Shown here: one piece after another, positions 1 through 45,608 of the stretch | Layout: every line of letters begins with the position of its first letter | Position numbering within the stretch: the first letter of the stretch is position 1 | Source of the DNA: a virus | DNA length: 45,608 nt | Virus record (IMG/VR): IMGVR_UViG_3300043446_004445 | Span: 1 to 45,608 of that record | Strand: one strand, 5' to 3' | Notes under the pieces: generated by a model | Database searches by the model: none | What the model was told of the DNA's origin: nothing | What the model saw: the letters and a program-made list of their open reading frames with translations, nothing else | Made by a program: the position numbers and the translations under genes

Positions 1-127
1 ACCGCCGGCCAGTCCGGCTCGATCGTCATCACCCAGGGCTCTGGCACGGCGTACACCGTCGCCTACGGCAGCTACTGGAAGTTCTCCGGTGGCACACCAA
101 CGATGAGCACCGGCCTGAGTTCGGTCT
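1..127. repeat. Terminal direct repeat, left copy
   Basis: The first 127 bases are identical to bases 45482-45608. The repeat lies inside a tail-fibre reading frame that continues across the join. An exact 127-base overlap is what a de Bruijn assembler with k=127 leaves on a circular contig, so I read it as an assembly overlap and not as a biological terminal repeat. The unique genome is then 45,481 bp, circular or circularly permuted. A short biological terminal repeat cannot be excluded from sequence alone. Confidence 0.9.
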
Positions 128-195
128 CGACGCTGGTCTATTACGTCGAGAGCGCTACTCGCATCACCGCCCAACTGCTCACCAACGTGGCCTGA
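1..195 (+). CDS. Tail fibre protein, C-terminal part (continues from 45608)
   Basis: Frame 1 is open from base 1 to a TGA at 193-195 and has no start. It is the C-terminal end of the gene that begins at 43175. Joining 43175-45481 to 1-195 gives an uninterrupted protein of 833 residues. The visible C-terminus is glycine-, serine- and threonine-rich with alternating hydrophobic residues, as expected for a beta-structured fibre tip. The next gene starts one base after the stop, which suggests translational coupling. Confidence 0.9.
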   Translation, partial: TAGQSGSIVITQGSGTAYTVAYGSYWKFSGGTPTMSTGLSSVSTLVYYVESATRITAQLLTNVA

Positions 196-196
196 T

Positions 197-2536
197 ATGT
201 CGATCCCAGGAAGCGCTAATCCCCTGCTGCTGAAGAGCGCAGCGTCTGCAACGTACAGCATCGGCCGTTCGCTCCGTTTCAACGCACCCGACTCGGCCTA
301 CCTCAGCCGTACCCCGAGCGTGGCGGGCAACAGGAAGACCTGGACCTGGGCGGGGTGGGTGAAGAGGAGCACTCTCAGTAGCGGAGGCGCTAAAGGGCTT
401 TTCTTAGGAGGAACTAACCCCGACCGTTGGTGTATTGAATTTTCAAATGATTATCTTTATGTTGGCGGCACTATTGGCGGTTCTGATAAAAACATCGCCG
501 TCTCGGCTTTATTCCGTGACGTTTCCGCGTGGTATCACATTGTTATTGTTTGTGATACAACTCAATCCACATCAACAGATCGGATCAAGTTTTATTCCAA
601 CGGAGTTCGGCTTACTGACTTCGTAAACAGCACTGGCTTTCCAGCGCAGAATACTGATCTAGCTATCAACAATACGGTTGCTCATCAAATCGGCAATGAT
701 AACGCCTCTTCAGATCGCTATTTTGACGGCTACCTAGCCGACATCCACTTCATTGACGGTCAAGCCCTAACCCCCACCAGCTTCGGCGAGTTCGACACCA
801 ACGGCATCTGGCAACCCAAGGCATTTACGGGAAGCTACGGCACCAACGGCTTCCACCTGCCGTTCTCGGATAACAGTGCAGCAACTGCCGCCGCATTAGG
901 GAAGGACACTAGTGGCAACGGTAACAACTTCACCCCATCGAATTTGTCAGTCACCGCAGGTGCAGGCAACGACAGCCTCGTAGACGTTCCCACTAATGGC
1001 TCGCAGACGGATACGGGTGTGGGCGGTGAGGTGAGGGGGAATTACTGCTGCTTGAACCCTCTGCAGAATGGCGGCAACACATTAAGCAACGGAAACCTTG
1101 ACGCGGCAACAGTAAGCAATAAAGCCACAGCGTCCACCATAGGTGTGTCGTCGGGGAAATGGTATTGCGAAGTCACGGTTAACACTATAAACAATGGCGG
1201 GCAGGTTGGCATTGCCACGAATGCTTTCAACCTAAACACATATCTTGGAGGGGACGCAAACGGATGGGCTTACGCATTTGATGGCAAAAAGGCGAACAAT
1301 GCTTCCGTAGCTTCCTACGGTGCCACATACACTACCAATGATGTTATAGGCATTGCTCTCGACCTTGATGCCGGAACACTTGTTTTCTATAAAAACGGAT
1401 CAAGTCAAGGAACAGCGTACTCAAGCCTTCCTGCTGGTACTTACTTCTTTGCTTTTGGCGGCGGAGGAACTACCCCGGCGTTTTCTTTATCGTGGAACTT
1501 CGGCCAACGCCCCTTTGCCTATCCCGTAAGCGGCTTCAAGGCGCTCTGCACGGCAAACCTGCCGGCGCCCACCATCGTTAAGCCGAGCACGGTGATGGAT
1601 GTAGCCCTGTGGACTGGGACGGGCGCCACACTCACAGCCACCAGTTCTCTCGGCTTCAGCCCGGATCTGGTCTGGATTAAGTCCCGCTCAGCCGCAACAG
1701 ATAACACCATCTACGATGCTGTGCGCGGCGCTCAAGCACGGCTGGAATCCAACAATACTGATGCTGAAGTCACCAGCGATGGCGGCCTAACCGCCTTCAA
1801 CAGCAACGGCTTCACGCTGGGCACTTTAGCGCAAGTCAATACCAATAGCGCAACGTATGCGGGCTGGTGCTGGGACAGGAGCGTATCAGCCGGCTTTGAC
1901 ATTGTGACCTACACGGGCAACGGATCTAATCGCACGATCTCTCATTCCCTTGGCGTAGCGCCGCAGCTCATCATTGTCAAGCAACGCACGGCAGCTTCAA
2001 CAACAAACTGGGCAGTTTGGCACTCCAGCCTTGCCAATACGGAATACCTGCTGCTCAATACCACTGGCGCCAAAGCTACGGGTGCTACCTATTGGAACAG
2101 CACGTCTCCCACGTCGTCGGTGTTCAGCCTTGGCACTGCGGCCGATGTGAATACGAACGCTGGAACTTATGTGGCGTATCTCTGGGCGCCAGTAGCCGGC
2201 TTTAGCGCGCTCGGCAGTTACACCGGCAACGGCAGCGCGGATGGGCCGTTTGTGTATACAGGGATGCGCCCAAGGTATTTGTTAGTTAAGCGAACCGATG
2301 CAATTTCTTCCTGGGAAGTGTACGACGCTGCAAGAAACCCAAGCAACCTTGTAACTCAACTGCTTGAAGCAAATACGGCAGGCTCGGAATTTACGGGGAC
2401 CACCAATTATGTTGTTGATTTCCTCAGTAACGGATTCAAGCCTCGCGGGACTTTCACCGACCTAAACGCATCAGGCGGCACCTACATCTACGCAGCATTT
2501 GCTGAGGCGCCCTTCTCCATCGCCCGCGCCCGATGA
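197..2536 (+). CDS. Lectin-like tail protein with LamG-type and SPRY-type domains
   Basis: This 779-residue protein is probably a receptor-binding tail fibre or tip component. Residues about 15-210 look like a LamG/concanavalin A-like jelly roll: a SLRFN start, the segment WTWAGWVKRS, and DGYLADIHFIDGQ near the end. Residues about 300-430 look like a SPRY domain (SSGKWYCEV, GIALDLDAGTLVFYKNG). The C-terminal half repeats a module with VWIKSRS, SNGFTLG and AGWCWD-like segments, the DUF7483-type arrangement of marine and cyanophage tail proteins. The base composition of about 360-760 and 1090-1480 is more AT-rich than its surroundings, as if the ligand-binding parts were exchanged. Domain calls are family recognition from motifs; the ligand is unknown. 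Confidence 0.8.
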   Translation: MSIPGSANPLLLKSAASATYSIGRSLRFNAPDSAYLSRTPSVAGNRKTWTWAGWVKRSTLSSGGAKGLFLGGTNPDRWCIEFSNDYLYVGGTIGGSDKNIAVSALFRDVSAWYHIVIVCDTTQSTSTDRIKFYSNGVRLTDFVNSTGFPAQNTDLAINNTVAHQIGNDNASSDRYFDGYLADIHFIDGQALTPTSFGEFDTNGIWQPKAFTGSYGTNGFHLPFSDNSAATAAALGKDTSGNGNNFTPSNLSVTAGAGNDSLVDVPTNGSQTDTGVGGEVRGNYCCLNPLQNGGNTLSNGNLDAATVSNKATASTIGVSSGKWYCEVTVNTINNGGQVGIATNAFNLNTYLGGDANGWAYAFDGKKANNASVASYGATYTTNDVIGIALDLDAGTLVFYKNGSSQGTAYSSLPAGTYFFAFGGGGTTPAFSLSWNFGQRPFAYPVSGFKALCTANLPAPTIVKPSTVMDVALWTGTGATLTATSSLGFSPDLVWIKSRSAATDNTIYDAVRGAQARLESNNTDAEVTSDGGLTAFNSNGFTLGTLAQVNTNSATYAGWCWDRSVSAGFDIVTYTGNGSNRTISHSLGVAPQLIIVKQRTAASTTNWAVWHSSLANTEYLLLNTTGAKATGATYWNSTSPTSSVFSLGTAADVNTNAGTYVAYLWAPVAGFSALGSYTGNGSADGPFVYTGMRPRYLLVKRTDAISSWEVYDAARNPSNLVTQLLEANTAGSEFTGTTNYVVDFLSNGFKPRGTFTDLNASGGTYIYAAFAEAPFSIARAR

Positions 2537-2584
2537 CCCCTAGGCCCGCCGGGCCCTGCCCCATCTAACACCGCATTACCCACC

Positions 2585-3091
2585 ATGTTCATCCTTCCTG
2601 ACGGCCGCCCCATTTCACCAGATGTGCCATTTGAGCTGGGTGATGTGAGTTACCCCGCCAACTGGCTCCGCCTCGCCACCCCCGAGGAGCGCGACGCGAT
2701 CGGCATCACGGAGGTGCCCGACCCCGCTCCCTACGACCAGCGCTTCTACTGGGGGCCGGGCCTGCCCAAGGACCATACCCAACTGGTCGAGCAGTGGACC
2801 GCCCAGACCCGCACCACTGCCGGCACGCTGCTGGCACCCACCGACTGGATGGTGGTCCGCAAAGTAGACAACGGCACCGAGATCCCCATCGACTGGCAGC
2901 TCTGGCGTGAAACAGTGCGCATGGCCGTTGGCACCAAGGTGACCGCCATCGCCGCTACTGCTAGCACCGATGAACTAGCCGCCTACATCACTGGCGCCGA
3001 CTACCCCACCTGGCCATCAGACCCGAGCCAGCCAATGCCAGAGATTCCTGTAATGTCTGCAGGCGTATCATCTGACCTCGGCATCAACTGA
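2585..3091 (+). CDS. Probable tail-fibre assembly chaperone-like protein
   Basis: This 168-residue protein lies directly after the lectin-like tail protein. The central segment TLLAPTDWMVVRKVDNG, followed by IPIDWQLWRETVR, matches the recurrent pattern of phage fibre chaperones of the DUF4376/XkdW type (LL..SDW..vR...P...W..yR). The N-terminus holds aromatic segments such as FYWGPGLPKD. The stop overlaps the next start (ATGA at 3090-3093). A role in folding or attaching the preceding fibre is inferred from position and this motif only. Confidence 0.6.
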   Translation: MFILPDGRPISPDVPFELGDVSYPANWLRLATPEERDAIGITEVPDPAPYDQRFYWGPGLPKDHTQLVEQWTAQTRTTAGTLLAPTDWMVVRKVDNGTEIPIDWQLWRETVRMAVGTKVTAIAATASTDELAAYITGADYPTWPSDPSQPMPEIPVMSAGVSSDLGIN

Positions 3092-3225
3092 TGGCAGCCA
3101 AATCCAAAACAGCACTGGGGCGTGTCGACCACAAAAGCCGTCCTCCCAAAAAGACACGCCAAGGCCAAGGTCTACACAGCCTGCCTAATCACGGCCGCAA
3201 GAAAACCCGCGGCCAAGGCCGATAA
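3091..3225 (+). CDS. Small very basic protein, 44 aa
   Basis: An ATG overlapping the previous stop opens 44 codons ending in TAA at 3223-3225. The product is rich in Lys, Arg, Gly and Gln, with segments GRVDHKSRPPKKTRQGQG and GRKKTRGQGR, and has no hydrophobic core. Very similar tiny proteins occur near tail-fibre genes in cyanophages, but I know no function for them. Nucleic-acid binding or a structural internal role is possible. The codon use and the ATGA coupling support it as a real gene. Confidence 0.65.
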   Translation: MAAKSKTALGRVDHKSRPPKKTRQGQGLHSLPNHGRKKTRGQGR

Positions 3226-3255
3226 ACTACAAAAAAGGCTTGCGTATGCCTCGCA

Positions 3256-3498
3256 ATGACTCCACCCGACGAGGCTTCCCCAGCCACACCTAACCCCTGG
3301 AACCAAGCCGTTCCAGCACTCCTTACCGCTTCGGTCCTTGGCCTAGGCGGTCTTTTCATGCAAGTCGCCAAGCTTGACCAATCCGTTAGCACTGTTGCCG
3401 CAGATATTCAAGAACTCAAAAACGACAGCAAAGAACGCCTAACTGATCTAGAAAGCCGCGTTCGCCAAATCGAAGTCCGCATCGCCAACACAAAATGA
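3256..3498 (+). CDS. Small membrane-anchored coiled-coil protein, lysis-region candidate
   Basis: This 80-residue protein has a Pro-rich N-terminus, one hydrophobic segment at about residues 19-37 (VPALLTASVLGLGGLFMQV) and a heptad-like charged tail (about 40-78) ending in IRIANTK-like sequence. One transmembrane helix followed by a coiled coil, just upstream of the endolysin region, fits a holin accessory or spanin-like protein. No lipobox is visible. The next gene overlaps its stop by four bases. Confidence 0.6.
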   Translation: MTPPDEASPATPNPWNQAVPALLTASVLGLGGLFMQVAKLDQSVSTVAADIQELKNDSKERLTDLESRVRQIEVRIANTK

Positions 3499-3680
3499 GC
3501 ATCGTCCACTCCACCAACTACGAAGGCGGCTACGCACTGGAACAACTAGAAAACGAACGCGGCGAAATTTACTACCGCGCCTGCAAAAACAGCATTTGCC
3601 GCTACGCCGAAGACGAATACATTGCCCGCATGTACCTCGAAGGCATGGGCTGGAACTCTACGCAGCCTCCGATTGATTGA
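3495..3680 (+). CDS. Hypothetical protein, 61 aa
   Basis: The ATG overlaps the upstream TGA (ATGA), so this gene is translationally coupled to the membrane/coiled-coil gene. The 61-residue product is acidic, with YYRACKNSICRYAEDEYIARMYLEG in which two Cys are spaced five residues apart. It resembles no family I can name. Its last 23 bases overlap the 3' end of the convergent HNH gene. Confidence 0.6.
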   Translation: MSIVHSTNYEGGYALEQLENERGEIYYRACKNSICRYAEDEYIARMYLEGMGWNSTQPPID

Positions 3681-3984
3681 TCCAGTAATCAATCTCCTGC
3701 TCTAACCTGGCATCCCAAAACTCCTGCGATCTAAACCACTCCCGCCAATCCGAACTAGCTTTCCTCACATTGCACGACAAACACGCTGGAACCATATTTT
3801 TCGGATGTGTGTGCCCACCTTTACTTTTAGCAATGACGTGATCAAGCGTCGCAGACTTACCTAAATCACAATGGCAATACGCACACCTGTTACGCCAGCG
3901 CCAAATAATTTCTTGCCTAAACCTTAAACGCGCCTCTTTTTTGTTTAAGTATTCGCCATCCTCGATGTGATGGTCCATACCCAC
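3658..3984 (-). CDS. HNH endonuclease, small
   Basis: This 108-residue protein carries a complete HNH/zinc-ribbon core: CAYC (residues about 34-37), then LDHVIAKSKGGHTHPKNMVPACLSCNVRK, with DH, the Asn of KNM and the second CxxC. Small free-standing HNH proteins act as homing or packaging nucleases. It is the only minus-strand gene between the tail-fibre and endolysin genes, its 3' end overlaps the convergent gene, and it is more AT-rich than its neighbours. These points suggest a mobile insertion. No intron borders are evident, because the flanking genes are intact. Confidence 0.88.
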   Translation of the reverse strand: MGMDHHIEDGEYLNKKEARLRFRQEIIWRWRNRCAYCHCDLGKSATLDHVIAKSKGGHTHPKNMVPACLSCNVRKASSDWREWFRSQEFWDARLEQEIDYWINQSEAA

Positions 3985-4077
3985 GAGTAGCTGCCTAAAC
4001 GGTAGCGGTAGAAACCGTTACGTGTACTGGCGCTCTTTTCTAGTACAGCTACACTCCAATAAGATTCCACGAATCTC

Positions 4078-4218
4078 ATGGATCCCGCCACTACTGCTGT
4101 TATTGCGATTGCAATCGCCGCAATCTCTGAAATTCTTTCGTTGTATCCCGGCATCAGAGCCAACGGCATCGTGCAAGCCCTCCTGATGCTGGCACGCACT
4201 GCCTTCCCAAAGCGCTAA
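4078..4218 (+). CDS. Small hydrophobic holin-like protein, 46 aa
   Basis: ATG 4078 opens 46 codons to TAA 4216-4218. Residues about 5-22 form one hydrophobic helix (TTAVIAIAIAAISEILSL); residues 30-39 form a second, shorter hydrophobic stretch; the tail is basic (RTAFPKR). Similar short proteins beginning MDPAT occur in cyanophages. Position just before the endolysin suggests a holin or antiholin, but this is inference. The last codons hold a canonical -1 slippery heptamer followed by a hairpin, so a longer product is likely. The 93 bases upstream hold a small hairpin (3998-4019) and no recognised promoter. Confidence 0.7.
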   Translation: MDPATTAVIAIAIAAISEILSLYPGIRANGIVQALLMLARTAFPKR

Positions 4219-4248
4219 TTGCTGATCCAGCCCTGCTCGCGGATCAGC
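4206..4248 (+). promoter_or_regulatory. Candidate programmed -1 frameshift signal
   Basis: The heptamer CCCAAAG occupies 4206-4212 in the X XXY YYZ phase of the 46-aa gene (TTC CCA AAG). The zero-frame TAA follows two codons later, at 4216. After an 8-base spacer, a perfect 8-bp stem begins: GCTGATCC (4221-4228), a 12-base loop, GGATCAGC (4241-4248). The -1 frame stays open for 57 codons. Slippery site, spacer and hairpin are seen directly; frameshifting is inferred. The phage uses the near-identical CCCAAAA heptamer in its tail chaperone gene, which makes the reading more credible. Confidence 0.6.
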
Positions 4249-4385
4249 CGTTACCGCCAAAACCGGTTGTCGTTAATAAACCCATCAACGACGCACTACA
4301 AACCGGAGACAGCCGCCTCCTAGGTGGCGCCATGAGCATCCACGCCCCCTGGTCCGATGGCAACAAACCAGATCCGTCTACTTGA
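4212..4385 (+). CDS. -1 frame extension of the holin-like protein
   Basis: From the slippery site the -1 frame encodes 57 residues before TGA at 4383-4385, giving a 102-residue fusion with the 46-aa gene. The extension is hydrophilic and Pro-rich (LPPKPVVVNKPIND, then HAPWSDGNKPDP). Its codons favour C-ending forms as in neighbouring genes. No ATG, GTG or TTG starts this frame near its beginning; the only internal ATG (4332) would give 17 residues. It overlaps the endolysin start by 29 bases. It would add a soluble domain to the membrane helix. The alternative is a non-coding frame open by chance. Confidence 0.5.
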   Translation, partial: ALIADPALLADQPLPPKPVVVNKPINDALQTGDSRLLGGAMSIHAPWSDGNKPDPST

Positions 4386-5484
4386 TCTGTTCCGTTACTA
4401 CAAAAGTCTGCCCCACCAAATGGCAGCCATCACCGAGCTGGAACACATCATCAACAAGGCCAACCCCCATATCCTTAGCCGCGATCAGGCCTGGTTCAAA
4501 ACTTGGAGCGTTGCCGGCAAACAAAGCCGCTTCCCCAACACCTGGGAAGGCGTGCTTGAAGCTGCCCGTGTCGCTGGAGCTAAATTCCCCGAACTGGTTT
4601 CTGCCCAATGGGCACTGGAATCCGGTTACGGAAAATTTGTCTCCGGCCGCAACAATTTCTTCGGTCTAAAAGGTGACGGCACCGCCACAAACACCCAAGA
4701 ATTTATTAACAACCAGTGGATCACAGTCACAGCATCATTCATTGACTTTCCCGACGTACTGTCCTGCGTCATCTACCTCGTAGATCGCTGGTACAAGGAC
4801 TACAAAACCTACAAAGGCTGCAACAACGCAACTACACGCGAAGAAGCAGCCAAGTGGTTAGTAAAAGAAAACTACGCCACCGATCCAGATTACGCCAACA
4901 AACTAATTGCTTTAATGAACCAGCACACTGGAACAAACCCTGCAGTGCGACCCCAACAAAAAGTTCTCAAAGTCGCCTACGAATACCAGCTTGGAGCTGA
5001 CGACGGCCCAACAGGTTACCGCCAGTGTTTTAGTTCCAGCTGCGCGATGGTTGCCCGCTACTACGGCAAGATCTCCGGCGACTACGAATACAACAAAATC
5101 CGCGCCCGCTTTGGCGACACCACCGACCCCAAAGCCCAAATCGCCGCCCTCAAAGTACTGGGACTAACCGCCACCTTCGAAATGGATGGCACAGTCGAGG
5201 CCCTCGAAAACGAAATCAACGAAGGCCACCCCGTCCCAGTCGGCTGGCTCCACAAAGGACTTGTCAGCTCACCTACCGGCACCGGCCACTGGAGCGTAAT
5301 TATCGGCTACACCCCCAGCCACTTCATCCATAACGACCCTTTTGGCGAAGCCAACCTCTCAGTCGGCGGCTACGTCAGCAACAAAGGCGGCGCCGGAATT
5401 GCTTATTCCCGAAAAAACTGGCTGCCTCGCTGGCTGATTGACGGTGACGACACCGGCTGGTTCATGAAAATCCGCGCAAAGTAA
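4357..5484 (+). CDS. Endolysin: glucosaminidase plus C39-like peptidase
   Basis: This 375-residue protein has two enzyme domains. Residues about 60-190 resemble the endo-beta-N-acetylglucosaminidase (lysozyme-like) fold: VSAQWALESGYGK with E88 as probable catalytic acid, then NNFFGLKGDG and a YATDPDYANKL end. Residues about 205-370 resemble papain-fold C39-type peptidases: YRQCFSSSCAMV (C224 or C229 as nucleophile), GHWSVIIGY with H311, and HNDPFGE with D327. The combination would cut both glycan and peptide bonds of cyanobacterial peptidoglycan. There is no signal peptide, so export would need the holin encoded just upstream. The ATG at 4357 gives the full first domain. Confidence 0.88.
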   Translation: MATNQIRLLDLFRYYKSLPHQMAAITELEHIINKANPHILSRDQAWFKTWSVAGKQSRFPNTWEGVLEAARVAGAKFPELVSAQWALESGYGKFVSGRNNFFGLKGDGTATNTQEFINNQWITVTASFIDFPDVLSCVIYLVDRWYKDYKTYKGCNNATTREEAAKWLVKENYATDPDYANKLIALMNQHTGTNPAVRPQQKVLKVAYEYQLGADDGPTGYRQCFSSSCAMVARYYGKISGDYEYNKIRARFGDTTDPKAQIAALKVLGLTATFEMDGTVEALENEINEGHPVPVGWLHKGLVSSPTGTGHWSVIIGYTPSHFIHNDPFGEANLSVGGYVSNKGGAGIAYSRKNWLPRWLIDGDDTGWFMKIRAK

Positions 5485-5486
5485 CC

Positions 5487-5708
5487 ATGCGTCCCATCGA
5501 ACACAGCACCGAATCCAGCTTCCACAAAGCCGCCACAGACAAGTGGCTGGTGGACCGCTTCAATTCCGGCGACTACCGAGGCCTCCTCGAAGCAGCCCTC
5601 ATCCTGAACACGCTCTACCAGCTGGAGCAGACAAAAGCCCGGTGGGCAATCCGCGAAGCCGCAGACAACCTCACCGAGCGTTTCGGCCTAGACCGCGACT
5701 CGGCCTAA
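5487..5708 (+). CDS. Hypothetical helical protein, 73 aa
   Basis: ATG follows the endolysin stop by two bases, so it is probably co-translated as the last gene of this plus-strand unit. The 73-residue product is predicted largely helical and charged (WLVDRFNSGDYRGLLEAALILNTLYQLEQ). No family is recognised. It converges on the minus-strand operon that ends at 5721, and I see no clear stem-loop terminator in the 12-base gap. Confidence 0.6.
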   Translation: MRPIEHSTESSFHKAATDKWLVDRFNSGDYRGLLEAALILNTLYQLEQTKARWAIREAADNLTERFGLDRDSA

Positions 5709-5720
5709 GGCAACAACTTC

Positions 5721-5957
5721 TTACACAGACACAGAACTAGGAGACAAATCACCCAGTACATCACCATCAGGTAGAGCACAAGCACTAGCGTCTGGCTCAT
5801 CAGCCACCCACTGGATGTACAACCCTGTGTACAGGCTATGCAGCGGATGGTCCTTGGAATCCCGCCCATCTGCCAAATACAGCGAATCAAGAAAATCAGC
5901 CCGCCGCTGATCTTCCACAACCTTCGCCCAAGCGTCTTTAGCCCACTGCTGGATCAT
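5721..5957 (-). CDS. Hypothetical acidic protein, 78 aa
   Basis: This is the last gene of the long minus-strand operon. Its ATG overlaps the stop of the preceding gene (positions 5954-5957). The product starts with a helical segment (MIQQWAKDAWAKVVEDQRRADFLDSLYL) and has an acidic, Ser-rich C-terminus. I recognise no family. A competing reading in another frame (5705-5920) lacks the coupling and is rejected. Confidence 0.55.
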   Translation of the reverse strand: MIQQWAKDAWAKVVEDQRRADFLDSLYLADGRDSKDHPLHSLYTGLYIQWVADEPDASACALPDGDVLGDLSPSSVSV

Positions 5958-6259
5958 TTGCCTTCCATCAATTTTTTACGGGCTCGGGCCGCAGCCTTAG
6001 GTCCCGTATGCGATCGCACCAGTTTAGGTTTCGCCGCCGTCTTGGCTGGAACCTCAACCCTGCAGTTTGGGTAACGGTTTTCAGCAAAAAAGATCGCCTG
6101 CTTCAGCGACTCGGCCTTGACCAAATCCCGCATAGCGCCCTGCCCAGGCAGCCACACCTTCAGCTCGAACAGCTGCGTTTTATCCGCACTGGTACGCGAG
6201 ATACCTTCACCCAACCGCACCTCGCGGTCAGTTTCCCACTGGAGCGGGTTCATTTCCAA
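5954..6259 (-). CDS. Hypothetical basic protein, 101 aa
   Basis: This 101-residue protein has a mixed alpha/beta centre (KTQLFELKVWLPGQGAMRDLVKAESLKQAIFFAENRYP) and a strongly basic tail (KPKLVRSHTGPKAAARARKKLMEGK) that could bind nucleic acid or a partner. The middle, with its AESLKQAIFFAENRYPNC segment, resembles small phage proteins built on one beta-alpha-beta unit. It overlaps the upstream gene by 10 bases and the downstream gene by 4. The segment coding its tail includes the only GCGATCGC (HIP1) octamer I noticed, near 6009. Confidence 0.6.
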   Translation of the reverse strand: MEMNPLQWETDREVRLGEGISRTSADKTQLFELKVWLPGQGAMRDLVKAESLKQAIFFAENRYPNCRVEVPAKTAAKPKLVRSHTGPKAAARARKKLMEGK

Positions 6260-6468
6260 GACCTCGGATATGCCGGCTCATCCACGCTATGAACCGCAAT
6301 CGGGCCATCAAAGCACTCCGCCACAACTTGCGCAGCTGCGACAGCCCGCTCGTACGTGACCCAGCTCGACGCATCATCTTTCAATGCCGTCACAGCAATC
6401 CCCGTACCTGGGCCATAAACCGCCGTGACCCACCGATCCCCGACCATCACCACGTAGCGCGTCATCAC
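6250..6468 (-). CDS. Hypothetical protein, 72 aa
   Basis: The 72-residue product starts with beta-prone sequence (RYVVMVGDRWVTAVYGPGTGIAV) and ends in a helix plus a short strand. No family is recognised. A reasonable GGAG ribosome site lies just before the start on the minus strand. A TACTGTGTAA-type element lies between this start and the previous gene, so it may have its own promoter or operator. Confidence 0.55.
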   Translation of the reverse strand: MMTRYVVMVGDRWVTAVYGPGTGIAVTALKDDASSWVTYERAVAAAQVVAECFDGPIAVHSVDEPAYPRSWK

Positions 6469-6480
6469 TCTCCAAATAAA

Positions 6481-6493
6481 TACTGTGTAAGAC
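6481..6493 (+). promoter_or_regulatory. TACTGTGTAAGAC element
   Basis: This 13-base word recurs exactly at 17413-17425 and with changes at 23050 and, on the minus strand, at 6838 and 6856. Here it lies 12 bases upstream of the minus-strand start at 6468, so for that gene it reads GTCTTACACAGTA. The core TAC-TGT-GTA is a near palindrome, so it may be an operator rather than a promoter. The 75-base gap holds nothing else I recognise. Confidence 0.45.
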
Positions 6494-6543
6494 TACTAAC
6501 TTCTTACAGAATCCGGGCCACTATGACACCGTGTAACTGAGTC

Positions 6544-6810
6544 TCATGGGTCTTTCCTTTCTTCTTGCCTGGAGCGCATCCGGCCTTCCACGCGTCGCTT
6601 TACTGACTCCCGCCAAGCCGCCTCATCCGCAGCCTCCGCCGCCTTGTACTCCGTGGACGGCAACGCCTCCTCCAACGCTTGGTACACCATCTCGCGCAAC
6701 AACCCCGTCACTTTTTTATTCTGTTCTGCCGCAAGTTTCTCGGCCAACTTGTACCTATGAGGATCTAAAAGCAGCTGGCAGTACAATTTTGAGCCGTGTT
6801 GTAAGGGCAT
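6544..6810 (-). CDS. Ribbon-helix-helix-like DNA-binding protein
   Basis: The 88-residue product has an N-terminal pattern typical of ribbon-helix-helix regulators: a short strand (KLYCQLLLD) followed by helices (PHRYKLAEKLAAEQNKKVTGLLREMVYQALEEAL). The C-terminal 40 residues are charged (SVKRRVEGRMRSRQEERKDP). RHH proteins dimerise and bind short palindromes as repressors. Two tandem TACTGTGT elements lie immediately upstream of its own start, so autoregulation through them is a natural hypothesis. The assignment rests on pattern, not on an alignment. Confidence 0.6.
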   Translation of the reverse strand: MPLQHGSKLYCQLLLDPHRYKLAEKLAAEQNKKVTGLLREMVYQALEEALPSTEYKAAEAADEAAWRESVKRRVEGRMRSRQEERKDP

Positions 6811-6828
6811 GAATCGTGGGCTAGTCTC

Positions 6829-6856
6829 CTACACAGTAGCACAATGCGACACAGTA
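6829..6856 (-). promoter_or_regulatory. Tandem TACTGTGT promoter/operator elements
   Basis: On the minus strand, TACTGTGTC (6856-6848) and TACTGTGTA (6838-6830) are repeated 18 bases apart, ending about 20 bases before the RHH start codon. The second copy is followed by GGAG. The sequence TACTG-TGTAGG fits an extended -10 box. Two copies at nearly two helical turns would also suit a dimeric repressor such as the RHH protein they precede. Confidence 0.5.
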
Positions 6857-6859
6857 GAC

Positions 6860-7069
6860 CTACCAGCGCACATCCTCGTCTACCCACTTCCGCCAAGCAT
6901 TGGCCTGCGCCACCCGCGCTCCGCCCCTCTGCTTGGCACACCCCTTCCTAATCTGCCTCGCCCACTCCAAAAACGCCGCAGCCCGCTGCAAATCCGCAGT
7001 CTTCGCCATCCGCACCTCCTGCTGGAGCCACTCCAGCATTAACTCCCTTCCCGTACGGGCGCGGCTCAT
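6860..7069 (-). CDS. Hypothetical basic helical protein, 69 aa
   Basis: This protein is Arg/Lys/Ala-rich and almost entirely helix-forming (GRELMLEWLQQEVRMAKTADLQRAAAFLEWARQIRKG), ending in WRKWVDEDVRW. Its start overlaps the upstream stop by four bases (7066-7069). I recognise no family. It lies between the polymerase-distal genes and the RHH gene, with about 50 regulatory bases after its stop. Confidence 0.55.
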   Translation of the reverse strand: MSRARTGRELMLEWLQQEVRMAKTADLQRAAAFLEWARQIRKGCAKQRGGARVAQANAWRKWVDEDVRW

Positions 7070-7248
7070 GCGATCAACTCTGAGACTCTCGTAATGGACT
7101 GGGGCATGTGATCAGGAAAAAGCTCCAGCGCCTTCTGCTTTGCAGTGAAGGCATCTGGAGCAGTAACGAAAGCGTCGTGCATCGCACCATGCCGCTGATA
7201 GAGCCGCACGCGATACTCGAACTCTTGGATCACTTGGCCTCTTGCCAA
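7066..7248 (-). CDS. Hypothetical protein, 60 aa
   Basis: The start lies inside the last codons of the DNA polymerase gene (19-base overlap). The product is a compact alpha/beta protein: a strand (IQEFEYRVRLYQRHG), then AMHDAFVTAPDAFTAKQKALELFPDHM. The order strand, then helix with A.DA..A...A.ELFP resembles short phage proteins that carry one beta-beta-alpha unit. No function is assigned. Confidence 0.6.
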   Translation of the reverse strand: MARGQVIQEFEYRVRLYQRHGAMHDAFVTAPDAFTAKQKALELFPDHMPQSITRVSELIA

Positions 7249-9056
7249 CTATCTCCGACCTTAGCCTCGGCAAGCGGCGGAATATCTCCCAGCCACTTAG
7301 CTTCAGCTTCTTCCATGATTGTCTGTAGCTGGAGCGCCCAAGTTTCAGCGTGCTCTTCTTTTACAAGCAAGATAATTTCGTCATGCACAACGCCGGCCAA
7401 ACGCACCACGTTCTCCCCGTCGGACTTAAGTAACGGCCACAATTTGCCGAGCGTAAGTTTGAGAACGGCTGCTCCAGCTCCTTGAATTGGGGTGTTGCAA
7501 CGGGTCGTAAGTTTATTGTTCTCGCCCGGTAAAAACCTCCGCAAGTTCGAGATGCGTATGCGGATAGATGGATTGTCCTTAGCCGCATCAGCAGCTGCAG
7601 CATTGTTGCGCTGCCATGTGGAGATGCCTTTATATGCAGCATGGAACTTTTCCCGGACTTCCGCAGCCTCATCAAGATCCATCTGGATTCCGGTCGCTGC
7701 AGCGTAATTCCTGAGTCCTTTTGCTCCACTCCCGTATAACAGTCCGAAGTTTGCCGACTTTGCGATTTGCCTTTGATCCTTTGTAACTTCATCCGGCTCC
7801 ACGCCATAAATCTGCGTCGCCGTCATCGTATGAAGGTCTTGCCCCTGCTGGAACACCTCAGTCATTAAGGGATCCTGCGCTTCTGCCGCCGCCAACCTCA
7901 ACTCCATCTGCCCATAGTCCGCAACAACCAGCTTCCACCCAGCTGGAGCCTGCACCGCCAGTCGAAACCTTGAATCCCGCGGAATCTGCTGCAAATTTGG
8001 CGTAATACAACTCATTCTCCCGGTATCCGCCCCAAGCTGCAAATAGCTGGCACGAATAAATCCGTCCTCCGAATAATTCTTCAGCAACGTCTCCGCCATC
8101 TGCCGCCGCTTCTCTACTTTTTTCCACCTCAAATAATCGGCCACAACTTTGTGATCACCAACGTATTCCTGCAGAGCAGAACGACTGGCGCTCGGCTTTC
8201 CGTTCTTCATATCCATCGGCGGCTCACCCAACAACGCCGTGAACTTTTTCAGCAACTGCGCTGGACTGTTGAGATTAAAAACGCTGGGATCCGGCTTCTT
8301 ACCTTTCGGCCCCGGTTTTGTCTGATACAGCAACTTTCCATCCAACCCCCGACACAGTTTGTGCTCTTTCGGCAGCGCCGCATCAAAGTCTTTAATAAAC
8401 TGTTCGCCAATCTCTACATTCTCAATGTCCAAATCCTCGATGAGTTGAACAAGCATTTCCTTATTAAAGGGAAGACCCGTTCGCCATAATTGCGCCATTG
8501 CCGGCAGAGCTTTGCATTCCAGCTGCCAGGCCGGCATCAACGCACCAGTGCCCATGCGCTCCATGATCGGCCGCCACAGCTGGGTCAACACGACCACATC
8601 CTTTGCGGCGTACTCAATCTGACTGGCAGACAAGTCCGCCGACCAATCGCTGCGCTGCTCTTCCTTCGAGATCTCCAGTTTCAGGTAGCGCTGCACCACG
8701 TGCTGAAGCCCGTGCTTCATGTTCGGCATCCCATTAGTCAGGATGCGACTAGCCAGCATCGAGCAATAAATACTGCTCTCCGGGTAAATCTCGTGCTCTT
8801 GGAGCCAGCCAAGATCAAACACCGCATTGTGCGCCAGCCACGTGCGCCGCACACTGCAAAACTCCTCCAGCGTGATCCAGTCGTCATCACTGAACTGCCA
8901 GCAGTCCAATACCACCGGCGGCTGATTAAAAGTCGCCAACTGCAAAAGCCGTAGACCACCAAACTTCGGCTGGAGTCCAGTGGTCTCAACGTCGAACGCA
9001 ACAAAGCTGGCATCATCGAGCGTGTGAAGGTGCTCGATGCCTTGGAGAATCGTCAT
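7230..9056 (-). CDS. polA: Family A DNA polymerase with 3'-5' exonuclease domain
   Basis: This 608-residue replicative polymerase has an N-terminal DnaQ-like proofreading domain: FDVETTG with D22 and E24, HNAVFDLGWL with D81, YAAKD with D153. The polymerase domain shows TGRMSCITPNLQQIPR (345-360), motif A DYGQMELR with D380, motif B K433 to Y441 (KSANFGLLYG), and motif C VVHDE (558-560). All catalytic acids are present. Motif A has Gly where most family members have Ser. There is no 5'-3' exonuclease domain, as is usual in phages. The ATG at 9056 is the first that includes the whole exonuclease domain. It works with the PrimPol-helicase and SSB. Confidence 0.95.
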   Translation of the reverse strand: MTILQGIEHLHTLDDASFVAFDVETTGLQPKFGGLRLLQLATFNQPPVVLDCWQFSDDDWITLEEFCSVRRTWLAHNAVFDLGWLQEHEIYPESSIYCSMLASRILTNGMPNMKHGLQHVVQRYLKLEISKEEQRSDWSADLSASQIEYAAKDVVVLTQLWRPIMERMGTGALMPAWQLECKALPAMAQLWRTGLPFNKEMLVQLIEDLDIENVEIGEQFIKDFDAALPKEHKLCRGLDGKLLYQTKPGPKGKKPDPSVFNLNSPAQLLKKFTALLGEPPMDMKNGKPSASRSALQEYVGDHKVVADYLRWKKVEKRRQMAETLLKNYSEDGFIRASYLQLGADTGRMSCITPNLQQIPRDSRFRLAVQAPAGWKLVVADYGQMELRLAAAEAQDPLMTEVFQQGQDLHTMTATQIYGVEPDEVTKDQRQIAKSANFGLLYGSGAKGLRNYAAATGIQMDLDEAAEVREKFHAAYKGISTWQRNNAAAADAAKDNPSIRIRISNLRRFLPGENNKLTTRCNTPIQGAGAAVLKLTLGKLWPLLKSDGENVVRLAGVVHDEIILLVKEEHAETWALQLQTIMEEAEAKWLGDIPPLAEAKVGDSWQEAK

Positions 9057-9081
9057 GCCTGGTAGGGCAACTTGTACCGTA

Positions 9082-9360
9082 CTACTCTAGCAGGCTGTCA
9101 AGCTGCCTAGCTGAACACAGGTCTACAGCCGCAAGGGTCCCGCCTTCTGGAAAACCAAGTAAACATCTATGCTCCCAGTGAATACATTGCTTACAAGGCC
9201 CACCATCCTGTTGCGGTTTATAGGACTGGTACACCCTTCGAACAAAATCCTCGTTTTTACCTGCTGCACTGGTGCGATAGCAGCGTGCACATAAAACAAG
9301 TTTGGTTGTCAAAGCACCGCAATGCAGACAAGTTTTTTCGCGTGGTCGAATTGTCGTCAT
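9082..9360 (-). CDS. Zinc-ribbon-like Cys-rich protein, 92 aa
   Basis: Residues 11-33 carry a CLHC...CARC pair typical of a zinc ribbon. The second half has CKQC, HRCLLG and DLCS, a Cys spacing compatible with a second metal site. No catalytic motif is visible. It sits between ThyX/NrdR-like genes and the polymerase, and its start overlaps the upstream stop (9357-9360). The region is more AT-rich than the polymerase gene. Zinc binding is inferred from Cys spacing; partner and role are unknown. Confidence 0.65.
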   Translation of the reverse strand: MTTIRPREKTCLHCGALTTKLVLCARCYRTSAAGKNEDFVRRVYQSYKPQQDGGPCKQCIHWEHRCLLGFPEGGTLAAVDLCSARQLDSLLE

Positions 9361-9566
9361 GAAAAATTAACACGTAAAAAACCAGAAAGTCTTTTAAGTT
9401 TGTCCCTAAAAGAGTACCTAACAGCTGCAGTAGGAAGTTCTACTTCAACCGTAAATACTTTGTAACCACAAGCGGGACATTTACGCTCACGTAAAACAGA
9501 TTCCGCTGTATCTTGACAAGTACGTGATACATCTAATCTTTGATAATCACAGCGTGCGCACCGCAT
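9357..9566 (-). CDS. NrdR-like zinc-ribbon protein without ATP-cone
   Basis: From ATG 9566 the protein begins MRCARCDYQRLDVSRT, continues ESVLRERKCPACGYKVFTVEVELP, and ends after 69 residues. This closely follows the N-terminal zinc ribbon of NrdR (MxCPxC...DSR...RRRxCxxCgxRFTTyE), the repressor of ribonucleotide reductase genes. The ATP-cone that follows in true NrdR is absent. An upstream ATG at 9629 would add 21 residues lying within thyX and is less likely. Its position right after thyX suggests a link with nucleotide metabolism, for example interference with the host NrdR regulon; that is inference. Confidence 0.7.
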   Translation of the reverse strand: MRCARCDYQRLDVSRTCQDTAESVLRERKCPACGYKVFTVEVELPTAAVRYSFRDKLKRLSGFLRVNFS

Positions 9567-10185
9567 CAAATGCAGCCTCCGCAATAATAGGAAATCGCTG
9601 TGTAAAAAGCTGCTGGCACTGCAGTGCAATCTGACGATGCTCCAACTGCGTACCTGGATCAGTACGCACAGCTATGTAATGCAGCCAAGAGCGCAAAGTA
9701 CCGTGCATGTACAATCTCGTTGGAGTACACAGCGGCAAAAAACGGCGTGCTGTTTCTTTAGCAATACCTCTAGTAAGCATTTCTTCGTAAAGTCTATAGC
9801 TAGTAGCTGTAATCGCAGCGATATTTTGCGCCCAGTAGTCCTGCTCTTTTTTATCTAAACTGTCAATACTATTCTGTCTATTTTTTTCGTCTTGTAGGCG
9901 CTGTTTAGGTAATTCAGCCACGGTTGTTTTTGCGTAACGCGTGCTGAATTCTTGGAAACTAAAGGAGCGATGCCGCAAAATTTGAGCAGCAATATCCCGC
10001 TCCGTATCAATCTCTACGCACAAAGAGGCCATTTCAAAAGGACTCCAGTGCTTATTAGCAATCAAGTAGCGCAGTAGTTTAGCGCCCGTAGCTTCATTGT
10101 CCTGATTAGCTGGATTACTAACTCGCGCCATGCGCACGATCAGTTTCTCAGCATCTGGCGTGCAATGCACGAACTTAACGCTCAT
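9547..10185 (-). CDS. thyX: Flavin-dependent thymidylate synthase ThyX
   Basis: This 212-residue enzyme methylates dUMP to dTMP using methylene-tetrahydrofolate, FAD and NADPH. The diagnostic RHR-x7-S motif is present at residues 71-81 (RHRSFSFQEFS), followed by TRY. The N-terminal half holds NKHWSPFEMASLCVEI and the C-terminal half LRSWLHYIAVR and the conserved RTDPGTQLEHRQIA. The length matches phage ThyX. It starts four bases into the stop of the DUF3310 gene. Together with Dcd it forms a dTTP supply branch. Confidence 0.96.
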   Translation of the reverse strand: MSVKFVHCTPDAEKLIVRMARVSNPANQDNEATGAKLLRYLIANKHWSPFEMASLCVEIDTERDIAAQILRHRSFSFQEFSTRYAKTTVAELPKQRLQDEKNRQNSIDSLDKKEQDYWAQNIAAITATSYRLYEEMLTRGIAKETARRFLPLCTPTRLYMHGTLRSWLHYIAVRTDPGTQLEHRQIALQCQQLFTQRFPIIAEAAFDAVRTL

Positions 10186-10427
10186 GGTTCATTCTTGTAG
10201 GGTTCTGTAGCGATAGTGTTAATAAGCCTATTCAAATACCACCGTGCTTTGCAAAAATCCTCGTAAGGATTTTTCTTTAGCCACGCTCTACTTACATACT
10301 TAATAACCTGCCAGTGCAAACCTCCGATAACAGCGTTAGGCGCATGGCGCACCCAATCTTCAATAACGTCAATTACCTCAACGCTTCCAGCCGTGTAATG
10401 GGCGGGCCGATCCACAGAGTCACTCAT
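10182..10427 (-). CDS. DUF3310-family protein
   Basis: The 81-residue product follows the DUF3310 (SaV-like) pattern: a start with RPAHYTAGSVEVIDVIEDWV, then HWQVIKYVSRAWLKKNPYEDFCKARWYLNRLI. The family is common in phage nucleotide-metabolism or replication clusters and has no firmly assigned activity. Start and stop overlap the neighbours by four bases each (dcd upstream, thyX downstream), so the three genes are translationally coupled. Confidence 0.85.
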   Translation of the reverse strand: MSDSVDRPAHYTAGSVEVIDVIEDWVRHAPNAVIGGLHWQVIKYVSRAWLKKNPYEDFCKARWYLNRLINTIATEPYKNEP

Positions 10428-10933
10428 CCTTTAGAAGCCTGCACAGTTTGATCACCGTAATAGCGCCCTGTCATGGAGTAGTCCTTACCGGGCAACATCG
10501 ACATCCGATGGAACACCAGCTGGGCAATTCGCATTCCCGGCCACAGAGGGATCGGGTGCATGGTGCGTGCGTTCTGCAGCTCCAACGTCAACCGACCCTT
10601 GTAACCCGGATCGACATACCCTGCCATTAAATGTTCCAGGCCCTCCCGCGCCCGGCTCGACTTGAGCGCCAACTGCGCCGCAATACAGTCCGGCAAATGA
10701 AATTCTTCTAGCGTCTCCGCCAAAACAAATTCGTGCGGCTGGAGCATATACGGCTTTTCCTTGGTGCAATCTGCGATTGAGTACGGCACCAGTTCCAATG
10801 TGGTGGGCAGCTCAATCAAAAAATTGCTGCCCAACCGTACATCTAGACTTGCCGGATTCACGAAATCAATATCAGCCGGAGTTACCAGCGAACGCTTCAT
10901 CAGCGTGATGATCTCGATGTCCGGCAGAATCAC
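10424..10933 (-). CDS. dcd: dCTP deaminase / dUTPase-fold protein
   Basis: This 169-residue protein has the trimeric dUTPase/dCTP-deaminase fold. Motifs seen: NPASLDVRLG (about 26-35), LALKSSRAREGLEHLMAGYVDPG (the S-S-x-A-R-x-G segment that carries the deaminase catalytic residues), YKGRLTLELQN, and a C-terminal TGRYYGDQTVQ. It deaminates dCTP to dUTP, which is turned to dUMP and then dTMP by the ThyX encoded two genes on. Whether it is mono- or bifunctional cannot be told from sequence reading. Coupled by ATGA to the HTH gene upstream. Confidence 0.9.
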   Translation of the reverse strand: MILPDIEIITLMKRSLVTPADIDFVNPASLDVRLGSNFLIELPTTLELVPYSIADCTKEKPYMLQPHEFVLAETLEEFHLPDCIAAQLALKSSRAREGLEHLMAGYVDPGYKGRLTLELQNARTMHPIPLWPGMRIAQLVFHRMSMLPGKDYSMTGRYYGDQTVQASKG

Positions 10934-11319
10934 GCAGCTACCTCAGCTTTTGCTTGCTGAATCTGCACGTGTTTCCAAGTCTTACCCCATTTGATGCAAT
11001 TAATAGTCGTGGCATGAACACCAAACTCAGCAGCAATCTTGGCCACCGACTTTCCACCAGCAGCCAACTGACGCTTGATCTCCAACACACTACCCTCGTT
11101 CAGAGCTGCCACACCACGCTTGCGGTTGGACTTACGAGTCTTGCTTTGAGCCTTGGGCTTAGCTTGAACAAGTTTTTCGCCTGCGGGCAAAGGAATAGTC
11201 TGCTTCGGCTTAGTCAGATCCAGCTCAACATGCTGGCACTGGTGCAAAGCAGCTCGTGCCTCATCCAGAGCTTGAGTGATGAGCTGGAACTGGTGCTCAG
11301 AAAGAATGTGCATGTTCAT
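10930..11319 (-). CDS. Helix-turn-helix DNA-binding protein, 129 aa
   Basis: The N-terminal 30 residues are helical (LITQALDEARAALHQC). A flexible Lys/Pro-rich linker follows (QAKPKAQSKTRKSNRKRG). The C-terminal domain (about 80-120) reads VLEIKRQLAAGGKSVAKIAAEF, then GVHATTINCIKWGKTWKHV, a helix-turn-helix with the A..FGV..TTI..I..G..W pattern found in phage regulators and in DNA-binding domains of homing nucleases. A regulatory role in the early operon is likely; the target is unknown. Confidence 0.7.
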   Translation of the reverse strand: MNMHILSEHQFQLITQALDEARAALHQCQHVELDLTKPKQTIPLPAGEKLVQAKPKAQSKTRKSNRKRGVAALNEGSVLEIKRQLAAGGKSVAKIAAEFGVHATTINCIKWGKTWKHVQIQQAKAEVAA

Positions 11320-11349
11320 GGGTAAGAACGGGTGAAGTGTAATACAAGA

Positions 11350-11610
11350 TCAGCGGTTTGCCAGCTCAATCTGGATCGCCGCCTGGAAATAACCAGCGAT
11401 CTTCATCCGACGAAACGTGCCACTGGCTTCATCGGTATCTTTGTTCTCTAGTTGGCTGTAGTGCTGGCGCGTCTCATTAAGCGACGCAAGCGTCTCAACA
11501 TTGAGAAGCTCTAGGTCTCGCAGCGGTAGCTCTTTAATCCGATCTAGGTGAATGGTCTGGTTCAGCAGAAACGAGCGATAGAACGGAACAAGGTTGTTGT
11601 TGTCGGTCAT
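11350..11610 (-). CDS. Hypothetical helical protein, 86 aa
   Basis: The product is predicted mostly helical and charged, starting MTDNNNLVPFYRSFLLNQTIHLDRIKEL-like and ending FQAAIQIELANR. It contains no Cys or recognisable motif. It lies in the chain of small genes between the PrimPol and the nucleotide genes; about 30 bases separate it from the HTH gene, which leaves room for its ribosome site. Confidence 0.6.
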   Translation of the reverse strand: MTDNNNLVPFYRSFLLNQTIHLDRIKELPLRDLELLNVETLASLNETRQHYSQLENKDTDEASGTFRRMKIAGYFQAAIQIELANR

Positions 11611-11626
11611 TCAGATTTTTTCAAGT

Positions 11627-11812
11627 TCAACCGAAGTAAGCGCGGCGGCACTCTTCGAGCCAAGCATCGTACTCAGCGACAGTAGCAAATCTATCCCTGA
11701 ATACCGCTGGAACTTCGGTCGACTCTTTACGCGGCTGGCAACGCAGCTCACGCAGGTCATTGTCGTTGTAACCGCGCGATTGGCGGTAGTAGTCGGCGTA
11801 CCAGTCAGTCAT
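11627..11812 (-). CDS. Hypothetical protein, 61 aa
   Basis: The start overlaps the upstream stop (11809-11812). The product is rich in Tyr, Arg and Asp (DWYADYYRQSRGYNDNDLREL) and ends EYDAWLEECRRAYFG. No family is recognised. The overlap and operon context support expression. Confidence 0.58.
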   Translation of the reverse strand: MTDWYADYYRQSRGYNDNDLRELRCQPRKESTEVPAVFRDRFATVAEYDAWLEECRRAYFG

Positions 11813-12135
11813 GCAAAATACCTCGGGTCTTGATGCCTCAACCGGGTGAGATCCGTGAGTCTCAACTTGAGAACCTCGTGGATCGCCATCTCGGCGAGGC
11901 GGGTGGAGCTGATTGTGTCGCTGGTAGCAAACACATAGATAAGGTGGCGATACAGCTGGGTCAAGGTCCGAGCCCGGACCCAGTGCGTGTCACCTGGAAT
12001 CGGCTCTAGTCCTACTTCCCAGTCGTCGTAGTCGTCGGAGTTGCGAAGCTCGCGGGCTTCACTCGTACCAATCAGACGTATCGACTGGTGCCCAGTCGTC
12101 GACGCGCTCGCTGAGGAGCTGGCAGAGCTGGGCAT
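11809..12135 (-). CDS. Hypothetical protein, start uncertain
   Basis: The ATG at 12135 gives 108 residues but overlaps the upstream gene by 77 bases, and the first 23 residues are a Ser/Ala-rich run that looks like a shadow of that gene. The credible part begins near IRLIGTSEARELRNSDDYDDWEV and ends RLRHQDPRYFA, but no ATG, GTG or TTG lies close to it. Either the long start is real or a rare start such as CTG or ATT is used. The C-terminal half is helical and Arg/Leu-rich. No function is assigned. Confidence 0.5.
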   Translation of the reverse strand: MPSSASSSASASTTGHQSIRLIGTSEARELRNSDDYDDWEVGLEPIPGDTHWVRARTLTQLYRHLIYVFATSDTISSTRLAEMAIHEVLKLRLTDLTRLRHQDPRYFA

Positions 12136-12313
12136 CGGTAGCAGGAATCAGGTCTTCTTCAGAAAGGTAGAGGGTGCCTCGGCACAGGCCAGGCCCCCAC
12201 TCCGCTGGATCCATGTACGTCTGCGGGCGCACCAGAACAGCGTCGTCAACAATGGCATCGACGCGAATAAGGTCACCATCAAATTCAATCTCTTCAATAC
12301 TAAGAACCCTCAC
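12059..12313 (-). CDS. Hypothetical acidic protein, 84 aa
   Basis: The 84-residue product begins with strands (MRVLSIEEIEFDGDLIRVDAIVDDAVLVRP) and is strongly acidic. It overlaps the upstream gene by four bases (12310-12313). A charge-mimic role is conceivable for such an acidic early protein, but nothing specific supports it. Confidence 0.6.
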   Translation of the reverse strand: MRVLSIEEIEFDGDLIRVDAIVDDAVLVRPQTYMDPAEWGPGLCRGTLYLSEEDLIPATDAQLCQLLSERVDDWAPVDTSDWYE

Positions 12314-12540
12314 TTAACCTCCTGAGCAGTTTGGCAAAGGCCGTCCATGAACTCATTCCAGCTCATCTGGAGAAACATATCAAGATCCTCAAGCTCGGCA
12401 AGTTTTTCTTGGTCGTAAGTGCAAGGAATGTTGTGCTCTTGCATACGGTCAATTTTTTGCTGGAGCACAATTTTTGCCCAGCTAACTGCGTAATGCCATG
12501 GTGTCAACTTGTCAGTCGGCAAATCAATCGTTGTTTTCAT
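12310..12540 (-). CDS. Hypothetical protein, 76 aa
   Basis: The product starts MKTTIDLPTDKLTPWHYAVSWAK, continues with helices (VLQQKIDRMQEHNIP, EKLAELEDLDMFLQM) and ends DGLCQTAQEVK. The opening TTIDLP is reminiscent of antitoxin-like ribbon strands, but no clear RHH pattern follows. The start lies 17 bases inside the preceding reading frame. Confidence 0.6.
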   Translation of the reverse strand: MKTTIDLPTDKLTPWHYAVSWAKIVLQQKIDRMQEHNIPCTYDQEKLAELEDLDMFLQMSWNEFMDGLCQTAQEVK

Positions 12541-12685
12541 TGAAGTAAAAGAAAAAGGCAGCCCACTCCTGTGAGCTGCTCTTAGCGTTACACACGATCA
12601 GCCCGGAGTCAACCCCCGGCAGTCGCTTTTCTTCACAATCGCCAAAAGGCTTGGTACTGGTTAGAGTTGCGGTCCACTTGCTCAT
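12524..12685 (-). CDS. Hypothetical protein, 53 aa
   Basis: ATG 12685 opens 53 codons ending FFFYFNENND. A longer reading from 12757 would add 24 Pro/His-rich residues and is less likely. There is no good ribosome site before 12685. The product has beta-prone sequence with three Cys-spaced segments (DCEEKRLPG, LIVCNAKSSS). It lies directly downstream, in the transcription direction, of a tRNA-like element. Weakly supported. Confidence 0.4.
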   Translation of the reverse strand: MSKWTATLTSTKPFGDCEEKRLPGVDSGLIVCNAKSSSQEWAAFFFYFNENND

Positions 12686-12766
12686 GCGTGTGGGATGTCC
12701 GCTGTGGGTAGGCAGCGGTGAGGCGTGCGGATGCGTGAGTCGGCGCCACCTACCCAACCTTTTTCA

Positions 12767-12837
12767 GAGGAGCGGGCGGGCTCGAACCGCCACTGAGTTC
12801 CAGTTGTCCTGGCTGCCTCTACTTGGGCTACGCTCCA
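12767..12837 (-). tRNA. tRNA-like element with abnormal anticodon arm
   Basis: On the minus strand the ends pair as GGAGCG/CGCTCC (6 bp). A perfect T-arm is present: GGCGG, loop TTCGAGC, CCGCC. A D-arm-like GCC/GGC stem surrounds AAGTAGA. The start TGGAGCGTAGCC resembles bacterial tRNA-Gln. The anticodon region, however, folds as CCAG-GACAA-CTGG, with a 4-bp stem and a 5-base loop lacking the U33 position. It may be a decayed tRNA, a tRNA with altered architecture or a tRNA mimic. No CCA is encoded. Confidence 0.5.
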
Positions 12838-12882
12838 TGCCCGATGCCAAAGCAGAGCGGGAACAACCAAAGCCTACTGCGC

Positions 12883-13113
12883 TTAACCATCCAGCTCTTT
12901 AATGAGGGCGCGAAGCGCTTTGTATTGGCCCCAGGTGAGGCTGAAGCGCTGTTCGCCGTGGCTGTTGAGGTTGACGTCGAAGCCCTCGGCGTTGTGCCAC
13001 AGCGAGACCTCCATGTACTGCTCGTCCTTGCCGCCGATGTCGTAGTCGGTGAGCGTGACAAAGGCAGTGTCCAGCTTGTAACGCTGAATCTTGGATTGGG
13101 GACGCTTAGCCAT
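12883..13113 (-). CDS. Hypothetical protein, 76 aa
   Basis: The start is placed at ATG 13113, after GGAGGGTGGCA, a strong ribosome site. The product begins MAKRPQSKIQRYKLDTAF and has alternating strands (YMEVSLWHNAEGFDVNLNSHGEQRFSLTW) with a C-terminal helix (GQYKALRALIKELDG). It looks like a small beta-sheet plus helix protein. It overlaps the upstream gene by 8 bases. No family is recognised. Confidence 0.65.
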   Translation of the reverse strand: MAKRPQSKIQRYKLDTAFVTLTDYDIGGKDEQYMEVSLWHNAEGFDVNLNSHGEQRFSLTWGQYKALRALIKELDG

Positions 13114-13345
13114 TGCCACCCTCCAGCTCGTCGGCGATGGCGAGGATCTCGGAGCGAACGTCCTTTGCGGAGATAATTGGAGTGAGAGTTGAATTCCAAG
13201 GCGTTGCAGTTTCCGGCACCACCTGATCCGCCAGCGCACGCAGCGCGGCGGCGACAATGCGTACTGGATACTCCTGCTGGCACCAAACCTTTCTGGCAGC
13301 CTTACGCACCGACTGAGCGGCAGGGGACAACGAATCGTTAGCCAT
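13106..13345 (-). CDS. Hypothetical protein, 79 aa
   Basis: The start is chosen at ATG 13345, preceded by GGAGGGTGATA and overlapping the upstream gene by 8 bases. The product is alpha-helical (SVRKAARKVWCQQEYPVRIVAAALRALADQV) with a C-terminal helix (SEILAIADELEGGNG). The same C-terminal GGNG/GDNG and 8-base overlap pattern occurs in the neighbouring gene, so the two may share a recent architecture. It resembles small phage early proteins of unknown function. Confidence 0.65.
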   Translation of the reverse strand: MANDSLSPAAQSVRKAARKVWCQQEYPVRIVAAALRALADQVVPETATPWNSTLTPIISAKDVRSEILAIADELEGGNG

Positions 13346-13667
13346 TATCACCCTCCAGCTCCTGCAGGCGCTCCAAGGCGCGGCGGATAGTGGCTGCGGA
13401 TCTTTCGCCAAGGCAGCACTTGGCATTGCTGATGTACAGCTCATCCAATGCCTCCTCCGCCAAGCTCAGGGGCTTGGGGCGGCGGGCGATGCGGAGAGCC
13501 TCAACGTCGTCGCTGATCCACTGACAGCACGCCTCCAGCTCCTGGTCGGCGCCCCATTGGGCGGCCTTAACGGCAACCCAGTTGGTTGGACCACACGGGT
13601 CTGACTTGGCCTCGTCATGCCACTCCCGCACCAGCTCCGGCGGTGGGGTGATGGGGTGCTTTTCCAT
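13338..13667 (-). CDS. Conserved-type cyanophage hypothetical protein, 109 aa
   Basis: The product begins ITPPPELVREWHDEAKSD after four residues, then AAQWGADQELEACCQWIS and LRIARRPKPLSLAEEALDEL. This order of motifs is one I know from uncharacterised proteins of Synechococcus phages, so it is one of the better pointers to a cyanobacterial host. AAGGA lies 7 bases before the ATG. It is the first gene after a 112-base gap and may have its own promoter there. Confidence 0.72.
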   Translation of the reverse strand: MEKHPITPPPELVREWHDEAKSDPCGPTNWVAVKAAQWGADQELEACCQWISDDVEALRIARRPKPLSLAEEALDELYISNAKCCLGERSAATIRRALERLQELEGDNG

Positions 13668-13779
13668 TACATAATCCTTTTTATGTTAGATACGCAAGCT
13701 AGTCGTACCAAGGGTTTTGAAGGTTTTTAGGGCCGCCTTCTGGGCTATTTGCCCAACGCGCACCCCTTACAAACCTACA

Positions 13780-14049
13780 TTAAACCGGCACGTTCAGCTG
13801 CTCGGGCTGGTACTGGGTCAGCACCGCCACGTCAGCGCCCTGCTTAAGGGCTGTGCCAACGATGTAGTGGAACTGGGCCTCGGCGTCTGGGCACTCCTCG
13901 ATCTGGTACTCCTCGACCTCGTAGGTGCGGCCCTTGCGGAACCAGGAGACGCGGACAACCGCCAGCAGGTCCGGCGGGATGTCGCCGACGGTGTAGCCCA
14001 GCGTGGGGCGCCTGGGCCGCTTTGGTGGAACTGGTTCTGGCTTAGCCAC
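13780..14049 (-). CDS. Hypothetical protein with GTG start, 89 aa
   Basis: The start is set at GTG 14049, because GGAGG lies six bases upstream on the minus strand. A longer ATG reading from 14307 would run through the 3' end of the HNH gene in another frame. The product has a basic Pro-rich start (KPEPVPPKRPRRP), then VVRVSWFRKGRTYEVEEYQIEECPDAEAQF. The C-terminal part is beta/alpha. No family is recognised. After it comes a 112-base gap (13668-13779) with a small GGGC/GCCC hairpin. Confidence 0.65.
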   Translation of the reverse strand: MAKPEPVPPKRPRRPTLGYTVGDIPPDLLAVVRVSWFRKGRTYEVEEYQIEECPDAEAQFHYIVGTALKQGADVAVLTQYQPEQLNVPV

Positions 14050-14128
14050 TGGATCCCTCCAAAACAGCCACGCGAAAACCCGCACAGCCCCTAGGAAAAA
14101 GTTAGGTGTGGAAAACACGAGCGGCGGC

Positions 14129-14779
14129 TTAGTCGTACTGCACAATGCGGTCGGATTTTCCGCGATTGCAGTCTGTGCATAAAGTACGCAGATTGCTGAT
14201 TTCATTACTACCTCCTTTAGAAACCGGAACGGTGTGATCCAGTTCCAACGTTGCTCCAGTAACTGCGGACGCTCCGCAATCCTGACAACGAAATTTGTCG
14301 CGCTCAAACACTAAGTGTCGAGTACGTACAGATACAGCACGTCTGGGGCGTAAATCTTTGTAATATTTTGCAGCAACTTTTTTTCCATCAAACACTAAAT
14401 TGGTTTTGATGTTTAATCCTGCATAGTTTAATATATCCTTAAAAGCGCAACCTAAAAAGTACACAAACCCTTTGCCATAAAATGTTTCGCATTTTCCGGA
14501 CATATGCATCAACCAGTCTAAAATATCCCCTGTAGTTTTTACATCATTTAAGTTAATATCATACATCCCGGCTTCATGCCTTAGGTAATAACACAATGCA
14601 CCTTCGTATTCTGTACATAAAATCTCCCAAGGTCCCCATGTTTTGTTCATATTGTTAGCTGTTTTTACATGAATAGCTGGTAACGCCATACGATCTTCTG
14701 CAGTTAAAAGCTGATGGCCTTCTTCCTTTTTGTGCCACTCATCAACAACTACTTGCGTGTAGGGATTTGAGTAAGGCAT
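14129..14779 (-). CDS. HNH endonuclease with N-terminal extension
   Basis: The C-terminal 70 residues form a full HNH domain: FERDKFRCQDCGASAVTGATLELDHTVPVSKGG, then NEISNLRTLCTDCNRGKSD, with both CxxC pairs, DH and the Asn. The first 140 residues are unusual, with aromatic and charged segments (KTWGPWEILCTEYEGALCYYLRHE), and may provide DNA target recognition. The gene is clearly more AT-rich than the PrimPol gene before it and the small genes after it, which suggests separate acquisition, as for homing nucleases. Confidence 0.88.
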   Translation of the reverse strand: MPYSNPYTQVVVDEWHKKEEGHQLLTAEDRMALPAIHVKTANNMNKTWGPWEILCTEYEGALCYYLRHEAGMYDINLNDVKTTGDILDWLMHMSGKCETFYGKGFVYFLGCAFKDILNYAGLNIKTNLVFDGKKVAAKYYKDLRPRRAVSVRTRHLVFERDKFRCQDCGASAVTGATLELDHTVPVSKGGSNEISNLRTLCTDCNRGKSDRIVQYD

Positions 14780-14847
14780 AGACTTTGCGGAGCAAGCTCC
14801 GAACGTAGGTGGACGGGGCTATGCGGCCGCTGGAGCGGCGACGCATT

Positions 14848-14869
14848 GGGAGGGGTGGCTGCCCCTCCC
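14848..14869. other. Intergenic stem-loop between PrimPol and HNH genes
   Basis: GGGAGGGG (14848-14855) and CCCCTCCC (14862-14869) form a perfect 8-bp stem with a 6-base loop. Three T follow on the plus strand only; there is no T tract on the minus strand, in which the operon is read. A second small dyad (CGGAGC-AA-GCTCCG, near 14770-14783) lies at the HNH start. These may be processing or attenuation hairpins or nuclease insertion borders. Confidence 0.5.
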
Positions 14870-14886
14870 TTTGCCGTGCCTGGAGC

Positions 14887-17322
14887 CTAGCTCCAGAGGT
14901 CAGAGGCTTCACGCATCATCCGCTCCAGTTCATCTGACGTTCGCCCCTCGCGCGCGAATAGCCCGGCGGAACCGTGTCCAATCTGCTCAGATCCATTGCC
15001 TTGGAACAGATCTGCAGGAATGGGCTGTCCGTTTTTGTCCGAACTTGTCCGTTTTTTGTCCTTTTTGTCCGTTGTGTCCGTTTCCGGTGGAAAAACGGAC
15101 AGATTTCGGACAGATCCGGACAAATCCGGACAACCCATTTCGTCAGATCCAGCTCCAGCACAGTCTTCTTCCTCATTTAGGACAGGTTTAGGTCCGACCC
15201 CCCTGCGCGCGGAGACTGCTTGGAACGTCCGATAGCTGGCTTTCCCTTGGGACGTGACCAGCCCTCGGTCAACCAACCTTTCCAGCGCCTTACGAATCCC
15301 CTCAACGCTGCCGCCTACGAGTGGATCGGCGTTCAGCTCCTTACGGGTCATCGCTTCCCCTCGCGTCCGCAAGCGCTGGAGCACCCGATCCACCACAGAA
15401 GCCGGCGAACCCTCTTCAACGCCCTCTGAGGGCAAGTCCTTCAGCTCAAAGGTCAGGTCAGCCTGCTGGCGCAGCACCAACTGCTTGCCCTCGTTGCCTT
15501 CCCGGCTCTTGTTGATCGTGATAAGCCGCGCAGAGGCCCCTACGCGCTCCTTCTCGCCCTTGTCGGGCCGTCGGATAGCCCAAGACTCATCCACGCCGTC
15601 TTCGAGCGCTGTGGTGCCCCTGAAGCCGCCCTCCTTGTTGGCGTGATGGATAAAGACGATGGTGGTCGCCGGGAAGCTCTCGCCGTTCTCCGAGCTGTAC
15701 CAGTACAGGGGCTCGGCGTACTCCGCTTTGTTTTGGTCAAAGGCGCAGCCCCGCATACAGGCCGTCACCGAATCCCAGACCACGAGCTTGGGACGGTGCT
15801 CTTCGATCTGCTGGATAAACCAGGGGTACCAGAGCATCGACACCTTGTTCCGCACGATCACAGGGTCGTCCGCCGTGAAGTCCAAATCCTTGAACTGCTT
15901 GCGAATCCGCCGGCTGTTTTGATCGCCGTTCAACCAAAGCACCGTGCCTTGTTCAACTGGCACGTCTTGGCCTTGTACTGAAAACGGAATTCCGCGAGCA
16001 ATGTGTTTTGCCAAAGTCAGCACCGCCATTGTTTTTCCGCAGCCACCGCGCCCGTGCATCAGCACGGTGCCCGGCTTGGGCAGCAAATCAGGAATCAGGT
16101 ATTCGATCGGCGTTTCCTCCGTAGCAAAAATTTCCTGAAGCGACCCGCCGTGAGAACCACGGCGAAACTCCTGATCAGCAATCAGTAGGCGAACAACCGC
16201 CGCAGCATCCCGGTAACCAGCCTCCAAAGCAATTTCGTGGAGCTTGTGCTGCACCTCGGACGGGTTCGGCAGCTTCATCGCCGCTTCGGCGCGGCGCACA
16301 ATCTCTTCGTGCGAAAGACCAACACTGCGGAACCGCTGCACACGGTCCTGTTCAGCATCAGTAACGACCTTTCGCAGATCCTCCGAGAGCCACATCCGCC
16401 CCGGCATCTGCTGGTCCGCCATCCAGAAGAGCGTCCCGAGGCTCACCGGCCCCTTGCGAAAGGACTTCCAGACCTCTTCGCAGGGATTGCCGTCAGCCCA
16501 ATCTTGAGAAAATTCGGGGTCTTCTGCAGACCACGCCGCCCAAAGCGTCAAACCAAGGTCAGTCGGCAACTCCGAATGGATCGCCATCCCCACCTTGACC
16601 CAGTGATCCCTGCTGCCGGCACCCTGCCCAGGGATGACTCGAAGGGCAGACTGCACAATCTCAGCCACCTCAGCTGGATCCCGATCCGAGAAATCCAACG
16701 CCTTGCGGTTCTTGATAAACCCGCCGTCCTGGATCTCCTTCCCGGCATGGTCCTTCATCTCCGCCAGCAACCACTCAGGAGCGTCTGGAATGGCCTCCAG
16801 ATCGCCTTCAAAGCCGTAGAACCCCTCCGGCGCCTTCCCATCACTGGAACCCGGATAAGCCCCGTACAGGAGCCCCTGGCGGCCCCACAGGACCTCGTAG
16901 CCCGCCCCGGTATCCGACAACCCAAAACCCTGCACCTCGCCCCACAGGGCCTCAGGGACGCGGAAGAGGTACTTCGCCGCATTGGCCTTGGTCGAAGTGA
17001 TGATTGGAGCCCCCTCCAGCGATTCCCCCCACTTCTTTTTGAGACGGCTGAGATTCCGATCCACGTCGAGAATCACGAGTCCCGCACTGCGACCACCCGT
17101 AAAAACCCCAACGGCTTGGAACACCTCCGGCCTGCGCTCCACCTGCAGCGCCACATCCGCCGGGCTCATCACCGTGTGGTGACTGCGCTCAAACGGCGTC
17201 TTGCCCTTTGAGATTTTCCCGGACTGGATCGCCTTCCCCTTGGCGTAGATGGGGGCATACGCCATCCCAGCAGGCAGCTGGCGCACAAAAGCCAGCAGTT
17301 CCTGCGTCTTACCTTGCGACAT
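14887..17322 (-). CDS. Bifunctional primase-polymerase / helicase (PrimPol-AAA)
   Basis: This 811-residue protein is the probable initiator of DNA replication. Residues about 15-190 are a PrimPol domain (GLVILDVDRN with D86 and D88, then YLFRVP and GYEVLWGRQGLLYG). Residues about 220-300 match a PriCT-2-like domain (GSRDHWVKVGMAIHS, EVWKSFRKGPVSLGTLFWMA). Residues about 405-620 form a RepA/DnaB-like ATPase with Walker A GRGGCGKT (424-431), Walker B KLVVWDS (512-518) and IVFIHHANKEGG. A winged-helix-like region follows (about 640-700). The last 110 residues are low-complexity and are encoded by a phased iteron array. It is the first gene of the minus-strand operon, divergent from SSB. Confidence 0.92.
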   Translation of the reverse strand: MSQGKTQELLAFVRQLPAGMAYAPIYAKGKAIQSGKISKGKTPFERSHHTVMSPADVALQVERRPEVFQAVGVFTGGRSAGLVILDVDRNLSRLKKKWGESLEGAPIITSTKANAAKYLFRVPEALWGEVQGFGLSDTGAGYEVLWGRQGLLYGAYPGSSDGKAPEGFYGFEGDLEAIPDAPEWLLAEMKDHAGKEIQDGGFIKNRKALDFSDRDPAEVAEIVQSALRVIPGQGAGSRDHWVKVGMAIHSELPTDLGLTLWAAWSAEDPEFSQDWADGNPCEEVWKSFRKGPVSLGTLFWMADQQMPGRMWLSEDLRKVVTDAEQDRVQRFRSVGLSHEEIVRRAEAAMKLPNPSEVQHKLHEIALEAGYRDAAAVVRLLIADQEFRRGSHGGSLQEIFATEETPIEYLIPDLLPKPGTVLMHGRGGCGKTMAVLTLAKHIARGIPFSVQGQDVPVEQGTVLWLNGDQNSRRIRKQFKDLDFTADDPVIVRNKVSMLWYPWFIQQIEEHRPKLVVWDSVTACMRGCAFDQNKAEYAEPLYWYSSENGESFPATTIVFIHHANKEGGFRGTTALEDGVDESWAIRRPDKGEKERVGASARLITINKSREGNEGKQLVLRQQADLTFELKDLPSEGVEEGSPASVVDRVLQRLRTRGEAMTRKELNADPLVGGSVEGIRKALERLVDRGLVTSQGKASYRTFQAVSARRGVGPKPVLNEEEDCAGAGSDEMGCPDLSGSVRNLSVFPPETDTTDKKDKKRTSSDKNGQPIPADLFQGNGSEQIGHGSAGLFAREGRTSDELERMMREASDLWS
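15026..15132. repeat. Two head-to-head arrays of ~10-bp-phased TGTCCG iterons
   Basis: TGTCCG starts at 15026, 15036, 15046, 15066 and 15075, with a TGTCCT variant at 15057. Its complement CGGACA starts at 15096, 15107, 15117 and 15127. Spacings are 9-11 bases, about one helical turn. The arrays face each other across CCGGTGG and can fold as a 9-bp hairpin (TGTCCGTTT/AAACGGACA). The array lies in the sequence for PrimPol residues about 731-766, a low-complexity region. Such phased iterons usually bind an initiator or partition protein. Confidence 0.85.
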
Positions 17323-17351
17323 GTTAGAGTCTCACACGAGAATGTTCACTG

Positions 17352-17382
17352 TGCCCTCCAACCCAGTGCTGGAGGGCATTTT
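17352..17382 (+). terminator. Stem-loop with T tract in the PrimPol/SSB divergent gap
   Basis: TGCCCTCCA (17352-17360) pairs perfectly with TGGAGGGCA (17370-17378) around a 9-base loop, followed by TTTT. Read rightward it is a Rho-independent terminator, yet it sits upstream of the rightward SSB gene and just beyond the leftward PrimPol start. It may stop antisense readthrough from the left before the SSB promoter, or act as an operator hairpin. Confidence 0.6.
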
Positions 17383-17412
17383 CTCAGCCTAGCCAGCCCG
17401 TCAATCCCGTGT

Positions 17413-17425
17413 TACTGTGTAAGAC
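17413..17425 (+). promoter_or_regulatory. TACTGTGTAAGAC promoter-like element before SSB
   Basis: TACTGTGTAAGAC, identical to 6481-6493, lies 38 bases before the SSB ATG. With the preceding T it is the palindrome TTAC-TGT-GTAA. As a promoter it fits an extended -10 (TACTG-TGTAAG), with no recognisable -35 box, so an activator or a phage-modified polymerase could be needed. The 141-base gap also holds the hairpin at 17352. Confidence 0.5.
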
Positions 17426-17463
17426 GTTGGCACCTAAGCCGACCACACAGAACACCAAATCAC

Positions 17464-18045
17464 ATGGCATTTCTCTCCAAATCCGCCTCCGCAGCAGTCA
17501 CCAGCAACGCCACCGGCGGCGGCTACCTCAGCCTCAGCAAGCTCCCCGATGGCGGCAGCGTCCGATTCGCCCTACTCACTGACGAACCTCTGGAGTTCTA
17601 CGAGTGCTGGGGCGCCGCCAACGGCGCAAACAAACCCTTCCGCTTCGACTTCGAACCCACCTACGAGGACGTGGTTGCCGAAATGGGCGACTTCGAGCCC
17701 CGCGAAGGCCGCGGCGGCCCTGGCACCGCCGACGTGAAATTCGCCATCGCCTGCCCGGTCTACAACTACGAGTCCGGCAAAGTTCAAGTCCTGCAAATCA
17801 CCCAGAAGTCGATCCTCAAGGAAATCGACCAAATCTCCCAGATGGAGGACTACGCCGAACTGCTGGAGTGGGACTTCACGATCAGCAAAAAGGGCAGCGG
17901 CCTACTGACTGAGTACACCGTCCGCCCGGTTCCCCGCAAAAAAGGCAGCCAAGAGCACATCGACGCCGCCTGGCTAGAAGCCAAGGCTGAGGGCTTTGAT
18001 ATTTCACGCCTTCTTTCAGGAGCCAACCCCTTCAAAGCAGGTTGA
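17464..18045 (+). CDS. Single-stranded DNA-binding protein (phage type)
   Basis: ATG 17464 gives 193 residues; an upstream ATG at 17314 would cross the regulatory gap and is unlikely. Motifs follow phage ssDNA-binding proteins: SLSKLPDGGSVRFALL (about 20-37), then KFAIACPVYNYESGKVQVLQITQKSIL in the centre, then YAELLEWDFTISKKGSGLLTEYTVRPVP. The end is acidic-helical with a DISRLLSGANPFKAG tail. It would coat ssDNA at the fork and work with PrimPol-helicase and Pol. A strong terminator follows directly, consistent with separate, high expression. Confidence 0.8.
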   Translation: MAFLSKSASAAVTSNATGGGYLSLSKLPDGGSVRFALLTDEPLEFYECWGAANGANKPFRFDFEPTYEDVVAEMGDFEPREGRGGPGTADVKFAIACPVYNYESGKVQVLQITQKSILKEIDQISQMEDYAELLEWDFTISKKGSGLLTEYTVRPVPRKKGSQEHIDAAWLEAKAEGFDISRLLSGANPFKAG

Positions 18046-18081
18046 TCGAACGTTTACGAACACGTCCGTAACTACGACAAT

Positions 18082-18103
18082 GCCCCCTATACCGGGGGCT
18101 TTT
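18082..18103 (+). terminator. Rho-independent terminator after SSB gene
   Basis: GCCCCC (18082-18087) and GGGGGC (18094-18099) form a 6-bp GC stem with loop TATACC and a TTTT tail. It lies 37 bases after the SSB stop and just before the methyltransferase-like start, so SSB is probably a single-gene transcript with partial readthrough. Confidence 0.85.
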
Positions 18104-18110
18104 CTACACC

Positions 18111-18662
18111 ATGCCGCGTTTACTAGTTGCTTGTGAATACAGCGGACGTGTACGCGACGCATTTGCCGCCAAAGGCTGGGATGCTTGGAGCTGTGATCTT
18201 TTACCTTCAGAGAGAGAGAGAGGTAACCACTACAAAGGGCCAGTCGAAAACTTGCTAGATCAGCACTGGGATTTGATGATTGCTCACCCACCTTGTACAC
18301 ATCTAGCTGTAAGTGGAGCCCGGTGGTTTAAAGAAAAACAGGTAGAACAGGCAGCCGCTTTAGAGTTTGTAAAACTTTTGCTCAACGCTCCAATAGAGCG
18401 GATCGCATTGGAAAACCCCGTATCAATCATCTCTAGCCGTGTTCGCAAACCGGATCAGATCATTCAACCGTGGCAATTTGGTCATGGAGAGACAAAAGCC
18501 ACTTGTTTGTGGCTCAAGAATCTTTCAAAACTGGAACCTACCCGTGTTGTTGATGGGCGGGAAAACAAAGTGCACCGTATGCCACCCGGTCCTGATCGCT
18601 GGAAGGAGCGCAGCCGCACTTACCAAGGCATTGCCGACGCAATGGCCGAGCAGTGGGGGTGA
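18111..18662 (+). CDS. DNA (cytosine) methyltransferase-like protein
   Basis: The 183-residue protein starts LLVACEYSGRVRDAFAAKGWDAWSCDLLP, a Rossmann-type SAM-binding opening, and has WDLMIAHPPCTHLAVSGARW, in which the PPC corresponds to the catalytic-Cys motif of C5-cytosine methyltransferases. IALENPVSIIS resembles the ENV motif. The C-terminal target-recognition region is short. Related small proteins in phages are annotated as DNA methylases, some of unproven activity. It could protect phage DNA from host restriction. It is slightly more AT-rich than the SSB gene. The start follows the terminator by seven bases, so its ribosome site is weak. Confidence 0.75.
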   Translation: MPRLLVACEYSGRVRDAFAAKGWDAWSCDLLPSERERGNHYKGPVENLLDQHWDLMIAHPPCTHLAVSGARWFKEKQVEQAAALEFVKLLLNAPIERIALENPVSIISSRVRKPDQIIQPWQFGHGETKATCLWLKNLSKLEPTRVVDGRENKVHRMPPGPDRWKERSRTYQGIADAMAEQWG

Positions 18663-18709
18663 CTCTCGGCGATTTTTAAGGTATTATCAGATTGGGAAAG
18701 AATAACTAA

Positions 18710-19549
18710 ATGGCCTCCAACACCCAAGACACACTGGCATCCCTACGTCGTTGGAGACTGGAACAAGATAATTCAGGCCCCTACCGGGTCTACCGTGATA
18801 CAAAAGGCACCATCTACCACTCTGTTACTCACATACTTAAAGAAACAAGCGACAAAACCGGGCTGGAGCGCTGGGAAGCCCGCCTGGGACCCATTGAAGC
18901 TACACAACAGAGAAACATCGCCGCCACCCGCGGCAACATGGCCCATTCACAAGCCGAGTACCTTCTCAAAACAGCCCAACAGCTGGCACGATCCACTGCA
19001 AACAAGCGCAACGCCATTCACTGGGACGTCCAAGGCCTTGCCCGCATCCCCATCCCCATCACCCAGTGGGCCCTAAAAAAGGTCCGCCCCAACGTCCCCA
19101 GGGTTGGCTGGAGCGCATCAGGCTACGCCCGCAGCTTGTCCGACTGGATCACCGAGAACGTCACCGAGATCTTCGCCTCGGAATTTTCCATTCACCACCC
19201 AGCCGGCTTCGCCGGCACCTGTGACGCTTTAATCAGCCTCAAGAATAACGAGCTGGTACTAGCGGACTGGAAAACCAGCGTGGGACGCAAAACCGACGCC
19301 GAGGATCGCCTCCCCATCGGCCATTCATACATCGACCAGTGCGGCGCCTACAGCCTCGGCCTCAAACACCTCACCGGCCTCCAACCAACTGGAGCAGCCA
19401 TCGTGCTGGCCCGCCGCTGCGGCAAGCCCAACATCCACTACATGACCCGAGACGAACTGGAACAGGCAGAAAATTCATTCATGGATCGTTGTCACCGGTA
19501 TTTTGAAAATCTCCATTCATCGCTAAAAATTATTCATGCTTCGGCCTAA
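18710..19549 (+). CDS. PD-(D/E)XK exonuclease (RecB/Cas4-like)
   Basis: The 279-residue protein carries the PD-(D/E)XK signature: an N-terminal helix with RGNMAHSQAEYLL (conserved His), HHPAGFAGTCDALISL (Asp about residue 168), LVLADWKTS (Asp and Lys about 178-183) and SYIDQCGAYSLGL (Gln, motif IV). This is the arrangement of phage recombination exonucleases. It probably resects DNA ends for recombination or degrades host DNA. The 47-base gap before it holds TATTAT, a possible -10. The gene contains an iterated CCATTCA word that continues past its stop. Confidence 0.85.
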   Translation: MASNTQDTLASLRRWRLEQDNSGPYRVYRDTKGTIYHSVTHILKETSDKTGLERWEARLGPIEATQQRNIAATRGNMAHSQAEYLLKTAQQLARSTANKRNAIHWDVQGLARIPIPITQWALKKVRPNVPRVGWSASGYARSLSDWITENVTEIFASEFSIHHPAGFAGTCDALISLKNNELVLADWKTSVGRKTDAEDRLPIGHSYIDQCGAYSLGLKHLTGLQPTGAAIVLARRCGKPNIHYMTRDELEQAENSFMDRCHRYFENLHSSLKIIHASA

Positions 19550-19598
19550 ACGCCATTCATGGCTGGATCGCCATTCAAGTATTGTTTCGGCCATTCAT
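18943..19598 (+). repeat. Cluster of CCATTCA direct repeats
   Basis: CCATTCA occurs, all in the same orientation, at 18943, 19014, 19188, 19321, 19513, 19553, 19571 and 19591. The last four lie within 86 bases at the gene end and in the following gap. Three more copies form a 10-bp tandem at 22764-22793. I noticed only one inverted copy elsewhere (11549). Within the gene the copies fall in different codon phases, so protein repetition does not explain them. They may be binding sites for a phage DNA-binding protein. Confidence 0.7.
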
Positions 19599-19642
19599 AG
19601 CCCCAATACCTGGCACATATCTTGGATCCTGCGAATGCCTAA

Positions 19643-19675
19643 CCAACTTCTAATGTGCGCCTAATTAGAAGTTGG
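19643..19675. promoter_or_regulatory. Perfect 12-bp inverted repeat, operator- or origin-like
   Basis: CCAACTTCTAAT (19643-19654) and ATTAGAAGTTGG (19664-19675) are perfect complements around a 9-base spacer. It is AT-rich in a GC-rich genome and has no T tract, so it is not a simple terminator. It lies in the 277-base gap between the convergent exonuclease and RlpA-like genes, next to the CCATTCA repeats. That gap contains no gene I can support. Confidence 0.75.
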
Positions 19676-19791
19676 CGCGTTTGCATCATTTTTGCCCGTG
19701 CTGGTGCGTCTGCACTGGTGCCCTTGCCAGTCTCATGTGGTGTCTCACGAGTCTCACCGATAACGAGAATCGTTTTCAAACCGCAGCCACT

Positions 19792-19814
19792 AAAAAGGCC
19801 CCGACCGCGAGGCC
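19792..19814 (-). terminator. Rho-independent terminator of the RlpA-like unit
   Basis: Read leftward, GGCCTCG (19814-19808) pairs with CGGGGCC (19803-19797), with one G-T pair and a 4-base loop, followed by TTTTT. It lies 13 bases after the stop of the RlpA-like gene and ends the short minus-strand unit 20805-19827. Confidence 0.85.
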
Positions 19815-19826
19815 AGGGCTGGAGCT

Positions 19827-20144
19827 TCAACGGATTGTGACGGTCGCCGTCCCATCCAATGGAACACCTAACCGGTACGCTGCCCCGGCCGATAAATCTA
19901 CCGAGCCACAGTCACACCGGTCTGTAACTGGAACGGTCAACACTCTGCCGCGATGCTGGATCGTCAACCGTGTTCCGCAAGGCAACCACGGGTGCGCCGC
20001 ACTCGTTCCCCAATGCCTATAAACAGTCCCGCAATAGGTTGTTCTACCGTCAAACCACGGGTGGTAAACAGTAGCTGCAACCTGCCTAGCTCCAACTGGA
20101 GCATTCGCGGCCGCAAACAGCCAAATCAGTAGCAACTTTCTCAT
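19827..20144 (-). CDS. Secreted RlpA-like double-psi beta-barrel protein
   Basis: The 105-residue protein has a classic signal peptide (Arg-Lys, then LLLIWLFAAANAPVGA, cleavage probably after Ala19). The mature part follows the RlpA/DPBB pattern: ATVYHPWFDGRTTYCG, LPCGTRLTI, VPVTDRCDCGSVDLSAGAAYRLG, with Asp75 at the catalytic position and four Cys (38, 56, 77, 79) fit for disulphides. RlpA family members cleave peptidoglycan lacking stem peptides. It lies far from the endolysin gene, so it may alter the host wall early or assist lysis. The size is close to a bare DPBB domain. Confidence 0.8.
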   Translation of the reverse strand: MRKLLLIWLFAAANAPVGARQVAATVYHPWFDGRTTYCGTVYRHWGTSAAHPWLPCGTRLTIQHRGRVLTVPVTDRCDCGSVDLSAGAAYRLGVPLDGTATVTIR

Positions 20145-20581
20145 GATGATGATGATGTAGGACTGGTGCGCTTCCGTGAGGGCTGAGCCTTGCCGGCATC
20201 AGAACGCCGCTTCCGCGGCGCACCTTTGCCGGGCTTAGCCCTTGCGACTGGAGCAGCTGGGGCCGGTTCGGCTGTGCGCAGAAAAAGTCCCGTAGCCTGT
20301 GGAAAAAGTTCAGGCGGGATATCAGCGCCGCCGTTCACACGTTGGCAGTCCCGCCAGTACGGGATCAACTCCCGCCATAGCTGGAGCGGGCCCTCTTTGC
20401 CATGCGCAGCCTGGAGCGCCAGCAGATCCGCCCAGTCGCTTGCCTCAAGCGTCGACCTTTCTACCGCCCACCTAAGGTCCCGGAGGTGGCGCTTCTCAAG
20501 CCTTAGTTGTTCGCGCTCCTGTTCCCGCTGATCACGCTGGAGCGCCTTCCGCTCCCGTTGCGTGTTCCACTCACCGCTCAC
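20141..20581 (-). CDS. Hypothetical charged coiled-coil protein, 146 aa
   Basis: Residues about 5-60 are a long charged helix (QRERKALQRDQREQEREQLR), likely coiled coil. The centre has LLALQAAHGKEGPLQLWRELIPYW. The C-terminus is basic, Pro/Ala-rich and ends in a Ser run encoded by repeated TCA triplets. No family is recognised; a DNA- or scaffold-binding role is possible. Both ends overlap neighbours by four bases, so it is co-translated with the gene before it and the RlpA-like gene after it. Confidence 0.65.
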   Translation of the reverse strand: MSGEWNTQRERKALQRDQREQEREQLRLEKRHLRDLRWAVERSTLEASDWADLLALQAAHGKEGPLQLWRELIPYWRDCQRVNGGADIPPELFPQATGLFLRTAEPAPAAPVARAKPGKGAPRKRRSDAGKAQPSRKRTSPTSSSS

Positions 20582-20805
20582 TGCACGCCTTCCTGCGGCT
20601 GGAGCGCCTGCATCACGTAGACGGTCCGGCCTTTAGGGGTGCGGGTCCCGTTGTCATTCAAGGTGACAAGCCCGCGGCGCTGGAGCGCTTCTAGAACTGC
20701 CAGCTCGCGTAGGCTGAGGTCTGCATAGTGCGGGCCGGGGTTGGCTTCCAAGAATCGAAGCCAGTTGCGCTGCAGCGGTCCTAGTGGTCGTTCGTGGGTT
20801 GGCAT
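20578..20805 (-). CDS. Winged-helix-like small protein, 75 aa
   Basis: The product has helices (GPLQRNWLRFLEANPG, LSLRELAVLEALQRRGLVTLN) followed by a wing-like hairpin (DNGTRTPKGRTVYVM), the order expected of a small winged helix. It is the first gene of the three-gene minus-strand unit. Its ATG faces the plus-strand gene that starts 135 bases away, so regulators may bind between them. Confidence 0.6.
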   Translation of the reverse strand: MPTHERPLGPLQRNWLRFLEANPGPHYADLSLRELAVLEALQRRGLVTLNDNGTRTPKGRTVYVMQALQPQEGVQ

Positions 20806-20940
20806 GGTGCCAGGGTGCGGCTAACCGTCGCACAGTATCAGCAGCGGCAAGCCAAGCCGGACCACATGACGAAGTGTAACAGTAGGGAGGGTAACGGCTG
20901 GAGCATCGGCGAGGATGGCGTCAAGCCCCACCCTGAGGCA

Positions 20941-21570
20941 ATGCAACAACCAACCACAACCCCCAAAGCCAGCCCCGCTTTGCTGGAGCGCATCGACCGT
21001 CTCGCCGGCTGTTCTGGCCACTGGCTGCTGATCCGTGATGGAGACCCTGAGCGGGACTGTAGTCACCAGTGGCATCAGAGCCCCGAGAATCACCTAGCAA
21101 CCTGCCTTGCTGAACGTTGGCGTGGTGTTTCGCTGGGGTTCTGTCCGTCCTACTGCGGCTTCAGCGACTACGGAAACACCGGCCTAGTGGGGCTCTCCAA
21201 TTATCGGGTTCTCACCGATCCCGCCAGCACTCCCGACCCGTTCGGTGGTGTGCTGGAGATCGGCTACGGCTGGAATGGTCGCGGCGTGGTGCTAGACGTC
21301 TTGCGCGTCCCGGCCGACGTGATCGAAACCGTGGAAGCGCTGGAGTCCTATCCGCTGATCTCAGAGGATGATCACTCTCAGCTTGAGTGGGACGCCGTAA
21401 TGGCGGACTGGGGCGGCGACAGCATCGCGGATCGGGTCCGCACCCTGCAGGATCTGGGGCTGTGCGTGTTCGCCGCTCGGGATGGTGCCGCACCGTGGCG
21501 TGATGGCTTCGACCGGCTGCGGGAGTCGATCCTGGAGAATCTGAACGCGTACCCTACGTCCGCCGCTTGA
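20941..21570 (+). CDS. Hypothetical protein, 209 aa
   Basis: The start is placed at ATG 20941, where the plausible protein begins (MQQPTTTPKASPALLERI). ATG 20866 or 20794 would add 25 or 49 residues over the promoter region. Motifs include CSGHWLLIRDGDPERD, a Cys/aromatic segment (GFCPSYCGFSDYGNTGL), and LESYPLISEDDHSQLEWDAV. The last resembles a recurrent segment of uncharacterised phage proteins that mention PLIDEDDHS near a helix. No enzyme motif is seen. CTGGAGC words are dense here and in the unit to its left. Confidence 0.6.
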   Translation: MQQPTTTPKASPALLERIDRLAGCSGHWLLIRDGDPERDCSHQWHQSPENHLATCLAERWRGVSLGFCPSYCGFSDYGNTGLVGLSNYRVLTDPASTPDPFGGVLEIGYGWNGRGVVLDVLRVPADVIETVEALESYPLISEDDHSQLEWDAVMADWGGDSIADRVRTLQDLGLCVFAARDGAAPWRDGFDRLRESILENLNAYPTSAA

Positions 21571-21623
21571 CGGCGGCTGCCGTGCTAGTGTTACTCACGA
21601 GACCCCACCCATAGGCTCAAATC

Positions 21624-22136
21624 ATGACAACCACACCCCGCACCGTTGCCCGTCCCGTCAAGCTTGAGGGTTGGCTTCAAGCATTAGCTGGCGCGATGAC
21701 GTACACGCGCCGCCCCGATGGCACCGCATATTGGCACTTGAGCGACGCTTCCTACTGGGAGCCGATCCGGGAGGATCTCCAGAATGTCTGTCGTGAAGCG
21801 CACCGTGGCGAATTCCCGAATGACTGGCGCTGGGAATTGATCGGCGACATCGCTAACCGCCTGCTGGAATACAGCGAGCCCGAGCCTGACAGCTGGGACG
21901 CTGACCGATTCCGCGAGATCAGTTGGGACGTTGCCGATAGCCTGGCGTCCTATAGCACAGTGCAGCTAGCCGATTGGGTCAGCGACCATGCGGCCCGCGG
22001 CGAGTTTGAGGATTCCGGCCTAGTTGAGGGTCTGTCGCCGAGCATCTCTACGCTGCTGCGATGGCGCCAGATTGAAGAATTGCAGCTTATGGCTGACGTA
22101 CTGATCAGCAGTTTTGAGGATCTGCTGCCTGAATGA
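21624..22136 (+). CDS. Hypothetical acidic protein, 170 aa
   Basis: This 170-residue protein is acidic and Trp/Asp-rich: SDASYWEPIREDLQNVC, FPNDWRWELIGDIANRLLEY, DSWDADRFREISWDVADSLA, then LVEGLSPSISTLLRWRQIEEL. The pattern of a host-takeover or antirestriction-type acidic protein is conceivable, but there is no specific match. It pairs functionally with the previous gene in position (both follow one promoter region) and is closed by a strong terminator. Confidence 0.6.
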   Translation: MTTTPRTVARPVKLEGWLQALAGAMTYTRRPDGTAYWHLSDASYWEPIREDLQNVCREAHRGEFPNDWRWELIGDIANRLLEYSEPEPDSWDADRFREISWDVADSLASYSTVQLADWVSDHAARGEFEDSGLVEGLSPSISTLLRWRQIEELQLMADVLISSFEDLLPE

Positions 22137-22158
22137 CTGGCACGCCCATCGATCAACT

Positions 22159-22183
22159 GCCCGGCCACAGTGCCGGGCTTTTT
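22159..22183 (+). terminator. Rho-independent terminator
   Basis: GCCCGGC (22159-22165), loop CACAGT, GCCGGGC (22172-22178), then TTTTT. It is a textbook terminator 22 bases after the stop of the 170-aa gene. A second GC dyad without T tract (GCGGCC-TGC-GGCCGC, 22189-22203) follows. Confidence 0.93.
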
Positions 22184-22252
22184 GCTGCGCGGCCTGCGGC
22201 CGCTTGCAAGGGTAGATCTTATGATTGAACCAAACGCTTGGGGATTCTATCA

Positions 22253-22714
22253 ATGTCGGACAATCCGGAAGCTATCAACAAAGCGCCGGAATTGTCGGCG
22301 GAAGTTGTAGAACAACTGCCCAAACCTTACGGTAAGCGGAACCCCAACGCTTACATTGAGCAACGCCAGCAGCGACTATACAGGCGGCAGCTAGACGGCT
22401 TATCCGCTCGCCAACTGGTTCTAGAACACGCGGAACGTGAGAGCGTGTCTGTAGCGACCGCTTGGCGCGACTGGGAAGCTGTAAACAAGTGGAATAGTGA
22501 GGACTGGGAACGTGATCGCCAGAATATGCTCGCAAGATTGCAAACAATGAGAACAAAATTGTTCAACGCCGCAATCCGCAAAGGGCAGTTACAAACGGCC
22601 GCGCAAGTTCTCGATAGTTTGGGCCGGGTGATTAATGAAGGCGGAGTAGAACAACAGGCCGCGGCCGCCCCAACGCTCAACATCACAGTGGAGGATCGCC
22701 GCCAGCCGGGTTAG
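22253..22714 (+). CDS. Probable terminase small subunit
   Basis: ATG 22253 gives 153 residues; a TTG at 22238 would add five. The first half is an HTH-like region (YIEQRQQRLYRRQLDGLSARQLVLEHAERESVSVATAWRDW), consistent with DNA recognition. The second half is a helical oligomerisation region (NMLARLQTMRTKLFNAAIRKGQLQTAAQVLDSLGRVI). The length, the HTH plus helices layout and the position about 1 kb before the large subunit fit TerS. The two subunits are unusually separated by small genes and repeats. GGGGA lies a little upstream of the ATG. Confidence 0.65.
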   Translation: MSDNPEAINKAPELSAEVVEQLPKPYGKRNPNAYIEQRQQRLYRRQLDGLSARQLVLEHAERESVSVATAWRDWEAVNKWNSEDWERDRQNMLARLQTMRTKLFNAAIRKGQLQTAAQVLDSLGRVINEGGVEQQAAAAPTLNITVEDRRQPG

Positions 22715-22763
22715 TACGCCTGAACCACTACCCCGTAGTAGCCATTGCGGCTGGCACGTCTAC

Positions 22764-22793
22764 CGCCATTCACGGCCATTCACGACCATTCAC
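22764..22793 (+). repeat. Three 10-bp tandem repeats (CCATTCA core)
   Basis: The units end in CCATTCA with starts of the core at 22766, 22776 and 22786; consensus CGNCCATTCA. The exact 10-base period places each copy on the same DNA face. They lie about 15-45 bases upstream of the palindrome and start codon of the next small gene, an operator-like position, and share their core with the cluster at 18943-19598. Confidence 0.8.
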
Positions 22794-22808
22794 GCGTTAA
22801 GGTGATAC

Positions 22809-22829
22809 ACTAGACGGCAACCGTCTAGT
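22809..22829. promoter_or_regulatory. Palindrome ahead of the 48-aa gene
   Basis: ACTAGACGG and CCGTCTAGT form a perfect 9-bp dyad around CAA, ending six bases before the ATG at 22836. The upstream TGATACACT could supply a -10 box, so the dyad would overlap the transcription start: a likely operator, or a 5' hairpin that hides the ribosome site. Confidence 0.65.
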
Positions 22830-22835
22830 CTCACC

Positions 22836-22982
22836 ATGCCCGATCGCATCCTCACGGCCTGCGCTGCCCTCACTGTCGCGGCCATCCTGGCGATGGGCGC
22901 CGATAACGCGTCCCGCCTGGCACACTGCACAGCCTCCGGCCACAGCCAGGCAGCCTGCAACCTCCAGATCCTAGGACGCTGA
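22836..22982 (+). CDS. Small membrane or secreted protein, 48 aa
   Basis: ATG 22836 opens 48 codons to TGA 22980-22982. The N-terminus has an Arg followed by a hydrophobic Ala/Leu-rich stretch (ILTACAALTVAAILAMGA), either a signal peptide or a single membrane helix. The remainder has two Cys (HCTASGHSQAACN) that could pair outside the membrane. No family is recognised. The operator-like palindrome and tandem repeats before it suggest tight regulation. Confidence 0.6.
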   Translation: MPDRILTACAALTVAAILAMGADNASRLAHCTASGHSQAACNLQILGR

Positions 22983-23049
22983 GAACTAGTACAACTGTAC
23001 TCTATTACAGTGTGTTACAGTGTTGCCCCCATCGCGGGGCCTGCTGTGC

Positions 23050-23060
23050 TACTGTATAAG
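23050..23060 (+). promoter_or_regulatory. Promoter-like TACTGTATAAG element
   Basis: TACTG-TATAAG has a near-consensus -10 (TATAAG) and belongs to the TACTGTGTAAG set. It lies 52 bases before the ATG at 23113. Upstream in the same 130-base gap are a repeated TTACAGTGT (twice, near 23003-23022), a small AGTAC/GTACT dyad, and a GCCCC/GGGGC hairpin (23025-23040). Confidence 0.6.
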
Positions 23061-23112
23061 TGCGAGGGCAGCAGTGAACGCCCCGCACCACCAACCCACA
23101 CCACGGGAACAC

Positions 23113-23475
23113 ATGAACTACCCAACCAACGAACAAGTCGCAGTCCGCCTTGAGCAGTACGCACACACTATCGCTCCTTATATCACCCTGATCATCACCG
23201 CGATAGTACACACCTACTGGCTCGGCTATCGCTTCGGCGCCTGGCTGCACAGAACAAACGATCTACTAGCTCGGCACTGGCCCACCCGCCCGCGCACCAG
23301 TACGTCAGAACCACTCGCCACCATCATCACCAGAACTGAAACAGTTGTACTAGTCGACCGTGCGCCCCTTGCCGACGTGCTGGCACTCCACGCACAAGGC
23401 CTCAGTCAGCGCGCCATCGCTTCCGCACTAGGCGTGAGTCGCACTACGGTCCGTCGCCGCCTCGCTACTGTGTGA
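23113..23475 (+). CDS. Membrane protein with C-terminal helix-turn-helix
   Basis: ATG 23113 is chosen over an upstream frame start at 23020, which would cross the promoter. The 120-residue product has a hydrophobic segment at about residues 18-40 (TIAPYITLIITAIVHTYWLG), a basic middle, and a C-terminal HTH (VLALHAQGLSQRAIASALGVSRTTVRRRLATV) like that of resolvases and transposition regulators. A membrane anchor plus HTH could make a membrane-tethered DNA-binding protein, perhaps holding phage DNA at the membrane or packaging site. The stop codon overlaps another TACTGTGT word (23466). Confidence 0.65.
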   Translation: MNYPTNEQVAVRLEQYAHTIAPYITLIITAIVHTYWLGYRFGAWLHRTNDLLARHWPTRPRTSTSEPLATIITRTETVVLVDRAPLADVLALHAQGLSQRAIASALGVSRTTVRRRLATV

Positions 23476-23487
23476 CATGCCCAGTAC

Positions 23488-23627
23488 GGCCTGACAGCGG
23501 CCCATAGGCCCGTCAGGCCCCACCAGGGGGCAGGGTTGCGGATTCGCGCGGCCCGGTCGAGGTCCTGGGAACCTACTGACACATTCTCAATTTCTTCTCC
23601 TGTACTACACCGGGGGCAGGGTAGCGA
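23488..23627. other. Hairpin and direct repeats upstream of terminase (pac/cos candidate)
   Basis: The 190-base gap before the large terminase has no gene. It holds GGCCTGAC (23488-23495) paired with GTCAGGCC (23512-23519), with a nested GGCC-CATA-GGCC. A 15-base direct repeat, GGGGGCAGGGTNGCG, follows at 23526-23540 and 23613-23627. Such structured sequence next to terminase genes is where packaging sites often lie. No T tract follows the hairpin, so a terminator is less likely. Confidence 0.5.
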
Positions 23628-23665
23628 TTCCTGTAATACCCTAGAAGGCACCCCCCTACAACAAA

Positions 23666-24916
23666 ATGCCCGATTCTGCTGGAGCACTCACCCTTCGCTA
23701 CGCCCAAGGCGAAGTCTTCTCCAGCCGAAAACGCTTCAGAGTGCTGGTAGCGGGCCGCCGATTCGGCAAAAGTTACCTCTCGTGCATCGAATTATTGCGT
23801 GGGGCGATCGAAAAGCCGGGCGAAACATTCTTTTACGCGGCCCCTACATACCGAATGGCGAAGGACATTGCCTGGAAGGTGATGAAACGCCTCGTCCCGA
23901 AAGCCTGGATCAAATCAAAGAACGAAACAGACCTGAAGATCGAGCTGGTGAACGGCTCAACGATCGAACTGAAAGGCACTGAAAACGCCATGGCTCTCCG
24001 CGGCCGCAGTCTGGCTGGCGTGGTACTCGACGAAGCCGCCTTCATGGACGCCGAAGTCTGGTTCGAGGTCATCCGCCCGGCCCTCGCCGACAAACAAGGC
24101 TGGGCCCTCTTCATCTCCACCCCAGACGGCACCGCCAGCTGGTTCTACGACCTCTGGTGCTATTGCGAGGAAGGCGACCAGGACTGGCAGCGGTGGCAAT
24201 TCACCACGATCGAAGGCGATAACGTCCCCGCAGCCGAAATCGAAGCCGCCCGCGCCCAACTTGACGCCCGCACTTTCCGCCAAGAATTTGAGGCCAGCTT
24301 CGAAAACCTCTCGGGCCTCGTCGCCATTAGCTTTTCGGACGACAATATCGACAAAACTGTCCAAGACCTCCCAGTCCTCCCCCTACTCCTTGGCGTGGAC
24401 TTCAACGTGGACCCCATGTCCGCGGTCTGCGCGGTCAAAAAAGGCGACGTCCTCTGGGTCTTCGACGAAATCATCATGACCGGCGGCGCCACCACCTGGG
24501 ACCTCTGCGAAGAAATTCAATCCCGCTACGGCGTGGAGCGCCGCATCATCGCCTGCCCGGACCCCACCGGCGGCGCCCGCAAAACCAGCGGCGTTGGAGC
24601 AACCGACCACAACATCCTGCGCAAATCCGGCTTCACCGTCTCCAGCCCCCGCAACCCCTGGAAAATCCGCGACAAGATCACCTGCGTCAACACCGCCCTC
24701 CTCGACGCTTCTGGAACCCGCCGCCTCTTCATCCACCCCAAGTGCAAAGAACTAATCAAGTCCCTCCGCACCCTTACCTACGCCCCAAACACCGGCCTCC
24801 CCAACAAAAACCTCGGCGTGGACCACGCTTTTGACGCCCTTGGGTATTTATGCCTACAAACCTTCAACCTTGCCAAACCAGAATCTCTCGGCAAAACGAA
24901 TTATCGTGTCTGGTAA
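23666..24916 (+). CDS. terL: Terminase large subunit
   Basis: The 416-residue packaging motor has an ATPase domain with Walker A AGRRFGKS (29-36), adenine-binding/Q-like N-terminus, Walker B GVVLDEAAF with D122 and E123, and coupling motif ISTPDG. The nuclease domain has GVDFNVDP (D245), an acidic residue in FDEII, and DHAFDALGYL near the end (catalytic Asp). It cuts and pumps DNA into the prohead through the portal. The length is typical of compact siphovirus TerL. It begins the late structural module. Confidence 0.96.
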   Translation: MPDSAGALTLRYAQGEVFSSRKRFRVLVAGRRFGKSYLSCIELLRGAIEKPGETFFYAAPTYRMAKDIAWKVMKRLVPKAWIKSKNETDLKIELVNGSTIELKGTENAMALRGRSLAGVVLDEAAFMDAEVWFEVIRPALADKQGWALFISTPDGTASWFYDLWCYCEEGDQDWQRWQFTTIEGDNVPAAEIEAARAQLDARTFRQEFEASFENLSGLVAISFSDDNIDKTVQDLPVLPLLLGVDFNVDPMSAVCAVKKGDVLWVFDEIIMTGGATTWDLCEEIQSRYGVERRIIACPDPTGGARKTSGVGATDHNILRKSGFTVSSPRNPWKIRDKITCVNTALLDASGTRRLFIHPKCKELIKSLRTLTYAPNTGLPNKNLGVDHAFDALGYLCLQTFNLAKPESLGKTNYRVW

Positions 24917-24933
24917 CCGAGCAAATCAGGACC

Positions 24934-25125
24934 GTGGCTCCCAAAAAACAAAGTAAAGCCCAAAAAAAGGTCTCAAAAGTTATGCGCGAATACGGCAAAG
25001 GCGAACTCCATAGCGGCAAAAGCGGCCCCGTGGTCAAATCCCGCAAACAAGCCATCGCCATCGCCATGTCCGAGGCTGGGATGACCAGACCCAAGAAAAA
25101 ATCCACCAAAAAAGGTAAAAAGTAA
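24934..25125 (+). CDS. DUF6496-type small basic protein
   Basis: GTG 24934 (preceded by AGGA) gives 63 residues. The core VMREYGKGELHSGKSGPVVKSRKQAIAIAMSEAGM is the DUF6496 pattern found beside terminase/portal genes of many phages. The tail is Lys-rich (KKKSTKKGKK). An upstream ATG at 24850 would overlap the terminase gene by 67 bases and add a poor N-terminus. A role in head assembly or DNA binding is possible but unproven. Confidence 0.78.
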   Translation: MAPKKQSKAQKKVSKVMREYGKGELHSGKSGPVVKSRKQAIAIAMSEAGMTRPKKKSTKKGKK

Positions 25126-25478
25126 TGGCAACCGACGGCGGCATCATCTCAGACGGCGTTTTAACGGTTTACCCGTCCGAAACCCGCACCAGCGCGGGCC
25201 TTTTCACCGTTATTGATGCCACGGCCACCAACTGGGCCTTCCAAATCACGGTAACCAACCACACCAGCGGCAACATCGACTTCGATTTTGACGGCAGCCT
25301 CGACGGCATCAACTGGGGCCACATCACTGTGGTTACCAAACACGCTGGCAACCTAACAATCAATTCCAACATGACGGTGATGTATTTCGCGCAGAACAGT
25401 CCCTGCCGCTACGTCCGCGCCCACATTGTGTCAATGCCCTCCGGCCCCACCGTCGCCTGCCGCATTGGAGCAATGTAA
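25125..25478 (+). CDS. Hypothetical beta-rich structural protein, 117 aa
   Basis: ATG overlaps the preceding TAA (TAATG). The product is rich in Thr, Asn, Val and Gly with beta-strand spacing (FQITVTNHTSGNIDFDFDGSLDG, INWGHITVVTKHAG) and no catalytic motif. It lies between terminase and portal, where head decoration or head-associated proteins are often coded. Its fold resembles small all-beta phage head proteins. Confidence 0.6.
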   Translation: MATDGGIISDGVLTVYPSETRTSAGLFTVIDATATNWAFQITVTNHTSGNIDFDFDGSLDGINWGHITVVTKHAGNLTINSNMTVMYFAQNSPCRYVRAHIVSMPSGPTVACRIGAM

Positions 25479-25675
25479 TGACCATCCAAACCGTCAGTGG
25501 CGGCTGCGTCCACATCGAAATTGACGCCGAAGACGGCTTGACGCACGCCACTTTCGTCTTCAAAACCCCGTCAAACCCCGAAACACTGGGCGGCTTTGTC
25601 ACCATGCTGTCCCGCGGCATCGAAGTGCTGGTGCCTATTACAGATCCCGACGACGAAGAAGACGACGACGATTGA
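25478..25675 (+). CDS. Small acidic protein, 65 aa
   Basis: ATG overlaps the preceding TAA. The product is beta-prone (VSGGCVHIEIDAEDGLTHATFVFKTP) and ends in a run of acidic residues (DPDDEEDDDD). It may bind a basic partner or neutralise one during head assembly. No family is recognised. Confidence 0.58.
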   Translation: MTIQTVSGGCVHIEIDAEDGLTHATFVFKTPSNPETLGGFVTMLSRGIEVLVPITDPDDEEDDDD

Positions 25676-25707
25676 TGCCAAAATAAGTACAAAGTAGGAG
25701 TCAAACC

Positions 25708-27150
25708 GTGGTCTACAGCGCCAACATTCCCCCAACTGGCGCTGTTGTCAGCGAATCCCCCTTTGTCCGCAACCTAGACGTCATAGCCATGATGCCGGAC
25801 TGGGGCGTCATGGCTGCCGTCACCAGCGGCACCAACTACATTCGAGACCTAAGCGAAACATATCTCCCCCAAGAACCCCGCGAGGACGACGACGCCTACG
25901 AAACCCGCGTCGCCCGCAGCGTCCTCAGCCCCTATACCAGCCGCCTCATCGAAACCGCCGCCGGCGCCATCCTCCGCAAACCCATCCACATCGAAGGCGA
26001 CCCCTACTGGCTGGAACTTGCCAACAACATCGACGGCCTCGGCTCAAACATCAACGAATACGCCCGCCGCGCACTGGTAAGCAGCCTTACCTACGGCCAC
26101 AGCGCTATTTTGGTGGATTATCCCTCTGCCATAAATGCTACAAATCTTGCAGAAGAACGTGCACTGGGCCGCCGCCCCTACTTTGTCCACGTTGACGCCC
26201 CCCAAATCTGGGGCTGGCGCAAAGAATCCGGCACAAACCGCCTCCTCCAAGTCCGCATCCACGACTACTCCGTCAAACCGCTGAACGAATTTGGCGAAGA
26301 ACAAGTCGAGGAAATGCGCGTCATCTACCCCGGCCGCTACGACCTCTACACCCTCGGCCAAGAAGTAGTCCAATTCACCGAATCCGGCGGCTACAGCCTT
26401 AGCGAAATCCCTCTGGTACCCATCTATAGCAACCGCCGCGGCCTCTTAGTCTCCCAACCTCCACTCCTAGACATTGCCAACCTCAACATCACTCACTACC
26501 AACGCCAAGCCGATCTCATCCACGCTCTCCACATCGCGGCCATGCCCACCCTCGTCCTAGAGGGCTGGGACGACACCACTGGCTCCGCAACGATGGGTGT
26601 CAACTACGCCATTGCCATGCAACCCGGCAACAAGGCGTACTACGTCCAAGCCGACGCCACCAGTTTCGACGCCCAAATGAACGAACTCCAGTCCCTGGAA
26701 TCGCAAATGTCCACTTTGGGCGTCACTAAACTCTTCGGTCAAAAGTTTGTCGCCGAATCAGCCGAGGCCAAGCGCATCGACCAAGCTCAATCCAACAGCG
26801 TTCTCTCAATCATCAGCCAGGAACTCGAAAGCGCCCTCAACCAAGCCTTCAGTTTCGCCGCTCAATACGTGGGCATGGAACCCCCCGAAATCACAATCGA
26901 CCGCGACTTCGACTACTACCGCCTCATCGGCCAAGACGTCTCCGTCCTGGCACAACTCAATCAAATGGGTAAAATCAGCGATGCCATGCTGCTGGAAATC
27001 CTCCGCCGCGGAGAAATACTCCCCGACAACGTAAACATTGAGGACGAAATAGAAGCAGCAGGCAAACCTGCAACAGCGCTGACAGAACAATCAGCCACAA
27101 CAGAAGAACTCGCCCCCACCAGTGCCCTCGACGAAACTCCAAACTCTTAA
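25708..27150 (+). CDS. Portal protein (DUF4055-like)
   Basis: GTG 25708 follows AGGAG by eight bases. The 480-residue protein has the portal pattern of the DUF4055 group: WGVMAAVTSGTNYIRDL, YETRVARSVLSPYTSRLIETAAGAILRKP, RRALVSSLTYGHSAILVDYP, then ITHYQRQADLIHALHIAAMPTLVL and AEAKRIDQAQSNSVLSIISQELESAL, the helical wing and stem. It forms the dodecameric DNA gate at one capsid vertex and contacts the terminase. Its order (terminase, portal, scaffold, capsid) is canonical. Confidence 0.9.
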   Translation: MVYSANIPPTGAVVSESPFVRNLDVIAMMPDWGVMAAVTSGTNYIRDLSETYLPQEPREDDDAYETRVARSVLSPYTSRLIETAAGAILRKPIHIEGDPYWLELANNIDGLGSNINEYARRALVSSLTYGHSAILVDYPSAINATNLAEERALGRRPYFVHVDAPQIWGWRKESGTNRLLQVRIHDYSVKPLNEFGEEQVEEMRVIYPGRYDLYTLGQEVVQFTESGGYSLSEIPLVPIYSNRRGLLVSQPPLLDIANLNITHYQRQADLIHALHIAAMPTLVLEGWDDTTGSATMGVNYAIAMQPGNKAYYVQADATSFDAQMNELQSLESQMSTLGVTKLFGQKFVAESAEAKRIDQAQSNSVLSIISQELESALNQAFSFAAQYVGMEPPEITIDRDFDYYRLIGQDVSVLAQLNQMGKISDAMLLEILRRGEILPDNVNIEDEIEAAGKPATALTEQSATTEELAPTSALDETPNS

Positions 27151-27185
27151 CTGCTAATCTATAACCGTCCAAGTAGTACACAACT

Positions 27186-27896
27186 GTGCCTGAAGAACAG
27201 CAAGCGCCCCTCACTCCTGTGGAGACTGGTGCGCCTCAGCCTGTGGCTGACAGCTCCGATCTGGCCGCCCAACTCGACGCTCTTCGTGCGAAGAACCAAG
27301 AATTGATCGCCGAGCGCCGCAAGGACCGCGAAAACCGCGAATCCCTCCAAAAACAGCTGGACGACCTGCGGCTAGCCCAAGAATCCGCCAAAACCGCCAA
27401 ATTGGCCGAATCCGGCGAGTTCAAAACCCTCTGGGAAGAAGCCCAACAAACAGTCGCCGACCTCAAGCAACAACTTTCCACAAAAGAAGCAGAGGTAGAA
27501 CAAATCAAACAGGGCTACACGCAGGAGCAACTTCGCGCCAGCGCAATCGCCCAACTCTCCTCTGCCGGTGCGCTTGCACCTGATCAGCTGTATCGTTTAG
27601 TGCAAGAGAATCTTCGCGCCAAAGAAGGACAGCCTGTGGCTTATGTCGGCGGCGTGGAAGTTCCAATCGGCGAATACATCGCCAACCTAAAAAATCCCGG
27701 CAGCGGTTACGAGCACCATTTTTCTGCCACGAACCGCGCTGGGATGGGTGTCACGGGTAGTGCCCGCGCCACCGCCCTCCCCGGCCAAGCCAACCCCTGG
27801 TCCAAGGACAGCTGGAACGTCACGCAGCAAATGCTGATGCTCAACAGCGACCCCGACAAAGCCAGGCTCCTCAAGGCCGAAGCCGGAATCGCCTAG
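27186..27896 (+). CDS. Scaffolding protein
   Basis: GTG 27186 starts a 236-residue protein directly before the capsid gene. Residues about 25-120 are a long charged coiled coil (LDALRAKNQELIAERRKDRENRE, LKQQLSTKEAEVEQIKQGY). The C-terminal part is Gly/Ala-rich with WSKDSWNVTQQMLMLNSDPDKA, likely the capsid-binding end. The layout matches phage scaffolds, which guide prohead assembly and then leave. Confidence 0.82.
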   Translation: MPEEQQAPLTPVETGAPQPVADSSDLAAQLDALRAKNQELIAERRKDRENRESLQKQLDDLRLAQESAKTAKLAESGEFKTLWEEAQQTVADLKQQLSTKEAEVEQIKQGYTQEQLRASAIAQLSSAGALAPDQLYRLVQENLRAKEGQPVAYVGGVEVPIGEYIANLKNPGSGYEHHFSATNRAGMGVTGSARATALPGQANPWSKDSWNVTQQMLMLNSDPDKARLLKAEAGIA

Positions 27897-27942
27897 CCCC
27901 TGTGGGGCGCCTCCCCAACCCTGTCTCCACCGGAGCTAACCA

Positions 27943-29049
27943 ATGTCTGCTTCTAATAGCAACTTTTCGGGAACTTTTCTCTCGAACCTGGTAACTCGCC
28001 CCGAGTTCCTGCAGTACACCGCCGAGGGTATCTTCGAGCAATCGAAGTGGATCCAGAGCGGCATTGTGCAGCGCAACGCTGCCCTTGATGCCCGCGCTGG
28101 CGGCACCCGCGTGCGCGTGCCGTTTTTCGATCCCATCGCCCCGACCGAGACCCAGATCCTGTCGACCTCGACCTGGAACGGCGGCCTCGGCTACCTGACC
28201 GCTCAGAACGTCACTGCCGACGAGCAGATCATGACGATTCTGCACCGCGGCTTCGCCTACGCCGCCGACGACCTCAGCAAGCTGGGTTCTGGAGCCGACC
28301 CCCTGGCCCACGTCCGCAACCAGCTGAGCGCCGCCATCAACAAACTGAAGACCGCCACCCTGGCAGCCCAACTGCTGGGTCTGTTCGGCGGCATCAGCGG
28401 CAGCGGCGTACTGGGCGCCAACCAGAACGACAAATCGTTCGCTGGTGTTCCCGGCTCCATGACGGAAGCCAATTTCCTGAATGTGGCCAACGTGGTCGGC
28501 ACCAAGGCCAAACTGGGCGAGCGCGGCGACAACCTCGACTCGATCGCCATGCACTCCAACGTGGCGTACTACCTGCAGCAGATCGGGATGCTGACCTTCA
28601 GCACCTCGGCCCTGTCGACTGGTGGCGCTGTTGTCTGGGGCGGCGGCGGTGTGGGCGTGACCCAAACCGAAGCCCCCTACTTCGCCGGTCTCCGCGTCGT
28701 CATCGACGACCAACTGACTGCGCTTGCTGGTGGCACCTCCACCCACGCCAAGAAGTACCCCGTGTACCTCTTCCAAAGCGGCGTGGTTTCCGAGGGCATC
28801 CAACAGGATCTGCGTCTGGCTGCAGACCGCAACATCCTGTCGATGCAGGACATCCTGGCCGTCGACTACCACTACGGCTACCACATCACTGGTACCAAGT
28901 GGGCCGACGCCGGCGACAACCCGACCAACGCCTCCACCTCCGGCAACCTGGCCAACACCAGCAGCTGGAGCCTGGTCTACAGCGCCGCCAAGCAAGTGCC
29001 CCTGTGCCGTCTACTGTGTAACACACCCTTCGACACTTCTGCTTACTGA
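27943..29049 (+). CDS. Major capsid protein (HK97-like fold)
   Basis: The 368-residue protein follows the scaffold gene and a CCGGAG ribosome site. The N-terminus holds NLVTRPEFLQYTAEGIFEQSKWIQSG. The middle shows GGTRVRVPFFDPI, ILHRGFAYAADDLSKL (probable E-loop/spine helix region) and LLGLFGGISGSG. The C-terminal half has MHSNVAYYLQQIGM and ADRNILSMQDILAVDYHYGYHITGTKW, typical of HK97-fold P-domain strands. The GC-rich, C-ending codon bias is the strongest in the window, as expected of the most expressed protein. A strong terminator follows. Confidence 0.9.
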   Translation: MSASNSNFSGTFLSNLVTRPEFLQYTAEGIFEQSKWIQSGIVQRNAALDARAGGTRVRVPFFDPIAPTETQILSTSTWNGGLGYLTAQNVTADEQIMTILHRGFAYAADDLSKLGSGADPLAHVRNQLSAAINKLKTATLAAQLLGLFGGISGSGVLGANQNDKSFAGVPGSMTEANFLNVANVVGTKAKLGERGDNLDSIAMHSNVAYYLQQIGMLTFSTSALSTGGAVVWGGGGVGVTQTEAPYFAGLRVVIDDQLTALAGGTSTHAKKYPVYLFQSGVVSEGIQQDLRLAADRNILSMQDILAVDYHYGYHITGTKWADAGDNPTNASTSGNLANTSSWSLVYSAAKQVPLCRLLCNTPFDTSAY

Positions 29050-29066
29050 TCTTTCGATTAGTCAAC

Positions 29067-29098
29067 AAAAAGCCCCCTTCACTGGGGGCTTTTCTTTT
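29067..29098. terminator. Bidirectional terminator after capsid gene
   Basis: AAAAGCCCCC (29068-29077) and GGGGGCTTTT (29084-29093) form a 10-bp stem with loop TTCACT and further T on the right (TTTTCTTTT). The A tract on the left gives a T tract when read leftward. It ends capsid transcription and also the convergent minus-strand gene that stops at 29105. Confidence 0.93.
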
Positions 29099-29104
29099 AT
29101 CTAC

Positions 29105-29389
29105 TCAACCTTCAATCTCTCCTACTCGAATCTTCTCCTGATACTCAAAAATCTCTGGAGCCCGCCCCACCAACTTGTAAGAGTGGCTGAGCAGTTCCCG
29201 AAACACATGCTGACTCACAGCAAGCTCCTGCTGGATCGTCTCTGCATCTGCGCCAGCCGCAAAGCGGTCACGGATTGCCTCAGCAACCACCGCAAGAGAA
29301 CGAACAGATTTTCCGGGCAGCGCGGAAAAGGCAGAAACCTCTTTCACTTCTAGGCTGTCTTCGGCGTTGACTGGTTTACGAGCAGGCAT
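29105..29389 (-). CDS. Minus-strand HTH-like protein within the structural module
   Basis: The 94-residue product has a flexible N-terminus and a helical region (VRSLAVVAEAIRDRFAAGADAETIQQELAVSQHVFRELLSHSYKLVG), whose AETIQQELAVSQHVFRELL fits a helix-turn-helix. It is the only minus-strand gene between 23.6 and 45.6 kb. Its ATG shares CATG (29387-29390) with the start of the divergent plus-strand gene. It may regulate late genes. Confidence 0.6.
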   Translation of the reverse strand: MPARKPVNAEDSLEVKEVSAFSALPGKSVRSLAVVAEAIRDRFAAGADAETIQQELAVSQHVFRELLSHSYKLVGRAPEIFEYQEKIRVGEIEG

Positions 29390-29582
29390 GGCAACCGTGC
29401 GTCTTTTCGTACTACAGGATAATCGCCGCAGTTTCGTTGACGTCCCTTACGGCCAACACCTCGAACTGCAAGCCGACCTTGAAATGACCGGCGCCGACGT
29501 GTACCACGCCGCCTTACTCAGCTCCACACCAAAACAAAGAAACTACCGCACTGGAGCTAAACTCCAGAAAAGACTGTATTAA
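29388..29582 (+). CDS. Hypothetical protein after capsid gene, 64 aa
   Basis: ATG 29388 lies in the CATG shared with the minus-strand gene. The product begins MATVRLFVLQDNRRSFVDVPYGQHLELQADL-like and ends basic (TPKQRNYRTGAKLQKRLY). An upstream GTG-type start at 29367 would run into the opposing gene. Size and place would suit a small head-completion or decoration protein, but nothing specific is recognised. Confidence 0.55.
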   Translation: MATVRLFVLQDNRRSFVDVPYGQHLELQADLEMTGADVYHAALLSSTPKQRNYRTGAKLQKRLY

Positions 29583-29585
29583 GCC

Positions 29586-30116
29586 GTGTCCGCCACCATT
29601 GACGCCACCGTGGCCGGCACATCGGCTAACAGCTACGTCACTCTGGCTGCTGCCAACAGTTATTTCGAGACAGTACCGGAATCCGGCACCTGGACCGACA
29701 AGACCGACGACCAGAAAAACCGCGCCTTAATCAGCGCCACCCGCTGGATCGATTCACTGAGCTTTTACGGCGACCGCTGCACCACCACGCAAGCACTGAA
29801 ATGGCCGCGTGAAGACTACGAAGTCGACGGCGTTGCCCTGACCTGCTCCGCCATCCCCCAAGAAATCAAAATCGCCACCTACGAGCTGGCACGCGCCCTT
29901 GCTAACGACACCGACTCCATTACCAGCAGCACCGGCACCACCGGCCTCTACGACCAAGTGGAATTGGGCGAACTCAAAGTCAAATACAGCAAAACCAGCC
30001 AAGCCGTCGGCCTCGTCACCAATGTCTTCGACGTCTACCCCTGGCTCCAGTCCTACCTAGGTCCTTACTGCATGGGCGGCGCCGCCAACTATGCCGTCCG
30101 CCTACGCCGAGGTTGA
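29586..30116 (+). CDS. Head-tail adaptor (DnaT-like / gp6-like)
   Basis: GTG 29586 starts a 176-residue protein with the pattern of the putative DnaT-like/HK97 gp6-type adaptor family: SYVTLAAANSYFETVPESGTW, then RALISATRWIDSLSFYG, ALKWPREDYEVDG, IPQEIKIATYELARAL and LGPYCMGG. These proteins form the ring below the portal. Its position as first connector gene after the capsid fits. Confidence 0.75.
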   Translation: MSATIDATVAGTSANSYVTLAAANSYFETVPESGTWTDKTDDQKNRALISATRWIDSLSFYGDRCTTTQALKWPREDYEVDGVALTCSAIPQEIKIATYELARALANDTDSITSSTGTTGLYDQVELGELKVKYSKTSQAVGLVTNVFDVYPWLQSYLGPYCMGGAANYAVRLRRG

Positions 30117-30117
30117 T

Positions 30118-30495
30118 ATGGGCCTCATCGACACCATCTTCGCCCCAATCCCGGCCTCCCTCCTAAACGACTGGGGCCAAACCCTCACGTACATCAAAAC
30201 CGCCACCCCCCGCACTTACGACCCCACCACCGGCAATGTCTCTGGAGCAGACACCACAGTCTCCGTCAAAGGCGTCATTATTCGCCTTAGCCCACGCGAA
30301 TCTGAAGGCCTTTACCAATCCACAGACCTCAAAATCCTCATCGGCTCCAGCGAACTTGGCACGTACTACCCAACCGAAGCCGACCGCATCCAATACACCC
30401 AAGCTGGAGCAACCCGCGAGGCCAAAATCATCGCCATCACCACCTATCGCGGCGATAACCCTATTTACCACTCTCTAATCGTGAGGCCTCAATAA
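30118..30495 (+). CDS. Probable head-closure / stopper protein
   Basis: ATG 30118 directly follows the adaptor stop; an ATG at 30091 in the same frame would overlap the adaptor. The 125-residue product is beta-rich: DWGQTLTYIKTATPRTYDP, VKGVIIRLSPRESEGLYQSTDLKILIG, then AKIIAITTYRGDNPIYHSLIVRP. This is the form of small beta-barrel head-closure proteins (gp16/SPP1-like or head-tail joining). Assigned by position and shape. Confidence 0.65.
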   Translation: MGLIDTIFAPIPASLLNDWGQTLTYIKTATPRTYDPTTGNVSGADTTVSVKGVIIRLSPRESEGLYQSTDLKILIGSSELGTYYPTEADRIQYTQAGATREAKIIAITTYRGDNPIYHSLIVRPQ

Positions 30496-31085
30496 TGGCA
30501 CGTAAAGGTTTCTGGCAAGGCGGCATAAACCTGCTTCAAGAACTCGATCGCGTAGCCGCAACAACGGTCTACAACGGCCCGAAGCGTGTTGCCGAACGCG
30601 TCGTGCGCGAAATGCAGCAAGCAGGCCCAAGCTGGAGCGGCGAGTTTTCTAACTCTTGGGAAATTCAAACACCCACAACAACTGCCCGCGGCACAGGCCA
30701 GCCCGGAGAGCCAAGACCTGTATTCACTCCCGCACTATCTGGTACACAAGTAACTAAAAGTTTTCTTTCAAAAGACAGTGTAGTTTTCCGCATTAGTAAT
30801 TTTGCTCCGCACGCCTTAGAAGCGGTAGACGCTGTAGAGCACGATCGCCAGTACTATGCACGCCGTCGAACTGCTGAACCGCAAACAGCACTGGGTCGCC
30901 AAAAGTGGGAACTTAGCGGACCACGCTCTCAAGTCACATACCGAGGTCAAATAGGTGGAGGTAACGAAGGCCAAAACTCCAGCCGTACAGCCCCGCTCGA
31001 CTGGTTTGCTACTTATGCCAGTTCTAATTTAGGTAGAGCTGTTCAAATAGAAATGGATGCAGCCATTAACCGTAGATTCTCATGA
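30495..31085 (+). CDS. Probable tail-completion (HK97 gp10-like) protein
   Basis: ATG overlaps the preceding TAA. The 196-residue protein has helical segments (NLLQELDRVAATTVYNGPKRVAERVVREM) followed by SGEFSNSWEIQTP and ISNFAPHALEAVDAVEH, a layout common to gp10-like neck/tail-completion proteins. From about 30740 its codons become more AT-rich. It overlaps the next gene by four bases (ATGA). Confidence 0.6.
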   Translation: MARKGFWQGGINLLQELDRVAATTVYNGPKRVAERVVREMQQAGPSWSGEFSNSWEIQTPTTTARGTGQPGEPRPVFTPALSGTQVTKSFLSKDSVVFRISNFAPHALEAVDAVEHDRQYYARRRTAEPQTALGRQKWELSGPRSQVTYRGQIGGGNEGQNSSRTAPLDWFATYASSNLGRAVQIEMDAAINRRFS

Positions 31086-31513
31086 ACTACCAAGCTATTC
31101 GCGCCGCTGTTGAAAATCCGCTGCTGACAGCGTTTAACTCACTGGTACCTGCTGTTCCTGTCTATTTTGACAACATCACAGCAGTACCAGCAAACACTAC
31201 AACTGAATACGTCCGCGTCAATGTTACTTTCGGCATTACCAACGAGCCCACGCTTATCAGCAGCGTGGACAACGCTCGTGGAGCAATTGTTATCCGCATT
31301 TTCACGGAAAAAGGACGCGGCCCAGCCCGCAACCAAATTCTGCTGACTACCGCCGTAAGCGTTCTTGAAGCGTTAAACAACACAGCAAAAACCACAAGCG
31401 GCGTCTTTTTCCGCGTCGGTGAAATTACAGGTCCAACATTTTCAGCCGTAGAAGACTCGCCTCATTTTGTTGGACGAATTGAGACGTCCTATGTCGCCAC
31501 TGTGTTGTCATAG
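31082..31513 (+). CDS. Tail terminator protein
   Basis: The 143-residue protein has the alpha/beta layout of tail terminators (DUF4128/lambda gpU-like): IRAAVENPLLTAFNSLVPAVPVYFDN, TEYVRVNVTFG, ARGAIVIRIFTEKGRGPARNQILLTTAVSVLEAL and a final strand HFVGRIETSYVATVLS. It caps the tail tube at the head end. Directly followed by the tail-tube gene after 75 bases. Composition is AT-rich compared with the next gene. Confidence 0.75.
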   Translation: MNYQAIRAAVENPLLTAFNSLVPAVPVYFDNITAVPANTTTEYVRVNVTFGITNEPTLISSVDNARGAIVIRIFTEKGRGPARNQILLTTAVSVLEALNNTAKTTSGVFFRVGEITGPTFSAVEDSPHFVGRIETSYVATVLS

Positions 31514-31588
31514 ATAGCGTGGAATGTAGGCGCTAACCTGTATTAAGCCGGGCAGTGCCCGCCCACCCACGTTCATTGGTACGCCCCT

Positions 31589-32359
31589 ATGGCCACCACC
31601 GTTCTGTCCGGCACGTCCGGCGCCCTCTACTACAAACCCGCCGGCACCACCGGCACCTTCGGCGAAACCGGTGTTAACACCACCAGCAACGTCATCACTG
31701 TCGCTCCCTACCTGAACTTCAAAGTCGGCGACCCTGTGCAATTCAGCGTCGTTAATAGCCAGACCGGCGGCGCCGGCACTGGCACGCTTCCCGCCGGTCT
31801 TGCTCTGGCAACAACTTATTACGTCATCAGCTACACCGCAGCTACTGGCGCCCTCACCGTTTCCGCCACTGCTGGCGGCGCCGCTGTTGACCTGACTGAC
31901 GATGGCACGGCTGTTGCTCCCAACGAGTTCCAAGTTGCTTATGCCGAGTTTGCAGTTGTCGGCCAAGTCCGCGACTGGAGCTTTGAGATTAGCCGCGCTG
32001 AAATCGACGTCACCACGATCGGCCAGACCCCCGGTCAATACGTGCCATTCCGCAGCTACATCAGCGGCTTCGGCGACGGCAATGGCACCGCAACGGTCTA
32101 CATGACCAACGAGGACGCCGCCCTGTCTAACCGCATGATCGAGGACGTGCTGCAGCGCCAGCAAAACGGCGCCGCCTTCAAGCTCTACACCGACCGCGTA
32201 TTCAGCGGCGGCACCCTGAGCGAAACCCTCAGCCGCTCCATTTCATTCGATGCTGTGCTGACTTCCGCCAGCCTGAACATCAACCCCGACGACGCCCAAT
32301 CGGTGACCGTCAACTTCCGTCCCGCTGGTACTCCCAGCTTCGACTTCGCCAAGAGCTGA
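31589..32359 (+). CDS. Major tail protein (tail tube)
   Basis: The 256-residue protein begins ATTVLSGTSGALYYKPAGTTG. It has a variable middle with Ig- or loop-like insert (residues about 40-100), then QVRDWSFEISRAEIDVTTIG and ISGFGDGNGTATVYMTNED, the tube-fold signature. The C-terminus holds DAVLTSASLNINPDDAQSVTVNFRP. It would polymerise into the tail tube. High GC and strong codon bias fit high expression. Two later genes (41338 and 41778) repeat the same WS...E...T..GD...SG core. Confidence 0.88.
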   Translation: MATTVLSGTSGALYYKPAGTTGTFGETGVNTTSNVITVAPYLNFKVGDPVQFSVVNSQTGGAGTGTLPAGLALATTYYVISYTAATGALTVSATAGGAAVDLTDDGTAVAPNEFQVAYAEFAVVGQVRDWSFEISRAEIDVTTIGQTPGQYVPFRSYISGFGDGNGTATVYMTNEDAALSNRMIEDVLQRQQNGAAFKLYTDRVFSGGTLSETLSRSISFDAVLTSASLNINPDDAQSVTVNFRPAGTPSFDFAKS

Positions 32360-32387
32360 TAACCTCTTTCCGCAGTCAGAATCAGCG

Positions 32388-32413
32388 CCCCGGCCCACAA
32401 GCCGGGGTTTTTT
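32388..32413 (+). terminator. Rho-independent terminator after tail-tube gene
   Basis: CCCCGGC (32388-32394), loop CCACAA, GCCGGGG (32401-32407), then TTTTTT. It is a strong terminator 28 bases after the stop of the major tail protein, consistent with higher expression of the genes before it. Confidence 0.94.
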
Positions 32414-32455
32414 ATTTCTAATCCGCTACAGTAGTCCCATACCCCTGTGACTGGT

Positions 32456-32797
32456 ATGCCCGTCTCCGTCCGTGCCATTGACCGCCTGCGCAAGGCAGCC
32501 AACCTAGAACCCATTAAAAAAGTAGTAGAGCTGTCCGACGGCAGCAAGTTTGAAATGTGGGTGGCGCCTCTGACCATGGCCGAGCGTGAACGCGCTCAAA
32601 AACAAGCCAAGTCTGACGACGCTAACGCTTTCGCCCTTCAACTGCTGATCGCCAAAGCCCTCGACGAGACTGGCGCCAAGCTGTTCAACGCCGGCGAACT
32701 TGACGTCCTCAAAAACGAAGTCAAGGACAAAGACCTCCAGACTTTGATGCTGGCAATCCTGACCGACGACGCCGAGCCCATCGACCCAAAATCCTGA
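32456..32797 (+). CDS. Tail assembly chaperone, short form (gpG-like)
   Basis: ATG 32456 gives 113 residues; a GTG at 32447 would add three. The product is a charged helical protein (VVELSDGSKFEMWVAPLTMAERERAQKQAK, FALQLLIAKALDETGAKLF, KDKDLQTLMLAIL). It lies between tail tube and tape measure, the position of the lambda G/GT chaperones. It ends IDPKS at a slippery CCCAAAA; a -1 shift yields the long form. It would coat the tape measure before tube assembly. Confidence 0.85.
   Translation: MPVSVRAIDRLRKAANLEPIKKVVELSDGSKFEMWVAPLTMAERERAQKQAKSDDANAFALQLLIAKALDETGAKLFNAGELDVLKNEVKDKDLQTLMLAILTDDAEPIDPKS
32785..32791 (+). promoter_or_regulatory. -1 frameshift site CCCAAAA of the tail chaperone
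   Basis: GAC CCA AAA TCC TGA is the zero-frame end. CCCAAAA is in the X XXY YYZ phase, so tandem slippage gives CCC AAA ATC CTG and the -1 frame is open to 32982. The site, the stop right after it, and the location match the conserved frameshift of siphovirus tail chaperones. Confidence 0.88.
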
Positions 32798-32982
32798 GCG
32801 CCGAACTCCGTAAGGACAACTGGCTCATGCTTCAATTTGGCGTTGCCAAAGAGTTGGGCCTAACCCTTACAGAAGTTCGGACCGCAATGACCGCCGAGGA
32901 ATTACTCGGCTGGAGCGCCTACTTCCAAATCCTCAACGAGGACCAAGAAAAGGAGCTAGAGAAAGCCCGCCGCCGCCGCTAA
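32791..32982 (+). CDS. Tail assembly chaperone, frameshift extension (gpT-like)
   Basis: This -1 frame adds 63 residues to the first 112 of the short chaperone, giving a 175-residue product. Its sequence (ELRKDNWLMLQFGVAKELGL, then MTAEELLGWSAYFQILNEDQEKELEKARRRR) resembles the T part of GT-type chaperones, in which LTAEEL..W.AY..L is common. There is no independent start at its beginning. In lambda the T part recruits tail-tube protein to the tape measure. Confidence 0.85.
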   Translation: MLSAELRKDNWLMLQFGVAKELGLTLTEVRTAMTAEELLGWSAYFQILNEDQEKELEKARRRR

Positions 32983-32997
32983 CCCGGCGGCTTTTTT
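32972..32997 (+). terminator. Terminator overlapping chaperone 3' end
   Basis: GCCGCCG (32972-32978), loop CTAACC, CGGCGGC (32985-32991), then TTTTTT. The left arm lies in the Arg codons that end the chaperone extension, so coding and terminator overlap. It would lower transcription into the tape-measure gene. Confidence 0.85.
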
Positions 32998-33035
32998 CCA
33001 CCGTAAACTGAAGTACCAGACTGTGACGCAGCGCC

Positions 33036-36000
33036 GTGGCTTACAGAGCCGATATTGAGATTGCGGTACGCGGCGCCCAAGAACTCAAGCGTCTTCAAAA
33101 CGAAGTATCCGCCACATCTAAGTTAGTAGATGGCTTAAATAAATACCTCGAAAATATCGGCAATGGAGGTATTGTACGCAACATAAACAACCTTAAAGAT
33201 GCTGTAGGTAATGCAGCAGCAGTATTCAATAAAGCCGCGTTAGGTACAGACGAAGCCACTATTGCTGCTAAAAAATATATTACAGCTACTAATGAACTCA
33301 ACGCTGGTTTGCGTGAACGGGCTGAATTACTAAAACAAATTACAGAACAAGAACGCAAAGCAAGACTTGCAGCCGCTGGTGTACGAGAAACTACTCAGTA
33401 CGCGGGTCCAATCGGTCCTGGCCAAGCATCGCCTGTAGCTTTATCCTCTCAATTACGAGGCCGTACAGAACAAATTCTTGCCGAGCGTAAAGGACGTGCA
33501 GAGCTAAATGCTGTTTTACAAGATCAAAGTGAAAAAGAGCGGCAATTAGTTAATTCAAAACTAGATCAAAAAGCGGCTGCTGTGCAAGCAGTTTTAGATA
33601 AACAGGCAGCAGCGGCAGAAGAAAGTGCTGCTCAAACTAAGCAGTTAGCTGATAGACAAGCAGAATTTACACAGCGCACAGAAGCAGCTGCACGAGCTGC
33701 TAGAGCACAAACAGCTGAATTTATACGTCAGCAACGTCTACGACTGCAATTTTTACAAGGAACATCACGTACTTTTGAACTAGGTCCGGGAGGTCCTGGT
33801 TTTAGTGGTGGCTATACTGCATCACAACGTACCCAAGCTAATCAACAAGCAATACTAAAAAGTAAAGCGCAGGAAAACGCAGCACGCAGAGAAACACTGC
33901 AATTACTTACAAGAGAAGAATTATTTGAGTTGAGATTAAACAAAATACTGGAGCGGAATGCAGCAGCAGTAGAAAAGCGTACGCAGACACGCCGTCAAGT
34001 AACTGGTGCCACAAGTAACGCGCTGATTGGTGGCGCATTTCCGCTGCTTTTTGGGCAAGGTATAGGTGCCTCTATCGGTGGCGGTATTGGTGGTGCCGTA
34101 GGCGGCGTCATGGGCGGCACCATGGGCTTTGGTTTGTCTCTTGTTGGAACAGCCCTTGGAACAGCTTTTGACACAGCAGCCAACTCAGCACGAGATTTTG
34201 CCAAAGCTCTGCGTGGAAGTGGTGACGCTGCTCAAGTACTTGAATCACTTCTTGGCGGACTTAACCCAGAAACAGAAACATTAATTAAAAACCTTCAAAG
34301 TAGTGGTCAAACTGCTCGCGCTGCCGACCTAGCGTTCAAAGAATTAAGCAGCACAGTCGGAAAAGAAAATGCAAAAGCTTTACAAGACGCAGGCAATGGC
34401 TGGGATGCTTTTGGTAAGCAAGTAAAAATAACCCTTACTTCTGTTACAGCCAACGTAATTCGCACATTTAAGGAAATCGAAAAACAATATCCAGGGCAAG
34501 GAGGGTTAGTTAGTTTTATCGGTAATATCGCTCTTCAAGGCGAAAATCGCCCTGCTGCTCCAGCAATTACACCAGAAGCATCCCAGCGCACAAAAGCACT
34601 GCAACAAGAAACGGATTTACTTCGCACACAAGCCGCACTTGGAACAGTCAACGCAAAAACTAATCTTGATTCGTATTTAGCTTTAAGTCAGCGAGCTATT
34701 CAGCAAGAGCGCATCACTAAACAGGCCGCTATTGAGTTTGAATATAGCCGTAATTTAATATCTACTAAAGAACGTAATCTAAAACTTACACAAGCCCAAC
34801 TAGAAGCTCAAGTAGGTCTTAACGCTTTAGAACGGCAACGTATTGAAGAATTACAGCGTCGTCAAGAGGAAGCAGCACGTAAAGCCGAAGAAGCAGCGCG
34901 TAAACGCGAACAGGTTATTCGTAACATCTACGGGCTAGAAGCCGAATTAGTGCAAGAAACATTGCGTACTGCTGATGCGGACGTAGCTATACAAGAAAGT
35001 TTCAAAGGTTCTGCCGCCGCAATACAAGAAAGCATTAATCAACTACAAACTAGGTTGGACATAGAAGCGCGATTACTAGATATTCAGTATCAGCAAAAAG
35101 TGCTATCTGCTGATATTACAGAAAAAGAACGCGCACTAGCACAGAACATTTATACTGCACAAAGAGCAAGTTTACAAGATCAATACACTATAAAATTACG
35201 CACTTTGCAACTAGACCAAGCAAGGCTTCAAGTAGCTCGCGCTATTCAGCAAGCCGCAGGCCCTAGAAAAGTACAAGACATTACGCAGCAGCGTGAAGGA
35301 CAGCTGGGTCGTCTACGCACTCAAACTATCGGCTTAACCAATCCAGATCTTCAAGAGCAGTTAAACCAGCGACTGGATCAAGCAGCACGTCGCTACGAAA
35401 CATTAACCCCGCTAGAACGTGAGCTATCTGATCTTCAGCTGGAGCGCAGCAAAATACAAAATTCTGCATCGCAAGAAGACTTAAATATGAAAGACGATGA
35501 TATTAAAAAGAAACAACAGCAAATTGAATTAGAAACGCAATATCTAACTACGCTAGATGCAACCGAGGCTAAAGTACTTAAGCTACAGCAAACATACAGT
35601 AAATATAGTTTTATTGCTACAGAAATATCTAATGCTTTAAGTACTTCTATTACAGGTCTTATCACAGGAACAACAACTGTTGCTGAAGCGTTTAGTAAAA
35701 TGTTTGAAAATATAGGTAAAGCCTTTATTGATATGGCTACTCAGATGCTTGCCCAAAAATTACTGTTTACAGTTATTAACGCCCTCATGCCTTCTACGGC
35801 AGCACAAAATTTTGGAATGCCTAATGCCGCTTTTATCCCCACAGGAGGATATAAATTTGCCAGCGGTGGTTATCTTTCCAGCGGCTTCCAAGCCTTTGCC
35901 GACGGCGGCATGGCAACCCGCCCCACGCTCGGCCTTGTCGGCGAGGGCGGCCAGCCGGAATACATCATCCCAGCAGGCAAGATGCGCGAGTCAATGCGCC

Positions 36001-36266
36001 GTTACGCTTCTGGCACCCGCGGTTCTGCCGTCATCCCCGCCGGCAACAACACCTCGTCCCCCGCTGCAGCTGGCGCACCGGTCGCCACACCCATCGACGT
36101 ACGCTACAGCGTGTCCCGGATCAACTCTGTGGATTACGTCACCGCTGATCAGTTCCAGCAGGGTTTGCAACAAGCAGCCGCCCAAGGTGCAGCACGGGGC
36201 GAGCAGTCGGCACTACGCCGCCTACAGCAATCCCGCGCCACCCGCAACCGCCTCGGACTTGGCTAA
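33036..36266 (+). CDS. Tape measure protein
   Basis: GTG 33036 starts a 1076-residue protein rich in long charged helices and coiled coils (about 80-330 and 560-880), with a Gly-rich hydrophobic segment (about 330-385: ALIGGAFPLLFGQGIGASIGG and following). The C-terminal region has ATQMLAQKLLFTVINALMPS and GEGGQPEYIIPAGKM, a common end motif of tape measures. It sets tail length and helps DNA injection. From about 33080 to 35860 codons are A/T-rich, whereas the last 400 bases return to the GC-rich style of the genome, suggesting a recombined central block. Confidence 0.93.
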   Translation: MAYRADIEIAVRGAQELKRLQNEVSATSKLVDGLNKYLENIGNGGIVRNINNLKDAVGNAAAVFNKAALGTDEATIAAKKYITATNELNAGLRERAELLKQITEQERKARLAAAGVRETTQYAGPIGPGQASPVALSSQLRGRTEQILAERKGRAELNAVLQDQSEKERQLVNSKLDQKAAAVQAVLDKQAAAAEESAAQTKQLADRQAEFTQRTEAAARAARAQTAEFIRQQRLRLQFLQGTSRTFELGPGGPGFSGGYTASQRTQANQQAILKSKAQENAARRETLQLLTREELFELRLNKILERNAAAVEKRTQTRRQVTGATSNALIGGAFPLLFGQGIGASIGGGIGGAVGGVMGGTMGFGLSLVGTALGTAFDTAANSARDFAKALRGSGDAAQVLESLLGGLNPETETLIKNLQSSGQTARAADLAFKELSSTVGKENAKALQDAGNGWDAFGKQVKITLTSVTANVIRTFKEIEKQYPGQGGLVSFIGNIALQGENRPAAPAITPEASQRTKALQQETDLLRTQAALGTVNAKTNLDSYLALSQRAIQQERITKQAAIEFEYSRNLISTKERNLKLTQAQLEAQVGLNALERQRIEELQRRQEEAARKAEEAARKREQVIRNIYGLEAELVQETLRTADADVAIQESFKGSAAAIQESINQLQTRLDIEARLLDIQYQQKVLSADITEKERALAQNIYTAQRASLQDQYTIKLRTLQLDQARLQVARAIQQAAGPRKVQDITQQREGQLGRLRTQTIGLTNPDLQEQLNQRLDQAARRYETLTPLERELSDLQLERSKIQNSASQEDLNMKDDDIKKKQQQIELETQYLTTLDATEAKVLKLQQTYSKYSFIATEISNALSTSITGLITGTTTVAEAFSKMFENIGKAFIDMATQMLAQKLLFTVINALMPSTAAQNFGMPNAAFIPTGGYKFASGGYLSSGFQAFADGGMATRPTLGLVGEGGQPEYIIPAGKMRESMRRYASGTRGSAVIPAGNNTSSPAAAGAPVATPIDVRYSVSRINSVDYVTADQFQQGLQQAAAQGAARGEQSALRRLQQSRATRNRLGLG

Positions 36267-36269
36267 GCC

Positions 36270-36761
36270 ATGGCAATCGATCTCGACTTTCGGACGCAGT
36301 TCGCCGTCGGTCATGTGGCCACACTTGCCCAGAAGGGTGCAGCACCCAGCTACATCTGGCAGAACTTCTTCGTCGACGGCACGCTGAATTACAGCGGAAC
36401 TCAGGTCCAGTACGTCCCCTTTACCTTCACCGGGGTCACGGTCAACCGCAACGGCGACAACCAAACCACCTCGCTGGTCACGCACAACAACGCCATAGCC
36501 CGCAATCTCGGGATCCGCATGGTGGTCGAGACCTGGCTCTGCACGGTCGATACCCTCCTGCTTAACCCAGACAACAGCAGCGACTACTACCGGCTGACCA
36601 GCTACACGGGCCTGATCTTTAACGCCACAGTGGCGGGGCCAAAGATGGACCTCGAACTGGGCTCCATCCTTGATGCCGTAGGGGCTGACATCCCCCGTCG
36701 TCGCATCACCGAGGACGTTTTCGGTCCCCTGCCAACAACTGCCAATGTGCGTCTGCAGTGA
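36270..36761 (+). CDS. Minor tail protein, distal (163 aa)
   Basis: ATG lies three bases after the tape-measure stop. The product begins MAIDLDFRTQFAVGHVATLAQ, has beta-rich sequence (YVPFTFTGVTVNRNGDNQTTSLV, IRMVVETWLCTVDTLLL) and ends IPRRRITEDVFGPLPTTANVRLQ. The position corresponds to lambda gpM/gpL-like tip proteins or DUF1833-type minor tail proteins. Assigned by position mainly. Confidence 0.65.
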   Translation: MAIDLDFRTQFAVGHVATLAQKGAAPSYIWQNFFVDGTLNYSGTQVQYVPFTFTGVTVNRNGDNQTTSLVTHNNAIARNLGIRMVVETWLCTVDTLLLNPDNSSDYYRLTSYTGLIFNATVAGPKMDLELGSILDAVGADIPRRRITEDVFGPLPTTANVRLQ

Positions 36762-37113
36762 TCTCATCGGTCGGCCGTACCGCCTTGGTGCAGACGGCAG
36801 CGGCCCCGAGATCGACTGCATCCACCTTGTCTACACGGTCCTAGACCACCTCGGCATCGCAACGCCACCCTTCAACCGCCACTGGTATGAGGCCGGCACC
36901 CGCGACGTGCTGCGGGATCTCCACCGTTGGGGAACGCGAGTGAAACAGCCTCAGTACGATGGTGATGTGGTGCTACTTGCCACAAACCACTGGGCTTTTG
37001 GTATTACGTGGCAGAGCGGAATCCTCTACATCAACCGCCATTTGAACCGGGTGGCATGGTGCCCTTTGAGCACCATTTCTCGGTGCCACTGCTTCCGCAT
37101 GAGAAGCAACTGA
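36745..37113 (+). CDS. NlpC/P60-like tail tip peptidase
   Basis: The 122-residue protein starts CSDLIGRPYRLGADGSGPEIDCIHLVYTVLDHLG after three residues, the NlpC/P60 opening with C25 as nucleophile (DCI in place of the usual DCSG). NHWAFGI supplies H82. It is the counterpart of lambda gpK and would nick peptidoglycan during entry. The C-terminal 35 residues overlap the next gene and look degenerate (CPLSTISRCHCFRMRSN). It starts 17 bases inside the previous gene. Confidence 0.75.
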   Translation: MCVCSDLIGRPYRLGADGSGPEIDCIHLVYTVLDHLGIATPPFNRHWYEAGTRDVLRDLHRWGTRVKQPQYDGDVVLLATNHWAFGITWQSGILYINRHLNRVAWCPLSTISRCHCFRMRSN

Positions 37114-40100
37114 TTGAAGCCCTCGGCCTGACAGCTGAGGAGTACCGGGTCTTCACGCAGGACGTGATCTGGCGTTCGCGCGAGCGGCCTGCGGCCTATG
37201 ACGGGGTGCCGGATATTCGTTGCGAGCCGATCTCCTGGACAACGGTTGCCGTCAGCTTGCTGATCGGCGGCCTGACCACCGCTGCCTCATACTTCCTGAC
37301 GCCAAAGCCCGAGGCGCCACAAGCCTCGCGCATCCGCAACCGACAGCTCGACAGCATCGTCGGCCGTGATCGCTTCTCGCCCACTTACGGCTTCCAGAGC
37401 AGTCAGGACATCAGCCGCTACGGCGAGGCAATCCCGATCGTTTTCACCCGCCAGACCTACGACGCTGGCAGCCGGACCTTCACCGGCGGTGTGATGGTTT
37501 CGCCCAAGCTGGTGTGGTCGCGTATCTTCAGCTGGGGCACGTACCAGACAGCGCATCTGGTCTTCCTGGTCGGCCAGGGCCCCATGCCTCGCGGGCCATA
37601 CTCAACAGCTACCGAGATCGCCGCCGATCGTGCGGGTCTGTATGTCGGCCAAGCCCCGATCGACTCGCTCCCCGAGTCCGACTACCGCTGGTTCTACTAC
37701 TCAGGCGGCACACCGAACGCCAACGGAATTGGCTACACCACCACCAGCCGTCTGTTGGGGCGTCATGACCGCTACGGCGAACTGCCCAACGCTGCTGTCG
37801 CTGACGCTGACAACGCTTTCTTTGCCCCAACGTTTGCTGGGGGTGACAGTGAGGCATTCTGCCACTCGTATTCCCCCTCGGCCCAGCTGCGTTTTGGCAC
37901 CTTTGCCGGCATCCCAAACGGTACGCCGTACCGCGTGAACTGGGAGATCGTCCCGCGTCTGAAAGACTACGACGACAACGCCTACCGCGAGGCCAATGCT
38001 CGCCGCCTACAAGTCGCGGGCAACTTCAAGATGCGGGGCAGCGGGCGGAATTACCCCCGCCGTGTCGGCCTGTTCAAGCGAGGCAACGCCGAGGTCGCCG
38101 GCTCCTACTCCGGCAACGACGGCATCCTCGTCAACGACATCACCAAGGGCGAGCGGGTCAGCATCCTGTTTGGTGGCCCTCGCCTGAATAAAGATCTCTG
38201 GTGGGACTCCAAGGTCTACGACCCGAGCCGCGACGGCGACAAGGTTGACAAGGACGTCCTTGACAACGAATCCATCGTTGCCGACATCGCTAGCGAGCTG
38301 GAGCAAATCGACGACCAGCTGCAGCCCGGCACTCGCTTTGTGATCGGCAACTGCCTGTTCAGGGTCGAAAGCCGGAACCCGACTGAGGCGTTCTACCGGC
38401 GCCGGCACAACGAGTTCGAGGTGGTGCTGATCTGCGAGGAGATCTACGACGACGGCTACGTGCCCAACGGCCAAGGTGCCCTCGGTTTCGTCCCGCGGCA
38501 GTACGTGCTGAGCGACAAGCCAATGCCTGAGACCGGCGATGGTCCCCAGTACGACATCGGCCAGGGGTGGTTTCCCATCTGCCAGTCGGAGGTGGCGTCA
38601 TTCCAGAACGTCCGCGAGTGCGACACCACCGAGATCGGCATCCGCTCGCAGGTCTGGCTGCGTTTCAACGGCCTCACCAACCTGATCTCGGTGCCGGGAC
38701 CAGATCGGTTAGCCAACCTGGACGACAAGAACATCCAGATGCGTGCTGGCACTGTTCAGTCCTATTCCTACCGCACGTCGTTCTTCTCGCTGTACGTGAG
38801 GCCCGCCAATGCCTTGCCAACGGACAAGTGGGTGCGGCTGAACAAGTACCCCCTGTGCGTTCGAGGCAATGCTCCGCGCGATCAGTACAACTTCGTGCGC
38901 GTAGCCCATGCAAAGGGTCAGTACGAGTTCCGCCTACGCCCTCACAATGCGGGCGAAGTAATTCGCATCATCGGCCGCACTAACAAGTGCTTCCAGCTCA
39001 CTGCCGCTGGCACCTTTGTGCGGAGCGACGTCAACGTGCCGTTCAGTGCGAACCCCTTCACCCTTTACGTGAAAGGAATCGAGGCCACGATCTCGGACTT
39101 TGCGACAAGTCCTGAGATGATCAACAACGAGAACGGTGCTAGCTCCGGCGCGGGCGTCGTTAACACGACCTACACCGTCTCGCTAACCCGCGCTGAGATC
39201 CCCTCGCAAGGCCGTCCCGCTACGGCAAAGGAAGTCAGCAACGGGATCACCAAGGCCATCGGCAAGGATCCAGATCGCGATGCCAGCGAAGACATCTACC
39301 CCAATATCCCATGGGGCGGAACCACAGAAGGCGGTTTCTATACCTTCACAGATAGCGAAGCGGCGCTGTTCAATATCGGCGGTGCCTTCAACCTGCGGAT
39401 GCAGTTGCAGTCCTATCAGGAAAGCGGCCCCTACAACAACAACCGCGAGTGGTTCTGGCGGATCGTCAGCATCGGCACGATCCGTGTCAACGAGACCGAG
39501 ATCGCCAAGATCACAAACGGTCAGACCTTCCAGGTCAGTAAGACCGTGATTGACGGTCGAACCATCGTCTATACCTTCACCGTCACGCTGACCAAGACTC
39601 AGGCGCCCGTCACAATCGACGCCGAGCGGATCTTTGAGAGCAACACAGCCATCAGCGAGGTGTCGCACTACGGCGGCCTGGTCACGCGCAGCTGCGACTC
39701 CAACCCCGAGCACGAAATCGTCTACGTCGGCGAGAGCGTATCCCGCGGCACCAACGCCACCTACGAAGGCTGTGCCATGGCGGGCATCAAGCTGCGCAGC
39801 TCTCGCAACATGAACCAGCTGGAGCAGCTGCGGCTGTACCAGACAAACGGCATTAACGTTCAGCGCTACATCATGGAACCCGGCCGGGTGGAGCGCGACC
39901 TCGGGGTGGGGCCCTCCAACCTGTTCACGGATCTGGTGCGCTTCCTGCTGCTGAACCAGCAGGCCGGCATCGGCAGCATCTTCTCCGACCAGCTCCTGGA
40001 TGAGACGGAACTGCGGCGCACCGCGATGTTCCTCAATGCCAATCGCTTGTTCTACGACGACGTGTTGACCGAGCCTGTCAACATCCGCGAGTTTGTAGCG

Positions 40101-40943
40101 CGGGTCGCCCCATCGTTGCTCTGCAACATGGTTACCCGTAACGGCAAATTCTCGATCGAGCCAGCGGTTCCTTATCACGACGGCGGCCAGATCATTGACG
40201 GCAGCAACCTCGTCACCGTACCGATCTCGGCAATCTTCACCGAGGGCAACATCATTGAAGATACCTTCGAGTTGCGCTACCTAAACGCAGAAGAGCGCAA
40301 GCCGATGCGGGCAGCCGTTCGCTACCGCAGCGAACGCCTCAACCAGTTCCCAGAGGAGCGCACGGTCATCGTTAGCTACAACGACGACCCTGCCTGGGCC
40401 AACGCCCCGCTGGAGGAATTCGACTTCAGCCACATCACCAGCCTCGATCATGCGGTCATGGTGGGCAAATACTTCCTGGCTATCCGCCGCCGAGTACGGC
40501 ACAGCGTCAGTTTCAAGACCTCGCCTTATGGCATCAGCCTGGCACCAGGCAACTACATCCGGGTGATCACCGAGGCCAATATCTACGACCCGACCATGAA
40601 CAACGGTGCCATCCTCGATGACGGCACGATCGTCAGCGTCGACTCCATGCCGGACGGCAACTACGACGTGTTCCTCTGGCTCCGCAGCATCATGCAGGTG
40701 ACCGAGACGACCCTCACAGTGCAAAACGGCATTGCTGGCGGTCACCGCAACGCCCTTTTTGCTGTCCGCAACAACACGTCCAACAACCTCTGCTACGTGG
40801 TCGAGTCACTACAACTTGATGAAGACGGCCTCGTGCAGGTAACAGCTAGCCAGTTTCCTGTTGATGACAACGGCAAAAGCCTTATTGCTAAGGATCTGAC
40901 GTGGCTTAATTCCGGCATCTTTAGACTGGAAACGAGCGCCTGA
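37056..40943 (+). CDS. Tail tip attachment protein (J-like), 1295 aa
   Basis: ATG 37056 gives 1295 residues; GTG 37008 would add 16. Residues about 58-81 are hydrophobic (PISWTTVAVSLLIGGLTTAASYFL), followed by LTPKPEAPQ, as in lambda gpI/gpJ-type proteins. Then come YGEAIPIVFTRQ, RIFSWGTYQTAHLVFLVGQG, a large beta-rich centre, and a C-terminal half with LVRFLLLNQQAGIG, LFYDDVLTEPVNIREFVARVAPSLLCNMVTRNGKFSIEP and ISLAPGNYIRVI, typical of phage tip attachment proteins. It binds the host surface and closes the tail tip. Confidence 0.85.
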   Translation: MVPFEHHFSVPLLPHEKQLIEALGLTAEEYRVFTQDVIWRSRERPAAYDGVPDIRCEPISWTTVAVSLLIGGLTTAASYFLTPKPEAPQASRIRNRQLDSIVGRDRFSPTYGFQSSQDISRYGEAIPIVFTRQTYDAGSRTFTGGVMVSPKLVWSRIFSWGTYQTAHLVFLVGQGPMPRGPYSTATEIAADRAGLYVGQAPIDSLPESDYRWFYYSGGTPNANGIGYTTTSRLLGRHDRYGELPNAAVADADNAFFAPTFAGGDSEAFCHSYSPSAQLRFGTFAGIPNGTPYRVNWEIVPRLKDYDDNAYREANARRLQVAGNFKMRGSGRNYPRRVGLFKRGNAEVAGSYSGNDGILVNDITKGERVSILFGGPRLNKDLWWDSKVYDPSRDGDKVDKDVLDNESIVADIASELEQIDDQLQPGTRFVIGNCLFRVESRNPTEAFYRRRHNEFEVVLICEEIYDDGYVPNGQGALGFVPRQYVLSDKPMPETGDGPQYDIGQGWFPICQSEVASFQNVRECDTTEIGIRSQVWLRFNGLTNLISVPGPDRLANLDDKNIQMRAGTVQSYSYRTSFFSLYVRPANALPTDKWVRLNKYPLCVRGNAPRDQYNFVRVAHAKGQYEFRLRPHNAGEVIRIIGRTNKCFQLTAAGTFVRSDVNVPFSANPFTLYVKGIEATISDFATSPEMINNENGASSGAGVVNTTYTVSLTRAEIPSQGRPATAKEVSNGITKAIGKDPDRDASEDIYPNIPWGGTTEGGFYTFTDSEAALFNIGGAFNLRMQLQSYQESGPYNNNREWFWRIVSIGTIRVNETEIAKITNGQTFQVSKTVIDGRTIVYTFTVTLTKTQAPVTIDAERIFESNTAISEVSHYGGLVTRSCDSNPEHEIVYVGESVSRGTNATYEGCAMAGIKLRSSRNMNQLEQLRLYQTNGINVQRYIMEPGRVERDLGVGPSNLFTDLVRFLLLNQQAGIGSIFSDQLLDETELRRTAMFLNANRLFYDDVLTEPVNIREFVARVAPSLLCNMVTRNGKFSIEPAVPYHDGGQIIDGSNLVTVPISAIFTEGNIIEDTFELRYLNAEERKPMRAAVRYRSERLNQFPEERTVIVSYNDDPAWANAPLEEFDFSHITSLDHAVMVGKYFLAIRRRVRHSVSFKTSPYGISLAPGNYIRVITEANIYDPTMNNGAILDDGTIVSVDSMPDGNYDVFLWLRSIMQVTETTLTVQNGIAGGHRNALFAVRNNTSNNLCYVVESLQLDEDGLVQVTASQFPVDDNGKSLIAKDLTWLNSGIFRLETSA

Positions 40944-40948
40944 CCGCT

Positions 40949-41341
40949 GTGGCCTTCCCTGCGTATCGCCCAACCTCCCGCTCGGTCAAGCTTGGCGACT
41001 GGCCGGTCAAGGGCTTCCGCTCTCAGAGCGGCCGCGAAATGCGGGTGCTCTACGGCAACCGCCGCACCGGCACCGAGCTGGAACTCAGCTACGAGAACAT
41101 TGCCGACTCGCAGGCCGGTGACTTCCTCAGCCACTTCGAGGACGTGAAGGGAACCTACGGCACCTTTGACATCCGCGATGAGACACGTGCTGGCTGGAAT
41201 CGCAACGCAGCGCCAGGTTCGGCGCCTCCGTTTGATCCGCCCACCGGCAACAAGTACCGCTATGCCGACGCGCCTCAAATCTCTAGTGTGAGACCGGGCC
41301 AAAGCACTGTCACCGTCCGCCTCGTGAGTGTTCTGCAATGA
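40949..41341 (+). CDS. Minor tail protein, 130 aa
   Basis: GTG 40949 starts five bases after the tip gene. The product contains FPAYRPTSRSVKLGDWPVKGFRSQSGREMRVLYGNR, LELSYENIADSQAGDFLSHFEDVKGTYGTFDI and AGWNRNAAPGS, then APQISSVRPGQSTVTVRLVSVLQ. The S-Q-A-x-x-F-L-x-H-F segment resembles distal tail or baseplate hub-associated proteins of cyanophage siphoviruses, with the DUF2460-like fold. It overlaps the next gene by four bases. Confidence 0.6.
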   Translation: MAFPAYRPTSRSVKLGDWPVKGFRSQSGREMRVLYGNRRTGTELELSYENIADSQAGDFLSHFEDVKGTYGTFDIRDETRAGWNRNAAPGSAPPFDPPTGNKYRYADAPQISSVRPGQSTVTVRLVSVLQ

Positions 41342-41778
41342 CTGTTTACACCGGACGCCAAGGCTTCATGTACGGTCCACGCGGCAACGCAACTGTCCAG
41401 TACGGCAAAGTCACCAACTGGTCCCTGCAGGGCGACCTCGAAACACTGGAGACCACCAGCCTCGGCGACACGGTGCGCAGCTACACGCCCGGTGTCCAAT
41501 CGTTCAGCGGCTCGGCCACGCTGCTGTATTACGACGACCCAGCAAACAACAACGATGCAAGCGCCCTACTGCAAAAGGTAATTACGACTGGCGCGGTCAC
41601 TTCACCAGTCACTCTTACATTGCGGCTAAGCGCTAACTTGCAAAACCAAAACGCCAACCGCGACGTCACGCTGAACGCCTACATCACCAGCGCCACGATT
41701 GGTGCATCCGTCGGTGAAGTCTGCTCAGCGCAGATCAGCTTCCAAGCCACTGGCGCCCTGACCGCCGCTTCGATCTGA
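41338..41778 (+). CDS. Tail-tube-like paralogue, 146 aa
   Basis: The 146-residue protein has the core GRQGFMYGPRG, VTNWSLQGDLETLETTSLGD and PGVQSFSGSATLLYYDDP, then VTLTLRLSANLQNQNANRDVTLNAYITSATIGASVG. This matches the layout of the major tail protein (WSFEIS..EIDVTTIGQ...SGFGDGNGTATVY), so it is a likely tube-fold paralogue, perhaps forming a tip ring or tail decoration. Coupled by ATGA to its neighbours on both sides. Confidence 0.7.
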   Translation: MTVYTGRQGFMYGPRGNATVQYGKVTNWSLQGDLETLETTSLGDTVRSYTPGVQSFSGSATLLYYDDPANNNDASALLQKVITTGAVTSPVTLTLRLSANLQNQNANRDVTLNAYITSATIGASVGEVCSAQISFQATGALTAASI

Positions 41779-43163
41779 TGAGCGTCTACCTCGGCTACCA
41801 CGGGCGCGTCGAACTCTCCCGTCGCGGCGGCACGTCTCCGTTTTTTACAGAAATCGTTCCGGGAGACGTTAACGATGTGCGCCGCCGCTTCTCGTTTGAA
41901 GATTCAGCAACACGTCTGATCACTGGTGATCAGGTCACTATCGCTACCACCGACGGCAGCGGCCTCGACTTCATTGACACTACTGGCTGGGCCAACGGCA
42001 TCAAGCAATCCAAATGGGGCGGATTTGTCCAAGTCGATGACATCGGCGGCGTCCGCCTGTACTCCACATTTGCTGGAGCATTAGAAGGAACTGTTGATCA
42101 AGCCATTGTCCTTGTCGGCATTAACAGAAATATCCATCTATCCATCAATCCCGACGCTTCTAGTTTTCAACAACTCACGCAAGTCACCAGCTACGAATTA
42201 AACACCAACGTTGAAACCGCGGACACCAGCGCACTCGGTGACGACTTCCGCACGGTTATCGACACCATGAAAAGCGGCAGCGGCCGCTTGGAATGCCTTT
42301 GGGACTACACCGGCGTCTCCACCCAAGAAATCCCTTACTACCTGCAGCAGCTCGCCATCCGCGTCGAGATCGGCCAAGAGTTTGCCGCCCGCCTCTACAT
42401 CAAGACAAACGGCGATGGCACTGCGCCAGATAAGCTCGACGACCAGATCTGGTACGAAATCACAGGAGTAGTTACTAACTCGGGCGTACAATTCAGCCCC
42501 GATAACGTTGTCCAGATTTCCCTCGACTTTGTAACGACCGGCCGCATCCGGCTGCTGGCGGACACCGAGGATTTCAACCAGATGCTGCTCAACGGCATCA
42601 ACGGCAACCTGCAGCTCAACCTTGCCGGCGGCAACGTCGCCAACATGGTGCTCAACAACCCCGCCAATGCTGCGGCGGCACCGCCCGTGCCATTCCTCAT
42701 CACGCTGGCGAGCACCTCAATCGCCGCAAACGGCACCCTTGGCACGGCGTACAACGCATCGCCCGCCGCCAACACCAGCCCGCAACTGTCCTGGACTACC
42801 AGCGGCGCACCAGCCACACCAGTCGCTACTTGGAGTCTGCGCTGCTACGACCGCGCTGGCGGTGGCACCGAGACCGCCGCTGCCGCTGGTGCTTTTTGGG
42901 CAGGCTCGTGGATCCACTGGAAAGTCAACGACATCCCAGTTGCAACAACAAGTCTCGCCGAAAACGGCACATGGCCCGGCGGCGTCACTGTTATCGACAA
43001 CGACTGGATTAACGCGGGCAAACAGGGCACCGGCTACCAAAAAGCAAACGGCTGGGGCGGCCCCGGCGTTTCAGGTCACACCTACGAGTTCTTCATTTCG
43101 GCGTTTGATGCCGCCGGTAGACTGGTTGGAAGGTCCAACACGTTGACCGCCATTTCTACCTAA
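41778..43163 (+). CDS. Tail protein with PEBP-like C-terminal domain
   Basis: The first 260 residues are tail-tube-like: YLGYHGRVELSRRGG, then VTSYELNTNVETADTSALGDDF and MKSGSGRLECLWDYTG (about 136-179), paralogous to the preceding gene. Residues about 305-450 resemble the PEBP (YbhB/YbcL, Raf-kinase-inhibitor-like) fold: SPQLSWT, RCYDRAGGG at the DPD loop, WIHWKVNDIP (379-387), GYQ, and GPGVSGHTYEFFISAFDAAG (428-447), matching the family order SPPLSW, DPDAP, HWVVYNIP, GPxPPxGxHxYxFxLYALD. PEBP domains bind phosphate or lipid head groups, so it may be an adhesion domain. Confidence 0.75.
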   Translation: MSVYLGYHGRVELSRRGGTSPFFTEIVPGDVNDVRRRFSFEDSATRLITGDQVTIATTDGSGLDFIDTTGWANGIKQSKWGGFVQVDDIGGVRLYSTFAGALEGTVDQAIVLVGINRNIHLSINPDASSFQQLTQVTSYELNTNVETADTSALGDDFRTVIDTMKSGSGRLECLWDYTGVSTQEIPYYLQQLAIRVEIGQEFAARLYIKTNGDGTAPDKLDDQIWYEITGVVTNSGVQFSPDNVVQISLDFVTTGRIRLLADTEDFNQMLLNGINGNLQLNLAGGNVANMVLNNPANAAAAPPVPFLITLASTSIAANGTLGTAYNASPAANTSPQLSWTTSGAPATPVATWSLRCYDRAGGGTETAAAAGAFWAGSWIHWKVNDIPVATTSLAENGTWPGGVTVIDNDWINAGKQGTGYQKANGWGGPGVSGHTYEFFISAFDAAGRLVGRSNTLTAIST

Positions 43164-43174
43164 TCGTTGGCGCC

Positions 43175-45608
43175 ATGGCTGATTCACGGCTGGATCAACT
43201 ACAAGAGATCACAGCAAACGACCTCACAGGCGACGACCTGTTGTTGGTCTTAGACGTCGGCGCCAATTTAAGCAAGAAAGTAAGCGTCACCAATTTCGCG
43301 AACAAAGTAACCAGCGCGATCGTTAGCAACGGCAATATCCCAAGCAGCAAGATCGCTTTCCAGGCCAACACAATCACGAATGTCGCCATCAGCGCTAATG
43401 CGGTAACCGAAGACAAAATTGCCGCCGATGCCGTTACTGGCGCCAAGCTCGCCAACGACTCCAGCGCTGTTGTCAGCAGCACCCTGCCCGGCTCTGGTGA
43501 ATTTGAAGGCCAGCTCCACATCGACAGCGACGACAACAAGGCGTCGTACTGGAACGGCAGCGCCTGGGTAGACCTCAAGGCCAAGGGCTCGGTCAACACG
43601 GTCCTCGGCGACACCAGCGGCATCGTCAATATCGCGGCCAGCGCCAGCAACGACTCGATCACGCTGACCCCATCGCTGGATGCGACCAGCGCTGCCAACC
43701 AATTCCTCGCAGGCCCTACGGGTGGTGGCGGCTCCCCCAGCTACCGCACCATCGACCCCAGCGACCTGCCCATCGCGAACAGCTCGTTGCGCGGTGCCGT
43801 CGTCGTCAACGGTGGCGGCCTGACAATGAGCTCAGGCGCGGTCGTCATCAACAACAGCGTCGCCGCGCAGAGTTCCCCGAGCCTGGTCAAGGTTGCCTAC
43901 AACGCCCAGGGCCTGGTCACTTCCAGCTCCTCGGTCGTTGGCGCCGACCTGCCCGTTGCTACGAGCCTGGCACCGGGTGCTGTTCAGCCCGGCACCGGTC
44001 TCAGCGTCAGCAACGTAGGCGTGCTGAACCACAGCAACACGATCGTTGCCGGCACCGTCAGCGGCATCACCTACGACGCCCAGGGCCACGTCACCAGCGC
44101 TGTAGCGCTGACGGATGCGGACATTCCAAACCTGCCCGCCTCGAAGCTGACCACAGGCACGCTGGCCACCAGCCTGCTCGGCACCAAGTCCGTTACGGGC
44201 CCCAAGCTGGCTGACTACGCCACGGTGAAGTTCGGCGGCGCCGGCAGCACCAGCGGCGTGGTGACGTTCCCCACGCCGGACTACGCGGGGCAGGGCTTCT
44301 TCGACGCCACCAATGGTGACTATTACATTTTCGATGGCAATACATGGCAGCCGCTGACTGTCATCTCGGGCGACCTTGTTTACGCGGGCACCTATAACGG
44401 CGCAACCAATAAGGTCAAGTCGGTCACGACGCAGGGCTCGGCTGCTGGTCTGACGATCGGTGCCGCGCTGCCAGCCGCATCGGCGCAGAACCTTCGCTAC
44501 TACGTGGTGGTGTCGGACTCTGGCACTGGCGTCTCCCCTGCTCCGGCAGTGGCGCTGGCACCGCCAGACATGATCATCAGCAATGGCGCAACGTGGGATC
44601 TCGTCGACGTCAGTAATGCCATTGCGGGCCAAATCGCGGCCAACATTGCTTTTACTCCATACGGGAATATTGCTGCGACTAACTGTCAGACAGCAATCCA
44701 AGAACTAGACGATGAGAAGCTGGCCAAGGCTGGCGGTGCCGTTACCGGTGAGCTCCTGATCGGCAGCACCGGCACCTTCGGGTTTGAAGGCAGCACCGAG
44801 AACGCCTACGAGACATACCTCGCAGCAGTCGATCCCACTGCCGATCGGACAATCACCTTCCCCGATGCCAGCGGCACGGTGGTTCTCTCTGGGGCCATCG
44901 TCAACGCCGACATCAATGCCTCGGCGGCTATCGCCTACAGCAAGCTGGCCCTGACCGGCAGCCTGGTCAACGCGGACATCGCAGCTGGTGCTGCCATCGC
45001 GGACAGCAAGCTGGCCACAATCAGCTCGGCAGGCAAGGTGGCCAACTCGGCCACTACGGCCGCGAGTGCGAACACCGCAAGCGCCATCGTCGCTCGTGAT
45101 GCCAGCGGCAACTTCTCGGCAGGCACCATCTCCGCAGCGCTGACAGGTAACGCGAGCACGGCGACGGCCTTGGCCACCGCTCGCACCATCCAGGGCGTGA
45201 GCTTCGACGGCACTGCCAACATCATAGTCGTGACGGCCGGCTCTGGCATTTCGGTGACCGGCACTGCGGTAGCCAACACCGGCGTGCTGTCGGTCAACGG
45301 CAGCACTGGTGCGGTCACCAACATCGCCGCAACCAATGCCGCCCAATCTTTCACCGCCGCTCAACGTGGCACGGTGTCAGCGCTGACATCGGCCACAACA
45401 GTCACGCCTGACTTTGCTGTCGCCAACAACTTCTCGCTGACATTGGGGCACAACATCACCCTGGCCAACCCGACCAACCTGACCGCCGGCCAGTCCGGCT
45501 CGATCGTCATCACCCAGGGCTCTGGCACGGCGTACACCGTCGCCTACGGCAGCTACTGGAAGTTCTCCGGTGGCACACCAACGATGAGCACCGGCCTGAG
45601 TTCGGTCT
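43175..45608 (+). CDS. Tail fibre protein (continues at base 1)
   Basis: ATG 43175 opens a frame that reaches the window end and continues at 1-195, 833 residues in all. The N-terminus reads ADSRLDQLQEITANDLTGDDLLLVLDV, a common attachment end of phage fibres. The shaft has repeated AVTEDKIAADAVTGAKLAND, NAQGLVTSSSSVVGADLP and DAQGHVTSAVALTDADIP units, DGNTWQPLT-like binding segments and RTITFPDASGTVVL. The C-terminus is a Gly/Thr-rich beta region. It forms the side or central fibre. Four long reverse-strand frames here are shadows of its codon bias. Confidence 0.85.
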   Translation, partial: MADSRLDQLQEITANDLTGDDLLLVLDVGANLSKKVSVTNFANKVTSAIVSNGNIPSSKIAFQANTITNVAISANAVTEDKIAADAVTGAKLANDSSAVVSSTLPGSGEFEGQLHIDSDDNKASYWNGSAWVDLKAKGSVNTVLGDTSGIVNIAASASNDSITLTPSLDATSAANQFLAGPTGGGGSPSYRTIDPSDLPIANSSLRGAVVVNGGGLTMSSGAVVINNSVAAQSSPSLVKVAYNAQGLVTSSSSVVGADLPVATSLAPGAVQPGTGLSVSNVGVLNHSNTIVAGTVSGITYDAQGHVTSAVALTDADIPNLPASKLTTGTLATSLLGTKSVTGPKLADYATVKFGGAGSTSGVVTFPTPDYAGQGFFDATNGDYYIFDGNTWQPLTVISGDLVYAGTYNGATNKVKSVTTQGSAAGLTIGAALPAASAQNLRYYVVVSDSGTGVSPAPAVALAPPDMIISNGATWDLVDVSNAIAGQIAANIAFTPYGNIAATNCQTAIQELDDEKLAKAGGAVTGELLIGSTGTFGFEGSTENAYETYLAAVDPTADRTITFPDASGTVVLSGAIVNADINASAAIAYSKLALTGSLVNADIAAGAAIADSKLATISSAGKVANSATTAASANTASAIVARDASGNFSAGTISAALTGNASTATALATARTIQGVSFDGTANIIVVTAGSGISVTGTAVANTGVLSVNGSTGAVTNIAATNAAQSFTAAQRGTVSALTSATTVTPDFAVANNFSLTLGHNITLANPTNLTAGQSGSIVITQGSGTAYTVAYGSYWKFSGGTPTMSTGLSSV
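45482..45608. repeat. Terminal direct repeat, right copy
   Basis: Identical over 127 bases to the window start. Codon phase is kept across the join (the last base is the first base of a Ser codon completed at 128-129), which supports circularity of the assembled contig. Confidence 0.9.

Follow-up and report, generated by a model that had tools for sequence, protein, structure and literature searches.

Why should the gene for a 46-residue membrane protein, lying just upstream of an endolysin gene, end in a slippery heptamer, with an open −1 frame running on past its stop codon? The locus was found in a viral DNA of 45,608 nucleotides (IMG/VR record IMGVR_UViG_3300043446_004445), the whole of which we call the window. 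A preliminary description of this DNA had read the locus as a probable programmed −1 frameshift extending a holin-like protein. The elements on which it relied are all in place in the window: a heptamer in X XXY YYZ phase, a stop codon close behind it, an 8-nt spacer and an exact 8-bp hairpin. The features that concern us here are as follows.

3256 to 3498, plus strand: 80-aa protein in the upstream part of the putative lysis cassette, having a single hydrophobic segment and a tail that resembles a coiled coil
4078 to 4218, plus strand: zero-frame ORF, a 46-aa small membrane protein and putative holin (MDPATTAVIAIAIAAISEILSLYPGIRANGIVQALLMLARTAFPKR, then the stop), with one hydrophobic segment, a basic C-terminus and homologues (phrog_22542/15106 type) beside cyanophage endolysin genes
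4206 to 4212, plus strand: slippery heptamer C_CCA_AAG in zero-frame phase, 10 nt 5' of the stop, conserved in 137 of 138 non-redundant loci
4213 to 4218, plus strand: one sense codon, CGC (4213-4215), then the zero-frame stop TAA (4216-4218); the −10 spacing recurs in 134 of 138 loci
4212 to 4385, plus strand: −1 frame extension of 57 codons and TGA (4383-4385), ALIADPALLADQPLPPKPVVVNKPINDALQTGDSRLLGGAMSIHAPWSDGNKPDPST and then the stop, under purifying selection
4078 to 4385, plus strand: predicted frameshift product of 102 aa, from 45 zero-frame and 57 −1 codons
4221 to 4248, plus strand: 8-bp hairpin, a possible stimulator, lineage-specific (−17.9 kcal/mol, z = −3.35)
4357 to 5484, plus strand: endolysin with glucosaminidase and C39-like peptidase domains (phrog_10051, E 1.1e-140; PF01832; PF13529)
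32785 to 32791, plus strand: C_CCA_AAA heptamer of a tail assembly chaperone-like gene, with TCC TGA directly behind it

The zero-frame ORF ends TTC CCA AAG CGC TAA. The −1 frame was described as having 57 sense codons and no start of its own, and this is confirmed: no ATG, GTG or TTG lies upstream of its most conserved part, the C-terminal motif LQTGxSRLLGGAMSIxxPWSD. The extension overlaps the start of the endolysin gene (ATG at 4357) by 29 nt, placing that ATG inside its last codons. Synechococcus siphophages, S-CBS1 among them, have the endolysins nearest to this one. An HNH endonuclease gene (3658-3984, minus strand) sits between a 61-aa ORF and the putative holin gene and interrupts the lysis cassette.

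Is the displacement of the two frames peculiar to this contig? Related loci were fetched through the endolysin (80), through the extension (80) and through the extensions of distant isolates (about 90), and were classed with profile HMMs of the two domains. A first round of classification yielded 111 raw loci with both domains; the extension is in the −1 frame in every one, and neither an in-frame fusion nor a +1 arrangement was found among them. A second round added 73 further non-redundant loci with the −1 relation and one, S-CRES1, with a separate downstream gene. Removal of duplicates and of the S-CBS2/S-CRES1 lineage left 138 non-redundant loci, mostly IMG/VR contigs, and the extension lies in the −1 frame in all of them. 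An in-phase X_XXY_YYZ heptamer is present in 137, exactly 10 nt before the zero-frame stop in 134, and comes in four types: AAAAAAG (99 loci), CCCAAAG (31), GGGAAAG (5) and CCCAAAA (2). The sole exception, L139, reads GAAAAAG and differs from L138 by a single base. Two findings in relatives had been named in advance as evidence against frameshifting: stops in the −1 frame and broken heptamers. No stop interrupts the −1 frame in the 138 extension-bearing loci, other relatives having lost the extension whole, mostly with the heptamer, and the heptamer is broken in L139 only. A search of genome contigs for relatives returned a single one, L166, binned as Verrucomicrobiota, which is probably a phage contig inside a MAG.

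The arrangement is also present in the Synechococcus isolates S-CBS1 (gp22/gp23), S-CBS3 (gp21/gp22), KBS-S-2A (CPKG_00007) and S-EIV1. Public gene models of the extension look wrong: S-CBS1 gp23, S-CBS3 gp22 and S-EIV1 AHV82131.1 (loci L081, L168 and L169, with KBS-S-2A as L167) are annotated from internal TTG, ATG or GTG codons, and the KBS-S-2A extension is absent from the public annotation.

Is the extension coding sequence? For the −1 frame, pN/pS comes to 0.287 in the first clade (592 pairs) and 0.201 in the S-CBS1/KBS-S-2A clade (837 pairs), whereas the two shifted frames give 1.38 and 1.52 in the former and 1.48 and 2.08 in the latter. The other two plus-strand frames of the extension region contain stops in 64 of 68 and 68 of 68 loci. 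Such a substitution pattern is that of a sequence translated in the −1 frame and held under purifying selection. It also bears on the simplest alternative, that the −1 frame is open by chance, or that the frame break comes from a sequencing error or the decay of a pseudogene. An open frame of 57 codons is indeed not very rare by chance, but the same break recurs in 138 non-redundant loci, among them those of four isolates that were sequenced independently, and strong purifying selection in the −1 frame is accompanied by stops in the others. The comparative data refute a chance ORF or pseudogene, and we attach practically no weight to this explanation.

The extension varies from about 57 to 95 residues across loci. 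A structure model of a longer form consists of a helix and a disordered tail, at low confidence (pLDDT 68, pTM 0.31), and the window extension lacks most of the modelled helix. A search of PDB sequences gave no significant relatives, and the S-CRES1 extension, used as a query against viral contigs, gave no match.

Does the heptamer persist only because of the amino acids it encodes? Phe-Pro-Lys is written TTC CCA AAR in 33 of 33 extension-bearing loci, where window codon usage predicts about 12%. Among relatives that lack the extension, 14 of 40 use this spelling and 26 use other synonymous codons, in most cases TTC CCC, TTT CCC, TTC CCG or TTC CCT; the heptamer has mostly been lost there through synonymous changes. 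The class with a lysine pair (xKK) reads xxA AAA AAG in 33 of 34 loci. The synonymous constraint anticipated in the preliminary description is thus found at the heptamer. Near-copies and recombination are likely among these loci, so raw counts are not independent events, and a test on independent pairs is the fair one. An endolysin tree with 103 rows requires no fewer than 11 gains or losses of the extension; among the loci that carry it, the heptamer type changes 12 times. Heptamer and extension go together in 7.2 of the 11 independent pairs, and in no pair do they run counter to each other (median p = 0.016). Judged by these comparisons, the heptamer is conserved beyond amino-acid need and selected as DNA. 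CCCAAAG at −10 is still kept in nine non-redundant loci without the extension, where Phe-Pro-Lys is conserved.

In L048, L060, L068, L073, L075 and L078, which also lack the extension, the −1 frame following the holin-like stop is that of the endolysin and stays open for about 385 codons. Some of these loci keep CCCAAAG at −13; L048 and L060 have lost the heptamer. Since the endolysin lies in the −1 frame and the heptamer is kept in some cases, a frameshift fusion of holin and endolysin is conceivable.

Could a −1 product be made without any slip of the ribosome? The RNA polymerase might slip instead, at an A-run, and 99 of the 138 loci do carry A6-A7 runs followed by G. Yet at the CCCAAAG, CCCAAAA and GGGAAAG sites (38 of 138, the window among them) no run exceeds 4, and the extension is still in the −1 frame. 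Runs of six or seven A are also shorter than those generally known to slip efficiently. Because the CCC and GGG sites offer no long homopolymer, transcriptional slippage is rejected there, and we hold it to be extremely improbable as the source of the −1 product.

Ribosomes might also terminate at the zero-frame stop and reinitiate there or close by, perhaps on the CTG in C-TGA, which would dispense with frameshifting and make the extension a separate protein. The −1 codon that straddles the stop is CTG in 100 of 138 loci and TTG in 7. Moreover, the two domains are separate genes in S-CBS2, through a TAGTG stop-start overlap, and in S-CRES1, through an ATG of the second gene's own, so both can exist as separate proteins. 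In 31 of the 138 loci, the window included, the straddling codon is instead CTA, GTA or TTA, at which initiation is not expected. No ATG, GTG or TTG occurs within 30 nt of the stop in 108 loci, and the start-like codon found in the remaining 30 is not conserved. Lacking a plausible start at the stop in these 31 loci and within 30 nt in those 108, reinitiation is not the common route, and we reject it as the main one. It would also leave unexplained why the heptamer is kept in 137 loci while switching among four slippery types; we consider it very improbable. An independent start for the downstream segment had been singled out as a further sign against frameshifting; none is conserved in the heptamer-bearing loci, and separate starts are confined to the S-CBS2/S-CRES1 lineage. 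That lineage has no heptamer. Its members are distant relatives that score only modestly against the extension profile (30 and 21 bits), but the gene pair is syntenic; the occurrence of the two domains as syntenic separate genes suggests that they act together.

How much does the downstream RNA structure contribute? The arms of the window hairpin match exactly (GCTGATCC at 4221-4228 and GGATCAGC at 4241-4248), and the spacer between heptamer and hairpin occupies 4213-4220; the folding z-score of this region was computed against dinucleotide shuffles. The hairpin is strong in the window and in some CCCAAAG loci and weak in other CCCAAAG loci. Mean folding z is −1.05 for the CCCAAAR sites but 0.12 for the AAAAAAG sites, the latter having no downstream structure on average, and a consensus fold of 62 aligned loci of the S-CBS1/KBS-S-2A type returned no structure. 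The hairpin is real in the window, but across the family it does not belong to the cassette. The preliminary description had expected heptamer, hairpin and −1 frame to be conserved in homologues; the heptamer and the −1 frame are, and the hairpin is not. A_AAA_AAG is a very shift-prone site in E. coli (PMC5009743), and the scarcity of structure at AAAAAAG sites would fit such a property, if the E. coli behavior holds in the hosts of these phages.

A clade without the long extension (L018, L055, L058, L063, L064, L069, L077, L079) keeps CCCAAAG at −10 and carries a strong hairpin, GCGCCGCT...AGCGGCGC, directly after the zero-frame stop. In some of its loci the hairpin reads CCGCCGCC...GGCGGCG, a compensatory change. 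The short −1 ORF (26 codons) that accompanies the strong hairpin in the L018/L055/L063 clade shows no codon-position bias, and we do not claim it as coding.

With the −1 frame retained in all 138 loci, the heptamer in 137 and purifying selection on the extension, the comparisons support the reading of the locus as a programmed frameshift. On this sequence evidence we are highly confident that the 46-aa membrane-protein gene is subject to programmed −1 ribosomal frameshifting, a judgment that does not extend to any role as a holin. Most ribosomes would stop at 4218 and release the short protein. Some would slip from CCA-AAG to CCC-AAA at 4206-4212 and go on to make the 102-aa protein, which would join the membrane segment and basic tail of the short form to a soluble C-terminal domain bearing the conserved motif. 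Frameshifting would in this way fix the proportion in which the two forms are made at the endolysin locus. A literature search found no measurement of frameshift efficiency for C_CCA_AAG.

A second frameshift site in the same genome offers a comparison. The tail assembly chaperone-like gene at 32447-32797 matches phrog_344 (E 9.5e-5), and its 64-codon −1 extension (to 32980) matches tail-protein families and precedes the tape measure gene (33036). By its sequence, 32447-32980 is an apparent canonical −1 frameshift gene in the standard G/GT arrangement, and it shares both heptamer class and heptamer-codon-stop spacing with the membrane-protein gene. In the lambda-type chaperone G/GT (Xu et al., as treated in PMC10885494), a −1 slip on a heptamer just before the stop likewise gives a C-terminally extended isoform, but the protein extended here is an unrelated membrane protein at a lysis locus. 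G/GT genes sit between those for the major tail protein and the tape measure; the 46-aa gene lies beside an endolysin gene and has no chaperone homology match, and we do not count it as a G/GT gene. The mechanism is a familiar one, well known for phage tail genes, in an unfamiliar class of gene.

What precedents exist outside the tail genes? E. coli dnaX (PMC5009743) uses the A_AAA_AAG heptamer seen in 99 of our 138 loci. The dnaX shift shortens the product, and an upstream Shine-Dalgarno-like element and a hairpin are known, whereas here the shift lengthens the protein and there is no conserved downstream structure. Lambda S (PMC9841429) resembles the present case in that one gene supplies two forms of a small membrane lysis protein, the holin and antiholin S105 and S107. 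In lambda, alternative start codons give the two forms different N-termini; here a frameshift is predicted to give them different C-termini, which places the locus outside the dual-start holin/antiholin class. Frameshifts near lysis genes have likewise been predicted in Streptomyces BI2 phages (PMC9671017), but these are GeneMarkS predictions only, for genes near holins, and no comparative test is reported there. Lysin genes are stated to be able to frameshift (PMC10885494). The preliminary description knew of no established frameshift in a holin-type gene, and our search of the literature on frameshifting with holin, antiholin or cyanophage, mainly outside the subscription journals, found none either. 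Should the fused product be confirmed, no earlier programmed frameshift in a putative holin gene would, within the literature searched, be as well supported, and a single gene would be seen to supply both forms of a lysis protein in a new way. The arrangement is widespread among phages of a globally abundant phototroph, with 138 non-redundant loci and four cultured isolates, and it opens the part played by recoding in lysis timing to direct test.

Is the 46-aa protein a holin? Its hydropathy reaches 2.21 over 17 residues, between an acidic N-end and a basic C-end (judged by hydropathy alone). These properties point to one membrane segment and, by the positive-inside rule, suggest a cytoplasmic C-terminus, where the extension would lie too. 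In most siphophage loci the gene is directly upstream of the endolysin gene, a position that makes a role in lysis likely. Its N-terminal domain is homologous to phrog_22542 and phrog_15106 (S-CBS1 gp22, S-CBP1_0039), for which no function is listed; the S-CBP1 type has an in-frame tail of about 20 aa in place of the extension. Holin identity and a timing function, suggested by gene position and anatomy, are plausible but unproven.

A real frameshift need not act on a holin: the protein may instead be, for instance, a membrane anchor, an accessory protein or an assembly factor that happens to be encoded beside the endolysin, and we give this nearly an even chance. Searches of Pfam, PHROGs and NCBIfam matched the 46-aa protein to no lysis family or known holin. 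The S-EIV1 cassette adjoins the endolysin gene on the opposite strand, the S-CBS2 and S-CRES1 gene pair is sited away from it, and the 80-aa neighbor is itself a candidate for a second holin or hemolysin-like protein: in position and shape it resembles S-CBS1 gp21, this S-CBS1 counterpart giving a weak match to the hemolysin-type phrog_937 (E 0.0023). Against these points, in most cyanosiphovirus loci seen, the gene immediately 5' of the endolysin encodes a small protein with a single hydrophobic segment, and homologues occur near a lysozyme gene in the podoviruses S-CBP1, S-SRP01 and DSL-LC07. In our working model the short form would act as the holin, and the long form, made in minor amounts, would be its partner, either setting the timing or engaging the endolysin. 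We tentatively propose, as a possibility we would sooner doubt than rely on, that frameshift efficiency sets how much holin is made relative to a partner or antiholin derived from the holin itself, the soluble tail of which would bind either the holin or the endolysin, and that this version swaps in evolution with the two-gene version of S-CBS2 and S-CRES1.

The start region of the KBS-S-2A endolysin (L167, 2697-3428) resembles that of the window endolysin (4357-5484), being RLLDLFRYYKSLPHQMAAI-like, and the rest of the KBS-S-2A enzyme looks unlike the glucosaminidase type. The start region common to the two is possibly a partner-binding domain.
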